Counted from the first letter of the stretch, positions 1 through 64,000 are shown. The stretch is DNA of 64,000 nucleotides from an uncultured Mycoplasmatota bacterium (GCA_913062645.1 CAJXVW010000002.1:1-64000); one strand, 5' to 3'. Program-made: numbers and translations. The notes: a model not told the origin generated them from the sequence alone.

Positions 1-136
1 AAGATGCCATTAGAAATGCACTAATTTGATAGTCAGGGATTTCCCCATTTACATATCCATTAATTAAAAACTCAAGTTCCTCAAAAGTAAGTTTATTTCC
101 ATCTCTTTTTTTAATAATTAAATCTACAGTTCTCAA
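1..136 (-). CDS. pdp: pyrimidine-nucleoside phosphorylase, N-terminal fragment
   Basis: This is the first 45 codons of a gene that runs off the left edge. It starts at a TTG codon (136-134), 7 nt after an AGGAGGG ribosome binding site at 150-144. The residues begin [13 protein letters not shown] and continue with [13 protein letters not shown] and GEIPDYQ. These match the N-terminus of Pdp/thymidine phosphorylase, which splits pyrimidine nucleosides with phosphate to free base and (deoxy)ribose-1-phosphate. It lies 23 bp after xerD and is probably co-transcribed with it. Codon use is very AT-rich, as in xerD and unlike the rest of the window. The family call rests on a short segment. Confidence 0.72.
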
Positions 137-159
137 AATATTTCCCTCCTAATTTATTA

Positions 160-1041
160 TTATGCTCTTGGGTGGGTAGAATTATAAACTTTGTATAATT
201 GTTTTTTTGATATATGCGTATATATCTGGGTAGTTGAAATATCGGAATGCCCCAGCATCTCCTGGACAGATCTTAAATCTGCACCATTTTCTAACAAATG
301 TGTTGCAAAAGAATGCCTGAAAGTATGAGGAGAAACATCTTTTTTTACCCCGCTTTTTTCAGCATAGCTTTTTATTATTTTCCAAACTCCCTGTCTGGTT
401 AAACCTTTACCCCTATTATTCAAGAATAATTTAGTTATTCTATAGTCTTTAATTAATTTTGGTCTTACAATCTCTAAATATTTTTCTATTGCATCATGAG
501 CAATACTACCTAAAGGAATAATTCTCTCTTTATTTCCCTTTCCAATACATTGAACATATGATAATTCCAAATTTACACTGTTCAAATCAAGCTCAGTTAA
601 CTCACTTATTCTCATTCCCGTTGCATAAAGTGTTTCTAAAATCGCTTTGTCTCTTAATCCAAGATAATCACCCTGAGGAGCTTTTAATATACTCTCAACT
701 TCTTCTAAAGAAAGTGTTTTTGGTAATCTTAATCCAGTTTTAGGTTTGCTAATCTCTGTCATTGGATTATTTTCAAGAATCTTTTCTTCTATTAAAAATA
801 AAAAGAAATTTCTCAAGGAAGATAAGTTTCTGGAAACAGATGTAGCCTTATACTCCTTTTTCTTTAAAAAAATCAAAAAATCATGTATATCTTTTTCAGT
901 TATGTATAAAATGTTTTGTTTGTCTTTTTCTAAAAAATCCGCAAATATTTCCAAATCAGAAATATAACTGTTAATAGTATTTTCAGATAAACCTTTTTCA
1001 AGGGTTAAATAATCTTTGAAATCCCTGATATATTTTTTCAC
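160..1041 (-). CDS. xerD: tyrosine recombinase XerD-like
   Basis: This 293-aa site-specific tyrosine recombinase has the length usual for XerC/XerD, which resolve chromosome dimers at dif. The N-terminal SAM-like core-binding domain spans about 1-85 and the catalytic domain about 105-290. Visible catalytic residues are Arg in TGMRISELTELD, His-x-x-Arg in HTFRHSFATHLL, His in LGHSDISTTQIY and the Tyr of that motif. The start is GTG at 1041, with only a weak AGGT upstream. It is followed at once by pdp. The gene is strongly AT-rich (many TTA, AAA and ATT codons), in sharp contrast with the GC-rich genes beyond the rRNA operon. It may come from another genome. XerD rather than XerC is inferred from overall similarity. 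Confidence 0.85.
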   Translation of the reverse strand: MKKYIRDFKDYLTLEKGLSENTINSYISDLEIFADFLEKDKQNILYITEKDIHDFLIFLKKKEYKATSVSRNLSSLRNFFLFLIEEKILENNPMTEISKPKTGLRLPKTLSLEEVESILKAPQGDYLGLRDKAILETLYATGMRISELTELDLNSVNLELSYVQCIGKGNKERIIPLGSIAHDAIEKYLEIVRPKLIKDYRITKLFLNNRGKGLTRQGVWKIIKSYAEKSGVKKDVSPHTFRHSFATHLLENGADLRSVQEMLGHSDISTTQIYTHISKKQLYKVYNSTHPRA

Positions 1042-1083
1042 AATGTTTTACCTGCAATCTATTGAATTTTAGATTAATTATAA

Positions 1084-1113
1084 CAAAAAAAATGGAACCT
1101 GTATCAGGTTCCA
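1084..1113 (-). terminator. intrinsic terminator of the rRNA operon
   Basis: On the minus strand a perfect 9-bp stem (TGGAACCTG / CAGGTTCCA, 3-nt loop) is followed by a run of eight T. It lies about 27 nt beyond the end of the 5S gene. Confidence 0.88.
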
Positions 1114-1139
1114 TAAATAAGTAAGATATATATAAAGAA

Positions 1140-1250
1140 TACCGGCAACGACCCGCTCTCCCAGGAAAACCTAGTACCATGGGCGCTGGAGGACTTAACT
1201 GCCGTGTTCGGTATGGGAACGGGTGTGACCCCTCCGCTATAGCCACCGGA
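1140..1250 (-). rRNA. rrf: 5S ribosomal RNA
   Basis: The minus strand reads as a 5S rRNA of about 110 nt. It carries the conserved segments CACACCCGTTCCCATACCG, AACACGG-AGTTAAG and GGGAGAG. Its ends, CCGGTGGC and GTTGCCGGT, pair as helix I. It is the last gene of the rRNA operon, about 60 bp after 23S. The flanks are very AT-rich. Ends are accurate to a few bases. Confidence 0.93.
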
Positions 1251-1308
1251 ATTCTTTTTTTTCATATAAAATTATACATAGCAATGTCGGATTAGCATAT
1301 TTTTTGAA

Positions 1309-4153
<2,845 letters not shown>

Positions 4154-4275
4154 TTACAGTATTATTCACTTTTCAAAGACCTTCTTTATTACCTTGAGAG
4201 ATTGGGTCTCTCAAAACCGAATAGAACTTGTCAAATTTGAATCTAGTTGATGTTTTGTTGTTGTCTTTCTCCCTA
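4154..4275 (-). other. 16S-23S internal transcribed spacer with boxA and processing arm
   Basis: This 122-bp spacer contains no tRNA gene. Read on the minus strand it holds three elements. At 4240-4219 is an arm complementary to the 16S leader (5865-5885), forming the stem that brings the 16S ends together for RNase III-type processing. At about 4213-4194 is a hairpin TTGAGAG/CTCTCAA. At about 4182-4171 is a boxA-like GGTCTTTGAAAA. The same boxA-like element occurs in the 16S leader, as in Bacilli rRNA operons. Confidence 0.75.
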
Positions 4276-5815
<1,540 letters not shown>

Positions 5816-5936
5816 ATTTATGAATTGTTTAATTATAATCGAAATTATAAAGTACTTCCTAAACTCAAATTGACTTGTTCTATTCAGTTTTCAAAGACCC
5901 AATTGCACGCCAATTATTCTATCGCGTGCGTTAAAT
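5816..5936 (-). promoter_or_regulatory. 16S leader: boxA-like antiterminator and processing arm
   Basis: This is the transcribed leader between promoter P2 and 16S. It contains GGTCTTTGAAAACTGAATAGAAC (about 5899-5877), a boxA-like element repeated in the spacer before 23S. The adjoining segment 5885-5865 is complementary to 4219-4240 in the spacer and gives the 16S processing stem. The AT-rich remainder shows no gene. Confidence 0.7.
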
Positions 5937-5965
5937 ATTCTACTATATCTAACCAGCGATGTCAA
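5937..5965 (-). promoter_or_regulatory. rRNA promoter P2
   Basis: A perfect -35 TTGACA (5965-5960), a 17-bp spacer and -10 TAGAAT (5942-5937) lie about 120 bp before 16S. The bases before the -35 (AAAAGTG) are identical to those of P1, so the tandem pair looks duplicated. Confidence 0.85.
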
Positions 5966-6036
5966 CACTTTTGAATAATTTTTCGTGCGTTGTTTTGATA
6001 ATAACGGGGCCCTGAAATTCCGGACCCGCAATAAAG

Positions 6037-6065
6037 AGTATATTAAATTTCCAGTGGGTTGTCAA
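6037..6065 (-). promoter_or_regulatory. rRNA promoter P1
   Basis: A perfect -35 TTGACA (6065-6060), a 17-bp spacer and -10 TATACT (6042-6037) form the upstream member of the tandem rRNA promoters. A GC-rich hairpin (GGGTCC / GGGCCC, about 6027-6006) sits in the transcribed stretch between P1 and P2. Confidence 0.85.
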
Positions 6066-6267
6066 CACTTTTCCAAAACTTTTCCGCAAAACTGCCTTGA
6101 AGTGACCGTTGAGGGCCAAGTGGTCTAATGAAACGGACTTTTCTTACGCCGATTTCACCATCCTTGCACCAAGTGCTATTTTCGATCCATTTTGTGATCC
6201 GTGAAAACAAACCTGTTCAAGCATACCACAACGGTTCAACCGGGTCAAATGATTTGACCAGTCACCG
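6066..6267 (-). other. gene-free region upstream of rRNA promoters
   Basis: No credible ORF or RNA gene is seen between proS and rRNA P1. A weak third promoter is possible on the minus strand: TTGACC (6248-6243), a 17-bp spacer and TATGCT (6225-6220). Its -35 overlaps a perfect 8-bp inverted repeat (GGTCAAAT-n-ATTTGACC, 6243-6259). Confidence 0.4.
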
Positions 6268-6296
6268 TAAAAAAAAGAGACGCCCGGGCGTCTCTG
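6268..6296 (-). terminator. intrinsic terminator after proS
   Basis: The perfect palindrome AGAGACGCCCGGGCGTCTCT (6276-6295), followed on the minus strand by eight T, closes the uppS-cdsA-dxr-rseP-proS operon. Confidence 0.92.
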
Positions 6297-6308
6297 ATTT
6301 CTATATTA

Positions 6309-7553
6309 TTATAGGCCAACGGCGTCCAAAATCTGATCGCCCATGATGATGTTCTTCACACCACTCTGGCGATCGATGTATTCGACCTTGTTCTCCTTGG
6401 CCAGTTTGCCGACGATGACGCGGCGGCGGATGCCGATCAGATCAGCGTCCTTGAACTTGACGCCGGCCCGTTCTTCGCGGTCGTCGATCAACACGTCAAT
6501 GCCTTTGGCCTTCAGATTGTCGTGAATCGCGTTGGCGAGGATCCACTGTGTTTCATCCTTGGCGTTGACGGGAATGACATGGACTTGGAACGGCGCGATC
6601 TCGTCGGGCCACAGAATGCCTTCGTCGGTGGCGTGCTGTTCGACCGACGCCATCAGCGTGCGGCTGATGCCGATGCCGTAGCAACCCATCACGACAGGGA
6701 CTTGTTGGCCGTCCTTGTTGATTACTTTGGCGTTCATGCTTTCGGAGTATTTGGTACCGAGTTTGAAGATGTTGCCGACTTCGATGCCCTTGGCTTCCCG
6801 AATCGTTCCGCCGCAGACCGGACAGGGGTCGCCTTCCTGAAGACCGCTGTGTTCCTGATTGGCGGCGTAGGAGCAGCTCATGCAGTAGGTGATGGTGTCT
6901 TCGCCGACTTCGCTCATGACCATGAACTCGTCGGCCTCGCTGCCGCCGATCTGGCCGACGTCGCTGGCGACGATGCGAGTTTCGAGACCGCAGCGGAGGA
7001 AGATCTTTGTGTAGGCGTCAGCGAACTTCTTGTACCACTCTTCGAGTTCGGCGTCGGTTTCATGGAAACTGTAAGCGTCTTTCATGATGAACTCGCGACC
7101 GCGCATCAGTCCGAAGCGGGGACGCATTTCATCGCGGAACTTGGTCTGGATCTGATAGAGCGCAAGCGGCAGTTTCTTGTAGCTGTTGAGGTAATCGCGA
7201 ACGGCTTGGGTGATGATCTCCTCGTGGGTCGGACCGAGACAGAAATCGCGTTCCTTGCGGTCCTGAAGGCGCATCAGCTCGGGACCGTATTTGTCCCAGC
7301 GGCCGCTTTCTTCCCATAGATCACGGGGTTGCAGGGCAGGCATCAAGAGTTCGCTGCAGCCGATCGCATCGAGCTCTTCGCGGATGATTTTCTCGATGTT
7401 CTTGATGACACGGTAGCCGAGCGGCAGATAGGTGTAGATGCCCGCGGCCACCATCTTGACGATGCCGGCGCGACTCATCAACTTGTGACTGCGGACTTCG
7501 GCGTCCTGGGGCGCGTCGCGAAGCGTGGGGACGAACAATAACGATTGTTTCAT
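6309..7553 (-). CDS. proS: prolyl-tRNA synthetase, short form without editing insertion
   Basis: This 414-aa class II synthetase charges tRNA-Pro. Motif 2 lies in RDEMRPRFGLMRGREF (140-155), motif 3 in GCYGIGISRTL (290-300), and the anticodon-binding domain spans about 315-414. Bacterial-type enzymes are usually about 565 aa, because a roughly 180-aa INS domain that hydrolyses mischarged Ala-tRNA-Pro sits between motifs 2 and 3. Here that stretch is only about 130 residues. In place of INS it has a possible zinc knuckle (Cys224, Cys227, Cys244, Cys247). Cis editing is therefore probably absent. It is the last gene of its operon, 13 nt after rseP, with GAGGTGA before the ATG. Confidence 0.95.
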   Translation of the reverse strand: MKQSLLFVPTLRDAPQDAEVRSHKLMSRAGIVKMVAAGIYTYLPLGYRVIKNIEKIIREELDAIGCSELLMPALQPRDLWEESGRWDKYGPELMRLQDRKERDFCLGPTHEEIITQAVRDYLNSYKKLPLALYQIQTKFRDEMRPRFGLMRGREFIMKDAYSFHETDAELEEWYKKFADAYTKIFLRCGLETRIVASDVGQIGGSEADEFMVMSEVGEDTITYCMSCSYAANQEHSGLQEGDPCPVCGGTIREAKGIEVGNIFKLGTKYSESMNAKVINKDGQQVPVVMGCYGIGISRTLMASVEQHATDEGILWPDEIAPFQVHVIPVNAKDETQWILANAIHDNLKAKGIDVLIDDREERAGVKFKDADLIGIRRRVIVGKLAKENKVEYIDRQSGVKNIIMGDQILDAVGL

Positions 7554-7566
7554 GGTTTCACCTCGT

Positions 7567-9123
7567 TTATTTGATGTTCAGAAGACGCAACAGGTCGTTG
7601 AACGTGATGAACACGAACAAGCCCATCAGCGCCAGATACATGACATAGTGCAGGGTGTTTTCGATTTTCTGGTTGGGTTTGCGGTTGGTGATCGCCTCGT
7701 ACCCGAGGAACACCAGTCGTCCCCCGTCCAATGCCGGGATCGGCAGCAAGTTGATGACGCCCAGGTTGACGCTCAACAGACCGATCCAGCTGAGCAGCGA
7801 GATCGCACCCTGACTGAGCGCAGCCGAGGTGATCTGATAGATCCCGAGCGGTCCGGCCAGGCTGTCGACGCCGATGCCGGCGCCGGCGCCGTCGGAGTCG
7901 AACAACAGACCGAGCGTGGTGAAGATGATGCCGGCGCTGCGGCCGACGTCACCGACGCTGCCGGTGAGCGACTGAACGAGCGAGAACCGATATTCGGGGC
8001 TGATCCCGATGCGGGTGTCGACGATGTTGATGTTCTGCGTTTCCAGGAATGCGGCCGTGAACGGTTCGCTGACATTGACTGTGACGACTTCATCGCCACG
8101 TTGCACGACAATCGGGACGATGCGGCCTTCCACGTACGGATCGTTGCCGATGTCATGGATGGCGTACACCACGTCATCCCACCGGAAGACGTCAACGCCG
8201 TCGATCGACAACAGTTCATCGCCTTCCTGGAGTCCGGCGCGGTCCGCCTTGGTGTCTTCGGTGACCGGGCCGATGATCAGATCATCAATGGTGTCGGGAC
8301 TGCTGTGAAAGCCGATGCTGTAAAAGTAAATGATCGGGGTGACGGTCAAATCGATTTCATTGCCGTCACGAAGGACCGTGATGTCGATGCGACGGTTGGC
8401 GGGATCGTCATCGAGCGCCGCCGACAGTTCGTCCCAGGATGAGACGGGATCGCCTTCGACTTCGATGATTTCATCCCCGACTTGAATGATGTTGTCCGCC
8501 GGGAATCCTTCGCCGACGGTGCCGATGACACTGGAATCCATGTTCGGGAATCCAACCATCAGATTCACTGCCAAGAAGACGAAGAACGCCAGTACGAAGT
8601 TCATCATCGGGCCGCCGAAAATCGCCCAGAAACGTTGCCAGCGGGTTTTGCCGGAGAAACTCCGTTCCGACGGTGCAATCTGCAGCTCGCGGTTTTTCAG
8701 AACCAAAAAGGCATCGCGCTTCACTTCGTAATCGTTGAGGTAAAGCGGGGCACCGTCCTTGCCGGATAGATCCACCTTCTCCACCGTGACGAGTTGATAA
8801 TTCTCGTATTCTTCCTTGGTGTGGTCAATGTATATTTTGGATACCTTTCCCGCTTCGAACTGAAGCCGGACACGCATCCCTTCTTTGACAAACTCACTGT
8901 CGACTTCCTCGCCAGCCATCATCACGTAGCCACCGATGGGGATGGCGCGGATCGTATAGACCGTCTCCCCCTTCTTGGTTTTCCACAGAACGGGCCCCAT
9001 GCCAAGCGAAAACTCGTGACAGAGGATGCCGGCCCGACGGGCGGCGACGAAATGTCCGAGCTCATGCAAGATGATGACGACGCTCAGACTGATGAGAAAG
9101 ACGAGTATATTGAATAGAACCAT
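7567..9123 (-). CDS. rseP: RseP/RasP site-2 zinc metalloprotease
   Basis: This intramembrane protease cleaves transmembrane anchors, such as anti-sigma factors and signal-peptide remnants. The zinc motif HELGH lies near residue 20 in TM1, and the third ligand region is NLLPIPALDGGRL near 460. Two PDZ-like modules lie at about 190-290 and 290-370. I chose the ATG at 9123 (MVLFNILVF) because AGAGGTG lies 6 nt before it; a GTG three codons upstream is also open. At 518 aa it is longer than the usual 420-450. The extra residues lie mainly between the HELGH helix and the GGPMMNF helix (about 60-165), on the cytosolic side. It follows dxr closely. Confidence 0.92.
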   Translation of the reverse strand: MVLFNILVFLISLSVVIILHELGHFVAARRAGILCHEFSLGMGPVLWKTKKGETVYTIRAIPIGGYVMMAGEEVDSEFVKEGMRVRLQFEAGKVSKIYIDHTKEEYENYQLVTVEKVDLSGKDGAPLYLNDYEVKRDAFLVLKNRELQIAPSERSFSGKTRWQRFWAIFGGPMMNFVLAFFVFLAVNLMVGFPNMDSSVIGTVGEGFPADNIIQVGDEIIEVEGDPVSSWDELSAALDDDPANRRIDITVLRDGNEIDLTVTPIIYFYSIGFHSSPDTIDDLIIGPVTEDTKADRAGLQEGDELLSIDGVDVFRWDDVVYAIHDIGNDPYVEGRIVPIVVQRGDEVVTVNVSEPFTAAFLETQNINIVDTRIGISPEYRFSLVQSLTGSVGDVGRSAGIIFTTLGLLFDSDGAGAGIGVDSLAGPLGIYQITSAALSQGAISLLSWIGLLSVNLGVINLLPIPALDGGRLVFLGYEAITNRKPNQKIENTLHYVMYLALMGLFVFITFNDLLRLLNIK

Positions 9124-9134
9124 GAATATCACCT

Positions 9135-10277
9135 CTAACTATATGCCTTCAGCACATAGTCCTTGACTTCGTTGTCGACTTCCAGAATGCCCGGCAGGGT
9201 CAACGGACCCTCGGGCTGGAAGGTTGTTACACATTGTAACACAATTTCTTCGATTTGTAAAAATGTTATTTTGCCACTTAGAAACAGTTGAACGGCAGCC
9301 TCATTGGCGGCGTTCAGAACGGTTGGCGCATAGCCGCCTTTAACGCCCGCTTCACGGGCGTAGCGCAGCATCGGATAGCGCGCTTCGTCAAGCGGTTCGA
9401 AATGTAGTGCGCCGAGCGTTTCCAGCTGCAGTCTCGTTCCGTCGAACGGGACACGCTCGGGGTAATGGAGCGCATAGCTGATCGGTACCCGCATGTCCGG
9501 TTCGCCAAGATGTGCGAGGAGCGCCGTGTCAGTGAACTCGACAAGCGAGTGCACGATGCTTTCACGATGGAGCACGGTGTCGATCTGATCATACGGCAGA
9601 TCGAACAAATGATGGGCTTCGATGATTTCAAGTCCCTTGTTCATCATCGTGGCCGAGTCTATTGTTATTTTAGCACCCATTGTCCAGTTCGGGTGCGCTA
9701 ATGCATCCCCAACCGTGACCGTGGTGAGTTCGGATCGCTTCTTGTCGCGAAAACTGCCACCGCTGGCGGTGATGACAATACGGCGGACGGTGTCATGCTT
9801 GGCCCCATCGAGAAGTTGCATGATGGCGCTGTGTTCACTATCGATCGGCAACAAGCGAACGTGATGTTCGGCGAGCAACGGCATGATCAGTTCGCCACCG
9901 ATGACGAGCGTTTCCTTGTTCGCCAGGGCGACATTGCGGCCGGCCTTGATGGCATGAATCGTCGGCTCGAGTCCGGCGCTGCCGACGATCGCATTGACAA
10001 CGAGGGTGTCGGTTGGCCCGGCGGTTGCGGCCGTGACGAGTCCGTCCGAACCATGCCCGAATGTGACATCGGGATAGTCTCGTTGGAGATCCCGCATCGC
10101 CGATTCGAGACCGACGGCGACATACGAGGGGTGAAACTCGTCGATGATCGCGCGCAACTTGTCGACGCTCGTATGGGCCGTCACGGTGACGACCGAAAAG
10201 CGTCCTTCTGAAGCGCGTACGATGTCGAGTGTCTGCAGACCGATGCTGCCGGTCGCACCGAGAATCGCGAGGTTCAT
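9135..10277 (-). CDS. dxr: 1-deoxy-D-xylulose 5-phosphate reductoisomerase
   Basis: Dxr converts DXP to 2-C-methyl-D-erythritol 4-phosphate with NADPH, the committed step of the MEP isoprenoid pathway. The 380 aa are the usual length. The N-terminal GATGSIG binds NADPH, PIDSEHSAIMQLL carries metal and substrate ligands, and the 180-220 region has the flexible-loop Trp and the Asn/Lys/Glu set (TMMNKGLEIIEA). The ATG overlaps the cdsA stop by 4 bp. Together with uppS it supplies and extends isoprenoid chains for undecaprenyl carrier. Confidence 0.96.
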   Translation of the reverse strand: MNLAILGATGSIGLQTLDIVRASEGRFSVVTVTAHTSVDKLRAIIDEFHPSYVAVGLESAMRDLQRDYPDVTFGHGSDGLVTAATAGPTDTLVVNAIVGSAGLEPTIHAIKAGRNVALANKETLVIGGELIMPLLAEHHVRLLPIDSEHSAIMQLLDGAKHDTVRRIVITASGGSFRDKKRSELTTVTVGDALAHPNWTMGAKITIDSATMMNKGLEIIEAHHLFDLPYDQIDTVLHRESIVHSLVEFTDTALLAHLGEPDMRVPISYALHYPERVPFDGTRLQLETLGALHFEPLDEARYPMLRYAREAGVKGGYAPTVLNAANEAAVQLFLSGKITFLQIEEIVLQCVTTFQPEGPLTLPGILEVDNEVKDYVLKAYS

Positions 10278-11098
10278 AACAGATCCACGACCATGCTGAT
10301 CATCATCAGGACCAACCCGGCGAAGAGAACACTGTCGAAGCGGTCGAGAATCCCGCCATGACCTGGAAACAGATTGCTGAAATCCTTGATGCCGGCGGTT
10401 CGTTTGAGCTTGCTTGCGACCAGATCGCCGATCTGCGCCACCACACTGATCAGGAGAATGAGTAGAATGCCGGTGAGCGTGTTGATCGGGATCGCCCCGA
10501 TTGCCTCGACATCGCGGAGCACCAGATACAGCATGGCAAAGACAATCGCGAACGCGGTTCCGCCGATGCTTCCTTCGATGCTTTTCTTGGGACTGATTTT
10601 GATCGCCAGGCGGTGTTTGCCGAAGTTGATGCCGACCAGATAGGCGAACACATCGGTCACGATCGTGATCAGAAACAAAAAGGCGATGTTGTCGAGACCC
10701 ATCTCCCGCAGACCATAGAGCACGCCGAAGGTGATGGCCGGATAGAGCACTGTCACCAACAGTTCACCGAAGCGGCCGCTGTGGAACTCATCAATCAGCA
10801 CGAGCAGCAAGCCACCGATGACGAGCGTCAGCGCAATCGCAAAGAACGCCCACTCGAGCGCGAACGCCATCGTCGTGAAATACGATGCGACGAGAAAATA
10901 CAAAAGGATCGCCAACAACATGAAGATTCCAGCGAGATACAAAGGTAGTTGGGTGTCCTTGTTGTAAAGTTGAAACAGTTCATAACTCGCACCGGCAACC
11001 AGCAACATCAACACGATGTTCAGATACCAGCCACCAATGAGGAACGGCGGTACGAAAAACGCCAACAGGAGAATCCCGGTGATCACTCGTGTTTTCAC
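10274..11098 (-). CDS. cdsA: phosphatidate cytidylyltransferase (CDP-DAG synthase)
   Basis: This is a polytopic membrane enzyme of 274 aa with about 8 helices. It makes CDP-diacylglycerol from CTP and phosphatidate for phospholipid synthesis. The family signature is at the C-terminus, KRTAGIKDFSNLFPGHGGILDRFDS. It starts at GTG (11098), overlapping the uppS stop by 4 bp (GTGA), with GGAGGAG upstream. It ends overlapping dxr. The tight overlaps indicate translational coupling. Confidence 0.95.
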   Translation of the reverse strand: MKTRVITGILLLAFFVPPFLIGGWYLNIVLMLLVAGASYELFQLYNKDTQLPLYLAGIFMLLAILLYFLVASYFTTMAFALEWAFFAIALTLVIGGLLLVLIDEFHSGRFGELLVTVLYPAITFGVLYGLREMGLDNIAFLFLITIVTDVFAYLVGINFGKHRLAIKISPKKSIEGSIGGTAFAIVFAMLYLVLRDVEAIGAIPINTLTGILLILLISVVAQIGDLVASKLKRTAGIKDFSNLFPGHGGILDRFDSVLFAGLVLMMISMVVDLL

Positions 11099-11835
11099 TT
11101 CTGCTCCTCCTTCAGACCGCCAAAGCGACGATTCCGTTTCTGGAAATCGTCAATCGCCTTGTGGAGTTGTTTCTTATTGAATGCCGGCCAGTGCACCTTG
11201 GTGAAATACAGTTCACTGTAGGCGAGCTGCCACAGCAGGAAATTGCTGATCCGCTCTTCCCCGCTGGTGCGGATCAACAGATCCAATGGGGGAAGACCCT
11301 TGGTATACAGGTGATTGTCAACCAGGGACACATCGATGTCGTCCATGGCAATCGAATCGTCCTTGTATTCGCGGGCGATCTGTTTGATGGCGTCCAACAA
11401 TTCGGTATGGCTGCCATAGTCGAAACAGATGTTGAGCGTCAGACCCTTGCGGTCCTTGGTTTTTGCTTCGACGCGTTCGATCAACTCTTGAACGTGCGCC
11501 GGAAAGCGGTCGCGTCGACCGCTGAACATGACGCGGATGTCTTCTTCTTCAAACTTGCCTTTGAAGGTTTCTTCGAACTCCTTCGGCAGCCCCATCAAGT
11601 AGTCGATTTCCGCTTGGGGGCGCTTCCAGTTCTCCGTCGAAAAGGCATAGACGCTGAGCGCTTCGATGCCGAGTTCATTACAGGCCAGGGCGATGTTCTT
11701 GAGATTGACGCTGCCTTGCTTGTGCCCATAGGTTCGGGGCATCCGGCGCCGGGCCGCCCAACGCCCGTTGCCATCCATGATGATGGCCACGTGACGCGGA
11801 ATGTAACGGCTTTTGATACGGGATTCGAGACTCAT
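11095..11835 (-). CDS. uppS: undecaprenyl diphosphate synthase (cis-prenyltransferase)
   Basis: UppS condenses isopentenyl-PP units onto farnesyl-PP in the cis configuration, making the C55 carrier for cell-wall and surface glycans. The 246 aa are of usual length. The catalytic Asp and pyrophosphate loop are in MDGNGRWA near residue 20. The conserved FSTENW (about 81) and RTSGEERISNFLLWQ (about 187-201) are both present. GAGGTGATT precedes the ATG. This is the first gene of the operon. Its presence suggests the organism makes an undecaprenyl carrier, unlike wall-less Mollicutes that have lost it. Confidence 0.96.
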   Translation of the reverse strand: MSLESRIKSRYIPRHVAIIMDGNGRWAARRRMPRTYGHKQGSVNLKNIALACNELGIEALSVYAFSTENWKRPQAEIDYLMGLPKEFEETFKGKFEEEDIRVMFSGRRDRFPAHVQELIERVEAKTKDRKGLTLNICFDYGSHTELLDAIKQIAREYKDDSIAMDDIDVSLVDNHLYTKGLPPLDLLIRTSGEERISNFLLWQLAYSELYFTKVHWPAFNKKQLHKAIDDFQKRNRRFGGLKEEQK

Positions 11836-11860
11836 CCAATCACCTCATTTACAATCTATT

Positions 11861-11892
11861 ATTATACACCAGAATCATCGTTTTTACCACTA
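11861..11892 (-). promoter_or_regulatory. promoter of uppS operon
   Basis: There is a clear -10 TATAAT at 11866-11861, about 26 nt before the uppS ATG. The -35 (TGGTAA, 17 bp upstream) is poor. Confidence 0.55.
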
Positions 11893-11920
11893 AAATCACA
11901 CATTGACGGCCACTTTTCGC

Positions 11921-11949
11921 CAAAAAAAAGACTCCCCCCGGGGGAGTCC
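11921..11949 (-). terminator. intrinsic terminator after the M28 peptidase gene
   Basis: On the minus strand a GACTCCCCC/GGGGGAGTC stem is followed by eight T, directly after the M28 stop codon. Confidence 0.92.
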
Positions 11950-11950
11950 G

Positions 11951-13591
11951 TCACAACTCAAGCTGCAAGTCGACCAGCGGAATCAACACACTCAGATAGA
12001 ACACCAGAATGGCGCCGAGGGCGAGCAATCCGCCGATGGTCAGAGCGAGGTACAGACTGAACAGGATCGGCACGACGATGATGATGTTCAGCACCATCAA
12101 AAGCGCGTAGATGATGCGGCGTGCGATCGGATTGGCGACGAACCGGTCGAACACGACGACGATCAAACCCGTCAGACCGACAATCAGGAACAAGAACGAC
12201 GCACCCGACAACACAAATCCCGTGACCAGCGCCAAGAACAGATTGATGATCGCGCCCCACAGGAGAATCGATGGTTTCTTGTCATCGGCTTTAGCACGAT
12301 ACCACCAGAACAATCCCCCGGCAATCGCAATGAGCGTCAACAATGTCGGCACATCGCCGTGCATCGTCCGCACATAGGTCATGTTGAAGGGGACCTTGCT
12401 GAAGAACGCGACCAGGCGGCCGACAACGTTGCCGAGCACCACCGCCGCAATCAGCGCGACATCGATCAGCACACCGGCGATGAGGAACGATTTTGCCTTC
12501 AGTTCTTTCTTGACAAACAACCACGCGGTGAACCCGATGATCGTCAGGAACAACACGATGTGAAGCACCTGTGCAAACCCTTCGCCGTAGTGCACGAACA
12601 CGTTGGCGAACAGCGTGAAGAAGACTTTATCCGATTCGCCCTCGAACGAGTCGACACCTGAATAGTCGCTGTTGGTGGCAAACTCCTCGACGAGCGGGAC
12701 AATCTGCATGCCGTAGTGTTCGATCGAGGATTGATTGATGTTGGTGTAGTTGTCAAATGGCGTATGATAATATTGCAAGCCGTTCAAGACGGCGAAGTTG
12801 AGTCCCGGTTTGTCGACGGCCAGAAACTCCGTGAAGTCGGTGCTGTTGGGCATGACCGTGTAAACGGCGGTCGCGAGACTGTACGACACCGGCAGTTCGA
12901 CGTTGGCGTAAAACTCCACGACCTTGTCGTTGGGGGTGCTGGTTTCAAACATGTAGACCGGTCCCTTGACGCCGCGGGCTTCGATGTTGATGACGAGCGC
13001 GATGTCGTCGACGAAGTCTTCCTGGGCCGCCATCTGGGCTCCGTAAAGACCCGTTTCTTCGGCATCGGTCATCAGGATGTAGATGGAGTTTTCCAAATCG
13101 CGATCGGCGTACAGGCGGGCGATCTCAAGCATCGTCGCAATGGCGTAGCCGTCATCGGCGGCCCCGTAACTTTCACCGAGTTCGCCGGTCCGGCCGATGT
13201 GGCCGCGACTGTCGTAGTGACCGACCAGCAGGATGCCCGTCGGGCTGTCGCCTTCGATGACGCCCAGCAGGTTGTGGATGTCGTAGGTGAGTTCGTCGTC
13301 GCCGTCGTCCAGTGTCACAAGACTGCGATCGTAATCCATTTCCTGAACGTTCTCGGCGCCGAGATACGCAATCAGCTGATCGCGCAGATAGACGCGCACG
13401 TCTTCGTGGTTGGCCGGATCGTAAACGCTGTGTTGGTCCTGCGCGATCCGGGCGATGTGTTCGGTTGCGATGCGGGTGTTGAAGACCGACTCGTCGTCGG
13501 TGTTGGGAATGGGCGTGTACAAGACGAAGTAAGACAAGAACAACCCTGCCAGCAACGTCAGAATCACATAGATGGTCGCATTCCATTTCAT
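11951..13591 (-). CDS. M28-family membrane metallopeptidase
   Basis: This 546-aa protein has one N-terminal helix (6-26), an extracytoplasmic zinc aminopeptidase domain (about 45-310), and a C-terminal block of about seven to eight helices (335-540). Metal-ligand segments are VGHYDSRGHIG, YGAADDGYAIATMLEIARL and DAEETGLYGA. M28 enzymes usually remove N-terminal residues with two zincs. The architecture with a polytopic tail resembles eukaryotic ERMP1/Fxna more than secreted bacterial M28 enzymes. The start at 13591 was chosen because AGGTGA lies 7 nt before it. The gene stands alone with its own promoter and terminator. The substrate is unknown. Confidence 0.85.
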   Translation of the reverse strand: MKWNATIYVILTLLAGLFLSYFVLYTPIPNTDDESVFNTRIATEHIARIAQDQHSVYDPANHEDVRVYLRDQLIAYLGAENVQEMDYDRSLVTLDDGDDELTYDIHNLLGVIEGDSPTGILLVGHYDSRGHIGRTGELGESYGAADDGYAIATMLEIARLYADRDLENSIYILMTDAEETGLYGAQMAAQEDFVDDIALVINIEARGVKGPVYMFETSTPNDKVVEFYANVELPVSYSLATAVYTVMPNSTDFTEFLAVDKPGLNFAVLNGLQYYHTPFDNYTNINQSSIEHYGMQIVPLVEEFATNSDYSGVDSFEGESDKVFFTLFANVFVHYGEGFAQVLHIVLFLTIIGFTAWLFVKKELKAKSFLIAGVLIDVALIAAVVLGNVVGRLVAFFSKVPFNMTYVRTMHGDVPTLLTLIAIAGGLFWWYRAKADDKKPSILLWGAIINLFLALVTGFVLSGASFLFLIVGLTGLIVVVFDRFVANPIARRIIYALLMVLNIIIVVPILFSLYLALTIGGLLALGAILVFYLSVLIPLVDLQLEL

Positions 13592-13628
13592 TTCCAGGTC
13601 ACCTCGATGTATTTGGACTATCAAACCA

Positions 13629-13656
13629 ATTATAATACATTTTCATCCAAAAATGT
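13629..13656 (-). promoter_or_regulatory. promoter with overlapping inverted repeat, M28 gene
   Basis: A -10 TATAAT (13634-13629) lies about 38 nt before the ATG. The spacer and -35 region are occupied by a 7-bp inverted repeat, ACATTTT-n6-AAAATGT (13637-13656), placed like a repressor operator. The -35 itself is weak. Confidence 0.5.
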
Positions 13657-13716
13657 AGGACAAGTCCGTTTCTCAATTCATTCATTTTCTAAATAAGTCG
13701 CGAATACCAGGAGGCA

Positions 13717-13743
13717 ACAAAAAAACCGTGAAGGTTCACGGTT
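13717..13743 (-). terminator. intrinsic terminator overlapping the frr stop
   Basis: An AACCGTGA/TCACGGTT stem is followed by seven T on the minus strand. It begins inside the frr stop codon. Confidence 0.9.
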
Positions 13744-14300
13744 CAGATGCTCATGATGTCGTCGTCTTTTTCCTGGACGACCTTGTCGATCAGTTCGCTG
13801 TACTTGTTTGTCAGTTCCTGAATGTCGTCCTGATAGCCATGCGAGTCGTCTTCGCTGATCTCGCTGGCCTTTTCGAGTTTCTTGATCGCGTCGTTGCCGT
13901 CGCGGCGATAGTTGCGGATCGAGACCTTGGCCTCTTCCCCGTACTTCTTGACGAGTTTCGTCAACTCGACGCGCCGTTCGCGGGTCAAGGGCGGCAACAC
14001 GATGCGCAGCTGCACGCCTTCGTTGTTGGGGGTGACCCCGAGATTGGCGGCGAGAATCGCTTTCTCGACGTCCTTGACAAGACTGCGGTCGTACGGTTTG
14101 ACGATCAGCTGGGTCGGTTCCGGAACGCCGATGTTGGCGACCTGGTTGATCGGCGTTTCGACGCCGTAATAGTCGACGTGTACGTCGTTGAACATGTTGG
14201 GGTTGGCGCGTCCGGTGCGGATTTTCGCCAGTTCGTGGCGGAGATCCTTCACGCGTTGTTCCATCTTCTCTTCGACTTCCAATAAGATCATGTCTGGCAC
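13743..14300 (-). CDS. frr: ribosome recycling factor
   Basis: RRF of 185 aa, the standard length. With EF-G it splits post-termination ribosomes. The family signature KMEQRVKDLRHELAKIRTGRANP is near the N-terminus (about 12-34) and the rest is predicted helical. It starts at GTG (14300), 8 nt after GAGGAGG, and lies 15 bp after pyrH, the classical pyrH-frr order. Confidence 0.97.
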   Translation of the reverse strand: MPDMILLEVEEKMEQRVKDLRHELAKIRTGRANPNMFNDVHVDYYGVETPINQVANIGVPEPTQLIVKPYDRSLVKDVEKAILAANLGVTPNNEGVQLRIVLPPLTRERRVELTKLVKKYGEEAKVSIRNYRRDGNDAIKKLEKASEISEDDSHGYQDDIQELTNKYSELIDKVVQEKDDDIMSI

Positions 14301-14315
14301 TGGGGATTCCTCCTC

Positions 14316-15029
14316 TTAGTAGATTCTCGTTCCGACTGCTTCACCGGCCGCCGCACGGCGGATGTTGCCCGGCTTGTTCATGTCGAAGACGATGATTTCA
14401 ATGTCGTTGTCCTTGCACAGGGCGCTGGCGGTGGAGTCCATCACGCCGAGCCCGAGTTCGAGGACTTCCTGATGGGTCAGTTCGGTGTAGCGAACGGCGT
14501 CCTTGTGCTTGCGCGGATCCTTGTCGTAGACGCCGTCGGTGCCGTTTTTCGCCATCAGAATCCGTTTCACACCGAGTTCGGCGGCGCGCAGGGCGCTCGT
14601 CGTGTCGGTTGAGAAATAGGGGTTGCCGGTCCCGCCGCCGAAGATGACGACGCGGTCCTTTTCGAAGTTGCTGATGGCCTTGCGGCGGATGTAGGGTTCG
14701 GCGACCTGGGGGATGTTGAGGCTGGTCATCGTCCGGGTCTCGATGCCGAGTTCCTCGATCGCGTTCTGAAGCGCGAGTGCGTTCAGAATCGTGGCGATCA
14801 TGCCCATGTAGTCGGCGCTGGATCGCTCCATGCCCATCGACTCGGCGTCTTTGCCGCGCCAGATGTTGCCGCCGCCGACGATGATGCCGATTTCGAAGGT
14901 GCCGAGGTCGTAGGCGTCCTTGACTTCCTGGGCGATGGCACGGACCCGTTCGGGGTTGATCGCCTGGTGATTTCCGTTGGCGAGCGCTTCGCCGCTCAAC
15001 TTGATGATGATGCGTGTCTTGTCTGACAT
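14316..15029 (-). CDS. pyrH: UMP kinase
   Basis: A hexameric UMP kinase of the amino-acid-kinase fold (237 aa) that makes UDP from UMP and ATP. Visible motifs are KLSGEAL (9-15), IIVGGGNIWRG near 47-57, and the nucleotide-binding GGGTGNPYFSTDT near 133. It lies downstream of rpsB-tsf, as in most bacteria, but here has its own extended -10 promoter. It is followed by frr. Confidence 0.97.
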   Translation of the reverse strand: MSDKTRIIIKLSGEALANGNHQAINPERVRAIAQEVKDAYDLGTFEIGIIVGGGNIWRGKDAESMGMERSSADYMGMIATILNALALQNAIEELGIETRTMTSLNIPQVAEPYIRRKAISNFEKDRVVIFGGGTGNPYFSTDTTSALRAAELGVKRILMAKNGTDGVYDKDPRKHKDAVRYTELTHQEVLELGLGVMDSTASALCKDNDIEIIVFDMNKPGNIRRAAAGEAVGTRIY

Positions 15030-15065
15030 GGGTACCCTCCCTGACGCGTTGGTTTCTCTTGTATC

Positions 15066-15074
15066 ATTATATCA
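15066..15074 (-). promoter_or_regulatory. extended -10 promoter of pyrH-frr
   Basis: TGATATAAT has its -10 hexamer at 15071-15066, about 37 nt before the ATG. No good -35 is seen. The same TGATAYAAT form recurs at many other genes in this window. Confidence 0.7.
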
Positions 15075-15104
15075 CAAATCTCGATCTTTTCCATATCTTT
15101 GTAA

Positions 15105-15131
15105 ACGAAAAGGACACTTTTCGGTGTCCTT
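15105..15131 (-). terminator. terminator-like hairpin after tsf
   Basis: An AAGGACAC/GTGTCCTT stem is followed by TTTTCGTTT on the minus strand, 10 nt after the tsf stop. The T tract is interrupted, so termination may be partial. Confidence 0.7.
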
Positions 15132-15141
15132 AAAACGTGTC

Positions 15142-16014
15142 TTACTTCAGTTGCGATGCGACTTCGGCTGCGAAGTCTTCTTGTTTTTTCTCAATTCCTT
15201 CGCCGACTTCAAGACGGACGAACGACAGGATCTTGCCGCCGTTGTTCTTGACGAACTGCTCGACGGTAACGTCGGGGTCCTTGACGAACGGTTGGTTGAC
15301 GAGGCAGATTTCCTTGAGGTACTTGTTAAGGCGACCGATGACCATCTTTTCTACGATGTGTTCGGGTTTGCCTTCGTTGAGCGCTTCGGCTTTGAGAATC
15401 TGTTTTTCGTGCGCGATGACGTCGTCGGAGATGTCATCTTGATGCAAGTAGCGCGGGTTGAGCGCGGCGACGTGCATGCTGATGTCTTTGGCGACGTCCT
15501 CATCGACGTTGTCGACGATCGTCAGGCTGACGATTTTGCCACCCATGTGGTTGTAGGCACCGAAGCTGGCGCTGTCGGTCTTGGTGAAGCGTTGGACGCG
15601 GCGAAGCGAAATCTTTTCACCGATCTTGGCCGTGGCTTCGACGAGCACGTCTTCGAGTTTCTTGCCGTCGTGATCGAGTTCGAGTGCTTCTTCGAGGTTG
15701 GCGGCGGTGCTGTTCAAGAGCGTCGCGCCGATGGCGTCGACGAGTGCTTGGAAGTTGTCGTTTTTGGCGACGAAGTCGGTTTCACAGTTCAGTTCGAAAA
15801 CCAGCGCTTGGTTGCCGTCGGTGAGGACGCTGCAGACGCCTTCGGCGGCGATCCGCGATTGTTTTTTGGCGGCCTTGGCGATGCCTTTTTCGCGCAGCCA
15901 GTCGACTGCTTTATCAAGATCTCCGTCGGTTGCCTGCAGGGCCTTTTTGCAGTCCATCATGCCGGCACCGGTCTTGTCACGCAATTCTTTTACGAGTGAT
16001 GCAGTAATAGCCAT
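15142..16014 (-). CDS. tsf: elongation factor Ts
   Basis: EF-Ts (290 aa) exchanges GDP on EF-Tu. The N-terminal UBA-like domain carries [20 protein letters not shown], and the core begins around [15 protein letters not shown]. Both are family signatures. It follows rpsB after 109 bp that contain a terminator-like hairpin, so its level may be set by read-through. Confidence 0.97.
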
Positions 16015-16095
16015 GATTGTTTCCTCCCATCATGATTTTCATATCGTTGGCGACGGGTGTGTTCGGTTGTCCCGATCGCGTGTGGTCCGTTGTTT

Positions 16096-16122
16096 GGAAA
16101 AGAAGAGCACGGAGGCTCTTCT
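16096..16122 (-). terminator. terminator-like hairpin between rpsB and tsf
   Basis: A GAAGAGC/GCTCTTC stem ends in TTCTTTT on the minus strand, immediately after the rpsB stop. It is probably a partial terminator that lowers tsf relative to rpsB. Confidence 0.75.
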
Positions 16123-16123
16123 G

Positions 16124-17215
16124 TTATTCCGTCAAAGCGTCGATGAGTTCGGCTTTGCGCAGTTTCGAATAGCCGGTCATGCCGCGTTCCTTGGCCATCT
16201 CCTTGAGTTCGGGGACGGTCAGGCTTGCGAGATCGACAGCGGGCTGTTCTTGCGTCGGAGCTTCCGGTTTCGGTTCTTCTTTGGCTTTCGGTTCTACTTT
16301 GGCTTTCGGTTCTACTTTGGCTTTCGCCTTAGGTTCTTCTTTCACTTCCGGTTTCGGCTCGGCTTTCGGCTTCGGTGCTTCCTTGGCCTTGGGCTCGGGC
16401 TTGACTTCCGGTTTGGTTTCTTTGCGTTCTTTGCGCTCTTTGCGTTCCGGCTTGTCGGTGCGTTGTTCCGAGCGGCGCGGTTTGCGTTCCGGACGTTCCT
16501 GCTTGGTGCTGTCGTCTTCGTCGGCGCTGATGTCGCCGCCGGCGGCGACCACGAATGCATCCAGCAGTTTGGAGGCGATCAGTTTGATCGAACGAATCGC
16601 GTCGTCGTTGCCCGGGATGATGACATCAACCAGATCGGGATCGCAGTTGGTGTCGACGATGCCGAAGACGGGGATGCCGAGTTTCTTCGCTTCTAGGACG
16701 GCGTTTTTCTCATGGATCGGATCCACGACGAACACGGCCTGGGGCAGGGTGCGCATGTCTTTGATGCCGGAGAGGAACTTCTCGAGACGATCGATTTCCT
16801 TCTTCAGCACGATGACTTCTTTTTTGGTCAGACGATCGAAGGTGCCGTCTTGTTCCATGCGGTTGAGGTCATGGAGCTTGCGGATGCTTTTGCGGATCGT
16901 CTTGAAGTTGGTCAGGGTTCCGCCCAGCCAGCGCTGTGTGACATAGAATTGTCCTGCGCGGACGGCTTCCGCCTTGATGACGTCGCGGGCTTGTTTCTTG
17001 GTTCCGACGACGAGGATTTTGCCACCGTCGTTGGCGACGGCAAGCAGTTTCTGATAGGCTTCTTCCAGCATCACGACCGTTTTTTGCAGGTCGACGATGT
17101 GGATTCCACCGCGTGACGTGTAGATGTACTGGTCCATTTTCGGATTCCATCTGCGCGTCTGGTGACCGAAATGTACTCCGGCCTCAAGCAGTTGTTTCAT
17201 TGAGACTACGCTCAT
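16124..17215 (-). CDS. rpsB: 30S ribosomal protein S2 with C-terminal Rho_N-like extension
   Basis: The start at 17215 ([13 protein letters not shown]) was chosen because AGGAGG lies 9 nt upstream. The open frame before it covers the leader. Residues 1 to about 232 are ordinary S2 ([48 protein letters not shown]). A long charged Lys/Glu/Pro tail follows (about 235-325) with repeats such as KVEPKAK. The last 36 residues (328-363, [15 protein letters not shown] ... [11 protein letters not shown]) resemble the Rho N-terminal/SAP-like nucleic-acid-binding fold. At 363 aa it is about 110 longer than usual S2. The tail may touch RNA or DNA; no function is proven. Confidence 0.95.
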
Positions 17216-17330
17216 GTGGTGATTCCTCCTTTTTGATTGTGCCTCCACTACCTTCGTCGCATCCGGCCACCGCGTTTGTTCGCGGCTCGTGACCGTCTGC
17301 TCGGGCGTGTGTGTATTTTTACGGCTTTTA
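17216..17330 (-). promoter_or_regulatory. rpsB 5' leader
   Basis: An untranslated leader of about 110 nt lies between the rpsB promoter and start. It can fold a GC-rich hairpin (CCGCG ... CGCGG, flanked by GGTCAC/GTGGCC) shortly before the ribosome binding site. Ribosomal-protein leaders often bind their own product, so S2 autoregulation is possible, but this is inference. Confidence 0.4.
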
Positions 17331-17331
17331 T

Positions 17332-17360
17332 ATTGTATCAAATGCGTTGGATTAAATCAA
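17332..17360 (-). promoter_or_regulatory. promoter of rpsB
   Basis: -35 TTGATT (17360-17355), a 17-bp spacer and -10 TACAAT (17337-17332), with the TG extension giving TGATACAAT. Confidence 0.8.
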
Positions 17361-17389
17361 GTAAAATCGTCCATCTTTATTCTATGGGC

Positions 17390-17412
17390 AAAAAAAAGAC
17401 CAGGACGGTCTT
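17390..17412 (-). terminator. intrinsic terminator of the B12 operon
   Basis: AAGACCgtccTGGTCTT with a run of eight T on the minus strand, 9 nt after the stop of the ECF S-component gene. Confidence 0.88.
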
Positions 17413-17421
17413 GATTTTGGA

Positions 17422-17949
17422 TTATTTGTAGCTTTTGGCAGGAGTGAGGACGCCGCTTTCGAGCGTTCTCACGAGGGTTTTGCGAAGCGGTTGGAACAGG
17501 TAGTTGACGGTCACGAATCCGGTTACCGCCATGGTGATTTCCCACATGATGTCGGCCGACAGATAGACCCACATGTTGTCGATGCCGGTTTGGATCATGT
17601 TGAACGGCAGGAAGCTCCAGCCGTACACGAACCCGAACACGAACGCCGCGAAGGCGAGCGTCATTTCATTGGTGGTGCGACGCAGCACGGTGTGGTAGGC
17701 AAACGGGATGAGACTCCACGCGAACAGCATCGGAATCATGTAGAACAAGTTGAAACCGCCCATGTACAGGTTGTCGAGCAACACGTAGCCGATGATGTAG
17801 ACGAGGCTTTCTTTGTAGGTGAAGACACTGACGAACACGAACATCAGAAGCACCGTCAACTGGATGTTCGGCAACAGCAAAAACATCTGTTCTTGAACAA
17901 ATGTGACAGCGATCGCCACGGCGATCATCATGAGACGTCTGGTGGTCAT
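17422..17949 (-). CDS. ECF transporter S-component, probably for cobalamin
   Basis: This 175-aa integral membrane protein has about six helices, the size and layout of an ECF (energy-coupling factor) substrate-binding S-component. These proteins bind a vitamin and dock on a shared EcfA-A'-T motor. No Ecf ATPase genes are nearby, as is usual when the motor is shared. It is third in an operon headed by a cobalamin riboswitch and behind two DUF4430 proteins, so cobalamin or a corrinoid is the likely substrate. That assignment comes from context, not from a recognised family motif. The start overlaps the previous stop by 4 bp. Confidence 0.75.
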   Translation of the reverse strand: MTTRRLMMIAVAIAVTFVQEQMFLLLPNIQLTVLLMFVFVSVFTYKESLVYIIGYVLLDNLYMGGFNLFYMIPMLFAWSLIPFAYHTVLRRTTNEMTLAFAAFVFGFVYGWSFLPFNMIQTGIDNMWVYLSADIMWEITMAVTGFVTVNYLFQPLRKTLVRTLESGVLTPAKSYK

Positions 17950-18371
17950 TCGAATGCCCCCTCTACTACTTCGTGTTGAAAGCGATAGACCGCTCCGTCT
18001 TCGAGCGGAATGTCGCTGATTCCGTAACTGCTGTATTCGTCATTGACGTAGATGGCGATGTAGGTGTTCTGCCAGTCGGTCTCTATGCCGTCGATGGTGA
18101 GAATGACGTGTTCCATCAACACCGAATCCTGACAGGTCGTCGGTTGGTACTGCATGTCCGCACACTGAATCGTGTAATGCTCGGACAGAATGTCGAACAG
18201 GGTATCGTCTACCTCAAAGTCGTGGGTTTGCGAGCTGATGGTGTCGCCGAGCTGGTCGACGAGGACGATCGTGATCGTCCCGTGATCGTCGCCTTGCCGC
18301 AAGTAGTCGCTGATGAAAAAACTGATTGCGGCGATCCCCACCACAGCAAGTGTGATGAACAGTTTTTTCAT
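17946..18371 (-). CDS. membrane-anchored DUF4430 protein
   Basis: A 141-aa protein with an N-terminal signal or anchor helix (3-20, no lipobox Cys). It is followed by one DUF4430 domain (about 32-135), recognisable by TLFDILSEHY, ILTIDGIETDW, YIAIYVNDEYSSYGI and LEDGAVYRFQHE. DUF4430 is homologous to the C-terminal beta domain of transcobalamin and intrinsic factor. AAGGAG precedes the ATG, and it overlaps the S-component gene by 4 bp. It probably sits outside the membrane and may hand cobalamin to the S-component. This role is inferred from the riboswitch and neighbours. Confidence 0.8.
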   Translation of the reverse strand: MKKLFITLAVVGIAAISFFISDYLRQGDDHGTITIVLVDQLGDTISSQTHDFEVDDTLFDILSEHYTIQCADMQYQPTTCQDSVLMEHVILTIDGIETDWQNTYIAIYVNDEYSSYGISDIPLEDGAVYRFQHEVVEGAFE

Positions 18372-18382
18372 CTGTGAACTCC

Positions 18383-19810
18383 TTATTCCGGTCGAATCGG
18401 CTGTGCGTCGAACGGATTGGTGTAGGTGTCGTCGTTGGCGTGTTTGTAATATGTCGCAAGCGCCAGAAAGGCTTGCGGGGTGCTGAACATCGGATCATCG
18501 AACGTGGCGTCGGTAAGATCCCAGTCGAAGGTGCCGATGTCGGTCTGGAACTCACTCAGGCGCAACACGAGATTGGTCGTGGTATCGCCGTTTGTGACGG
18601 TGAAGTCGTCACCGGCGGGGTCGATGCCGTTGGCGATCAAACCAAGCACGACCATGGCCAGACTGGCGGCATTTTCACTGGTTCCCCAACCCATGTCGCG
18701 GGTGGCGATGCCACCGGTGGCGAGTTGGTCGGTTTGAATCCATTCGACGTAGTCGTCGATGAGATCCTGAATGCCGGGCTGTCCGGCGTAACGGGCGAGG
18801 GCGACGAGACTGATGCCGCCACTGTCGAGACCAAGATCATAGGGCGTTGTCGTCGTCAAATCGGCAAGCGCCGCCGTGACGTACGCGCTGTAATCAACTT
18901 CGTGATGATAGCTGTCGAGCGCCAGCAGTCCGTAGGCGGTCTGGCCGTACGGTCCGGTGGCCACGATCTGGCTGAGGTCGGTCACAAGATCAAGAATGAT
19001 GGCATCGTCGTACCCGACGGCATGCATGATCATGATTGCCTTGAAATAGGCTTGCACCGTATCGGGCGCCATGGCTCCGACATAGTCGTTGATCAGTTGC
19101 ATGTCATTGACGATTCGTTCATAGACCGGATGGCCGTCGCACAGACTCTGACATCCAAGCAGTACGTTGTAATCGATGTAGTCTTCGTTCAGATAATTGG
19201 CAAGCTGGTTGTCGATGAAGCGGTGCAGCGCTTCGAAGACGGCTTGTTCGGTGGCATCGTACCACTCGACCTGGAAGGTGAACAAGTCACCATCGGCATA
19301 GGTCGCATCGTCGATGCCGACCGTCGACATCGTGCCATTCTTGTAGAAGGCGAGATACGAGCCGAAGGGTACTTCGAAGTCTTCGATGCCGGTGAGGAAA
19401 TGTCCGTATTCGGACGTGGTATAGGTCAGATCATAGACGTCCTCGGCGATGTCGAACAAACTCAGTTCGTCGGCTTCGTCGACGCCCATGGTGCGGTACA
19501 CGGTGTTGCCGAAGAGATCGGTCGCCTCAAACGTCAGGACCATGTCATAGGTCGCAGCCTGGAGCGCTTCGATCTGATCCTGCAGGTCGGCGATTTCCTC
19601 GTGCAGGTCGATGATGATGCCGTTTTTGGTATCCAGTTCGTCTTCGGTTTCGGCTTGCGTTTCCATGATGTCGATCATTTCCTCTTGCAAAAAGAGGACT
19701 TGTTCCTGCAACGTCTCGATCTGAGCGCGCAGTTCGTCTTTGTCTTCGGTACAACCGACGAGCACCAGCGTCAGTGCCAGCAGCAATACCACAGAGAACA
19801 GTTTTTTCAT
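18383..19810 (-). CDS. transcobalamin-like lipoprotein: coiled coil, DUF4430, alpha barrel
   Basis: A 475-aa lipoprotein with signal peptide and lipobox LVLVGC (Cys20). A long coiled coil (about 23-86, heptads such as LRAQIETLQEQVLFLQEEM) forms a stalk. Residues about 90-190 are a DUF4430 domain (SLFDIAEDVYDL, FLTGIEDFEVPFGSYLAFY, GIDDATYADGDLFTF). Residues about 195-470 form a repeated-helix barrel of the prenyltransferase/transcobalamin alpha-domain type (GPYGQTAYGLLALDSY, GWGTSENAASLAMVVLGLIA, TPQAFLALATYY). Animal transcobalamin has the same two domains in the opposite order. It is the first gene after a cobalamin riboswitch. It probably captures cobalamin at the cell surface; this is inference. 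Confidence 0.82.
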   Translation of the reverse strand: MKKLFSVVLLLALTLVLVGCTEDKDELRAQIETLQEQVLFLQEEMIDIMETQAETEDELDTKNGIIIDLHEEIADLQDQIEALQAATYDMVLTFEATDLFGNTVYRTMGVDEADELSLFDIAEDVYDLTYTTSEYGHFLTGIEDFEVPFGSYLAFYKNGTMSTVGIDDATYADGDLFTFQVEWYDATEQAVFEALHRFIDNQLANYLNEDYIDYNVLLGCQSLCDGHPVYERIVNDMQLINDYVGAMAPDTVQAYFKAIMIMHAVGYDDAIILDLVTDLSQIVATGPYGQTAYGLLALDSYHHEVDYSAYVTAALADLTTTTPYDLGLDSGGISLVALARYAGQPGIQDLIDDYVEWIQTDQLATGGIATRDMGWGTSENAASLAMVVLGLIANGIDPAGDDFTVTNGDTTTNLVLRLSEFQTDIGTFDWDLTDATFDDPMFSTPQAFLALATYYKHANDDTYTNPFDAQPIRPE

Positions 19811-19839
19811 TGCGAGTATCCTTTCGTGTTGTGAGGTAA

Positions 19840-19863
19840 GAAAAAAACCATCCTCCTGGATGA
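19840..19863 (-). terminator. riboswitch expression-platform terminator
   Basis: CATCC/GGATG stem followed by seven T on the minus strand, between the cobalamin aptamer and the lipoprotein start. It is the likely off-state terminator. Confidence 0.8.
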
Positions 19864-19917
19864 TTTACGTTCGGGTGCCAAAGGCGAAAAAACGTCCACT
19901 CAGCACGGTAAACGTAA

Positions 19918-20110
19918 CGACTCATTTCCCAGGAGCATTACACTTCGATGTCCAGGTAGGTCTACCGGCTTAACTTCGTCCTACTATGCACCTTCCCGCG
20001 CGGTGTGCGCAGTGGTTGTTGCAGTTCGTCCATATTACGGTTGCTGGGACAGCCTGAGAGTCTCACTCAATTCCCTGTTATGTCTATGTTGACACCTAGC
20101 ATCTACTACC
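19918..20110 (-). promoter_or_regulatory. cobalamin riboswitch
   Basis: The minus strand carries the conserved cobalamin aptamer segments in order. These are AGGTG near the 5' end, AGGGAATTGAGTGAGACTCTC, GTCCCAGCAACCGTAAT, GCGGGAAGGTGCA and GAAGTTAAGCCGGTAGACCTACCTGG. The terminal helix pairs GATG.CTAGGTG with ACCTACCTGGACATC. An intrinsic terminator follows, so ligand binding most likely stops transcription of the three-gene operon. Exact ends are approximate. Confidence 0.93.
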
Positions 20111-20114
20111 ATTG

Positions 20115-20142
20115 TATCACTTGACCACTTATTGTCAATACT
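20115..20142 (-). promoter_or_regulatory. promoter of the B12 operon
   Basis: TTGACA (near 20138-20133), a 16-bp spacer and TACAAT, with the TG extension (TGATACAAT). The -35 lies in a short palindrome TATTGTCAATA, directly downstream of dut. Confidence 0.8.
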
Positions 20143-20151
20143 TTTTCCGGT

Positions 20152-20595
20152 TTATTTTCCGGTGCTACCAAAGCCACCGTTTCTGGTCGCATTGACCACT
20201 TTTTCATCGGGACTAGTCAAATACTTCTCGAATATCCCTTGGGCGACACGTTCGCCTTTCCTTAACATAATATCCTCACTGCCGAAATTCCACAAACTGA
20301 CAAGAATGTGCCCGTCGTTGTCGGGATTTCCATAATAGTCCTTGTCGATGATCCCGACGTTGTTGGGGATCGTCAGATGGTAGCGACTGGGCAGGCTGCT
20401 GCGCGGATAGATCTTGAGCACTTCATCGTCCTGCATGTAGGCTTTGACACCGGTCTTGCCATAGCGGATGGCGCCGGCGGGAATCGTCAGATCCTCGACC
20501 AGTGACAAATCGTATCCAGCGCTATGTGTGGTGCTTCTATGGGGTAATTCGAAATCGCATTGTGCAAAGCCTTTGGCTTTTTCAAATCCTCTCAT
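20152..20595 (-). CDS. dut: dUTP diphosphatase family protein
   Basis: A 147-aa trimeric dUTPase-fold protein that removes dUTP to give dUMP. The five motifs are visible: HSAGYDL, PRSSLP, NNVGIIDKDYYGN, RKGERVAQGIF and the flexible C-terminal RNGGFGSTG. Motif 3 differs slightly from the common GxIDxxYRG (Tyr for Arg). The start at 20595 (MRGFEKAKGF) was chosen because it overlaps the NUDIX stop by 4 bp and has AAGGAG upstream. It is last in a three-gene operon. No terminator is seen after it, so some read-through into the B12 riboswitch is possible. Confidence 0.9.
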   Translation of the reverse strand: MRGFEKAKGFAQCDFELPHRSTTHSAGYDLSLVEDLTIPAGAIRYGKTGVKAYMQDDEVLKIYPRSSLPSRYHLTIPNNVGIIDKDYYGNPDNDGHILVSLWNFGSEDIMLRKGERVAQGIFEKYLTSPDEKVVNATRNGGFGSTGK

Positions 20596-21104
20596 GGCGT
20601 CATCTCCTTCAGTAATTTGAGGATGTACAGTTCCCGTTCGGTCCACGGAAACTCATTGTCGGTGTCGACCTTTTTCTGGTTGACGCGAATCGCTTCTTCG
20701 AGTGTCACCCACCGTGGTAAAAAGCGCAGTGCGCGTTCCGACTCACTCAGTTTCATGCCGACGTATTCATCGTTCACTTCGCAAAAATAATAATAGCTGC
20801 GCTGATAGAAATATTTGTCTTCGTCATAGATATCATTGTACAACTGGTCGGTATATCCGAGCGACTCGTTGACACTGATGATTTCGCGACCGACTTCCTC
20901 AATGACCTCTCGACGCAAAGCGACCTCTCGCGGTTCGTCTTTTTCAATGCCGCCGCCGGGAAACTTGTACTCGTTGGACTTCTCGGAAAAGACCATCAGA
21001 ATCTTGCCGTCCTTGATGATGATCGCACGGACGGCAGTCCGGTAGATGATCGGTTGCGCACCATGTTTGCTGGTTCGTCGGTCGAAGATTTTGAGCAGTT
21101 TCAT
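20592..21104 (-). CDS. NUDIX hydrolase
   Basis: A 170-aa NUDIX-fold hydrolase. The NUDIX box is complete: GGGIEKDEPREVALRREVIEEVG, near residues 48-70. NUDIX enzymes cleave nucleoside diphosphates linked to another group, many acting as house-cleaning enzymes. The substrate cannot be told from sequence. It overlaps the methyltransferase stop and the dut start by 4 bp each. Sharing an operon with dut suggests nucleotide-pool sanitising. Confidence 0.9.
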   Translation of the reverse strand: MKLLKIFDRRTSKHGAQPIIYRTAVRAIIIKDGKILMVFSEKSNEYKFPGGGIEKDEPREVALRREVIEEVGREIISVNESLGYTDQLYNDIYDEDKYFYQRSYYYFCEVNDEYVGMKLSESERALRFLPRWVTLEEAIRVNQKKVDTDNEFPWTERELYILKLLKEMTP

Positions 21105-21814
21105 TGCAACACCACCATGTATGTTGTCGCGGATTCGAATCCGTGAACTTTGATGTATTGTTTGATTTCATTGCCGGTTTGCCGGAACTGTGCTTTGGCA
21201 TCCGGGTCGGTGACCCGGTCGACGAGTTTGTCGATCGTATCGTTGAGCCACTGGATTTCCGAATCGGACGATTCTCCGGCGCGGTGGTAATCCAGCACCC
21301 AGTGATCGACGATGGTCATGTCCGATCTGGTTTCGAGACGTGCGAGCAGATCCGCGCGTGACAGCGTATCGCCATGAATTTCACCGAGATGACGATCCAC
21401 GGCGGCGGCGAAGTGATGAATCTTGAGATGTGACAGTTGCGCTTTGGTCAATTGATCGGACACCATTTCCGATATCAGCACGTAGCCGTCCGGTTTCTTG
21501 ACGCGATGCATTTCCCGCAGCACCTTGTCGGTGTCGGCCAAATGATGAAGACTGTTTGACAGACACACCAGATCGAACGAGTTGCGTCGGAAGCGCATCT
21601 GTTCCGCATCCATCCGTTCGAAGCGAATGCGTGAGTCGTCCTGGTGGTTTTTCGTCGCCGTGCGGACGGCGATGGAAAGCGCATCGATGCCGACGATCGA
21701 TCGATAATCCCCATACAGTTGTCGGATCAATCCGATGAAACTGCCGGATCCGGTTGCGACATCAAGAATGTTCTGTGGCTTTACATCTTGCAAGAACTGG
21801 GCAAATCGATTCAT
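21101..21814 (-). CDS. SAM-dependent methyltransferase
   Basis: A 237-aa class I methyltransferase. Motif I is LDVATGSGSFIG (about 17-28), the acidic strand 2 end is VGIDAL, and the post-motif II stretch is FDLVCLSNSLHHL. It resembles the UbiE/Methyltransf_11 group. The substrate is unknown. It is the first gene of the operon with NUDIX and dut and has its own TGATATAAT promoter. AGGAGGTG precedes the ATG. Confidence 0.88.
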   Translation of the reverse strand: MNRFAQFLQDVKPQNILDVATGSGSFIGLIRQLYGDYRSIVGIDALSIAVRTATKNHQDDSRIRFERMDAEQMRFRRNSFDLVCLSNSLHHLADTDKVLREMHRVKKPDGYVLISEMVSDQLTKAQLSHLKIHHFAAAVDRHLGEIHGDTLSRADLLARLETRSDMTIVDHWVLDYHRAGESSDSEIQWLNDTIDKLVDRVTDPDAKAQFRQTGNEIKQYIKVHGFESATTYMVVLQ

Positions 21815-21843
21815 CGTTTCACCTCCTGCGCCATGATACCATC

Positions 21844-21852
21844 ATTATATCA
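21844..21852 (-). promoter_or_regulatory. extended -10 promoter, methyltransferase-NUDIX-dut
   Basis: TGATATAAT with its -10 hexamer at 21849-21844. No good -35. Confidence 0.65.
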
Positions 21853-21883
21853 TAACGCTTTCAAAATCCCCATCATATTTCCA

Positions 21884-21912
21884 AGAAAAAAGCCGACACG
21901 TGGGTGTCGGCT
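21884..21912 (-). terminator. terminator of the fatty-acid operon
   Basis: AGCCGACAC/GTGTCGGCT perfect stem with a T tract (TTTTTTCTT) on the minus strand, starting right at the fabZ stop. Confidence 0.92.
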
Positions 21913-21913
21913 G

Positions 21914-22342
21914 TCATTCTCCTACGGCGAACTTGAGTTCCGCCTGAACGGCAATTTGACCATCGACTTTGGCGGTTGCCGTGCCAAACCCGATCGGGCC
22001 CTTCTGTTTGACGATTTCCACTTCGAGTTCCAGCGTGTCGCCGGGAATCACCTTGCGCCGAAACTTGCATTTGTCGATGCCGGCGAAATAGGCGATCTTG
22101 CCTTTGTTGTCCTCGAGTGACAGGATGATTACGGCACCCGCTTGCGCGAGTGCTTCCACGATCAGCACGCCGGGCATGACATGTTCTTGAGGAAAGTGTC
22201 CCATGAACTGCATTTCGTTGGCGCTGACGTTCTTGATCGCCTTGCAGCGGACACCGGGTTCGAGTTCGGTGACCCGGTCGATCAGCAAGAACGGATAGCG
22301 ATGCGGAATGATGGCTTGAATCTGATTGCTGTTGAGTTCCAT
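21914..22342 (-). CDS. fabZ: 3-hydroxyacyl-ACP dehydratase FabZ
   Basis: A hot-dog-fold dehydratase of 142 aa that converts 3-hydroxyacyl-ACP to trans-2-enoyl-ACP. The active-site His is in [13 protein letters not shown] and the Glu in VEALAQAG. It is the last gene of the operon, 2 nt after fabF, with GGGGGTAA as ribosome binding site. Confidence 0.97.
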
Positions 22343-22344
22343 GA

Positions 22345-23586
22345 TTACCCCCTGAATTTCTTGAACAAGAGTGTCGCGTTGTGGCCGCCGAATCCGAGTG
22401 AATTCGAGATGGCTACATCAACCTCTTTTGTTATACCATGACCGAGGGTATAATTCAAGTCGCATTCGTCGGGGTCGAGTTCTTTGCTGTTGATCGTCGG
22501 CGGCACGACATCGTCGCGCACCGCGAGCAGCGAGAACAACGCTTCGACGGCACCACTCGCTCCAAGCAGGTGGCCGGTCATGCTTTTCGTCGACGAGACG
22601 TTGAGTTTGTAGGCATGATCCCCGAACGCGCGTTTGATGGCGAGCGTCTCGGTCTTGTCGTTGAGCGGCGTACTGGTCCCATGGGCATTGATGTAGTCGA
22701 CGTCTTCGGGTTGCAGCCCGGCGTCGTCGATGGCCATCAGCATGCACTTCATGGCGCCGGCGGCTTCCGGATCGGGTCCGGTGATGTGGTAGGCGTCGCA
22801 GGTGGCTCCGTATCCAGCGATTTCGCCGTAAATCGTCGCCCCGCGTTTTCTGGCGTGTTCGTATTCTTCCAATATCAAGGTCGCAGCGCCTTCGCCCATG
22901 ACGAATCCGCTGCGGTTCTTGTCGAAGGGGATCGACGCGTAGCTGGGATCGTTGGACTTGTTGAGCGCCTGCATGACATTGAACCCACCCAGTCCAAGCG
23001 GAATCAAGCTGCCTTCGGCGCCGCCGCTGACAACGATGTCGAGATAACCGTCGCGGATGGCCCGGAACGCATCGCCGATCGAGTTGCTGGCGCTGGCACA
23101 GGCGGTGACGGCGCTGGTGGCGATGCCGTTCAGTCCATAATCAATGGCGATCTGGCCGGCGGCCATGTTGATGATCGCACCGGGAATGAAGAACGGACTG
23201 AGTCGGTCGTATCCGCGTTCCTGCGCCTTGTCTTCTTCGCTGGCGATCGTGCTGAGTCCGCCGATGCCGCTGCCGTAATAGACACCGCAGCGATCGCGGT
23301 CTTCGTTGTTGAAATCGAGTTTGGAATCTTCGATGGCCTCCTTGGTGGCGACCATCGCCAGTTGAATGAAACGGTCCATGCGCTTGACGAACTTGCGGCC
23401 AAGCGCTTCATCGAAATCAAAATCCTTGATCTCACCGCCGATTTTCACCTCGTTGCCATCGACGCTGAAGGTCTTGATGTGATCGATGCCGTTTGCTCCT
23501 GCTTTGGCTTGTTCCCATGTGGTCTTGGCATCGTTGCCGATCGGGGTGATCGCACCGATGCCGGTGATGACGACTCGTCGTTTCAT
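22345..23586 (-). CDS. fabF: 3-oxoacyl-ACP synthase II
   Basis: A condensing enzyme of 413 aa that extends acyl-ACP with malonyl-ACP. The catalytic triad is visible: Cys in [12 protein letters not shown] (about 163), His in [11 protein letters not shown] and His in [12 protein letters not shown]. It is immediately downstream of fabG. Confidence 0.97.
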
Positions 23587-23587
23587 G

Positions 23588-24328
23588 TCAGATCATTCCT
23601 CCATTGACGCCGAGCACCTGGCCGGTGATGTATGACGCCTTGGAACTGGCCAGAAACAGACAGGCGTTGGCGATGTCTTCGGGTTTGCCGAAGGTGCCCA
23701 GGGGAATCTGGTTCATGTACTGTTTCTTGACTTCCGACGGCAGGTTCTCGGTCATCTTGGTTTCGATGAAACCGGGTGCGACCGCGTTGACGCGGACGCC
23801 GCGGGCCCCGAACTCCTTGGCGAGGCTTTTGGTCAGACCGATGATGCCGGCTTTGCTGGCGACGTAGTTGCTCTGACCGGCGTTGCCGATGATGCCGACG
23901 ACCGACGAGATGTTGATGATGCTGCCGCTGCGTTGCTTGGTCATCGTGCGGGCGACGGCCTTGCTCATGTTCCAGGTGCCTTTGAGATTGACGGCGATGA
24001 CCTGGTCGAAGTCTTCTTCTTTCATCCGCAGAATAAGATTGTCGCGGGTGATGCCGCTGTTGTTGATGAGCACGTCAACGGTGCCGAATGTCTCGGTCGC
24101 CGTTGCAATCATTCGGTCGCAATCGGCGAGCTTGGTGACGTCGCCATGAACGGCGATGGCATCGCCGCCGAGGTTCTTGATATGACTGACGGTATCGATG
24201 GCGGTCTCTTCGTTGACGATGTAGTTGACAACGACATTCGCCCCCTTGTTGCCGAAACTGAGGGCGATTTCCCGACCGATGCCGGAATTGCCACCGGTGA
24301 CGATGACTGTAGTTCCTTTCATTCCCAT
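23588..24328 (-). CDS. fabG: 3-oxoacyl-ACP reductase
   Basis: An SDR reductase of 246 aa using NADPH on 3-oxoacyl-ACP. The nucleotide site is TGGNSGIG and the catalytic Ser-Tyr-Lys lie in INISSVVG and NYVASKAG. The start at 24328 was chosen because GGAGG lies 5 nt upstream and the ATG is 1 nt after the fabD stop. The longer open frame reads back into fabD. Confidence 0.97.
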   Translation of the reverse strand: MGMKGTTVIVTGGNSGIGREIALSFGNKGANVVVNYIVNEETAIDTVSHIKNLGGDAIAVHGDVTKLADCDRMIATATETFGTVDVLINNSGITRDNLILRMKEEDFDQVIAVNLKGTWNMSKAVARTMTKQRSGSIINISSVVGIIGNAGQSNYVASKAGIIGLTKSLAKEFGARGVRVNAVAPGFIETKMTENLPSEVKKQYMNQIPLGTFGKPEDIANACLFLASSKASYITGQVLGVNGGMI

Positions 24329-24329
24329 G

Positions 24330-25247
24330 TTAACCTCCAATGGTTGTCCTTGTGGTTTCCAGTGACGCCCGGTCTTCGACGTTGAGAATCGTGACCGTGC
24401 GATTGATTTTCTTAATGAATCCGCCGAGCACCCGCTTCGGACCGATTTCGACAAATGTGTCGACACCGTCTTCCAGCAACCGTTCGATCATTTGATAGAA
24501 CCGGACGCTGTGGGTGATTTGCTCGGTGAGGATCATGGCAAGGTCACCGGCGAGGTAATCGCCCGTGACGTTGACAAGCAGATGCTTGTTGGCTGCTTGG
24601 AACGCGGTGCGCTCCAGATCGCCCGCAAAGGCCAGGGCCGCCTCGTTCATCAACGCCGAATGGAACGGGCCGCTGGTGTTGAGGGGGATCGCCCGTTTGC
24701 CGCCTTGCTCAAGAGCCGATTCGGCAACGTAGTTGACGGCGGTCTGTTCACCGCTGATGACGAGTTGCCCGTATGTGTTGTAATTGGCGATGGTGACATA
24801 GCCGGGGGCGTTGGCGACCAACTGCTCGAGCATTTGTGCATCGCCGCCGAGGATTGCCGTCATTGCGCCTTCGACGTGTTCGGACGCGGCGGCCATGTGG
24901 GCACCGCGCTGTTCCAACAGGCGCAATCCCTGTTCGAAGGTGATGCATCCGGCGTCGTACAGGGCTCCGTATTCGCCTAGCGACAAGCCACAGGTGTGGG
25001 TGCTTTCGATGCCGTTCAGTCGCAACAGATCGGTGATCGCCGCGTACAGGACGAACATCAGCGGTTGCGTGTATCTGGTGTCGTTGAGCTTGTCCTCATC
25101 ATGAAACAGGATGTCCTTGACGTCATATCCAAGGATGTCCGACGCTTGATCAACTCGTTCGCGGACAACGGCATGATCGTCATAGAGTTCTTGGCCCATG
25201 CCGACATACTGCGACCCTTGTCCGGCATACAGAAATGCGATCTTCAT
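24330..25247 (-). CDS. fabD: malonyl-CoA:ACP malonyltransferase
   Basis: FabD (305 aa) moves malonyl from CoA to ACP. The nucleophile Ser is in GLSLGEYGAL near residue 90, the N-terminus has FLYAGQGSQYVGMG, and the His is in GPFHSALM. The start is ATG 25247, 5 nt after GAGGTGG; two GTG codons upstream are less likely. It lies 10 nt after fabH. Confidence 0.97.
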   Translation of the reverse strand: MKIAFLYAGQGSQYVGMGQELYDDHAVVRERVDQASDILGYDVKDILFHDEDKLNDTRYTQPLMFVLYAAITDLLRLNGIESTHTCGLSLGEYGALYDAGCITFEQGLRLLEQRGAHMAAASEHVEGAMTAILGGDAQMLEQLVANAPGYVTIANYNTYGQLVISGEQTAVNYVAESALEQGGKRAIPLNTSGPFHSALMNEAALAFAGDLERTAFQAANKHLLVNVTGDYLAGDLAMILTEQITHSVRFYQMIERLLEDGVDTFVEIGPKRVLGGFIKKINRTVTILNVEDRASLETTRTTIGG

Positions 25248-25257
25248 CGACACCACC

Positions 25258-26226
25258 TCAATACTTGATCAGGGCGCCGCCCCAGGTGAAACCGCCACCG
25301 AAGGCGACGGTGATGAAGGTATCGCCCCGTTTGAGTTTGCCGCTTCGGATCGCTTCGTCGATCGCCAGCGGCACGCTGGCGGCCGAAGTGTTGCCGTATT
25401 CATGAATGTTGAGGAAGCATTTTTCCAGCGGGTAATTCAAGTCGCGAGCGGCTTTGTCGATGATTCGTTCGTTGGCCTGGTGGGCGACGATCGAATCCAG
25501 ATCATCCAACACCAGATGGTTGCGCTCGAGCAGATCACGAACTGTTTGCGGCATGATTCTGGTTGCGAACTTGAACACTTCGCGACCGTTCATGTGAATG
25601 TGATCCTGGGTGCTCTTGTCATTTTCATAAGGGTTTTTCAGCTCGACGTTGTCGCAGATCAGATAGCTGTTGACATCACCGTCGCTGCCGATGATGATGT
25701 CCTTGATCTTGTCGGTCTCGCTGGTGCCGATGATCATCGCTCCAGCCGCGTCGCCAAACAGCACGCAGGTGTTGCGGTCGGACCAGTCGGTGAGCCGGGT
25801 CAGGGTTTCCGCGCCGACGATCAGGGCGGTCTTGTACGCACCGCTTTTGATCATCTTGTCGACGATTTCCAGCGCATAGAGAAAACCGCTGCAGGCCGCG
25901 TTGATGTCAAACGCCATGATCTTGCCGAGTCCGAGTCGGGCTTGCAGGAGTTGTGAGACACCGGGGAAATAATGGTCCGGAGTGACCGTCGCGACCACGA
26001 CGAGATCGATGTCGACCTTGTCGATGCCGGCGTTCTGAATCGCCTTGATTGCCGCTTGTTCAGCGAGGTCGATGGTGTATTCATCGGTCGCGATGTGACG
26101 GCGTTTTATGCCCGTCCGCGAGGTGATCCATTCGTCCGAGGTTTCGACGATCTTCGTCAGATCCTCGTTGGTGAGCACTTTGCTCGGGGTATAGCTTCCC
26201 GTTCCTTTGATTTCTGTATATGTCAT
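25258..26226 (-). CDS. fabH: 3-oxoacyl-ACP synthase III
   Basis: FabH (322 aa) starts fatty-acid synthesis by joining acyl-CoA to malonyl-ACP. The triad is Cys in NAACSGFLYALE (about 113), His in IVAHQANERII and Asn in HEYGNTSAAS. The ATG overlaps the accA stop by 4 bp, with GGAGGTG upstream. Confidence 0.97.
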   Translation of the reverse strand: MTYTEIKGTGSYTPSKVLTNEDLTKIVETSDEWITSRTGIKRRHIATDEYTIDLAEQAAIKAIQNAGIDKVDIDLVVVATVTPDHYFPGVSQLLQARLGLGKIMAFDINAACSGFLYALEIVDKMIKSGAYKTALIVGAETLTRLTDWSDRNTCVLFGDAAGAMIIGTSETDKIKDIIIGSDGDVNSYLICDNVELKNPYENDKSTQDHIHMNGREVFKFATRIMPQTVRDLLERNHLVLDDLDSIVAHQANERIIDKAARDLNYPLEKCFLNIHEYGNTSAASVPLAIDEAIRSGKLKRGDTFITVAFGGGFTWGGALIKY

Positions 26227-27179
26227 CGTTTGACACCTCCGAGATTTTCGTAGTTGAAGCGTTGGAAGAAGCCCATGTCGCGGTACTTCTTGATGCGCGC
26301 GTCGCGCAGATCGATGTTCGACATGTGACGCAGGGCGTCGAGTTCTTCGACAATCGCCACTTTGGTGTATTCATACGTGAGTTCGGGATCAAAATGCGCG
26401 CCGCCGATCGGTTCGGCGACGATGCGGTCGATGATGCCGAACTCTTCCAGATCGTAGCTTGTCAGTTTCATCACTTCAGCGGCTTTGCTGGCGAGAGAGG
26501 AATCCTTCCACAAAATCGACGCATAGCCTTCGGGTGAGAGAATCGAGTAAATGGCATTCTCGAGCATCAGCACCTTGTTGGCAACGCCCAGTGCGAGCGC
26601 TCCGCCGCTGCCGCCTTCACCGATGATGACGGCGATGATCGGCACGGTAAACCCGCTCATTTCCAGCAGGTTGCGAGCGATTGCCTCTCCTTGGCCGCGC
26701 TCTTCCGCGCCAAGACCGGGATACGCTCCAGGGGTATCGATGAAGGTGATGATCGGCCGATTGAATTTTTCCGCCTGTTTCATCAGCCGCAGTGCCTTGC
26801 GGTAACCCTCGGGATGCGGCATCGCGAAGTTGCGTTCGAGGTTCTCATCGAGATTCTTGCCCTTCTGCTGGGCGACGACGGTGACAGCCCGACCGTTCAA
26901 CATCGCGATCCCGCCGAGAATACTGAGGTCGTCGCGATACAAATGGTCGCCATGCAGTTCATAGAAGTCGTCAAAGATGTAGTCGATGAAGTCGCGTGAC
27001 GTCGGTCGTTGCTGGTGACGGGCTAGGAGCACGCGGTCCCAGGCGGTGAGGTTGGTCATCGCCGACTTCTTGTATTTTTCCATTTCGTCTTTGAGGGAAC
27101 GAATCATCTCGGGGTTGTCGAGTTCTTCGATCTTTGCGGCGAGTTCGCGGAGTTTCCGTTCTTTTTCAAGGATGTTCAT
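26223..27179 (-). CDS. accA: acetyl-CoA carboxylase carboxyltransferase alpha subunit
   Basis: The alpha half (318 aa) of the carboxyltransferase that moves CO2 from carboxybiotin to acetyl-CoA. Crotonase-fold signatures are FIDTPGAYPGLGAEERGQ and GEGGSGGALALG. It overlaps accD by 4 bp, favouring equal synthesis of the two subunits. Confidence 0.97.
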   Translation of the reverse strand: MNILEKERKLRELAAKIEELDNPEMIRSLKDEMEKYKKSAMTNLTAWDRVLLARHQQRPTSRDFIDYIFDDFYELHGDHLYRDDLSILGGIAMLNGRAVTVVAQQKGKNLDENLERNFAMPHPEGYRKALRLMKQAEKFNRPIITFIDTPGAYPGLGAEERGQGEAIARNLLEMSGFTVPIIAVIIGEGGSGGALALGVANKVLMLENAIYSILSPEGYASILWKDSSLASKAAEVMKLTSYDLEEFGIIDRIVAEPIGGAHFDPELTYEYTKVAIVEELDALRHMSNIDLRDARIKKYRDMGFFQRFNYENLGGVKR

Positions 27180-28060
27180 AGCGGATACCTCCGATGCATG
27201 ACCAAGAGTTTCGCAAGCGTGTCACGCAGATCTTTGCGTTCGACGACGCGATCGACGAAGCCCTTGTCCTGGAGGAATTCGCTGCGTTGGAACCCTTCGG
27301 GCAGGGTCTGTTTGATGGTCTGTTCGATGACGCGGGGACCGGCGAAACCGATCAGTGCGCCGGGTTCGGCGAGCGTGATGTCGGCGATCGATGCGAAACT
27401 GGCGGTGACACCACCGGTGGTGGGGTGCGTCAACACACTGATGTAGAGGTGCCCTTGGTCGCTGTGCTTGAGCACCGCGGCACTGGTTTTGGCCATCTGC
27501 ATCAGACTGAAGATGCCCTCTTGCATGCGAGCGCCGCCCGATGCGGTGAAGATGATAATCGGCAGCTTTTTATATATGGCATATTCAAAGCTGCGGGTGA
27601 CTTTTTCCCCGACAACGCTACCCATGCTGCCCATCAGGAAGTAACTGTCCATGACGCCGATCACGCAGGGGTTGCCCTTGATCTTGCAGTAGCCGTAGAT
27701 GTAGGCTTCGTCAAGATCGGTCTTCTCCTGATATTGTTTGATCTTCTCGTCGTACCCGTCCTGAAACAGCGGATTGAGCGTGATGTATCCGAGTCCCTTC
27801 TCGATGAACGAGCCGGGATCGACGGTGATGTTGATGCGGTCGATGGCGCGCATCTTGAAATGTTCGCCACAATGCTTGCAGACGAACTGCTCCTGGGCGA
27901 TTTGTTTCATGTTCACCGGTTCGGCGCAATTGCTGCACTTCTCATACAGTCCCTTGGGGACGTCGATGTTGCTGTCGCGGTTGTAGTTGCGACGTGGACG
28001 GTCCACGTGTTTGGCCCGTTCCTGTTTTCGTTGTTCGAATGCTTTGACAAGATCATTCAT
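27176..28060 (-). CDS. accD: acetyl-CoA carboxylase carboxyltransferase beta subunit
   Basis: The beta half of the carboxyltransferase (about 294 aa). The N-terminal zinc ribbon is visible as CSNCAEPVNMKQIA and CKHCGEHF, and the acyl-CoA site as TASGGARMQEGIFSLMQMAK. The start is either ATG 28060 (MNDLVKAF; AGGA 10 nt upstream, my choice) or ATG 28069. Both overlap the accC end. Confidence 0.96.
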   Translation of the reverse strand: MNDLVKAFEQRKQERAKHVDRPRRNYNRDSNIDVPKGLYEKCSNCAEPVNMKQIAQEQFVCKHCGEHFKMRAIDRINITVDPGSFIEKGLGYITLNPLFQDGYDEKIKQYQEKTDLDEAYIYGYCKIKGNPCVIGVMDSYFLMGSMGSVVGEKVTRSFEYAIYKKLPIIIFTASGGARMQEGIFSLMQMAKTSAAVLKHSDQGHLYISVLTHPTTGGVTASFASIADITLAEPGALIGFAGPRVIEQTIKQTLPEGFQRSEFLQDKGFVDRVVERKDLRDTLAKLLVMHRRYPL

Positions 28061-29414
28061 GACTATCATATCCTAACAGCGATTCGAGATGTCGGACGAT
28101 GAATCCGGTGTCGAACTCGCCTCGTTGGTATTCGTCGTTTTCGAGAATCTTGAGACAGAACTCGCGGTTGTTGTCGACGCCGTCGATGATCAGTTCGTCA
28201 AGCGACGCGATCATCTTGCGGATCGCCTCGTTGCGGCTGTTGGCGTGAACGATCAGTTTCCCCATCATGGAATCGTAATACGGCGGAATCTGATACCCGG
28301 TGTAGATGAAGCTGTCGAAACGAATGCCGTGACCGTTCGGGACGTGAAGAAGCTTGACCGTGCCCGGAGACGGACGGAAGTTTTCCTTGGGGTTCTCAGC
28401 ATTCACACGCACCTCGATGCTGTGACCTTGCAGCCGGACGTCATCCTGTTGGAACGACAGTTCTTCGCCGCTGGCGATCTTGATCTGTTCCTGGATGATG
28501 TCGATGCCGGTGACCATTTCGGTGACGGGATGTTCGACTTGTATCCGCGTATTCATTTCGATGAAATAAAATGCGTCGCCACTGACGAGGAACTCAATCG
28601 TGCCGGCGTTCTCATAGCCCACCGTACGGGCCGCCTTGACGGCGGCTTCACCCATCGCATCGCGCAGTTTGGATGAAATCAGACTCGGTGCCTCTTCGAT
28701 GACCTTTTGGTTGCGGCGCTGGATCGAACAGTCGCGTTCGCCCAGATGCACCACGTTGCCGTATTTGTCGGCGATGATCTGAAACTCGATGTGTTTGGGA
28801 TGAAGCAGATACTTCTCCAAATACATCGTGTCATCGCCAAAAGCGATTTTCGCCTCGGATTTGGCCGTTTCGAAGGCGCGAGCAAAATCGTCCGGTGAAT
28901 AGGCGATGCGCATGCCGCGGCCACCGCCACCGGCGCTGGCCTTGATCAAGACCGGATATCCAATCTGATCGGCGAGCGTCTTGGCTTCACTGAGCGTCGC
29001 AACAGCGCCGTCGCTACCCGGTACGACCGGGACGCCGGCGGCGATCATCATCTCGCGCGCTTTCGATTTGTTGCCCATGTTGGAAATGGCATCCGCCTTG
29101 GGACCGATGAAGCGAATCCCACATTCGATGCACAGTTCGGCAAATGCGGCGTTCTCGCTCAAAAAGCCGAACCCGGGATGGATCGCCTCCGCACCGGTCG
29201 ACACCGCCGCGGTGATGATGTTTTCCATGTTCAGGTACGACTCGCTGGATTTGTTGCCGCCGACGCAGACCGCTTCATCGGCCAGCTGCACATGCAGCGC
29301 CGATCGGTCCGCCTCGCTGTAGATTGCCACCGTTTCAACACCCATCTGCTTGCAGGCACGGATGATCCGAACGGCGATTTCACCACGGTTCGCAATGAGA
29401 ATCTTTTGAAACAT
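28053..29414 (-). CDS. accC: biotin carboxylase
   Basis: Biotin carboxylase of 453 aa, ATP-grasp fold, charging biotin on AccB with bicarbonate. Motifs are the glycine loop KASAGGGGRGMR, FIEMNTRIQVEHPVTE with catalytic Glu and Arg, and EKYLLHPKHIEFQ. The ATG shares one base with the accB stop (TAATG). Confidence 0.98.
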   Translation of the reverse strand: MFQKILIANRGEIAVRIIRACKQMGVETVAIYSEADRSALHVQLADEAVCVGGNKSSESYLNMENIITAAVSTGAEAIHPGFGFLSENAAFAELCIECGIRFIGPKADAISNMGNKSKAREMMIAAGVPVVPGSDGAVATLSEAKTLADQIGYPVLIKASAGGGGRGMRIAYSPDDFARAFETAKSEAKIAFGDDTMYLEKYLLHPKHIEFQIIADKYGNVVHLGERDCSIQRRNQKVIEEAPSLISSKLRDAMGEAAVKAARTVGYENAGTIEFLVSGDAFYFIEMNTRIQVEHPVTEMVTGIDIIQEQIKIASGEELSFQQDDVRLQGHSIEVRVNAENPKENFRPSPGTVKLLHVPNGHGIRFDSFIYTGYQIPPYYDSMMGKLIVHANSRNEAIRKMIASLDELIIDGVDNNREFCLKILENDEYQRGEFDTGFIVRHLESLLGYDSHE

Positions 29415-29851
29415 TATTCCTTGATTTCCATGATGATCTGGCCGTACTCGACCATCGTCGCATCGCTGACGTGAATGTTCACGATCGTGCCGCTGACGGG
29501 TGCCGTGACTTCGTTCATGACCTTCATCGCTTCCACGATGAAGAGCGTTTCGCCCTTGGTCACCTTCTGGTTGACACGGACGAACGGACTGGCATCCGGG
29601 GACGGACTTTCATAAAACGTGCCGACAAGTGGTGCCTTGACGAGCACCAGATCGTCCGCCGGCGCTTCTTGGGCGGCCGGTGGGGGCGTTTGTGCGACCG
29701 GTTCGGCGACTGCGACCGGGATGTTGGTTACCGTGGTGTGGTTGCTTCGTTTCTCCAACTTGATGCTGAAGTCGTTTTCCGAGATTTCAAGTTTGTCGAT
29801 GGTCGACTCCTCGAACTCCTTGATGATGTTCTTGATCTGTCGTAAATCCAT
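29414..29851 (-). CDS. accB: biotin carboxyl carrier protein
   Basis: BCCP (145 aa) carries the biotin of acetyl-CoA carboxylase. The C-terminal biotinyl domain has the acceptor Lys in VEAMKVMNEV. An Ala/Pro-rich linker spans about 50-68, and an N-terminal dimer segment precedes it. AGGAGG lies 7 nt before the ATG. The ligase BirA is encoded 0.9 kb upstream. Confidence 0.97.
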   Translation of the reverse strand: MDLRQIKNIIKEFEESTIDKLEISENDFSIKLEKRSNHTTVTNIPVAVAEPVAQTPPPAAQEAPADDLVLVKAPLVGTFYESPSPDASPFVRVNQKVTKGETLFIVEAMKVMNEVTAPVSGTIVNIHVSDATMVEYGQIIMEIKE

Positions 29852-29875
29852 TCAAAACCCTCCTAAAATGATAAA

Positions 29876-29902
29876 GTAAAGATTCGGGATCCAAATCTTT
29901 AC
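29876..29902 (-). promoter_or_regulatory. intercistronic hairpin between acpP and accB
   Basis: A perfect 9-bp stem, GTAAAGATT/AATCTTTAC, overlaps the acpP stop and is followed by the U-rich stretch CTTTATCATTTT. It could be a weak terminator or an RNA-end stabiliser that keeps acpP mRNA more abundant than the rest of the operon. Confidence 0.55.
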
Positions 29903-30129
29903 TTCTGAGCTTCGATATAATCTACGATGTTCTGTACGGTTTTCAGTTCCTGCGCGACATCGTCGCTCACGCTGAGGTCGAATTCATCTTCGATCGCCAT
30001 GATCAGTTCCACGGCGTCCAGTGAATCGGCACCGAGATCATCATTGAGATCGGCTTCCAGGGTGACTTCGTCCTTGCTGACACCAAGTTCGTCTACGATA
30101 ATTTGTTGTAATTTTTCAAAAACCATCAT
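29899..30129 (-). CDS. acpP: acyl carrier protein
   Basis: ACP of 76 aa. The phosphopantetheine Ser is in GADSLDAVELIMAIEDEF. It carries the growing acyl chain. It is first in the ten-gene operon acpP-accB-accC-accD-accA-fabH-fabD-fabG-fabF-fabZ. Two ATG codons stand side by side after AGGAGG; either may start. Confidence 0.97.
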   Translation of the reverse strand: MMVFEKLQQIIVDELGVSKDEVTLEADLNDDLGADSLDAVELIMAIEDEFDLSVSDDVAQELKTVQNIVDYIEAQK

Positions 30130-30143
30130 TCTTTCCTCCTAAA

Positions 30144-30164
30144 ATATAACAAAATTAGTTATAT
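30144..30164 (-). promoter_or_regulatory. candidate operator at the acpP transcription start
   Basis: Perfect inverted repeat ATATAAC-n7-GTTATAT. It begins within the last two bases of the -10 and covers the expected start of transcription, a classical repressor position. A fatty-acid-sensing repressor is likely, but the sequence does not match FapR or FabT sites as I know them. Confidence 0.5.
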
Positions 30165-30191
30165 TGTAAAGGAAAAAACGATGGTTGTCAA
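30163..30191 (-). promoter_or_regulatory. promoter of the fatty-acid operon
   Basis: TTGACA (30191-30186), a 17-bp spacer and TACAAT (30168-30163). A strong sigma-A type promoter for all ten genes. Confidence 0.85.
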
Positions 30192-30230
30192 TTTATTTTG
30201 AAGTTCAAACAAATGAGTGTATTTTCATAT

Positions 30231-30770
30231 TTACGAGCGCTCATATGTTATGTGCGGACGTATGCGCAGGTACACATATGTTGCGACCAGAATTTTCAGC
30301 AAATCGCCTGGAAAGAATACATACATTCCGGCCAAAATGAGCCAATAACTGGAATCCGTGACAAACGCCAAATATGAGGCGCCAATCATATATACGAGCA
30401 CCGATCCGATGGCAAGCACGACGATTAAGTGCCAAAAATCATTATTTATAATCTTTCTATTTTTCATAAAACCGACAAAATATGAAACAACAATGAAAGA
30501 AATCAGGAATCCCCCGTTTTGTCCGATCACCACACCCAGTCCGCCATTGAATCCGGCAAATACCGGCAGTCCAATAACGCCCAAGAGGACATAGATCGAC
30601 ATACTCAAAGCGCCCAATGAAGCGCCTAATATCAATCCGCTTAGAAGCACGAACAATGTTTGGAGCGTGACCGGCGGCAGGGCACCGAGTGGGATGTAGA
30701 TGCCTGCGGTCGCCGCCAACATCGCCGGAAACAGCGCCACCAAGGTCAAATCCCGTAATCTACGATTCAT
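30231..30770 (-). CDS. bioY: biotin transporter BioY (ECF S-component)
   Basis: A 179-aa, six-helix S-component that binds biotin. The family region PLGALPPVTLQTLFVLLSGL and the LGASLGALSMSIYVLLGVIGLPVF stretch are clear. The start at 30770 (MNRRLRDLTLVAL) overlaps the birA end by 11 bp and has no good SD, so coupling to birA translation is likely. The EcfA/A'/T motor is not in the window. No terminator is visible before the acpP promoter. Confidence 0.93.
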   Translation of the reverse strand: MNRRLRDLTLVALFPAMLAATAGIYIPLGALPPVTLQTLFVLLSGLILGASLGALSMSIYVLLGVIGLPVFAGFNGGLGVVIGQNGGFLISFIVVSYFVGFMKNRKIINNDFWHLIVVLAIGSVLVYMIGASYLAFVTDSSYWLILAGMYVFFPGDLLKILVATYVYLRIRPHITYERS

Positions 30771-31458
30771 CGTACAGGGCCGTGAGCGAGACTTCATTGG
30801 GACTCATTTTCACGGTCTTTTCATTGTTCAGACAGATCAGTTCCCCATCGATGGAAACATCTTTCACCAAATAGGAAACACCATCGATGGCAATGTGACG
30901 ATCGATCACCACCGAGTATCCTTTATATAAGGAGTGTACTTCTTCCACCGACCGGTCGATCAGTTTGTTGAATCCATCGATGAACGCACTGAGCACATCG
31001 CGGTAATCGACTTGCCGGTTGGTTTCCAGGAGGATGCTCGTCGGATGGAACGCATAGGAGTCGGCATCATCGAACGTGACGTTGACGCCGATGCCGACGA
31101 TGTATTTGCGGTCGACTTGTTCAATCAGGATGCCGGCAATCTTGCGACCGCCTGCCATGATGTCGTTGGGATACTTGATGACGGCTTGCACGCCAAGTTC
31201 CTTGAGCAACAGCACAATCGCCAGCGACGTGCGCATGACGACTTCAAACGGACCATACGAGGAGCGCTTGCGATCCAGCATCAGACTGGCGTGAAGATTG
31301 CCGCTGCGGCTGACCCAGATGCGGTCGCGCCGCCCCCGGCCGGCGGTCTGGATGCGGGCACAGACGATGTCGCCATGACCAAACGAGTACAGGTGTTGTT
31401 TCATGTGGTCGTTGGTCGATGGAATCGTCTGAAAGAAACACACTTTGTTGCCAATCAT
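30760..31458 (-). CDS. birA: biotin protein ligase, without DNA-binding domain
   Basis: A 232-aa ligase that activates biotin with ATP and attaches it to AccB. The adenylate loop is GRGRRDRIW and KYPNDIMAGGRKIAGIL carries the active Lys; a small C-terminal SH3-like domain follows. The N-terminal winged helix of repressor-type BirA is missing, so it should not act as a biotin operon repressor. The start at 31458 was chosen because AGGAGG lies 6 nt upstream; the open frame before it is a shadow of the GGDEF gene. Confidence 0.94.
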   Translation of the reverse strand: MIGNKVCFFQTIPSTNDHMKQHLYSFGHGDIVCARIQTAGRGRRDRIWVSRSGNLHASLMLDRKRSSYGPFEVVMRTSLAIVLLLKELGVQAVIKYPNDIMAGGRKIAGILIEQVDRKYIVGIGVNVTFDDADSYAFHPTSILLETNRQVDYRDVLSAFIDGFNKLIDRSVEEVHSLYKGYSVVIDRHIAIDGVSYLVKDVSIDGELICLNNEKTVKMSPNEVSLTALYDES

Positions 31459-31495
31459 GAGGCTCCTCCTTTCCATGGATGACGTTGGGTGTTGT

Positions 31496-32626
31496 TCAGT
31501 TGTCGGTCTTGCGTCGTTTGAGCCGTTTGTTCTCGCGCTTGTATTCGTACATCCGCCGATCGACTTCGCCATAGAGCTGATCGATGTCCATGTCGGCTTC
31601 GTATCGAATGTCGCCATAACTGAATCGCAGTTGCGCCACCAGCTCATTCTCACTTGCGGCGAGCGTCTCCTGCAAGGCGGTAATGCGCAAGGACACGTCG
31701 GGATCCAACGTGCGGAGCACGACCATGTATTCATCGCCACCCAGCCGTGATACCATCGGACTGTCGACGAACTCCGCTCGCAAGGCATCACTGAAGGCTT
31801 TGAGAATGAAGTCACCGGTGTCGTGGCCGTATTGGTCGTTGATGTTCTTGAAATCATCCAGATCGAGATACAACAAGGCAAACGCCTCGTTGCGTTCGGC
31901 AAGACGACCGACGAACGTCTCGAAACTGCGTCGGTTGAACAGTCCGGTCAGATAATCGGTTTCTCCATCGGCCAGTTCAAGAAACAGGAACACGACCAGG
32001 ATACTGAGCGCGATGGCGGTCCAGGCGAAGAATACGTTGACATTGACGGCCTGGACGAACATGCCGATCAGCGGCAAGCCAAAGTAGATTGTGAACAGTT
32101 GCGTGGCCCGTCGCGAAATCCCATTGCGGTTAACGATGATGTATCCCATCATGTAAAGATAGATCGACACCATCAACGCATAATGCAGCCAGAGCAACGG
32201 TTCCGGACGATACAGATGCGTGGTCGCATCCACGGAGAAATAAATCGGTACGAAGATGTTGAACACCAACGCCAAGATGGTAATGATCGTCGGTGGGAAC
32301 AACAGTGCCTGACGCAACAGCGGTCGCTGTTCACCGGTAATCTGATACCGGACATACGATAACATCAGCGCACTCAAGACGGGTGCAAAGAACAGCAACA
32401 CCATGTTGGTTCCGTATTCGGCGATGAAGCCGATCTCACTCGGACTGCCATCCAGTTCCCACGTCAGAATCTCGGTCACGATCGCCGCCATTGTGACGAG
32501 AATCACCGACTGCATGATTTTCTTGCCATAGGTCTCGATGCGGATGCGTACGGAAATCGCCGCAAACACGGTGATCAACATCGCCAAGGTGTAGAGATTC
32601 AACTGAAAGTGCTCGACAAACGTCAT
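31496..32626 (-). CDS. membrane diguanylate cyclase (GGDEF)
   Basis: A 376-aa protein with about six to seven N-terminal helices (8-217) and a C-terminal GGDEF domain (about 222-365). Signatures are DYLTGLFNRRSF, LDLDDFKNINDQYGHDTGD and RLGGDEY, with an intact active-site loop (Tyr in the last position). It probably makes c-di-GMP in response to a membrane-sensed signal. No receptor or EAL partner is in view. It heads an operon with birA and bioY; the first two are 37 bp apart. Confidence 0.9.
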   Translation of the reverse strand: MTFVEHFQLNLYTLAMLITVFAAISVRIRIETYGKKIMQSVILVTMAAIVTEILTWELDGSPSEIGFIAEYGTNMVLLFFAPVLSALMLSYVRYQITGEQRPLLRQALLFPPTIITILALVFNIFVPIYFSVDATTHLYRPEPLLWLHYALMVSIYLYMMGYIIVNRNGISRRATQLFTIYFGLPLIGMFVQAVNVNVFFAWTAIALSILVVFLFLELADGETDYLTGLFNRRSFETFVGRLAERNEAFALLYLDLDDFKNINDQYGHDTGDFILKAFSDALRAEFVDSPMVSRLGGDEYMVVLRTLDPDVSLRITALQETLAASENELVAQLRFSYGDIRYEADMDIDQLYGEVDRRMYEYKRENKRLKRRKTDN

Positions 32627-32659
32627 GGTACTCCCTCCATCCGGTCCCTTGTTATGACC

Positions 32660-32668
32660 ATTATATCA
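32660..32668 (-). promoter_or_regulatory. extended -10 promoter, GGDEF-birA-bioY
   Basis: TGATATAAT with its -10 at 32665-32660, about 34 nt before the ATG. Confidence 0.65.
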
Positions 32669-32715
32669 AAGTACGAGCCATTTGCCTATACTTCCGGCGT
32701 CTTTCGCAACAAATG

Positions 32716-32745
32716 CAACAAAAAACCCATCCGGAGATGGGTTTC
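32716..32745 (-). terminator. terminator of the ATP synthase operon
   Basis: AAACCCAT/ATGGGTTT stem with a T tract on the minus strand, starting at the atpC stop. Confidence 0.9.
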
Positions 32746-33137
32746 TAGATCTTGCCTGCTTTGGCGTCCTTGACGTTCTTCTTCAGCTCGCGCTCAGCGC
32801 GGGCGAAGTCGACGTTGCGACGCTTGTTTTCCTTGATTCGTTCTTCGCGAACGGTATTGAGATGATCGAGGGCGCTGTCCTTGGACAGACCGACGTGCGC
32901 TTCCTGGGCGATCACGTTGATGATGTTGTTCTGATGTTCGACGACGCCGTTGATGATCACGGTGTAGAGTTGCTTGTCGCCGCGAACCATCTTGACGTAG
33001 CCGACATCGATCGAACTGATGATCGGAATGTGATCCTTCATGATCGCGAACTCGCCGTTCATCTTCGATGACACGACGACGTAGTCGATGTCTTCGTTGT
33101 ACAGTTCGCCGTGCGGGGTTACGACGCTGATCTGCAT
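32745..33137 (-). CDS. atpC: F-ATP synthase epsilon subunit
   Basis: Epsilon subunit (130 aa), part of the central stalk. It has an N-terminal beta sandwich (VVTPHGELYNEDIDYVV ... GEFAIMKDHIPIISS) and a C-terminal helical hairpin rich in Arg/Lys. Last gene of the operon, 4 nt after atpD. Confidence 0.95.
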   Translation of the reverse strand: MQISVVTPHGELYNEDIDYVVVSSKMNGEFAIMKDHIPIISSIDVGYVKMVRGDKQLYTVIINGVVEHQNNIINVIAQEAHVGLSKDSALDHLNTVREERIKENKRRNVDFARAERELKKNVKDAKAGKI

Positions 33138-33141
33138 GTCC

Positions 33142-35443
<2,302 letters not shown>

Positions 35444-35476
35444 GGCAACACCACCTTATGGTTGGATTCTGTCGGT

Positions 35477-36997
<1,521 letters not shown>

Positions 36998-37513
36998 TTA
37001 TTTCGTTAAGTTGTGCTTGAGCGCGTGCAGATAATGGTTGATCGTCTGATCGAGGACATGTCCTTCGTACTCGATCCTGATGCCGCCGATGATCGACGGA
37101 TCCACGACGTTCTCAAGGCGAACGGTGCGGTTGTGCTTCTTGCCGATGTTCGCTTGCAGCGTCTTCAAATCGGCGCTGCTCAGGGCGTGTTGGGAATGGA
37201 CGGTGACGTCCATCACCCGGTTTTGGTTGTTGATGATTGTGGTGAGTTCGTGAAGACAGTCGTCCAACAAGTCGATGCGGACGTTGTCGACGAGGACGAA
37301 CAGAAAGTGCCGCAACAGCGAGTCGTCGACCGCCTGAGCGAGAATCTCCTTCTTGTCGTTCTTGCCGATCTTGGGGTGTCTCAGAAACCGGCGAATGTCC
37401 TCATCGAGCCCTTCGGAGAGGGCTTGATAATGGGCGTGGAGCGACTCCACCCGGTCCTCTTCGTGAGCAAGCTGAAACAGCGCTTCGGCGTACTGAAACG
37501 CGATGTGGCTCAT
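36998..37513 (-). CDS. atpH: F-ATP synthase delta subunit
   Basis: Delta subunit (171 aa) at the top of the stator. An N-terminal helical bundle, then the C-terminal IIGGIRIEYEGHVLDQTI signature. Overlaps atpF by 4 bp. Confidence 0.93.
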   Translation of the reverse strand: MSHIAFQYAEALFQLAHEEDRVESLHAHYQALSEGLDEDIRRFLRHPKIGKNDKKEILAQAVDDSLLRHFLFVLVDNVRIDLLDDCLHELTTIINNQNRVMDVTVHSQHALSSADLKTLQANIGKKHNRTVRLENVVDPSIIGGIRIEYEGHVLDQTINHYLHALKHNLTK

Positions 37514-38061
37514 GAATCGGCGACCTCGTCGGCAGCTTCGTCAATGAGATCCTGGTGCTGTTTGGGATCGATTTCCCGCTTGATGATCTTGGCCGCCATC
37601 AGACTGGCGACTTCGACGATCTCGTTGTTGAGTTCGGCGCGCGCCTTGTCCAGTTCGCTTTGAATTTCACCGTGGGCGTTGTCGATCAGCCGTTTGGCTT
37701 CTTCCTTGGCGCCGTCGACGATCGTCTTGCGTTCGTCTTCGCCGCGCTGTTTGGCTTCGTCGTAGAGATCCTTGGCACTTTGCCGGATCTCATGCAGCTC
37801 ATCGGCGGCTTCGGCTTTGAGCCGACTGGCGTCCTGATTGGCTTGCTGGGCTTGGTCGTATTCGTCCTTCATCATCTGTTTGCGCTGTTCGAGATAGTCG
37901 GTCACCTTGTTCCAGAAGAAAAAGCGCACAACCAGAAAGAGCAGCACCGTCGACGCAATCTGAATGCCGACTTGCTGCAACGCTTCTTGGCTGTTGCCGC
38001 CAAATACCTCAATGATGAACTCCAGTGATTCCTGGACGAAACTTTGAATGATGTCACCCAT
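37510..38061 (-). CDS. atpF: F-ATP synthase b subunit
   Basis: Stator b subunit of about 183 aa. One membrane helix (about 30-50) and a long charged coiled coil (about 55-165) with many Glu/Lys/Asp heptads. ATG 38061 fits AGGAGG best (7 nt); ATG 38067 is two codons upstream. Confidence 0.94.
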   Translation of the reverse strand: MGDIIQSFVQESLEFIIEVFGGNSQEALQQVGIQIASTVLLFLVVRFFFWNKVTDYLEQRKQMMKDEYDQAQQANQDASRLKAEAADELHEIRQSAKDLYDEAKQRGEDERKTIVDGAKEEAKRLIDNAHGEIQSELDKARAELNNEIVEVASLMAAKIIKREIDPKQHQDLIDEAADEVADS

Positions 38062-38108
38062 GGACATCCCTCCTTGATAACGCGTTGATTATGCTTGGTG
38101 TGGTTGGC

Positions 38109-38405
<297 letters not shown>

Positions 38406-38437
38406 CTATCGTGATCCGATTCAAATCGGTTGATAGC

Positions 38438-39085
38438 TCATTCGACGGCGCCGCTGAGGAAGATCGACAGCAGCATGTAGTAGACATACGCCTGAACGAC
38501 CCCGAAGAAGACATCGAACACGGCGTGCAGGAACGGTCCGATCAAGACCCCGGCCCATCCCAGGATGGAATAGATGAACAGGGCGATGACGCTACCGCTG
38601 ATCAAGTTCCCGAACAGACGGAGACCCATCGCGAACGGCGTGCTCATCTCACCGATCAGATTGATCGGCGTGAACGCCCAGTGCGGTTCCATCAGGTCTT
38701 TGGCCCGTTGCAGCGGTCGTTTGATGACAAGCGCGCTGAACTGAATGCTCAGAAACGCGAACAGACTGAAGCCGATCGCCACGCTGAAGTTCGACAGTGG
38801 TGCGGTCAGGCCGACGAGACTCGCCGTGTTGGCGAGCGACAGGAACAATAAAATCGTAAACAACAGCGGTGTGAACGTGCGCCAGTGCTGTTTGAAGAAA
38901 TCGCGCTGGTTGTCGTTCACCATCTCCACCAGTTTCACCAACACGAGCGTCATGCCGCTGGGCGTGTCGGTCGGTTTGAGACGCGCCACTTTGGCACCGA
39001 AGATGCTGAGCACGATCATCATCGTGACGGTGATGATCAGCGAGGCGCGCAGCCCCGCGGGAAGACTCAAGAACCAATCACCCAT
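38438..39085 (-). CDS. atpB: F-ATP synthase a subunit
   Basis: The a subunit (215 aa), a polytopic protein that forms the ion channel with the c-ring. The essential Arg is in GLRLFGNLISGSVIALFIY. The start at 39085 (MGDWFLSLPAG) overlaps the atpI end by 8 bp; an in-frame ATG at 39109 is less likely. Confidence 0.95.
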   Translation of the reverse strand: MGDWFLSLPAGLRASLIITVTMMIVLSIFGAKVARLKPTDTPSGMTLVLVKLVEMVNDNQRDFFKQHWRTFTPLLFTILLFLSLANTASLVGLTAPLSNFSVAIGFSLFAFLSIQFSALVIKRPLQRAKDLMEPHWAFTPINLIGEMSTPFAMGLRLFGNLISGSVIALFIYSILGWAGVLIGPFLHAVFDVFFGVVQAYVYYMLLSIFLSGAVE

Positions 39086-39458
39086 CGGTGGTCCGCTCCT
39101 TTCTGGCATCCCAGAACAGGATGATGTAGAATACGATCTTGAACAGGAACAAACTGAGACCGGTCGTCAGCAGATCGAGCTGATCGAGCAGTCCGGCGAG
39201 GAGCAGCACCAAGGCATAGAAGCCATAGCGCAGAATGTAGTTCCGCGTGGCCACCCGCCGCGCTTGCGCCGCGTCCATTTTCACCAGTTTGGCGCTGCTG
39301 CGGTGCAACATGCTCATCATGTACAGACTGGTTGCGTTGCCAAGTAAAAAACTCACCCCGTAAACACGGGATGCGAAAATCCACAGCAGCGCGCCGCCGA
39401 CTGCAGTCAGCAGCACGACCACCGGGAACGTTTTGTAAAAGGCATCGTTGCTATGCAT
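39078..39458 (-). CDS. atpI: ATP synthase subunit I-like protein
   Basis: A 126-aa membrane protein with about four helices, in the position of atpI before atpB. AtpI-type proteins are thought to help c-ring assembly or cation supply. Assignment rests on position, size and helix pattern more than on motifs. The start at 39458 is 1 nt after the previous stop, with GGAGGAG upstream. Confidence 0.75.
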   Translation of the reverse strand: MHSNDAFYKTFPVVVLLTAVGGALLWIFASRVYGVSFLLGNATSLYMMSMLHRSSAKLVKMDAAQARRVATRNYILRYGFYALVLLLAGLLDQLDLLTTGLSLFLFKIVFYIILFWDARKERTTDG

Positions 39459-39459
39459 G

Positions 39460-39675
39460 CTACTCCTCCATTCTGCTGACATCACGAAGCAATTGCACGA
39501 TGCCGGCAATGATGCCGGCCATGCCGAGCAGGATCGTGAAGAGCGGATTCGTCTGGAGCCATCGGTCGAGACGGATGCCGACGAACAGCATGATGGCGAT
39601 GATCGCCACCATCTTCAGGGCGAATCCACTGACAAGCAGATAGATGTTGCGGTCATTGCGACCGTTTGGTGTCAT
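39460..39675 (-). CDS. atpZ: AtpZ-like small membrane protein
   Basis: A 71-aa protein with two helices (about 14-32 and 43-61), LDRWLQTNPLFTILLGMAGIIAG being typical of the AtpZ/AtpQ family that precedes atpI in many operons. AtpZ and AtpI have been proposed to form a small cation channel. The ATG shares one base with the upp stop (TAATG). Confidence 0.82.
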   Translation of the reverse strand: MTPNGRNDRNIYLLVSGFALKMVAIIAIMLFVGIRLDRWLQTNPLFTILLGMAGIIAGIVQLLRDVSRMEE

Positions 39676-40301
39676 TATTTGGTACCGAACAAACGATCTC
39701 CACAGTCGCCGAGGCCGGGTACGATGTAGCCGATCTCATTGAGTTTCTCGTCCATCGCGGCGAGGTAGATGTCCACGTCGGGATGATCCTTGTTGAGTCG
39801 TTTGACGCCTTCGGGGCAGCCGACGAGTCCGACGTAGCGGATGTCTTTGGCGCCGCGTTTCTTGACGGCCGTGATGGCGGCCGAAGCGCTACCGCCGGTG
39901 GCGAGCATCGGGTCGACGACCAGCACCGTTCCCTCGACGATTTCCTTGGGGAACTTCGCATAATACTCATGCGGCTCAAGCGTTTCTTCGTCGCGGTACA
40001 TGCCGACGTGTCCGACCTTGGCGGTCGGGATCATCGCCTGAATGCCGTCGACCATGCCGAGTCCGGCCCGCAGGATCGGTACGATGATGACGTCCTTCGC
40101 CAAGGTTCTGGCAACGGTCTTCTCCATCGGTGTCTCGATCTCGATTTCATGGGTCGGCAGGTCGCGGGTGATCTCATAGGTGATCAGCCCGCCGATTTCA
40201 TTGACGTTTTCACGAAAGCTCTTGGTGTTGGTGGTCTTGTCCCGGATGATCGACATCTTGTGATCGATCAGCGGGTGATTCAGGATGGTCAGATTGGCCA
40301 T
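39675..40301 (-). CDS. upp: uracil phosphoribosyltransferase
   Basis: Upp (208 aa) salvages uracil to UMP with PRPP. PRPP site [12 protein letters not shown], uracil-site region [15 protein letters not shown] at the C-terminus. Upp next to the atp operon is a common arrangement in Bacilli. Confidence 0.97.
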
Positions 40302-40316
40302 TGGTATCCCCCTTGT

Positions 40317-40751
40317 TCAGTACTTGTCTATCTTACCAACGCGGCGTACGTGCCGCGCTTCTTCGCTGAATGCGGTGTTGACCCATACGTCGACGATCGC
40401 AAGCGCGAGATCGACGCCGAGAATGCGGCCACCCATCGTCAGCACGTTCGAATCATTGTGCTCACGGGTTGCCTTGGCCGAAAACAAATCATGAACCAAC
40501 GCGGCGCGAACGCCGTTGATCTTGTTGGCCTGGATGCTCATGCCGATGCCGGTGCCACATACCAAAATACCACGCTCGAAGTCCCCGTTGGCGACACCTT
40601 CGGCAACCAAGATTGCGTAGTCGTTGTAGTCGGTGCTGGCGGCGCTGGAAGTCCCGAAATCGGTGACCGCGTGGCCCTGTTCGTTCAGGAACCGTTTGAT
40701 CTCCTCTTTCAGTGCAAATCCGCCGTGGTCGGCACCAAGTGCGATTTTCAT
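40317..40751 (-). CDS. rpiB: ribose 5-phosphate isomerase B
   Basis: RpiB (144 aa) interconverts ribulose-5-P and ribose-5-P. ALGADHGGFALKEEI at the N-terminus and the active Cys in LVCGTGIGMSIQANK. The start at 40751 was chosen because AAGGAG lies 7 nt upstream. First gene of the rpiB-upp-atp operon, in keeping with supply of PRPP precursor to upp. Confidence 0.96.
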   Translation of the reverse strand: MKIALGADHGGFALKEEIKRFLNEQGHAVTDFGTSSAASTDYNDYAILVAEGVANGDFERGILVCGTGIGMSIQANKINGVRAALVHDLFSAKATREHNDSNVLTMGGRILGVDLALAIVDVWVNTAFSEEARHVRRVGKIDKY

Positions 40752-40792
40752 ACCATCACTCCTTGACATTGTCATCCCCCTTGACTATAACA

Positions 40793-40821
40793 ATTATAAC
40801 AAAAGTTTGTTCAAAAACAAC
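40793..40821 (-). promoter_or_regulatory. promoter of rpiB-upp-atp
   Basis: -10 TATAAT (40798-40793), about 42 nt before the ATG; a TTGTTT sits 16 bp upstream as a possible -35. Confidence 0.6.
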
Positions 40822-40895
40822 CAAATATTCAATAAATTATGAGAATACGATATATAATTTAATATAAAAACAATTACAATCAAACACGTCGCTTG

Positions 40896-40904
40896 TGATA
40901 TAAT
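40896..40904 (+). promoter_or_regulatory. extended -10 promoter of the ABC exporter
   Basis: TGATATAAT with the -10 hexamer at 40899-40904, 20 nt before the ATG. Leader only about 12 nt. Divergent from the rpiB promoter. Confidence 0.65.
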
Positions 40905-40923
40905 TTCAGTTGAGGTGAGTCCG

Positions 40924-42642
40924 ATGTTCCGTACCTTTGCCGGTTACTACAAAAATCACATCGTCCTGTTCATCCTCGACACCATCGCGGCGTTGACGAT
41001 GAGCGGCATCAATCTGTTTTTTCCCGACGTGCTCGGTCGCTTCGTCGACGACTTCATTCCCAATGGCGAGATTCAGACGATCTATCGTTTCGGGATGTTG
41101 CTCGCGGCGCTGTACGTGGTCAGGATGGCATGCAGTTTCTTCGTCAACTACTACGGTCACGTGATGGGCACGCGGATCGAACGCGACATGCGGATCGATC
41201 TGTTCAAGAAGATCCAGACCCTCGACAGCGATTACTTTGACGATCACAAGACCGGTACGATCATGACCCACATCGTCGGCCATCTCCGCGATATCTCGGA
41301 AATGGCGCATCACACACCGGAAAACGTGATCGTTTCGACGATCATGCTGATCGGCAGTTTCATCATCCTGCTCAACATCCATATCGTCTTCACCGTCTCG
41401 ATCTTCTTCCTGCTGCTACTGTTGATTCTGTTTTCCGGTATGCGCCGCAAGAAGATGATGGATGCGTCCCGCAAGACGAGGGCGACCCACGAAGACATCA
41501 ACAGCGAAGTCGAAAACTCGATCGGCGGCATCCGTCTCACCAAAGCGTTCACCAACGAAGACTTCGAAATCAGCAAGTTCACCAACGTCACCCATCTCTA
41601 TCAGCGCTCGTTCGGCGAATTCTACAAGCAGATGGGCATCTTCTCCAGCGGGACCGGACTGATCATCGACCTGCTCTATGTGGTCGTGCTCGTATTCGGT
41701 GCGATTCTCGTCGCCGACGGCGAAATCTCGCTTGGCGACTACACCCGCTTCTTCTTCTATCTGACCTTCCTGATTCAACCGATCCGCACGTTGATCATGA
41801 CCATCGAACAAGTTCAAAAGGGATGGAGCGGCTATGAAAAGTTCTACGCCATCTTGAACATCACGCCGAAGATCGTGTCCCCCGACAACCCTGTCTACAT
41901 GGATTCCCCCAAGGGACGCATCACATTCGAGAATGTCTTCTTCCAATACGAATCCTCCCGCAGCGACGTCCTGCATAACTTCAACGTCACCGTCGAACCC
42001 GGCCGCAAGGTCGCCCTCGTCGGCGAGACTGGCGTCGGCAAAAGCACGATCTCAAAACTGATCCCACGCTTCTACGACGTCAATTCCGGAGCCGTCAAGA
42101 TCGATGGCATCAACGTCAAGGAGTACGACATCTTCAGTCTCCGCTCCCACATTGGCCACGTCCAGCAGGACGTCTACATCTTCTATGGTTCGATCAAGGA
42201 CAACATTCTCTACGGCCGTCCCGAGGCGACCTTCGACGATGTTGTCAACGCCGCCAAACAGGCCAACATTCACGAGTTCATCCTGTCGCTCGAAGACGGG
42301 TATGAAACGATGGTCGGCGAGCGCGGCGTGAAGCTGTCTGGCGGCCAGAAACAACGTGTCTCAATTGCTCGCGTGTTCCTGAAAAACCCGCCGATTCTGA
42401 TCCTCGACGAAGCCACGTCCAGTCTTGACAACGTCACCGAACGACTGATTCAGCGCGCTCTTGACCGGCTCAGCGAAGGCCGCACGACCCTGGTCATCGC
42501 CCACCGTCTGTCGACCATTTCCAACGCCGACGAGATCCTCGTTCTGACCGACGAAGGCATCACCGAACGCGGCACCCACCAAGAGCTGATCGCCGCCGGT
42601 GGATACTACGCGACACTCTACAACGCCACCATTGAAATCTAG
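40924..42642 (+). CDS. ABC exporter, fused membrane and ATPase domains
   Basis: A 572-aa type IV ABC half-exporter that should work as a dimer. A six-helix membrane domain spans about 1-310 and the ATPase about 330-572. Walker A is GETGVGKST, the signature LSGGQKQRVSIA, Walker B ILILDEATSSLD and the switch His is in VIAHRLST. It resembles the MsbA/LmrA/YknUV group. The substrate is unknown and, with no partner half beside it, a homodimer is likely. The start at 40924 has GAGGTG 6 nt upstream. It stands alone between its own promoter and terminator. Confidence 0.93.
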   Translation: MFRTFAGYYKNHIVLFILDTIAALTMSGINLFFPDVLGRFVDDFIPNGEIQTIYRFGMLLAALYVVRMACSFFVNYYGHVMGTRIERDMRIDLFKKIQTLDSDYFDDHKTGTIMTHIVGHLRDISEMAHHTPENVIVSTIMLIGSFIILLNIHIVFTVSIFFLLLLLILFSGMRRKKMMDASRKTRATHEDINSEVENSIGGIRLTKAFTNEDFEISKFTNVTHLYQRSFGEFYKQMGIFSSGTGLIIDLLYVVVLVFGAILVADGEISLGDYTRFFFYLTFLIQPIRTLIMTIEQVQKGWSGYEKFYAILNITPKIVSPDNPVYMDSPKGRITFENVFFQYESSRSDVLHNFNVTVEPGRKVALVGETGVGKSTISKLIPRFYDVNSGAVKIDGINVKEYDIFSLRSHIGHVQQDVYIFYGSIKDNILYGRPEATFDDVVNAAKQANIHEFILSLEDGYETMVGERGVKLSGGQKQRVSIARVFLKNPPILILDEATSSLDNVTERLIQRALDRLSEGRTTLVIAHRLSTISNADEILVLTDEGITERGTHQELIAAGGYYATLYNATIEI

Positions 42643-42670
42643 CGCAACCGTGCGGTTGCGCTGTTTTTTT
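42641..42670 (+). terminator. intrinsic terminator after the ABC exporter
   Basis: GCGCAACCG/CGGTTGCGC stem then a run of eight T, beginning at the stop codon. Confidence 0.92.
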
Positions 42671-42680
42671 TACAAAATGA

Positions 42681-42709
42681 TTGACAATTTCCTGGCTTTC
42701 CACTAAAAT
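42681..42709 (+). promoter_or_regulatory. promoter of the 128-aa protein
   Basis: TTGACA (42681-42686), a 17-bp spacer and TAAAAT (42704-42709). Confidence 0.8.
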
Positions 42710-42744
42710 CTTGTTATCAAGAACATCGTTACAGGAGGTGCGCC

Positions 42745-43131
42745 ATGGCCAAAAAGGGTTTGAACGAGTTGATCGGCGTCGTGCTCGAACACAAAACGCT
42801 CGGTCCCTGTGAAGTGGTCGAAGTCCACAATGCCGCCGAAGGAAAATTCACCGGCAAAGTCGTCGCCACCGGCGAGATGAAGCGACTTGTCTTCGCCAGT
42901 CAGTTTTTTCTCAACGTCGACGAATACGACACCGTTGAAGTCAAGGTCCAGAAGAAAAGCAACCAGCAACGCGTGCACAAGAAGGTCGATCTCGACAAGT
43001 ACCGCAATCACCCGCTGGTGAAGCAGATCGACAAACAGGAAGCCGGCTACCGTCCGCGCAGCCTGTACGACGAGGAAGTCCTGCTCACCGAAGAACTCGA
43101 CGATACCGAAGACGAGGAAATCGTCGCCTAA
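42745..43131 (+). CDS. conserved-looking small protein, unknown function
   Basis: A 128-aa protein I do not recognise. Residues about 8-70 look like a small beta-barrel (IGVVLEHKTLGPCEVVEVHN ... GKVVATGEMKRLVFASQFFL), a pattern seen in SH3-like nucleic-acid or protein binding modules. A basic stretch (72-98, KKSNQQRVHKKVDLDKYR) and a strongly acidic C-terminus (106-126) follow. No signal peptide or membrane helix, so cytosolic. The gene has a strong promoter, AGGAGGTG ribosome site and its own terminator, so it is real and probably well expressed. Confidence 0.8.
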   Translation: MAKKGLNELIGVVLEHKTLGPCEVVEVHNAAEGKFTGKVVATGEMKRLVFASQFFLNVDEYDTVEVKVQKKSNQQRVHKKVDLDKYRNHPLVKQIDKQEAGYRPRSLYDEEVLLTEELDDTEDEEIVA

Positions 43132-43138
43132 TTGCTCT

Positions 43139-43168
43139 CAACCCGAACGCTTTCGTGTTCGGGTTTTT
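43139..43168 (+). terminator. intrinsic terminator after the 128-aa gene
   Basis: AACCCGAAC/GTTCGGGTT stem followed by TTTTT on the plus strand. Confidence 0.9.
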
Positions 43169-43173
43169 GTATG

Positions 43174-43200
43174 CAAAAAACGCGACCAAGATGGTCGCGT
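43174..43200 (-). terminator. intrinsic terminator after the amidohydrolase
   Basis: CGCGACCA/TGGTCGCG stem followed by TTTTTT on the minus strand; convergent with the preceding plus-strand terminator. Confidence 0.9.
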
Positions 43201-43208
43201 TCGGAGGG

Positions 43209-44609
43209 TCAGTTCTGGTTTCGTCGGTAGATGCATGTCCCGTCTTTCCACGTTTCGAGAACGATCGTGTCACGCAGTTGTGAGGGTGTCGCGGAGGTGA
43301 TGTCGCGATCGACGATGATCCAGTCGTTGACGTCATTGTGCTCGTTGTATTCGAACCAACGGTTCACCGTGGTGTAACAGTGAAGGGCCGTTTCGAGATC
43401 GAAGGCTTCCTCCAACAGGAACGGTGATGCATCCGGATAGCGGATCGAGCGGCGGGTCATGGCCGTGTAGAGATTGTGAAACGGGTTCACTCCTTCTACC
43501 GGGGCATCGGTGCTGAAACCGACTTGCAGTCCGGCTTCGTGCATCGAACGGAACAGATAGGATTCATTCGCACGCCGGGATCCGAGTCGCTCGGTGATGA
43601 TCGGAATGTCGCTGTTGAGGAAAATCGGTTGAACGATCGCGCCGACGCCGAGTTGTTTCATCCGCTGGATTTGCTCGCGATTGGTGAGTTGCGCATGGAT
43701 GAGCGCGTGGCGATGATTGATTCGACCGGTACGCGCCATCGACCGTTCGATGCTGTCGAGAATCGCATCGACGATGCCGTCCCCGATGGCATGCACGGCG
43801 ACATCCATGCCGTGGCTGTCGGCCATGTGGATCAGTTCGTCCAGGGTTTCCTGCGTGAAGTTTCGCTCGCCACGGGTGGTCGGATCGTCGGCGTACGGTT
43901 CTCTCATGTAGGCCGTACGACCACCGAGACTGCCGTCGGCAAGCAATTTCAGCGGTCCCATCGTGAATCCGTTGAAGGTACGCTTGTGGTATCCCTTGTT
44001 CAAAAAATCCTGGAGAAGGTCCTTGCTTGGCAGGTTCACCTGTTCGTACAGCCGCACCTGCAACAACCCCTCGTCATACAGTTCCGTCATGCATTCGATG
44101 ATGAGTTCATAAGGTACCGGCAGAGTGCTGAAATCGTCCGATGCGCAACTGGTGATGCCCATCTCGATCAATCGATCGTTGCCGGTGATCAGATAACGCT
44201 TGATGTCGTCCTTGGTCGGTTTGGGCAGCACGTCGTAGATGCGTTGCATCGCCCCTTCGGTAAACAAGCCGGTGGTGACGTCAAAACGACCGCCGTCTTG
44301 TTGCGGGGTCTGTTCGTCGATACCGGCGAGTTCCATTGCCTTGTCATTGACGACGAGGACATGTCCGCAGACGCGGATGAAGACGACCGGTGCGGTGGTG
44401 CTGATCCGATTGAGATCGTCCTTGGTCGGAACACGTTGTTCGACAAACTGATTCTGGTGCCAGCCGCGACCAAGGATGATCGATCGCTCCGATCGAATCC
44501 GACGCAGTTCCTCGATGCTGTCGTAGGTGCTCAAATCGAGCATCGATTCGACATAGCCGATGCCCAGCATGTGGAGATGGGAGTCGTGAAACGCATTCAT
44601 TTTATACAT
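43209..44609 (-). CDS. YtcJ-type amidohydrolase, short N-terminus
   Basis: A metal-dependent amidohydrolase (amidohydro_3 group), about 466 aa. Metal-site motifs are HDSHLHM near the N-terminus, DGSLGGRTAYM and AVHAIGDGIVDAIL. The family usually carries about 50-60 residues of beta-sandwich before the HxH; here the protein begins only a few residues before it. AGGTGA sits right before ATG 44609 and the promoter lies just upstream, so the short start seems genuine. The missing strands could make it unstable or give a different fold of the small domain. Substrate unknown. Confidence 0.85.
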   Translation of the reverse strand: MYKMNAFHDSHLHMLGIGYVESMLDLSTYDSIEELRRIRSERSIILGRGWHQNQFVEQRVPTKDDLNRISTTAPVVFIRVCGHVLVVNDKAMELAGIDEQTPQQDGGRFDVTTGLFTEGAMQRIYDVLPKPTKDDIKRYLITGNDRLIEMGITSCASDDFSTLPVPYELIIECMTELYDEGLLQVRLYEQVNLPSKDLLQDFLNKGYHKRTFNGFTMGPLKLLADGSLGGRTAYMREPYADDPTTRGERNFTQETLDELIHMADSHGMDVAVHAIGDGIVDAILDSIERSMARTGRINHRHALIHAQLTNREQIQRMKQLGVGAIVQPIFLNSDIPIITERLGSRRANESYLFRSMHEAGLQVGFSTDAPVEGVNPFHNLYTAMTRRSIRYPDASPFLLEEAFDLETALHCYTTVNRWFEYNEHNDVNDWIIVDRDITSATPSQLRDTIVLETWKDGTCIYRRNQN

Positions 44610-44626
44610 CGTTATCACCTGCATTC

Positions 44627-44635
44627 ATTGTATCA
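44627..44635 (-). promoter_or_regulatory. extended -10 promoter of the amidohydrolase
   Basis: TGATACAAT with the -10 at 44632-44627. Only about 18 nt separate the -10 from the ATG at 44609, which rules out a longer protein. Confidence 0.65.
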
Positions 44636-44661
44636 CAAGAAAGCACAACGGTTTTGCCCAA

Positions 44662-44691
44662 AACAAAACAACGACGCGGTGGCGTCGTTGA
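44662..44691 (-). terminator. terminator of the ftsK-lepB-rnhB operon
   Basis: CAACGACGC/GCGTCGTTG stem followed by TTTGTTTTG on the minus strand, just after the lipoprotein stop. Confidence 0.85.
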
Positions 44692-44692
44692 T

Positions 44693-45214
44693 TCATTCGG
44701 CAGGGTCCTCAATGATGAGCGTGCGCGTCAACGTCCGGCTGTACCCGTCGACTTCGATCGTGAAGTTGATCGTGTAGGTTCCAGCCACTTCCATGTTGAC
44801 GTCGTCCTGAACGTCTACGGGAATCGACGTGTCGCTGATGTAGAGTCCGGGATCGGTGTAGTTGTCACCGAGTTGGATGGTGATCGTCGAACTGCCGATC
44901 AGATAGAAATCAACGTCCAAGGGATCGTCGACGATGACACGGCGTTGCACCTGGACGATTTCTCCTTCGTACTCGTACCAGTAGGTCAGCAGATAGGTGC
45001 CTTCACGGGTGGTGTTGACCTGACCGTTGACGGTCAGATCGGCGTCGATGTCACCATCGATGTAGGCCCCGGGGTCTTCAAAGGTTTCACCATATAGAAT
45101 GGTGATTTCGCTGTCGCCGTTGAGCACCACCGGGGGCAGTGGTTCGGCTTCCGGTTGACAGGCGGCAAGCAAGGCGATCAGGCCGATTGTCAGAATTCGT
45201 ATCATCTGTTTCAT
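44693..45214 (-). CDS. lipoprotein with two Ig-like (DUF5011-type) domains
   Basis: A 173-aa lipoprotein. The signal peptide ends in LLAAC (lipobox, Cys about 19). Two repeats follow (about 32-95 and 105-168), each with a YGETFEDPGAY / LGDNYTDPGLY strand, then GTYLLTYWYEYEG / GTYTINFTIEVDG. This is the pattern of DUF5011/HYR-like bacterial Ig domains, often adhesive or structural on the cell surface. The start at 45214 has AGGAGG 7 nt upstream, 2 nt after the rnhB stop. Why it ends an operon of cell-cycle and secretion genes is not clear. Confidence 0.85.
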   Translation of the reverse strand: MKQMIRILTIGLIALLAACQPEAEPLPPVVLNGDSEITILYGETFEDPGAYIDGDIDADLTVNGQVNTTREGTYLLTYWYEYEGEIVQVQRRVIVDDPLDVDFYLIGSSTITIQLGDNYTDPGLYISDTSIPVDVQDDVNMEVAGTYTINFTIEVDGYSRTLTRTLIIEDPAE

Positions 45215-45216
45215 GA

Positions 45217-45846
45217 TCATTCCTCCTCCAGTTGGAGTGTCAGTTGTTGGTGGATGGCGTCCTTCACCGGCTGATAGCTTTGGCGGTGGATCGGACATGG
45301 TCCGTGGTCCTTCAGTGCGGCAAGGTGTTGCTTGGTCGGATATCCTTTGTGTTGCGCGAATCCATACGCGGGATAGGTCGTGTCGATCGCGATCATGTAC
45401 GCATCGCGTGCGACCTTGGCGAGAATCGACGCGGCGGCGATCGACGCGCTCTTCTGGTCGCCCTTGATGATGCTTTGACAGGGGATTCCCAAACCGGGCA
45501 ACGGCATCGCATCGGAGAGGATGTACGATGGTCGAATCGCGAGATGCTCGATGGCGTCGATCATCGCCTGCCGGGATGCCTGATAGATGTTCACCTGATC
45601 GATGACGTCGGGATCGATGAACGAGACGTGCCACGCCAGAGCGTGGGTGCGAATTTGCTCCGCCAGGGTTTCGCGTCTGGCGGCACTCAGTTTTTTCGAA
45701 TCATCGAGACCATCGATTGGATGATCCCAATCGAGAATGACTGCCGCGGCAACCACCGGACCAGCCAACGGTCCGCGCCCGACTTCGTCACATCCGGCAA
45801 CGTGTTCATGGCCCATCCGCCGCAACGCTTCTTCGTGTTCATACAT
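45217..45846 (-). CDS. rnhB: ribonuclease HII
   Basis: RNase HII (209 aa) nicks RNA in RNA-DNA hybrids and at single ribonucleotides. The active-site DEVGRGPLAGP is at about 20-30 and further acidic residues in ILSDAMPLPG. Overlaps rbgA by 8 bp, the usual rbgA-rnhB pair of Firmicutes. Confidence 0.97.
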   Translation of the reverse strand: MYEHEEALRRMGHEHVAGCDEVGRGPLAGPVVAAAVILDWDHPIDGLDDSKKLSAARRETLAEQIRTHALAWHVSFIDPDVIDQVNIYQASRQAMIDAIEHLAIRPSYILSDAMPLPGLGIPCQSIIKGDQKSASIAAASILAKVARDAYMIAIDTTYPAYGFAQHKGYPTKQHLAALKDHGPCPIHRQSYQPVKDAIHQQLTLQLEEE

Positions 45847-46702
45847 CGGCGATCTCGTCCACTCGGTCGAGCATCAGCTTGCCGAACTGTGCGTGGCGAA
45901 AATCGTGCAAGAAGATGTCGCTGACCCGTTCGTAGTCGATTTCGTTGCCGGGCAACAGACACCCGCGGCGACGGCCGATGGCATCGTAGATGGCGACGAC
46001 ATCATCGATGTCGACCTGGATATCATAACGTTCTTCGAGGCGGCCGGGATAGTAGTGATTGAGGAGTCGAAAACCGGCGATGACAACCTCGTCCTTGGGC
46101 AGGATGGAATCTTTGATGGCACCGGTCAGAGCCAGTTTCCGTGCGGTGCCTTCGTCTTCGAAACGCGGCCAGAGGATGCCAGGCGTGTCCAGCAGTTCAA
46201 AGTCACTGCCAACCCGGATGTACTGTGTTTCCCGGGTGACGCCGGGGCGATCGGCGGTGTTCCGTTTCTTTTTGCTGGCGAGACTGTTGATGAGCGTCGA
46301 TTTGCCGACATTGGGAATGCCGAGAATCATGGCCCGCAATGGACGCGGTGTTCGGCCCTGCCGGATTTCCTTGGCAATCTGGTCGCCGAGGACCGCTTTC
46401 ATGAGCGGCAGGATCTTGTTCAATCCCTGACCGGCAGCGGCGTTGATGTCGAGCGTCGACACACCTTTTTCGGCATAGTATTGCCGCCATTTGGCAAGTT
46501 CATTGCGATCGGCCAGATCGGCCTTGTTGAAGAGGATGATCTTCGGTGTGTTGCCGATCATCTCGTCTATGTCGGGATTTTGCGAGGAGTAGGGAATCCG
46601 GGCGTCGACAAGTTCCAACACGACGTCGACGAACTTGACGTGCTCACGGATTTCGCGTCTGGTTTTGGCCATGTGGCCGGGAAACCATTGGATCTGTTTC
46701 AT
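45839..46702 (-). CDS. rbgA: ribosome biogenesis GTPase RbgA (YlqF)
   Basis: A circularly permuted GTPase (287 aa) for late 50S assembly. G4 NKADLAD comes first (about 60), then G1 GIPNVGKSTLINSL (about 127), G3 DTPGI, and a C-terminal RNA-binding domain. N-terminal WFPGHMAKTRRE is diagnostic. The start is ATG 46702 after GGGGGA. Confidence 0.96.
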   Translation of the reverse strand: MKQIQWFPGHMAKTRREIREHVKFVDVVLELVDARIPYSSQNPDIDEMIGNTPKIILFNKADLADRNELAKWRQYYAEKGVSTLDINAAAGQGLNKILPLMKAVLGDQIAKEIRQGRTPRPLRAMILGIPNVGKSTLINSLASKKKRNTADRPGVTRETQYIRVGSDFELLDTPGILWPRFEDEGTARKLALTGAIKDSILPKDEVVIAGFRLLNHYYPGRLEERYDIQVDIDDVVAIYDAIGRRRGCLLPGNEIDYERVSDIFLHDFRHAQFGKLMLDRVDEIADV

Positions 46703-46713
46703 GATCATTCCCC

Positions 46714-47571
46714 CTAATCGAGAATGTTGTAGTCCTTGAATGTGAAAACCACTCGTCCGAAGAGTTGCTCGAGCGGAACGGTACCGAAACTGCGCGAGTC
46801 GATCGAGTGACCGCTGATCTGTCCCGCCACGGCTCTGCCGTCGCGGTTGTCACCGAGCACAAAGTACTCGCCGGCGGGGATCTCGTATCGACAATAGTTG
46901 GCGTCCGGTTCCCCGATGCAGTAGGTGGATACTCGATCCTGGTCAATAAAATCCTGGACCAATCGTTCACCGTTGATGTAGATGTCGTTGTCGTCGATTT
47001 CGACGGTTTCCCCAGGCAGTCCGATGACGCGTTTGATCAGATACGGATCATCGAGTTCGGGAACGTAGACGATGACCACGTCGAACCGTTCGTAATCGTG
47101 ACGAAGATGACTGAAGACGACGGCTTCGTCGTCACTGAAGTTCGGTTCCATGCTGGTGCCGCTGATCGGCGAGAACGACAGGAAGAACATGTTGAGAACG
47201 GTCAGTCCGACCATCAGGTAAGGGATCACACTGAGGAAATCAAGCGTTTCGTTGAGACGCTTGAAGCGATGCCAGGTGACCTTCTTGGCAAACAACTCCG
47301 GACGGGTCCGAACCATCACGTTGAGAACCACCAGCGCATAGAGGAAAATGCCGGCGATCATCCACAGGAAGACCGGAGCGTTGACGGGATTGAAGATCGC
47401 GTTGCCGTCAAGCAGGCGCAACAGGAAATACAGCGCGACGGCCCCGAGAACAAACGGCAAACGAAAGCGAAGAGACGAGCGAACGCGCATCGTCTCCAAC
47501 GTAAAGTCGTCCTCCTGGTCAACCACGTCCAACGTGGTTTCTTCGGTCTCGATGAGATCCTTTTCCTCCAT
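46714..47571 (-). CDS. lepB: signal peptidase I, with extra N-terminal membrane segments
   Basis: This enzyme cleaves signal peptides of exported proteins. The catalytic Ser is in SGTSMEPNF (about 138) and Lys in YLIKRVIGLPGE (about 178); GDNRDGRAV and SIDSRSFG are the conserved boxes D and E. It has 285 aa against about 185 in typical Gram-positive SipS. The extra N-terminus has an acidic start (1-25) and three hydrophobic segments (about 35-52, 60-85, 113-133) instead of one. Confidence 0.93.
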   Translation of the reverse strand: MEEKDLIETEETTLDVVDQEDDFTLETMRVRSSLRFRLPFVLGAVALYFLLRLLDGNAIFNPVNAPVFLWMIAGIFLYALVVLNVMVRTRPELFAKKVTWHRFKRLNETLDFLSVIPYLMVGLTVLNMFFLSFSPISGTSMEPNFSDDEAVVFSHLRHDYERFDVVIVYVPELDDPYLIKRVIGLPGETVEIDDNDIYINGERLVQDFIDQDRVSTYCIGEPDANYCRYEIPAGEYFVLGDNRDGRAVAGQISGHSIDSRSFGTVPLEQLFGRVVFTFKDYNILD

Positions 47572-47585
47572 CGTTCATCCCCCCA

Positions 47586-49595
47586 TCACTTGTGGAACAT
47601 GTTGTCGAGATCTTCTTTGGTGACAAGCACACTGCGGGCTTTGCTGCCGACGTTGTCGGAGACGATGCCTTCGGCATGCAGATCCTCGACAATCTTCTGC
47701 GCACGGTTGAATCCGATGCGGAACTCCTTGCTGATTTTGTTGATGGAACATTCCTGTTGTTCGACCACGAAATAGGCAACGTCCTCAAACAGTTCGTCGC
47801 GCTCTTCGGAGACCGTGGCTTTCTGGACAAGACTGTCCTGCGTGAACATGTACTCACTTGGTCGTTGGCGGCGAATGAACTCATTGACGTTGTGGATTTC
47901 GGAATCGCTGATGTACGCACCTTGCACGCGAATTTGCGGTTTGCCGCTCTCGGCGAACAGCATGTCGCCGCGCCCGAGCAGTTTGTCGGCACCGGCGCTG
48001 TCGATGATCGTCATCGAGTCGACGTAGCTCGACACCATGAACGCGATGCGCGTCGGAATGTTCGATTTGATCGTGCCTTTGACGACATCGGTGCTGGGCC
48101 GCTGGGTGGCGATGATCAGGTGCATGCCGGCGGCGCGCGCCTTCTGGGTCAGGCGCATGATCGATTCCTCGACGGAGTTCGAGGCGATGACCATCAGATC
48201 GGCAAGTTCGTCGACGATGATGACGATGTAGGGCATGTGATCAAGGTTCTCGTTGAATGCCTTGTTGTTGTAGGAGGTGATGTCACGGACGGCTTCGTCC
48301 TTGAACACGACGAAGCGCCGTTCCATTTCCTGCACCGCCCAGCGCAACCCGGCGGTCGCGATCTTGGCGTCGGTGATGACCGGCGTGATCAGATGCGGCA
48401 GTTCGTTGTAGGCGCTGAGCTCCACCATCTTCGGATCGATCAGCATCAGTTTCAGATCATCCGGTGAATAACGGAACAACAAACTCATCAGAATCGTGTT
48501 GATGCATACGGATTTGCCGCTGCCTGTGGCACCGGCGACAAGGCCGTGCGGCATTTTGGTGATCGACGTGTAGACGCCCTGACCGTCGATGTCGAGACCG
48601 AGCGCGATCGTCAGCGGATCTTTGGCATTCTTGAACTCGTCGGTGTTGACGACATCGACGAAGTGGACGATTTCAGGGATTTCATTGGGAACCTCGATAC
48701 CGACCGTGCTTTTGCCGGGGATCGGAGCTTCGATGCGGATTTCCTTGGCGGCGAGGGCCATTTTGATGTTGTCGGTGATGCCGGTGACCTTCTTGACGTA
48801 GACCCCGCTTTCGAGTTCGATCTCGTACCGGGTGACGGTCGGGCCCTTGGTGTACGTCTTGACGCGGGCGCCGACGCTGAACTCTTCAAACGTACGATCG
48901 AGAATCTCGATCTGTTTTTGGACCCAGTCTTCGTTGTCGGTCGGTTTCGCGACCGGTTTGCTGAGAAGGCCGGCGTTGGGTAGACGGTAATTGGATTTAT
49001 ACACATTCACGGCCGGTTTCTTGACGGTCGTGTCAACTGGTTGTTTGTGCTCTTCCACTGCTTCTTCGAGAGCCTCTTCGGTGTCCGGTGTCGGGTGTTC
49101 CTTCATCGGTGTTTCACTGAGTTCTTCGGAAATTTCCTTGCGCGCTTCGCGGGCGGTCTGTTTCTGGAAGAAATCGGTGATGCTGGTTTTCGGTTTGGAT
49201 TCGACGGGAGTTTCCTCGACCGGTGGTGCTTCGACACGATCGGTCCGCTTGACGCGCTTGCGACTCATCGCTTCCTGCGCTTCTTTGAGATTCCGTCCCT
49301 CGACCAGATCGAACTCCGGATACTCGGTGCCGTAACGTTCCTTCATCTTGTCTTTGGTCATCCGCGGTTTGGTGCGGAACCCGTCGTACTGAAGGTCGAG
49401 ATCGCCGTCCTTCTTGATCGGGTTGGGGATGACGATTTCATCCTTTACGAACGTGCCGAAAATCGGCGATACGAAGTGATCCTTCTGATACTTCTTCGTC
49501 GTGTTCTGATCTTTGATCTGGGGGATTTCGAACGGTTTGGTATCGTTGCTCCGTTCGGTCACCACCAATTTCGATTTGCGTCGGAATAGGGACAT
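47586..49595 (-). CDS. ftsK: FtsK/SpoIIIE-family DNA translocase, SftA-like without membrane domain
   Basis: A 669-aa DNA pump for chromosome segregation at division. Walker A GATGSGKSVCIN (about 355), Walker B IVIIVDELADLM, ATQRPS motif, and a C-terminal winged-helix gamma domain (about 600-665) that reads polar DNA motifs. The N-terminal about 200 residues are charged and disordered with no membrane helix, but have a VSPIFGTF motif like soluble SftA of Bacillus. This differs from four-helix FtsK/SpoIIIE. Membrane or septum targeting must use another route. A second FtsK could exist elsewhere. Confidence 0.93.
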   Translation of the reverse strand: MSLFRRKSKLVVTERSNDTKPFEIPQIKDQNTTKKYQKDHFVSPIFGTFVKDEIVIPNPIKKDGDLDLQYDGFRTKPRMTKDKMKERYGTEYPEFDLVEGRNLKEAQEAMSRKRVKRTDRVEAPPVEETPVESKPKTSITDFFQKQTAREARKEISEELSETPMKEHPTPDTEEALEEAVEEHKQPVDTTVKKPAVNVYKSNYRLPNAGLLSKPVAKPTDNEDWVQKQIEILDRTFEEFSVGARVKTYTKGPTVTRYEIELESGVYVKKVTGITDNIKMALAAKEIRIEAPIPGKSTVGIEVPNEIPEIVHFVDVVNTDEFKNAKDPLTIALGLDIDGQGVYTSITKMPHGLVAGATGSGKSVCINTILMSLLFRYSPDDLKLMLIDPKMVELSAYNELPHLITPVITDAKIATAGLRWAVQEMERRFVVFKDEAVRDITSYNNKAFNENLDHMPYIVIIVDELADLMVIASNSVEESIMRLTQKARAAGMHLIIATQRPSTDVVKGTIKSNIPTRIAFMVSSYVDSMTIIDSAGADKLLGRGDMLFAESGKPQIRVQGAYISDSEIHNVNEFIRRQRPSEYMFTQDSLVQKATVSEERDELFEDVAYFVVEQQECSINKISKEFRIGFNRAQKIVEDLHAEGIVSDNVGSKARSVLVTKEDLDNMFHK

Positions 49596-49609
49596 GAAAG
49601 CACCTCGCT

Positions 49610-49930
49610 TTAGTTGCTCACCTCGAGCAGGAACTGTTTGACCTGATCGTAGGTCTTGCGGTATTTGTCGACGTAGCGTCCGATCTCTTCTCCCCGTTCG
49701 AAGACCAGGAAGCTGGGGATTCCAAAAATCTCCAGATGACGGGCGAGATCGATGTCGATGTCACGGTCGAACGAATGGAACCGATACTCCGGAAAGTCTT
49801 GTTCCAATCGTGGTAGATGGGGTTTGATGACGTAACAGTCGGGACACCATTTGGTGTAGAAGTAGACGACGACCTTGTCGCCTTGTTCGACGATGTCGTA
49901 GAACTGTTTGAGACTGGTGATCGGCGTCAT
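49610..49930 (-). CDS. thioredoxin-like protein (CPDC)
   Basis: A 106-aa thioredoxin fold protein. The active site is KWCPDCYVIKPHL, with CPDC in place of the usual CGPC, and FGIPSFLVFERGEE holds the cis-Pro. CPDC thioredoxins are common in Firmicutes and Mollicutes as small disulfide reductases. No signal peptide. It overlaps the upstream membrane-protein gene by 4 bp (ATGA), suggesting joint function or membrane-side redox work. Confidence 0.88.
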   Translation of the reverse strand: MTPITSLKQFYDIVEQGDKVVVYFYTKWCPDCYVIKPHLPRLEQDFPEYRFHSFDRDIDIDLARHLEIFGIPSFLVFERGEEIGRYVDKYRKTYDQVKQFLLEVSN

Positions 49931-50679
49931 GCGTCGTCCTCCTCGTCTCCTTCGGTCAACAGTTCGTCCATGTTCTCGTCGACGACACCGAGATCGATGT
50001 CCTCGTCGAACAGTTTCTTGCTGTAGACCTTGGTCGTTTCCTCGCCGACGACACCGATGATGACGACGCAGACCTTGCGCGTCATCACGTCGATCGACGT
50101 GCTGATGACGAGTTTGCGGAACCAGTAAACGGGATTGACGGCGTTGAGCGCCATGCTGCCATACTTGAGAACCTTACCGAGTTTGGCGCGCTTGGCGGCC
50201 TTGACGACCTTGCTCTCCGTGATCGACCGTTGTTTTTCGTACATCCGGACGATCTGGATGATGCGCATTTTCTTGGCGTTCTTGAGGATTGGGATGTCCA
50301 TCAGTTCATCGATGCGGTCGCTGATGTACTTGTTGAGTTCGATCAGTTCGGTCACCGACAACTCGAGCATCGGGTACTTGGATTCGGGAAAGAAGTACCG
50401 ACTGATCTCTTCGAGGAGTTCGTACGACACATCCAAAGTCGAACGCGCGGCTCCCTGTTTTTCATACTTCAACATCCGTTTCAGTTTGGTCTGGCGGCTT
50501 TGAATCAGCTGTTTCAAGTCATCGGGATTGAGTTCCACGTCGGGCCGTTTGATGTCGGCCAGATCGATCTTCTTGCCGCGGAATGTGAAGAACGTGATGA
50601 ATGCCAAAAAGAAGACCACACCGGTGATCATTCCGAGGAAAAAGTTCACAAATCCGCCAAATGAGATGTCAAAGGGCAT
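49927..50679 (-). CDS. single-pass membrane protein, unknown function
   Basis: A 250-aa protein I do not recognise. One hydrophobic helix (about 8-33) is followed by a mostly helical, charged cytosolic domain (40-150), a basic segment (about 148-168), a possibly membrane-associated stretch (170-195, GSMALNAVNPVYWFRKLV), a predicted beta-rich end with VVGEETTKVYSKKLF, and an acidic tail. First gene of the operon with thioredoxin, ftsK, lepB, rbgA, rnhB and the lipoprotein. A division or envelope role is possible from context only. Confidence 0.75.
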   Translation of the reverse strand: MPFDISFGGFVNFFLGMITGVVFFLAFITFFTFRGKKIDLADIKRPDVELNPDDLKQLIQSRQTKLKRMLKYEKQGAARSTLDVSYELLEEISRYFFPESKYPMLELSVTELIELNKYISDRIDELMDIPILKNAKKMRIIQIVRMYEKQRSITESKVVKAAKRAKLGKVLKYGSMALNAVNPVYWFRKLVISTSIDVMTRKVCVVIIGVVGEETTKVYSKKLFDEDIDLGVVDENMDELLTEGDEEDDA

Positions 50680-50704
50680 GTCATCACTCCCTAACCTAAA
50701 CTTA

Positions 50705-50713
50705 ATTATATCA
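50705..50713 (-). promoter_or_regulatory. extended -10 promoter of the ftsK operon
   Basis: TGATATAAT with the -10 hexamer at 50710-50705, 26 nt before the ATG. Confidence 0.65.
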
Positions 50714-50728
50714 TATTTTACATATGTA

Positions 50729-50757
50729 TTGTGTATATTTTGTGATTATGGCATAAT
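50729..50757 (+). promoter_or_regulatory. promoter of the Cof hydrolase
   Basis: TTGTGT (50729-50734), a 17-bp spacer and CATAAT (50752-50757); divergent from the ftsK-operon promoter, 15 bp apart. Confidence 0.5.
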
Positions 50758-50774
50758 GAAATCTGGTGGTTCCC

Positions 50775-51602
50775 ATGGACAAATATCTCATCGCAATCGA
50801 TCTCGACGGAACGCTGCTTGCCGACTGGCAGACGATCTCGCCGACGACGGTCTCCTATCTCAAGGAGCTCTCCCGTCAAGGTCATCAGATCGTCATCGCC
50901 ACGGGGCGTCCGTTCCGCAGCAGCGAAGCGTTCTACGACGAGCTTGAACTGACGACGCCGATCATCAACTACAACGGCGGATTGATCACGAACAAGCACG
51001 ATCATTCGTTCGAACCGTTCAATCTGACGATCGACCGCAGTCACGTCATCGACATTTTCAATCAGAACAAACACATCATCAAAAATGCGTTCGGTGAAGT
51101 ATTGGACGACATTTTCCTGTGGATCGACACCGAAGAGATTCGACCCCTGTTACATTATTTCAATGGCGCGAAGCTCTATGTCGGCGAGTTCGACGACATC
51201 CTCAAGGACGATCCCAATGGGTTCATGCTGATCTGTCACGACGGCCGTGCCGAAGAACTCGAGGAGTTTGTGGCGACTCAGTACAAAGACCGCGTGCTGG
51301 CCCGCAACTGGGGCCATCACTACAACTTCGTCGTGGAACTCTACACCCCGGAAACTTCCAAGGGAAACGGCCTGCGCTACGTCGCCGAACATCTCGGTTT
51401 CCCACGCGAGCGAATCATCGCCTTCGGCGACGCCCACAACGACATCGAGATGCTGCAGTACGCCGGTTGGGGCGTGGCCATGAAAAACGCCCAGGATCGC
51501 CTCAAGGTCCATGCCGACGACGTCACCGCCTACACCAATGAAGAAGACGGTTTGGTTCACTATCTGAAGAACTTCTTGAAAGACAAGAGCAACCTCGGTT
51601 GA
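50775..51602 (+). CDS. Cof-type HAD hydrolase
   Basis: A 275-aa HAD phosphatase of the Cof/type IIB group. Motif I DLDGTLL near residue 8, motif II in IATGRP, the Lys of TSKGNGL and motif IV GDAHNDIEMLQYAG. The cap domain lies at about 85-190. These enzymes dephosphorylate sugar phosphates, nucleotides or cofactor precursors; the substrate is not predictable. The start at 50775 has GGTGG upstream. Confidence 0.93.
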   Translation: MDKYLIAIDLDGTLLADWQTISPTTVSYLKELSRQGHQIVIATGRPFRSSEAFYDELELTTPIINYNGGLITNKHDHSFEPFNLTIDRSHVIDIFNQNKHIIKNAFGEVLDDIFLWIDTEEIRPLLHYFNGAKLYVGEFDDILKDDPNGFMLICHDGRAEELEEFVATQYKDRVLARNWGHHYNFVVELYTPETSKGNGLRYVAEHLGFPRERIIAFGDAHNDIEMLQYAGWGVAMKNAQDRLKVHADDVTAYTNEEDGLVHYLKNFLKDKSNLG

Positions 51603-51618
51603 GGGTGCTCTTTTTTTA
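51586..51618 (+). terminator. intrinsic terminator after the Cof gene
   Basis: AGAGCAaCCTC/GAGGgTGCTCT stem (one mismatch) followed by a run of seven T; overlaps the stop codon and touches the end of the convergent gene. Confidence 0.85.
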
Positions 51619-52230
51619 TTTCAGCGTCATCATCAGAAATCCGGAGAAATGACCGTTCGTTTCGGACAATGCCGGATCAACCTGTTTGGTCAGTTCGAGG
51701 AATTGACGTCTGTATTCTTGATAAAACGCATAGTTCGGTTTCGGTGTGTAGGTCAAATTCTCAAGTTCCAGGTGCTGGATGATTTTTTTTACCGTGGTCG
51801 GCTTGACGAACACTTCTTCGGTGGGATGATAATAGGTCAGCAAGACCGTCAGAATCGGCCACTTCGCAAGTTTGTAGGGAGCAAGCAAGGACACGAGTTG
51901 TTCGAAGCCACTTTCCTGATCGCCATGGATCAGATCGTAGATGGCGTGCACGATGTTGTTGGCAAGCAGTTCGTCGGCTTCGTCGAGAAGGTCGCGGAAC
52001 GGTACCTTCTCATATACGCTGACCATCGTCGAGGTGCTGATCAGTTTGCGGATGCCCTTGAGCGCATCCGGCGACGCCAGCGCCTCCTTGGACAGAACTT
52101 CCTGCGCCATGTCATTCAGTTTGCCGACTTTGTGACGTTTGACGATGCGCTTGAGTTCGTCGGATTCGAACCCTCCCGGATATTGTTTGAAAAATGCGGA
52201 TTCCAGTGCTTTGAGTTTGGGGATGTTCAT
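51616..52230 (-). CDS. unknown cytosolic protein
   Basis: A 204-aa, mostly helical protein with no signal peptide or membrane helix that I cannot assign. Recognisable stretches are KQYPGGFESDELKRIVKRHKVGKL, DLLDEADELLANNIVHAIYDLIHG and LTVLLTYYHPTEEVFVKPTTVKKI. The last suggests a domain shared by conserved hypothetical proteins of Firmicutes. The start at 52230 has AAGGA upstream. Single gene with its own promoter. Confidence 0.75.
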   Translation of the reverse strand: MNIPKLKALESAFFKQYPGGFESDELKRIVKRHKVGKLNDMAQEVLSKEALASPDALKGIRKLISTSTMVSVYEKVPFRDLLDEADELLANNIVHAIYDLIHGDQESGFEQLVSLLAPYKLAKWPILTVLLTYYHPTEEVFVKPTTVKKIIQHLELENLTYTPKPNYAFYQEYRRQFLELTKQVDPALSETNGHFSGFLMMTLK

Positions 52231-52261
52231 TGGTAGATTCCTTCTTTCTTTTGTCGTTCTC

Positions 52262-52270
52262 ATTGTATCA
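52262..52270 (-). promoter_or_regulatory. extended -10 promoter of the 204-aa protein
   Basis: TGATACAAT with the -10 at 52267-52262. Confidence 0.65.
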
Positions 52271-52299
52271 TAGGGACTCTGGTGATTTCATCCGAAACA

Positions 52300-52326
52300 C
52301 AAAAAAAAGACAGTCGAAACTGTCTT
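52300..52326 (-). terminator. intrinsic terminator after ffh
   Basis: AGACAGT/ACTGTCT stem followed by eight T on the minus strand. Confidence 0.92.
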
Positions 52327-52329
52327 GTG

Positions 52330-53733
52330 TTAGAAGGGGTATCGGCGTTTGTTCTTGCCTTTGCCTTTTTTCTTTTTCGGCTGCGGTTGCATGGCGGCGA
52401 GCGGATTGCCACCGCGCTGCATCGCTTGGGGATCCATGTTGCCCATCCGTTTCATCATGGTCGTCTGCTGATCGAGCGATTGAATCAACCGGTTGACGTC
52501 GGCGACCCGACGACCACTGCCGTTGGCGATGCGCCGGCGGCGTGAGCTGCTGCGCTGAATCAGTTTCGGATTCCTGCGTTCTTCCTTGGTCATCGAGGAA
52601 ATCATCGCCTCGACGAACACGAGTTGCTTCTCGTCGATGTCCTGATTCTTGAGTGCCTTTGACATGCCGGGAATCAGTTTCAATATGCCGCCAAGGCTCC
52701 CCATCCGTTTGATCATTTTGAGTTGTTTGAGGTAGTCGTTGTAATTGAACTTGCCGCTCATCATTTTTTCCATCATGCCCATCATGTCGTCTTCGTCGAT
52801 GTTCTCGGTGACTTTGTCGACAAGGGTCATGACATCGCCCATGCCGAGGATGCGGGACGCCATGCGTTCGGGATGGAAGACTTCCAGCTGATCGAGTTTT
52901 TCACCCATCCCCATCAGTTTGATGGGAACATTGGTGACGCGACGGAGACTGAGTGCGGCGCCGCCGCGCGTGTCACCGTCGAGTTTGGTGAGGATGGCAC
53001 CGGTGACCGACAGCGTTTCATTGAAGTTCGCCGCGACGGTGACGGCGTCCTGGCCGGTCATCGCATCGAGGGTGAGAAGAATCTCATTGGGTTTCATGAT
53101 GTCCTTGACACGAACCAGTTCGTCCATCATCGAATGGTCGACGTGGAGGCGGCCGGCGGTGTCGGCGATGACGACGGTGTTGCCGTTGTCGACGGCGTAA
53201 GCCATCGCTTCCTTGATGATCTGTTCGGGTTTGTGAGTGGTGCCTTTCTCAAACACGTCGACGTTCAGTTGCGCGCCGAGTGTCTTGAGTTGTTCAACGG
53301 CAGCCGGACGATACACGTCGAGCGCTACCAAGAGTGGCTTTTGATTGTTGTTCTTGCGCAGGAAGAGCGCCAGTTTGCCGGCGGTCGTGGTTTTCCCGGC
53401 ACCTTGCAGGCCGACCAGCATGATCTTCGTGATGCCGACCATGTTGAGGGCGAGCGGGGCGGCCTTGTCGCCCATGACTTTCTGCAGTTCATCATTGACG
53501 ATCTTGACGACTTGCTGACCCGGGTTGAGTCCTTTGAGGATTTTCTCTCCGAGTGCCTGCGCCTTGACTTCCTTGGTGAAGTCGCGGACGACCTTGAAGT
53601 TGACGTCCGCCTCAAGCAGGCTGAGTCGCACTTCGCGCATCATCTCATCGATGTCTTTTTCGGTCAGACGACCCTTTCCGGTCACCCGGCGCATCGCCAT
53701 CTGTAATCGATCGGTTAAATTTTCAAATGCCAT
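52330..53733 (-). CDS. ffh: signal recognition particle protein Ffh
   Basis: The SRP GTPase (467 aa) that delivers nascent membrane proteins. NG domain (1-295) with GLQGAGKTTTAGKL, DVYRPAAVEQL, DTAGRL and TKLDGDTRGGA; methionine-rich M domain (about 325-445) with the RNA-binding RRRRIANGSGRRV. C-terminus is basic. Ends the ftsY-ylxM-ffh operon. Confidence 0.98.
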   Translation of the reverse strand: MAFENLTDRLQMAMRRVTGKGRLTEKDIDEMMREVRLSLLEADVNFKVVRDFTKEVKAQALGEKILKGLNPGQQVVKIVNDELQKVMGDKAAPLALNMVGITKIMLVGLQGAGKTTTAGKLALFLRKNNNQKPLLVALDVYRPAAVEQLKTLGAQLNVDVFEKGTTHKPEQIIKEAMAYAVDNGNTVVIADTAGRLHVDHSMMDELVRVKDIMKPNEILLTLDAMTGQDAVTVAANFNETLSVTGAILTKLDGDTRGGAALSLRRVTNVPIKLMGMGEKLDQLEVFHPERMASRILGMGDVMTLVDKVTENIDEDDMMGMMEKMMSGKFNYNDYLKQLKMIKRMGSLGGILKLIPGMSKALKNQDIDEKQLVFVEAMISSMTKEERRNPKLIQRSSSRRRRIANGSGRRVADVNRLIQSLDQQTTMMKRMGNMDPQAMQRGGNPLAAMQPQPKKKKGKGKNKRRYPF

Positions 53734-53737
53734 TGTA

Positions 53738-54061
53738 TCACTCTACCTTTGATAATTCGTCGAGCAACTGAAGAATCTGTTCATCAGTCGTTCGCGCTTT
53801 GATGTTGTTTATCAGTTCTCCCCGTTGTTTGGATACTTCAAGGAGATGCAGCTTGTTCTCATAGTCGTACAACTTGTCAATCGTACGCTTCAACAGATCG
53901 TGAACGGCGTTGCGACTGACGGTTTGATTTTCACTGATTTCGGTGATCGAGTAGTCGTTGAAATAATACTCCTCGAAGTAGTTTCGTTGTTTATCGGTCA
54001 ACAGATTCTGATACAAATCATAAAGAGCAATCAGCTCCAGTGATTTTGCGAGCGGATCCAT
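53738..54061 (-). CDS. ylxM: YlxM family helix-turn-helix protein
   Basis: A 107-aa UPF0122 protein. The sigma-factor-like HTH is in YFNDYSITEISENQTVSRNAVHDLL. YlxM sits next to ffh in many Gram-positives and may tune the SRP pathway. The ATG shares one base with the ftsY stop. Confidence 0.93.
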   Translation of the reverse strand: MDPLAKSLELIALYDLYQNLLTDKQRNYFEEYYFNDYSITEISENQTVSRNAVHDLLKRTIDKLYDYENKLHLLEVSKQRGELINNIKARTTDEQILQLLDELSKVE

Positions 54062-55029
54062 TAGAAAATGCCCTCGAACATGCCGTAGATGTATTCTTCG
54101 ATGTCGAAATGTTCGAGATCGGTAAGTTTCTCTCCCAGTCCGACGTATTTGATGGGGATGCCCATCTCGTCGCGAATGGCTAGCACGATGCCGCCTTTGG
54201 CGGTTCCGTCCAGTTTGGTCAGGACGATGCCACTGATGTTGGTGACGTCATCGAAGATTTTCGCCTGCGACAGACCGTTCTGCCCGGTGGTCGCGTCGAT
54301 GACCAAGAGCGTCTCATGCGGAGCGCCGTCGATTTCCCGTCCGATGACCTTGTGAATCTTCTCCAGTTCCTTCATCAGGTTCTTCTTGTTCTGAAGGCGA
54401 CCGGCGGTATCGCATAAAATGAGGTCGATGTCATGCTCCTTGGCGTATGAAATCGCATCGTACATCACGCTCGAGGGATCGCTGCCTTCTTCCTTCTTGA
54501 AGAAGTCGGCACCGACACGCTCGGCCCAGATGCCGAGCTGGTTGATTGCTCCGGCCCGGAAGGTGTCGCCGGCAACCATCAGGACGCGTTTGCCTTTGGA
54601 CTTGTATTCGTGGGCGACCTTGGCGATCGTCGTGGTCTTACCGACGCCGTTGACGCCGACGAACAGAATCACATTGACGCGATCGTCTGCGATGTCGAGA
54701 TTCGACGAGACGATTTCATCCTTGACGTACAGTTTGAACATCTCGTCAATGATCATTTCCTTGAGGTCTTCGGGTGTCGTGACGTCGTTCAATCCGACGC
54801 GATCACGGAGATGATCGACAATCTTGACGACGGTGTTGACGCCGATGTCGGCCATGATGAAAATCTCTTCCAGTTCATCGAAGAGATCGTCATCCAACCG
54901 GTCGGCCGAATCCAACAGTTCCTTGAGATGCGACAAGACATTACTGCGGGTTTTCGCCATCCCGATCTTATATTTTTCTGCTTCCAGTTTTTTCGCTTTG
55001 GACGTGAACAGATTCTTGAAAAATCCCAC
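54061..55029 (-). CDS. ftsY: SRP receptor FtsY
   Basis: The SRP receptor GTPase (322 aa) that docks Ffh at the membrane. GVNGVGKTTTIAKVA, AGDTFRAGAINQL, CDTAGRLQ, TKLDGTAKGG are all present. The start is GTG 55029 (MGFFKNLF) with GGGGTGA upstream. N-terminal acidic A domain is absent, as in short FtsY of Gram-positives. Confidence 0.96.
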   Translation of the reverse strand: MGFFKNLFTSKAKKLEAEKYKIGMAKTRSNVLSHLKELLDSADRLDDDLFDELEEIFIMADIGVNTVVKIVDHLRDRVGLNDVTTPEDLKEMIIDEMFKLYVKDEIVSSNLDIADDRVNVILFVGVNGVGKTTTIAKVAHEYKSKGKRVLMVAGDTFRAGAINQLGIWAERVGADFFKKEEGSDPSSVMYDAISYAKEHDIDLILCDTAGRLQNKKNLMKELEKIHKVIGREIDGAPHETLLVIDATTGQNGLSQAKIFDDVTNISGIVLTKLDGTAKGGIVLAIRDEMGIPIKYVGLGEKLTDLEHFDIEEYIYGMFEGIF

Positions 55030-55067
55030 GTGAATCACCCCGTTTTCAGAGCCAAGACACATTATAA

Positions 55068-55076
55068 CACAACCAC
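55068..55076 (-). promoter_or_regulatory. promoter of ftsY-ylxM-ffh
   Basis: A TATAAT (within 55068-55073) stands about 39 nt before the GTG start; the -35 is poor. Confidence 0.5.
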
Positions 55077-55094
55077 GTTCATTCTACCATACAT

Positions 55095-55209
55095 AAGAAA
55101 AAAATCCCATAGAAAGGGAAAATCCGCCTCTCGGCGGATTAAGGAAGGGGATGTGTGAATAAAAAATTATTCACCATGCTATGTAAGGGATAAGTTGCGA
55201 CTATGTCGC
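55095..55209 (-). ncRNA. candidate small RNA between topA and ftsY
   Basis: A transcription unit of about 115 nt without an ORF. It has its own promoter (next entry) and ends at a double terminator: AATCCGCC/GGCGGATT then TTTTCCC (about 55140-55118), and TCCC/GGGA followed by seven T (to about 55097). The predicted RNA starts with a GCGAC/GTCGC hairpin, then has a GTGAATAA/TTATTCAC hairpin. Between them are unpaired C/U-rich stretches (ATCCCTTA, CATCCCCTTCCTT) that could pair with AGGAGG sites. It is not SRP RNA (no GGAAGG-AGCAG domain), 6S or tmRNA. Confidence 0.6.
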
Positions 55210-55215
55210 ACCTAT

Positions 55216-55245
55216 AATATAACACAATTGACCCTCGAATGTCAA
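55216..55245 (-). promoter_or_regulatory. promoter of the candidate small RNA
   Basis: Perfect TTGACA (55245-55240), then TTATAT at 17 bp or TATATT at 18 bp spacing. A TTGAC/GTCAA inverted repeat spans the -35 and spacer. Confidence 0.7.
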
Positions 55246-55302
55246 CCCATTCATCCAAAAAAACGTCATGAACCACCTGTACGCAACATGGTCAAATCGT
55301 AA

Positions 55303-55333
55303 ATAAAAAACGGCTTTGTCAAGCCGTTTTTAT
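55303..55333 (-). terminator. intrinsic terminator after topA
   Basis: AAAACGGCTTG/CAAGCCGTTTT type stem with T tracts on either strand, 57 bp after the topA stop. It separates topA from the small-RNA unit. Confidence 0.88.
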
Positions 55334-55389
55334 TGAATTGACCGATTTTTACAATTGGACAGTTTTCGTTGCTCCGCACACCTGTGGGC

Positions 55390-57444
55390 TCAACGGGTGT
55401 ATCCACACTCTTTGGTATCGGCACAAACAATGTCGCCATTGTTGTTTTCAACCAGCAAATTGCCACAGTCGGGACAGGTCTCACCGGTCGGTTTGCCCGG
55501 GAGGATGTGCTTGCACTTGGGGAAGTTGTTGCAAGCATAGAACGTCTTGCCTTTGTTCTTGCCTTTGCGGGCGACGCGTTCGACGATTTCACCTTTGCCG
55601 CATTTGGGGCAGGTGACGCCGGTCGTCTTCGGTTTCGGTTTGTCCTTGTCGTTGGTCTTGATGTACTTGCACGTCGGGAAGTTGCTGCAGGCTTCGAAGG
55701 TTCCGTAGCGCGATTGCCGGAAGACCATTTTATGGCCGCATTCCGGGCAATCTTCACCGGTGAATTTCGGTGCGACCTTCTCCATTTGCTTGTTGGCGCG
55801 TTCGACCATCGGGATGAACGAGTTGTAGAACTGCGTGATGATCTTGGTCCGACTCAAATCGCCATCGGAGATGTCATCGAGCACGCGCTCCATGCGGGCG
55901 GTGTAATCGACACTGACGATCTGATTGAAGAACTCGTCGAGCTTTTCGATCGTCAGGCGACCCTGATCGCTGGGAATGAACTTCTTCTCCTTGGTCGTGA
56001 CGTACTTGCGTTTCTTGAGCGTCGAGATCGTCTGCGAGTAGGTCGACGGCCGGCCGATGCCCTGATCTTCCATTTCCTTGATCAGACGCGCTTCGGTGTA
56101 GCGCGGGGGCGGGGTCGTGAAATTCTGGATCCGTTCCAGATCATTGGCGGTAAGAGCCTGACCGATGGTGAGTTCCGGAAGAACCGAAGTCGGTACGGTG
56201 TCGTAGGTATAGACCTTGAGGTATCCGTCGAATATCAACTGTTGCGCCGACGCCTTGAACAAGGCATCGTGATTCGTCAGTTCGATGTCGGTGACTTCGA
56301 TCGTCGCCGCTTTCATCAACGACGCGAGCGTGCGCAGATAGATCAACTTGTAAAGGTTGTATTCGTCACGTGACAGAAAGTTCTTGATGTCGTCGGGACG
56401 ACGGCGGACGTTGGTCGGTCGGATCGCCTCGTGGGCATCCTGGACGTTTGGTCCCTGTTTGCCTTTTTTGATGTAGCCTTTGTAGTCTTTGCCATAGGTG
56501 TCTTCGATGTAGCGGATCGCCGGGTAGCTGAAGGTGTCGCTGAGGCGGCTGCTGTCGGTACGCATGTAGGTGATCAAACCGACGGTTTCGCTGGCCAGAT
56601 CGATCCCTTCGTACAGACGCTGCGCGATCAGCATCGTCTTTTTTGAACTGAAATTGAGTTTGTTCGAGGCTTCTTGTTGTAGCGACGATGTCGTGAACGG
56701 CAGGCGCGGATCGCGCTTGCGGCTGCGGACGTTGATGTCGGCGACGGTGTAGGTGTCACCGAGCGTGTTCACCAGATCATTGGTTTGGGCTTCGCTGGAG
56801 AGCTCGATCTTGGCGTTTTGGTACTTCGTCAATTCGGCGTCGAAGCCATCGAACTTGGCAGTGACCTTCCAGTACTCTTCGGGGACGAACGCTTCAATTT
56901 CCTTTTCGCGATCGACGATCAGTTTGAGCGTCGCCGACTGGACGCGTCCGGCCGATTTGCTTTTGATCTTGTTCTGCAGAAGTTTCGACAGTTTGAATCC
57001 GATGATGCGGTCGAGAATGCGTCTGGTTTCCTGCGACGAGACGAGGTTGTAATCGATGTCGCGCGGATGATTGAACGCTTCGAGCACGCGATCCCGGGTG
57101 ATTTCGTTGAAAATGACCCGCTTCGTCGGACGGTTGCCGATGTCGAGGGTTTCTTTGAGATGCCAGCTGATCGCCTCGCCTTCGCGGTCGGGGTCGGTGG
57201 CCAGATATACTTCATCCGACTTGTGGACTGCCTTGATCAAGTCGGAGACGACTTTTTTCTTTTCCTTGATGACTTCGTAGCGCGGTTCGAAGCCGTTGTC
57301 GATGTCGAGTCCGAGACCGCCCACGCCATTGATAGCCAAATCACGAATGTGGCCCTTCGAAGAGAGCACTTGGTACTCTTTGCCGAGGTACTGTTCGATC
57401 GTTTTGCTTTTGCTTGGTGATTCCACGATTACCAGTTTGTTCAT
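55390..57444 (-). CDS. topA: DNA topoisomerase I
   Basis: Type IA topoisomerase (684 aa) relaxing negative supercoils. Toprim domain begins VIVESPSKSKTIEQYLG; active Tyr in GLITYMRTDSSR near 290. Three C-terminal zinc ribbons: CPECGH...CSNFPTC, CPKCGK...CNNFPKC and CPDCGN...CADTKEC. AAAGGAGG precedes the ATG. Confidence 0.98.
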   Translation of the reverse strand: MNKLVIVESPSKSKTIEQYLGKEYQVLSSKGHIRDLAINGVGGLGLDIDNGFEPRYEVIKEKKKVVSDLIKAVHKSDEVYLATDPDREGEAISWHLKETLDIGNRPTKRVIFNEITRDRVLEAFNHPRDIDYNLVSSQETRRILDRIIGFKLSKLLQNKIKSKSAGRVQSATLKLIVDREKEIEAFVPEEYWKVTAKFDGFDAELTKYQNAKIELSSEAQTNDLVNTLGDTYTVADINVRSRKRDPRLPFTTSSLQQEASNKLNFSSKKTMLIAQRLYEGIDLASETVGLITYMRTDSSRLSDTFSYPAIRYIEDTYGKDYKGYIKKGKQGPNVQDAHEAIRPTNVRRRPDDIKNFLSRDEYNLYKLIYLRTLASLMKAATIEVTDIELTNHDALFKASAQQLIFDGYLKVYTYDTVPTSVLPELTIGQALTANDLERIQNFTTPPPRYTEARLIKEMEDQGIGRPSTYSQTISTLKKRKYVTTKEKKFIPSDQGRLTIEKLDEFFNQIVSVDYTARMERVLDDISDGDLSRTKIITQFYNSFIPMVERANKQMEKVAPKFTGEDCPECGHKMVFRQSRYGTFEACSNFPTCKYIKTNDKDKPKPKTTGVTCPKCGKGEIVERVARKGKNKGKTFYACNNFPKCKHILPGKPTGETCPDCGNLLVENNNGDIVCADTKECGYTR

Positions 57445-57469
57445 GATCTCGCCTCCTTTGCATTAATCT

Positions 57470-57498
57470 ACTTTACACATGAAGTATGATACTGTCAA
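57470..57498 (-). promoter_or_regulatory. promoter of topA
   Basis: TTGACA (57498-57493), a 17-bp spacer and TAAAGT (57475-57470). Confidence 0.8.
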
Positions 57499-57509
57499 GT
57501 GGTCGTTTT

Positions 57510-57541
57510 TCTTATATATATAATGATATATATAAAATTTT
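57510..57541 (-). repeat. AT-only inverted repeat between prmC and topA
   Basis: TATATATATAATGATATATATA forms an AT-only hairpin flanked by A and T tracts on both sides. It may act as a weak bidirectional terminator for prmC, or as a melting element near the topA promoter. Confidence 0.4.
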
Positions 57542-58387
57542 TCACCGCTTGACGACAAATGTCATGCGGTCCTTGCCCTGCATGTCCTTCTTTTGGATGA
57601 TCGTCGCGTCGGGAAGATGTTTCTTGACGAGCGTCTTGATTTCCTTGGCGGTGTTGAAGGCGTGTTCGAAGGCGATGATGTAGCGATCCTTGAGATGATC
57701 ACCGATGCCCCGGAGGATGCCGCGGTAGCAATCGAGACCGTCTTCGCCACCATAGAGCGCCAGATGTGGCTCGTGATCCTTGATGATGTCCTCGACGAAC
57801 TCATCGTCGGGGATGTAGGGCGGATTCGATACGACGATGTCGAAGCGTTTGCCTTGGAGCGGTTCGAGGAGATCGCCTTTGACGAACGTGACGCGACCGC
57901 CCAGCGTGGCATTGTTGTCCTTGGCGACGGCAAGCGCCTTGTCCGAAATGTCGGTCGCCAGCACGGTCATGTTGGCTTCCTCGAGACTGAGCGTGACGGC
58001 GAGGCAACCACTGCCGGTTCCGATGTCAACGACATCAACGGGTTCGCCGTGAAAGACTTCATCGTACAGCAACAGCACGTTGGCGACGAGTTCTTCCGTT
58101 TCAAACCGAGGGATCAGAACGTCGCCGTTGACTTTGAAGTCGTAGCCGAAAAACTGTTCCGTGCCGATGATGTGCTGGATCGGGACATGCTGAATGACGT
58201 ACCGGTCGACGGCATACAGAAAGTCCTGATACTTGTCTTCGGGCATCTCGTCGGACAGATGCAAGAGCAACTCCGATGAACTCATCTGGGCATAGTGCAA
58301 CAGCAACCGCTTGACGGCCGTGTCTTCCTTATTATTATCGAGAGCGTATTGTTCGTTGATGGTCAGAATGTCCTTGTATGTGGGCAT
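57542..58387 (-). CDS. prmC: release factor glutamine methyltransferase
   Basis: PrmC (281 aa) methylates the Gln of the GGQ motif in release factors. SAM site VDIGTGSGCLAVTL and catalytic SNPPYIP. The start at 58387 has AGAGGTGA upstream. It follows prfA, its substrate gene, after a terminator-like hairpin. Confidence 0.96.
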   Translation of the reverse strand: MPTYKDILTINEQYALDNNKEDTAVKRLLLHYAQMSSSELLLHLSDEMPEDKYQDFLYAVDRYVIQHVPIQHIIGTEQFFGYDFKVNGDVLIPRFETEELVANVLLLYDEVFHGEPVDVVDIGTGSGCLAVTLSLEEANMTVLATDISDKALAVAKDNNATLGGRVTFVKGDLLEPLQGKRFDIVVSNPPYIPDDEFVEDIIKDHEPHLALYGGEDGLDCYRGILRGIGDHLKDRYIIAFEHAFNTAKEIKTLVKKHLPDATIIQKKDMQGKDRMTFVVKR

Positions 58388-58405
58388 GGGTATCACCTCT
58401 TGACA

Positions 58406-58430
58406 TGGAAAAAGAGCACGAGGCTCTTTT
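58406..58430 (-). terminator. terminator-like hairpin between prfA and prmC
   Basis: AAAAGAGC/GCTCTTTT stem starting in the prfA stop, then TTCC on the minus strand. Weak U tail, so prmC is probably expressed by read-through. Confidence 0.65.
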
Positions 58431-59496
58431 AGTCTTCTTTCCCTTCGAGTTTGCGTTTGATGTCCTCATCGATCAACGCGTCGATGATCGGATCGAGTTT
58501 GCCTTCCATGATCCGGTCGAGTTGGAGGATCGTGAAACCAATGCGGTGATCGGTGACGCGGTTCTGCGGGTAGTTGTAGGTGCGAATCTTCTCGCTGCGA
58601 TCACCGGTACCGATCTTGCTGCGACGTTCCGCGCCTTCTTGTTCGAGTCTCTCCTGTACGATTCTATCATACAACCTCGCCTTAAGAATGCGCAACGCGG
58701 ATGCTTTGTTTTCGTGCTGACTCTTGCCGTCTTGACACGTCACGATCAGTCCTGTCGGCTCGTGCGTGACACGTACCGCACTGTCGGTGGTGTTGACGCT
58801 CTGGCCACCGGCGCCGCTCGAGCGATAGGTATCGATGCGGACGTCGTTCATGTCCAGTTGGACTTCGATGTCCTCGGCTTCCGGCAACACCAGCACGGTG
58901 GCCGTCGACGTATGAACGCGACCCTGGCTTTCGGTCGCCGGCACGCGTTGCACGCGGTGCGCGCCCGACTCGTATTTCAGGAAGGCATAGACGTTCTTGC
59001 CGGAGATCGAAAATTCGATCTGGCTGAACCCACCGGCGTCGTTTTCTTCGGCGTGGTTGACGGCGAGCGTCCATCCTTTCGATTCGGCGTACTTGGCATA
59101 CATCCGAAACAGATCCCCGGCGAAGATGTTCGCTTCACTGCCGCCGGCGGCGCCGCGAATTTCGCAGACGACGTTCTTGCCGTCGTTGGGATCTTTGGGA
59201 ATCAGAAGTTTTTTCAGTTCTTCTTCAATCGCCGGAATGCGAGGTTTGAGTTCTTCGAGTTCGAGTTTCGCCATTTCGGCGATTTCGGCGTCGTCTTCGT
59301 TCATCAGTTCCTTGAGGTCGGCGATGCTGCTGTGGATCTTCTGATATTCTTTGTACAGCGTGACGATCGGTTCGAGCGAACTTTGTTCGATCGACAGTTC
59401 GGTCATCTTCGGAATGTCGGTGACGATGTCGGGATCCATCAGCTGCTGATTGATTTCATTGTATCGTTTGACGATGTTGTCCAGTCGGTCTATCAT
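58429..59496 (-). CDS. prfA: peptide chain release factor 1
   Basis: RF1 (355 aa) reads UAA and UAG. Stop-codon tripeptide PAT in RVPATESQGRVHTS and the catalytic GGQ in SSGAGGQSVNTTDSAVR. TGA is also a frequent stop here, so RF2 should exist elsewhere. Confidence 0.98.
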   Translation of the reverse strand: MIDRLDNIVKRYNEINQQLMDPDIVTDIPKMTELSIEQSSLEPIVTLYKEYQKIHSSIADLKELMNEDDAEIAEMAKLELEELKPRIPAIEEELKKLLIPKDPNDGKNVVCEIRGAAGGSEANIFAGDLFRMYAKYAESKGWTLAVNHAEENDAGGFSQIEFSISGKNVYAFLKYESGAHRVQRVPATESQGRVHTSTATVLVLPEAEDIEVQLDMNDVRIDTYRSSGAGGQSVNTTDSAVRVTHEPTGLIVTCQDGKSQHENKASALRILKARLYDRIVQERLEQEGAERRSKIGTGDRSEKIRTYNYPQNRVTDHRIGFTILQLDRIMEGKLDPIIDALIDEDIKRKLEGKED

Positions 59497-59516
59497 CTCA
59501 TATCACTTCCCCGCTC

Positions 59517-59545
59517 ATTATACTCCAACGCTCACGATTTTTCAA
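59517..59545 (-). promoter_or_regulatory. promoter of prfA-prmC, inside the MATE gene end
   Basis: TTGAAA (59545-59540), a 17-bp spacer and TATAAT (59522-59517). It overlaps the last codons of the MATE gene. Confidence 0.75.
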
Positions 59546-60938
59546 ACACGAGTCCATCCGGCTCACCGAGTCGGCGCAGATAGTAGATCAGCCAGATCAC
59601 AAGCACCGTACCCTTGAGAATGCTGGAACCGCTGACGGCCCACCAGATGCCGGCGTATCCGAGCGAGACGCTGAGCGCCATCGCACCGGGGATCCGCAGG
59701 AAGTTGCCGACGATGCCGACGCCCGACGGATACATGGTCTTGCCGAGGCCGTTGAACACACCGGCGGTCGCAAGTTCGACGATCATGAACAACTGCGAGA
59801 TGCTGAGAATCTCCAGATACACTTTGCCGATCGCGAGCGTCTCGGGATCATCGAAGAAGATCCGAAACAACTCCTCGGCAAACACGAACAGCAGGATGTT
59901 GATGACGATCCCGTAGGGAACCAGGAGTTTCATGCTTTCGCGATAACCCTTCTTGATACGTTCGTACTGACGCGCCCCGAAGTTCTGGCCGACAAACGCC
60001 GCGAGCGCGACTTGGAAGCCGCTGGCGATCATCCACGCGACGCTTTCGATCTGACTGCCGATGCGTTGGATGGCGAGCGGATTGGTGCCATAGGAGGCGA
60101 CCATCCGAGCGATGAAGAAACTGATGGTCGTGAATAACATGCTCTGGACACCGACGTACACGCCGATCGAGAAAATTTGCTTGATGGTGTGCCAGTCGAA
60201 CTGAGAGATCAGACGGATGCGGAACGGCCGGATCTTCGAAGCATAGATCGCGGCATATATGATGAGGATGCTCGATTGGCCGATGCCGGTCGCCCAGGCG
60301 GCTCCTTCAACCCCCATGCCCAGTCCGTTGATCGTGAACAAGTTGAAGACGTTCACCTCATCGAGAATGAAGATCGGGTCGAGAATCATGTTGAGAATCA
60401 ACCCGCTCGATGTCACAAACAGGGTATTGATGGTTTTGCCGAGGCCATCGTAAACGCCGTTGAACAGATTGACGCTGAAGAAAGCCAGACCGAACATCGT
60501 GACGATCTGCATGTAATTGACGGCGTACTCGTTGACGGTCGCATTGTCGATGTTGAACCAGCCCACGTACAGCGGTGCGCCGAACATTCCGAACAGGCTA
60601 TACCCAAGGCCGAACAGACCCATCAGGATCAACCCGTTGTTGCCAATTTTCTCGACCAGCGACATGTCGTTGCTGCCGGCGGCTTGCGAGACCTTGACGC
60701 TGGTCCCGATCTTGGCGAGCAGGATGAAGCCGAATCCGAACCACGGATAAAAGCCGACTGTGCCAACGGCAGCGACGGCTTCTTCGGCGACCATGCCCAT
60801 TTGATCCACGCGGCTGACCCAGAACATGTCGGTCAGGTTGTAAGCCATCTGGATCAGACTCGATCCCAACGTCGGCAACGCGACGATGAGCAGGGCCTTG
60901 ATGATATTTCCTTGTGTGAGGTCGAATTTGCGTTTCAT
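59532..60938 (-). CDS. MATE-family efflux transporter
   Basis: A 468-aa exporter with twelve predicted helices in two similar halves, of the NorM/DinF/MepA superfamily; it should use a Na+ or H+ gradient to expel drugs or metabolites. Start segment FDLTQGNIIKALLIVALPTLGSSLIQMAYNLTDMFW is typical of the MepA-like group. The start at 60938 was chosen because GGGTGAT lies just upstream. Substrate unknown. Its end contains the prfA promoter. Confidence 0.92.
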   Translation of the reverse strand: MKRKFDLTQGNIIKALLIVALPTLGSSLIQMAYNLTDMFWVSRVDQMGMVAEEAVAAVGTVGFYPWFGFGFILLAKIGTSVKVSQAAGSNDMSLVEKIGNNGLILMGLFGLGYSLFGMFGAPLYVGWFNIDNATVNEYAVNYMQIVTMFGLAFFSVNLFNGVYDGLGKTINTLFVTSSGLILNMILDPIFILDEVNVFNLFTINGLGMGVEGAAWATGIGQSSILIIYAAIYASKIRPFRIRLISQFDWHTIKQIFSIGVYVGVQSMLFTTISFFIARMVASYGTNPLAIQRIGSQIESVAWMIASGFQVALAAFVGQNFGARQYERIKKGYRESMKLLVPYGIVINILLFVFAEELFRIFFDDPETLAIGKVYLEILSISQLFMIVELATAGVFNGLGKTMYPSGVGIVGNFLRIPGAMALSVSLGYAGIWWAVSGSSILKGTVLVIWLIYYLRRLGEPDGLVFEKS

Positions 60939-60970
60939 GTTATCACCCATAATCAATTTATGATTATACA

Positions 60971-60976
60971 ACAATT
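60971..60976 (-). promoter_or_regulatory. -10 element before the MATE gene
   Basis: TATAAT on the minus strand, about 30 nt before the ATG; no good -35. Confidence 0.4.
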
Positions 60977-61007
60977 GCCGATAAAACACTATAAATTTGT
61001 TTTAAAA

Positions 61008-61036
61008 TTGAGGTTTTGACAAAGACCCTGTATAAT
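61008..61036 (+). promoter_or_regulatory. promoter of the TauE/SafE permease
   Basis: TTGAGG (61008-61013), a 17-bp spacer and TATAAT (61031-61036). Confidence 0.7.
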
Positions 61037-61068
61037 GGGACTAACACACCAACGAAAGAAGGACGAGC

Positions 61069-61827
61069 ATGGAGATACTGATCTACATCATCGGCGGGCT
61101 GCTGGCCGGCCTCGCCACTGGACTCGTCGGCCTCAGCGCCGCCGTCATCATCGCCCCCCTGTTCGCCACCCTGCTCGGCATGGATCCCTACGTCGCCGTC
61201 GGCATCGCGCTGGCCACCGACATCTTCGCCAGCTCGACCAGTGCATTCAACTACATCCGTTACAAGAACATCGACATCAAACACAGTGCGATCATGGCGA
61301 TCGCCGTCATCCTCTTCACGATCCTCGGCAGTTTTCTCTCCCGTGACATGGACCCCTACAACCTCAACAGCGTCATCAACATCGTCGTCGTGTTCCTCGG
61401 TCTTAGGTTCCTGATCTACCCGGTCAAGGACCGCGCTCCCGGCAAGTTCATCAAACCGGGCAAGATGATCCTCTTCCAGTCCCTGTTGTGGGGGATCGTC
61501 ATCGGGATGATCAGCGGCTACTTCGGCAGCGGCGGCGGACTGAGCATGCTCGCCGTACTGACGATGTTGCTGGGCTACGGCATGAAACGCGCCGTCGGCA
61601 CCAGCGTCTTCATCATGACCTTCACCGCCTTTGTCGGCGCCGTCACCCACATCATCATTGGCGGAACGATCTGGCCGGCTCTGTTGATTGCCAGTTTCGC
61701 CGCCTTCATCGGCGCGAACATCGCCAGCATTTATGCCAACAAGATCAACGAGATTCTGCTCAACCGCATCATCGGGATCTTCCTCGTGCTCTACGGCAGT
61801 TTCCTCGTCATCGTCTACTTCGTATAA
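61069..61827 (+). CDS. TauE/SafE-family membrane permease
   Basis: A 252-aa protein with about eight helices in two homologous halves. Each half has a Gly-rich start: LLAGLATGLVGLSAAVIIAPL and IGMISGYFGSGGGLSMLAVL. The family moves anionic sulfur or organic acids (sulfite, sulfoacetate and similar). The substrate here is unknown. Single gene on the plus strand, AAGGA before the ATG. Confidence 0.92.
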   Translation: MEILIYIIGGLLAGLATGLVGLSAAVIIAPLFATLLGMDPYVAVGIALATDIFASSTSAFNYIRYKNIDIKHSAIMAIAVILFTILGSFLSRDMDPYNLNSVINIVVVFLGLRFLIYPVKDRAPGKFIKPGKMILFQSLLWGIVIGMISGYFGSGGGLSMLAVLTMLLGYGMKRAVGTSVFIMTFTAFVGAVTHIIIGGTIWPALLIASFAAFIGANIASIYANKINEILLNRIIGIFLVLYGSFLVIVYFV

Positions 61828-61828
61828 A

Positions 61829-61854
61829 CAAAAAGGACCGCTGGTCCTTTTTTT
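61829..61854. terminator. bidirectional terminator between the permease and hydF
   Basis: AAGGACC/GGTCCTT stem with a T tract on both strands; serves the plus-strand permease and the minus-strand hydF. Confidence 0.92.
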
Positions 61855-63085
61855 ATGTGTGTTTGTCGTTCGCTTCGGCATGAACGATCGCCGCTTCGGG
61901 AAACGGTGCGAGTGCACGTTCGAATATGCCGTGGACATAGGAGATGAGCACCCCGTAGTTGACGATCGGAATGTTGCGTTTGGTGACCTCGCTTATGCGG
62001 TGCATCATGTCCGCCTTGTTGAGCATGCAGGCGCCGCAATGAACGACCAGTTGCACGTCATCGAGCTCTTTCGGGAACGAGTATCCGCTCGAATACAGGA
62101 ACTCGAAATCCTTGCCGGTATGCTGCCGCAACCAGCGGGGAATCTTGACGGTGCCGATGTCATCACTCTGGCGATGGTGGGTACATCCTTCGCTGATCAG
62201 GATCTTGTCACCATTCTTGAGTGATTCAATGGCCACGGCACCTTTGACGAGTTCCGGCAGATCGCCTTTGTTGCGGGCGAACAGAATCGAAAAACTCGTC
62301 AGGGGAACACTGGGCGGGGTGTCGGCGCTGACTTTCAGGAACGCCTGTGAGTCGGTCACGACCAGCGCCGGCGGTTTGTTGAGATTCATCAATGTCTCAC
62401 GCAGTTCGTATTCCTTGGTCACGATGGCGATCGCATCGCTTTCCAGAACATCGCGAATGACTTGTTGTTGCGGCAAGATCAGCCGTCCTTTGGGGGCGGC
62501 CTTGTCGATCGGCGTCACCAGTACGACGATGTCACCGGGCTGGATCAGATCGCCGACCAGGCGGAACTTCTCCTCTTCGATCTCGAGCGTGGTGCCGATC
62601 GCCTCCTTGAGTTCATGAATGCCAGTGCGATCAACGGCGCTGACCAGATGAACGTCGTCGTCGAACACACGCTGGTAGTCCTGGTTCGCCGATGCATCGA
62701 TCTTATTGCCGACCAGGAGATAGGGTTTCTTACGTTTTTTGAACTCCTTGATCAGACGCAGTTCATCGTCAAAGGCGCGTTGTGCGACATCGAACACGAT
62801 CAGTCCGATATCGGTTTTGTTGATCACGTCGTAGGTTCGGTCGACGCGCATCGTGCCGAGCACTCCGACATCGTCGATGCCGGCGGTGTCAATCAACACA
62901 CACGGGCCGAGCGGCAGAATCTCCATGCTTTTGAAGACCGGATCGGTTGTCGTTCCGGCGACGTTGCTGACGAGCGAAATGGATTGATTGGTGAGCGCGT
63001 TGATGACGCTGCTCTTGCCAACATTGCGGCGGCCGAAGATGGCAATGTGGGTGCGGTTCGACCGCGGAGTACGGTTCATGGACAT
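61853..63085 (-). CDS. hydF: [FeFe]-hydrogenase H-cluster maturation GTPase HydF
   Basis: HydF (410 aa) is the GTPase scaffold on which the diiron part of the H-cluster is built by HydE and HydG. GTPase domain: FGRRNVGKSSVIN (17-29), DTAGIDD, GNKID. C-terminal [4Fe-4S] ligands: Cys301-x-His303 in GCTHHRQSDD and His349-Cys350-x-x-Cys353 in VHCGAC. SD GAGGAG lies 7 nt before the ATG, overlapping the end of the lyase gene. It implies that the organism has an [FeFe] hydrogenase. Confidence 0.96.
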   Translation of the reverse strand: MSMNRTPRSNRTHIAIFGRRNVGKSSVINALTNQSISLVSNVAGTTTDPVFKSMEILPLGPCVLIDTAGIDDVGVLGTMRVDRTYDVINKTDIGLIVFDVAQRAFDDELRLIKEFKKRKKPYLLVGNKIDASANQDYQRVFDDDVHLVSAVDRTGIHELKEAIGTTLEIEEEKFRLVGDLIQPGDIVVLVTPIDKAAPKGRLILPQQQVIRDVLESDAIAIVTKEYELRETLMNLNKPPALVVTDSQAFLKVSADTPPSVPLTSFSILFARNKGDLPELVKGAVAIESLKNGDKILISEGCTHHRQSDDIGTVKIPRWLRQHTGKDFEFLYSSGYSFPKELDDVQLVVHCGACMLNKADMMHRISEVTKRNIPIVNYGVLISYVHGIFERALAPFPEAAIVHAEANDKHT

Positions 63086-63089
63086 CAGA

Positions 63090-64000
63090 TCACTCCTCGA
63101 TGATGCCGGGTTTGGTGATGTTGTAGGGATTGAGCAGTTCGTCCAACTGCTCGTTGGTGAACAAATCTTCGTCTAAGAGCACATCTTTGATCGTCCGTCC
63201 TTCGGCGTGTGCGCGTTTGACGATGGCGCTGGCGCGGTCGTATCCAATCAACGTGATCAACGGTGTGATCAATGCATGTGACTTCTCCAGGTTTTCGAGG
63301 CAGCGCTGTTCATTGACCACCAGCGTCTTGACAACCTTGTTCGTAAAGGCGATCACAGTTCGCTCCAACAGTTCGAGCGATTCCAACAGCGCCTCGGCAA
63401 TCTCGGGCAGGAACGCATTCAGTTCAAGATTGCCGGCGGCGGCAAGATTCGTGATCAAAACGTCATTCGCGATCACGCGCTGGGCCGCTTGAACGGTCAT
63501 TTCAAGAATCACCGGATTGACTTTTCCGGGCATGATCGACGAACCCGCTTGATGGTCTTCCAAGATGATTTCGCCAATGCCGCCGTTTGGTCCGGAGGCA
63601 AGGTAGCGCAGATCGTTGGCGATTTTGTGCAAGGACACGGCGGCCACCTTCAGCAGACCCGATGTCTCGACGATGGCGTCCAAATTCTGAGTCGCGTCAA
63701 TCAGGTTTTCCGCACGGCTGAGTCCGATGTTGGTCGACTGTTGGAGATGTGACGTCATCATGAACGTGTACTTCACTGGCGCGTTCAGTCCGGTGCCGAC
63801 GGCGGTACCGCCGATGTTCATCACGCGCATCCGTTCTTCAACCTTGTAAATGCGCCAACGGTCACGACTGGTGACGCTCGCCCAGGCGCCGAACATCTGT
63901 CCGGCGAGCATTGGTACGGCGTCCATGAGCTCGGTGCGCGACAACTTCAAAACGTGGCCGTATTCACGTTCCTTCGCTTGAAACGCCTGTTGTAGCGACG
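63090..64000 (-). CDS. aspA: aspartase/fumarase-family lyase (3' part)
   Basis: The gene runs off the right edge; the C-terminal about 303 residues are present and the reading frame is open to position 64000. The superfamily signature GSSIMPGKVNPVILEM is complete, and IGGTAVGTGLNAP and SVTSRDRWRIY support the aspartase/class II fumarase branch. A lyase of this type is commonly placed between hydG and hydF in hydrogenase maturation clusters, often named aspA, possibly to recycle ammonia or fumarate. Aspartase versus fumarase cannot be settled here. Confidence 0.88.
   Translation of the reverse strand, partial: SLQQAFQAKEREYGHVLKLSRTELMDAVPMLAGQMFGAWASVTSRDRWRIYKVEERMRVMNIGGTAVGTGLNAPVKYTFMMTSHLQQSTNIGLSRAENLIDATQNLDAIVETSGLLKVAAVSLHKIANDLRYLASGPNGGIGEIILEDHQAGSSIMPGKVNPVILEMTVQAAQRVIANDVLITNLAAAGNLELNAFLPEIAEALLESLELLERTVIAFTNKVVKTLVVNEQRCLENLEKSHALITPLITLIGYDRASAIVKRAHAEGRTIKDVLLDEDLFTNEQLDELLNPYNITKPGIIEE

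Follow-up and report, generated by a model that had tools for sequence, protein, structure and literature searches.

The window analysed here, a stretch of 64,000 nucleotides, comes from the 1.99-Mb genome of a marine, mycoplasma-related member of the Izemoplasmataceae, whose named relatives place it in Candidatus Izemoplasma/Izimaplasma. On its minus strand lies an operon in which a candidate promoter, a cobalamin riboswitch and a terminator are followed by the genes for a lipoprotein, a small DUF4430 protein and an S-component, then by a further terminator and rpsB. The features, in window coordinates, are the following:

20111-20138, minus strand: candidate sigma-70 promoter, TTGACA-16-TACAAT with TG before the -10 element (consensus scan, 11/12 positions)
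19938-20113, minus strand: cobalamin riboswitch aptamer RF00174 (cmscan, 88.3 bits, E 1.8e-20)
19892-19915, minus strand: expression-platform hairpin, a candidate alternative (antiterminator-side) structure (pattern scan)
19845-19866, minus strand: intrinsic terminator of the riboswitch expression platform (9-bp hairpin and T-run)
18383-19810, minus strand: lipoprotein gene, 475 aa, with lipobox, coiled-coil stalk, DUF4430 and alpha/alpha barrel (ORF, PF14478, model)
19256-19549, minus strand: DUF4430, or transcobalamin-type SLBB, domain of the lipoprotein, about aa 88-185 (PF14478, Foldseek)
18386-19255, minus strand: alpha/alpha toroid (barrel) domain of the lipoprotein, about aa 186-475 (model, VIA-align, Foldseek)
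17946-18371, minus strand: small membrane-anchored DUF4430 protein, 141 aa (PF14478, profile-profile match)
17422-17949, minus strand: predicted CbrT-family ECF S-component, 175 aa (profile match, model, Foldseek, VIA-align)
17396-17412, minus strand: operon-end terminator before rpsB (7-bp hairpin and T-run)

The start of the S-component gene overlaps the stop of the small DUF4430 gene. The initial annotation had described a three-gene operon spanning 17946-20110; the three genes stand, yet the span has to be extended, as the S-component gene is a member of the operon and falls outside it. The neighbouring rpsB (16127-17341, minus strand) encodes a ribosomal protein S2 whose C-terminus carries a long extension rich in Lys, Pro and Glu, with a Rho_N domain (PF07498, E 1.9e-9) at its end. 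PADLOC returned no match and NCBIfam only matches below cut-off, and single-sequence searches of the PDB with the three operon proteins yielded nothing useful, while profiles and structural models did work.

The riboswitch match covers a full-length aptamer (model positions 1-189), lies far above the gathering threshold of 31.5 bits and is the sole RF00174 match in the host genome, with the candidate promoter sitting immediately 5' of it. A terminator hairpin with a T-run is found behind the riboswitch at 29/29 loci (that of the window and 28 others) compared with 6/580 shuffled controls, which bears out the cobalamin riboswitch with terminator proposed earlier.

The 175-aa protein is predicted to span the membrane with six helices. 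As a single sequence it has no Pfam match, and a sequence search came back equally empty, but a profile built from 61 relatives, 11 of which match the S-component family PF12822, has one significant match in the PDB, 6fnp_A (CbrT; E 5.9e-8, profile positions 3-172 on chain positions 6-179). The structural model (pLDDT 91.5) points the same way: the top 12 Foldseek rows are all S-components, and VIA-align superposes it on 4huq_S with Z 14.8 and an rmsd of 2.8 over 159 residues. The protein, already annotated as an ECF S-component, can thus be assigned with some precision, as a probable member of the CbrT family. The entry 6FNP represents ECF-CbrT of Lactobacillus delbrueckii, a transporter proven to bind and transport both cobalamin and cobinamide, which in reconstituted form works without any extracellular binding protein (PMC5997447). 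The CbrT profile match thus gives the operon a link to B12 that does not rest on the riboswitch.

The small DUF4430 protein conforms to its description as a stand-alone membrane protein, with a PF14478 match above the Pfam cut-off (E 7.5e-8) and a single N-terminal hydrophobic helix; it has no lipobox Cys. Its DUF4430 and that of the lipoprotein are homologous in a profile-profile comparison (probability 99.2, E 1.4e-19), and it may likewise bind corrinoids. Its profile found no relevant match in the PDB; one to alkanal monooxygenase (E 0.0015), made up of scattered fragments, was rejected as off-target.

The lipoprotein carries a lipobox (LVGC) and a coiled coil, followed by the DUF4430 beta-domain and then the toroid. 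Its DUF4430 exceeds the Pfam cut-off (PF14478, E 1.4e-6) and, in a confident model of residues 81-475 (pLDDT 91, pTM 0.90), resembles both a Ruminococcus DUF4430 structure (3u7z, Foldseek TM(target) 0.88) and the beta-domain of human transcobalamin with cyanocobalamin (5np4, TM(target) 0.77, rmsd 2.3). The barrel domain has no Pfam match. Structurally it ranks best against squalene-hopene cyclases, glycoside hydrolases and complement TED domains (VIA-align Z 17-20 against the toroids of squalene-hopene cyclase, GH105 and complement TED). Foldseek rows for the lipoprotein do include transcobalamin and intrinsic factor at TM(query) of about 0.39-0.43, but the best Z ranks go to generic toroids, and neither of the two animal proteins occurs among the best 50 VIA-align rows, an absence from which nothing follows. 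PF01122 matches neither the lipoprotein of the window nor any of 38 relatives at E 0.01, and the lipoprotein profile reaches bovine transcobalamin II only at E 1.3. The toroid thus seems to be a generic alpha/alpha toroid, transcobalamin-like at the level of fold only, and its model resembles squalene cyclases and complement TED domains no less than transcobalamin. The earlier claim that the lipoprotein unites both domain types of animal transcobalamin consequently holds for the DUF4430 and, for the barrel, at fold level; when the predicted structure is set against human transcobalamin, the beta-domain is matched, the toroid is retrieved together with generic toroids that take the best Z ranks, and the order of the domains is reversed. 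Binding of corrinoids by the lipoprotein would fit its beta-domain, and the coiled coil could serve as a stalk from which a captured corrinoid is handed over.

The arrangement is widely conserved. Lipoprotein searches in 101 genomes gave matches in 61, and at 29 loci of other genomes (L003-L031) RF00174 lies upstream of the lipoprotein gene without exception; on every contig of sufficient length the riboswitch is followed by the lipoprotein, small DUF4430 and S-component genes in this order, and in most cases then by rpsB. A scan with the S-component yielded 66 loci from named genomes, and 20 further regions were examined. Nearly all loci with a match have the small DUF4430 gene immediately before the S-component gene, usually behind a riboswitch match, and this pair (L032-L107) occurs in Izemoplasmatales, Acholeplasmataceae, Inordinaticella and Anaeroplasma/rumen Bacilli. 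The first gene varies, encoding DUF4430 plus barrel, the barrel alone or up to three DUF4430 repeats, or being absent. The constant core consists of the riboswitch, the small DUF4430 gene and the S-component gene, and the barrel lipoprotein is a variable outer part; several riboswitch operons lack it or have repeated DUF4430s in its place, so that the core does not depend on it.

A survey of the phylum for DUF4430 found the domain in 61/392 genomes. A CbrT-like S-component gene adjoins the DUF4430 gene in 17 of the 30 loci examined and follows dedicated EcfT and ATPase genes in three more, and several of the surveyed loci lie behind RF00174 or RF01482. DUF4430 is also present in Lactococcus lactis, and the domain alone is therefore no proof of a role in B12 uptake. 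At three loci (L159, L160 and L161) the system appears to come complete with its own ECF module: a DUF4430 gene is followed by genes for an EcfT-like protein, a long ABC ATPase and a CbrT-like S-component, and L160 and L161 have RF01482 riboswitches. Adenosyltransferases are encoded in some variant operons (PF01923 in L098, L116 and L164; CobA, PF02572, in L163). In L098, L114 and L116 the first gene behind the cobalamin riboswitch encodes a divergent PduO-type adenosyltransferase (PF01923, 36-48 bits), followed in L098 and L116 by a divergent DUF4430 and S-component pair. L154 and L157 have a MetH-like gene immediately upstream.

The host has evident uses for B12. Its genome encodes an adenosylcobalamin-dependent NrdJ (591 bits), a PduO-type adenosyltransferase and four proteins with a B12-binding domain, three of which, on inspection of their sequences, look like glutamate mutase S, lysine 5,6-aminomutase and an ornithine aminomutase-like protein, while the fourth looks radical-SAM-like. 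NrdJ or a B12-binding-domain protein is present in 78/78 genomes with the riboswitch as against 12/23 without it (Fisher p 9e-9, uncorrected for relatedness), and one family of seven genomes is devoid of the riboswitch, the lipoprotein, NrdJ, B12-binding domains (PF02310) and the adenosyltransferase altogether. An EcfT is encoded in the host genome outside the operon. The operon holds no BtuF, BtuC or BtuD gene, and the host genome no strong BtuC, in keeping with the earlier remark that neither a BtuF-type protein nor BtuCD is part of the system; the best FecCD match in the host (39.9 bits, over part of the profile) was not accepted as BtuC, given full-length matches of up to 316 bits in relatives. 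A few relatives (G012, G029, G096) have a riboswitch-controlled BtuFCD alongside the transcobalamin-like operon. At three loci of relatives (L113, L115, L117) a separate cobalamin riboswitch drives BtuFCD and then CobQ- and CbiB-like genes; the transcobalamin-like operon is present in these genomes too.

The idea of such a system is not new. Burroughs, Balaji, Iyer and Aravind (2007) described a secreted, transcobalamin-like SLBB clade in Gram-positive bacteria. Its SLBB domain is fused to a toroid, which may precede or follow it, and a second secreted paralogue is often present; the operons include CbiQ/CbiO-like transporter genes, and most of the genomes lack B12 synthesis. The authors predicted B12 scavenging, allowed for other ligands too, and proposed a transfer to animals (PMC1796856). 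The system therefore cannot be called undescribed, as the initial annotation had suggested. The locus described here shares with theirs the DUF4430-type SLBB and toroid, the second SLBB paralogue, a transporter gene alongside and a lack of B12-synthesis genes (here CbiC), but CbiQ/CbiO genes are part of their operons, whereas the present genome has its ECF module at another place. Riboswitches, S-components and Mollicutes are each mentioned zero times in that paper (PMC1796856), and what is new relative to the 2007 prediction is the riboswitch link, the CbrT identity and the taxon. We found no experimental test of such a system in the open-access literature, beyond which further work may exist. 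The present operon provides much stronger, though still computational, support for the system then predicted, of which it is a well-supported member.

Other known systems resemble the operon in part. ECF-CbrT of L. delbrueckii has an S-component of the same family and B12 context genes such as nrdJ and pduO, but its published transport proceeds without an extracellular partner, whereas the present operon also encodes two DUF4430 proteins. Animal transcobalamin, intrinsic factor and haptocorrin likewise combine a DUF4430/SLBB beta-domain with an alpha/alpha toroid in one secreted protein; they differ in having the toroid first, and the bacterial protein is a membrane lipoprotein without PF01122 whose toroid is alike at fold level. 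BtuG, BtuH and DUF4465 (BtuJ) of Bacteroides are also riboswitch-linked lipoproteins that catch B12 for a transporter (PMC6143338, PMC8941943, PMC13398666), but they are built on a beta-propeller, a C-terminal BtuH domain and a jelly roll, respectively, and belong to Gram-negative outer-membrane systems with BtuB. BtuFCD, which also imports B12 and has its own riboswitch in the three relatives mentioned above, uses a different binding protein and permease.

Uptake of B12 or another corrinoid by the operon is very likely, and its interpretation as a riboswitch-controlled corrinoid uptake operon has strong backing in its conservation, in the match to CbrT and in the use of B12 by the genomes. 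With a probability of roughly 85%, we read it as an operon for the acquisition of corrinoids (vitamin B12), switched off when cobamide suffices, in which the lipoprotein would capture the corrinoid, the small DUF4430 protein would relay it and the CbrT-type S-component would import it. At low intracellular cobalamin, the riboswitch would avoid the terminator and the three proteins would be made. The lipoprotein, on its coiled-coil stalk, would use its DUF4430 beta-domain and the toroid mouth to catch corrinoids, much as transcobalamin does; the membrane-anchored DUF4430 protein, beside the S-component, may receive or position the corrinoid; and the S-component, together with the shared ECF motor (whose EcfT is encoded elsewhere), would carry it through the membrane. 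Inside the cell, the PduO-type enzyme would adenosylate the cobalamin, which could then be used by NrdJ and the B12-dependent aminomutases.

The main substrate might be a corrinoid other than cobalamin, for instance cobinamide or a cobamide finished or remodelled inside the cell. CbrT accepts cobinamide as well (PMC5997447), cobalamin riboswitches are reported to be broadly sensitive to corrinoids (PMC9600662), and CobQ/CbiB-type salvage genes stand in another riboswitch operon of three related genomes. We consider this somewhat unlikely, as the operon of the window has no salvage genes of its own; in the host genome the check covered CbiC, which is absent. It is rather improbable that the corrinoid is bound by the CbrT-like S-component alone, with the lipoprotein and the small DUF4430 protein serving another purpose, such as attachment to a carrier protein, to a polysaccharide or to the ECF complex: the generic toroid, the variable or missing barrel lipoprotein and the capacity of CbrT with its ECF module to transport cobalamin unaided (PMC5997447) would suit such a division, but the small DUF4430 gene immediately precedes the S-component gene in nearly every operon examined, and DUF4430 corresponds in fold to the beta-domain with which transcobalamin binds B12. 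Import of cobalt, whose transporters are controlled by cobalamin riboswitches in other bacteria (PMC3766115), can be set aside as highly improbable, since the S-component profile matches CbrT and not CbiM, and since CbiC is absent from 101/101 genomes, so that no de novo corrin synthesis is evident for cobalt to feed.

Within the favoured reading, corrinoid acquisition by way of the lipoprotein, the small DUF4430 protein and the S-component, we tentatively envisage a 'split transcobalamin' relay: the lipoprotein might hold the corrinoid between its DUF4430 and toroid, and the small DUF4430 protein might then replace one of these halves and dock the corrinoid onto the S-component. If so, an ECF transporter would receive its substrate through a chain of dedicated extracellular receptors, a feature not known from the proven CbrT system, and it would become possible to test directly whether animal B12 carriers are of bacterial origin, as has been proposed. 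ECF S-components are generally taken to work without a partner outside the cell, and extracellular B12 capture by Gram-positive or Mollicutes-like bacteria without BtuCDF is poorly known; a conserved receptor pair before a CbrT-type S-component would change the former view.

A further, very strong cobalamin riboswitch of a related genome (G029:C7:19903-20101, locus L112; 121 bits) precedes two YitT-family-like membrane genes, the first of which was confirmed to contain PF02588 and DUF2179. These genes possibly represent an unrecognised link to corrinoid or cobalt transport.
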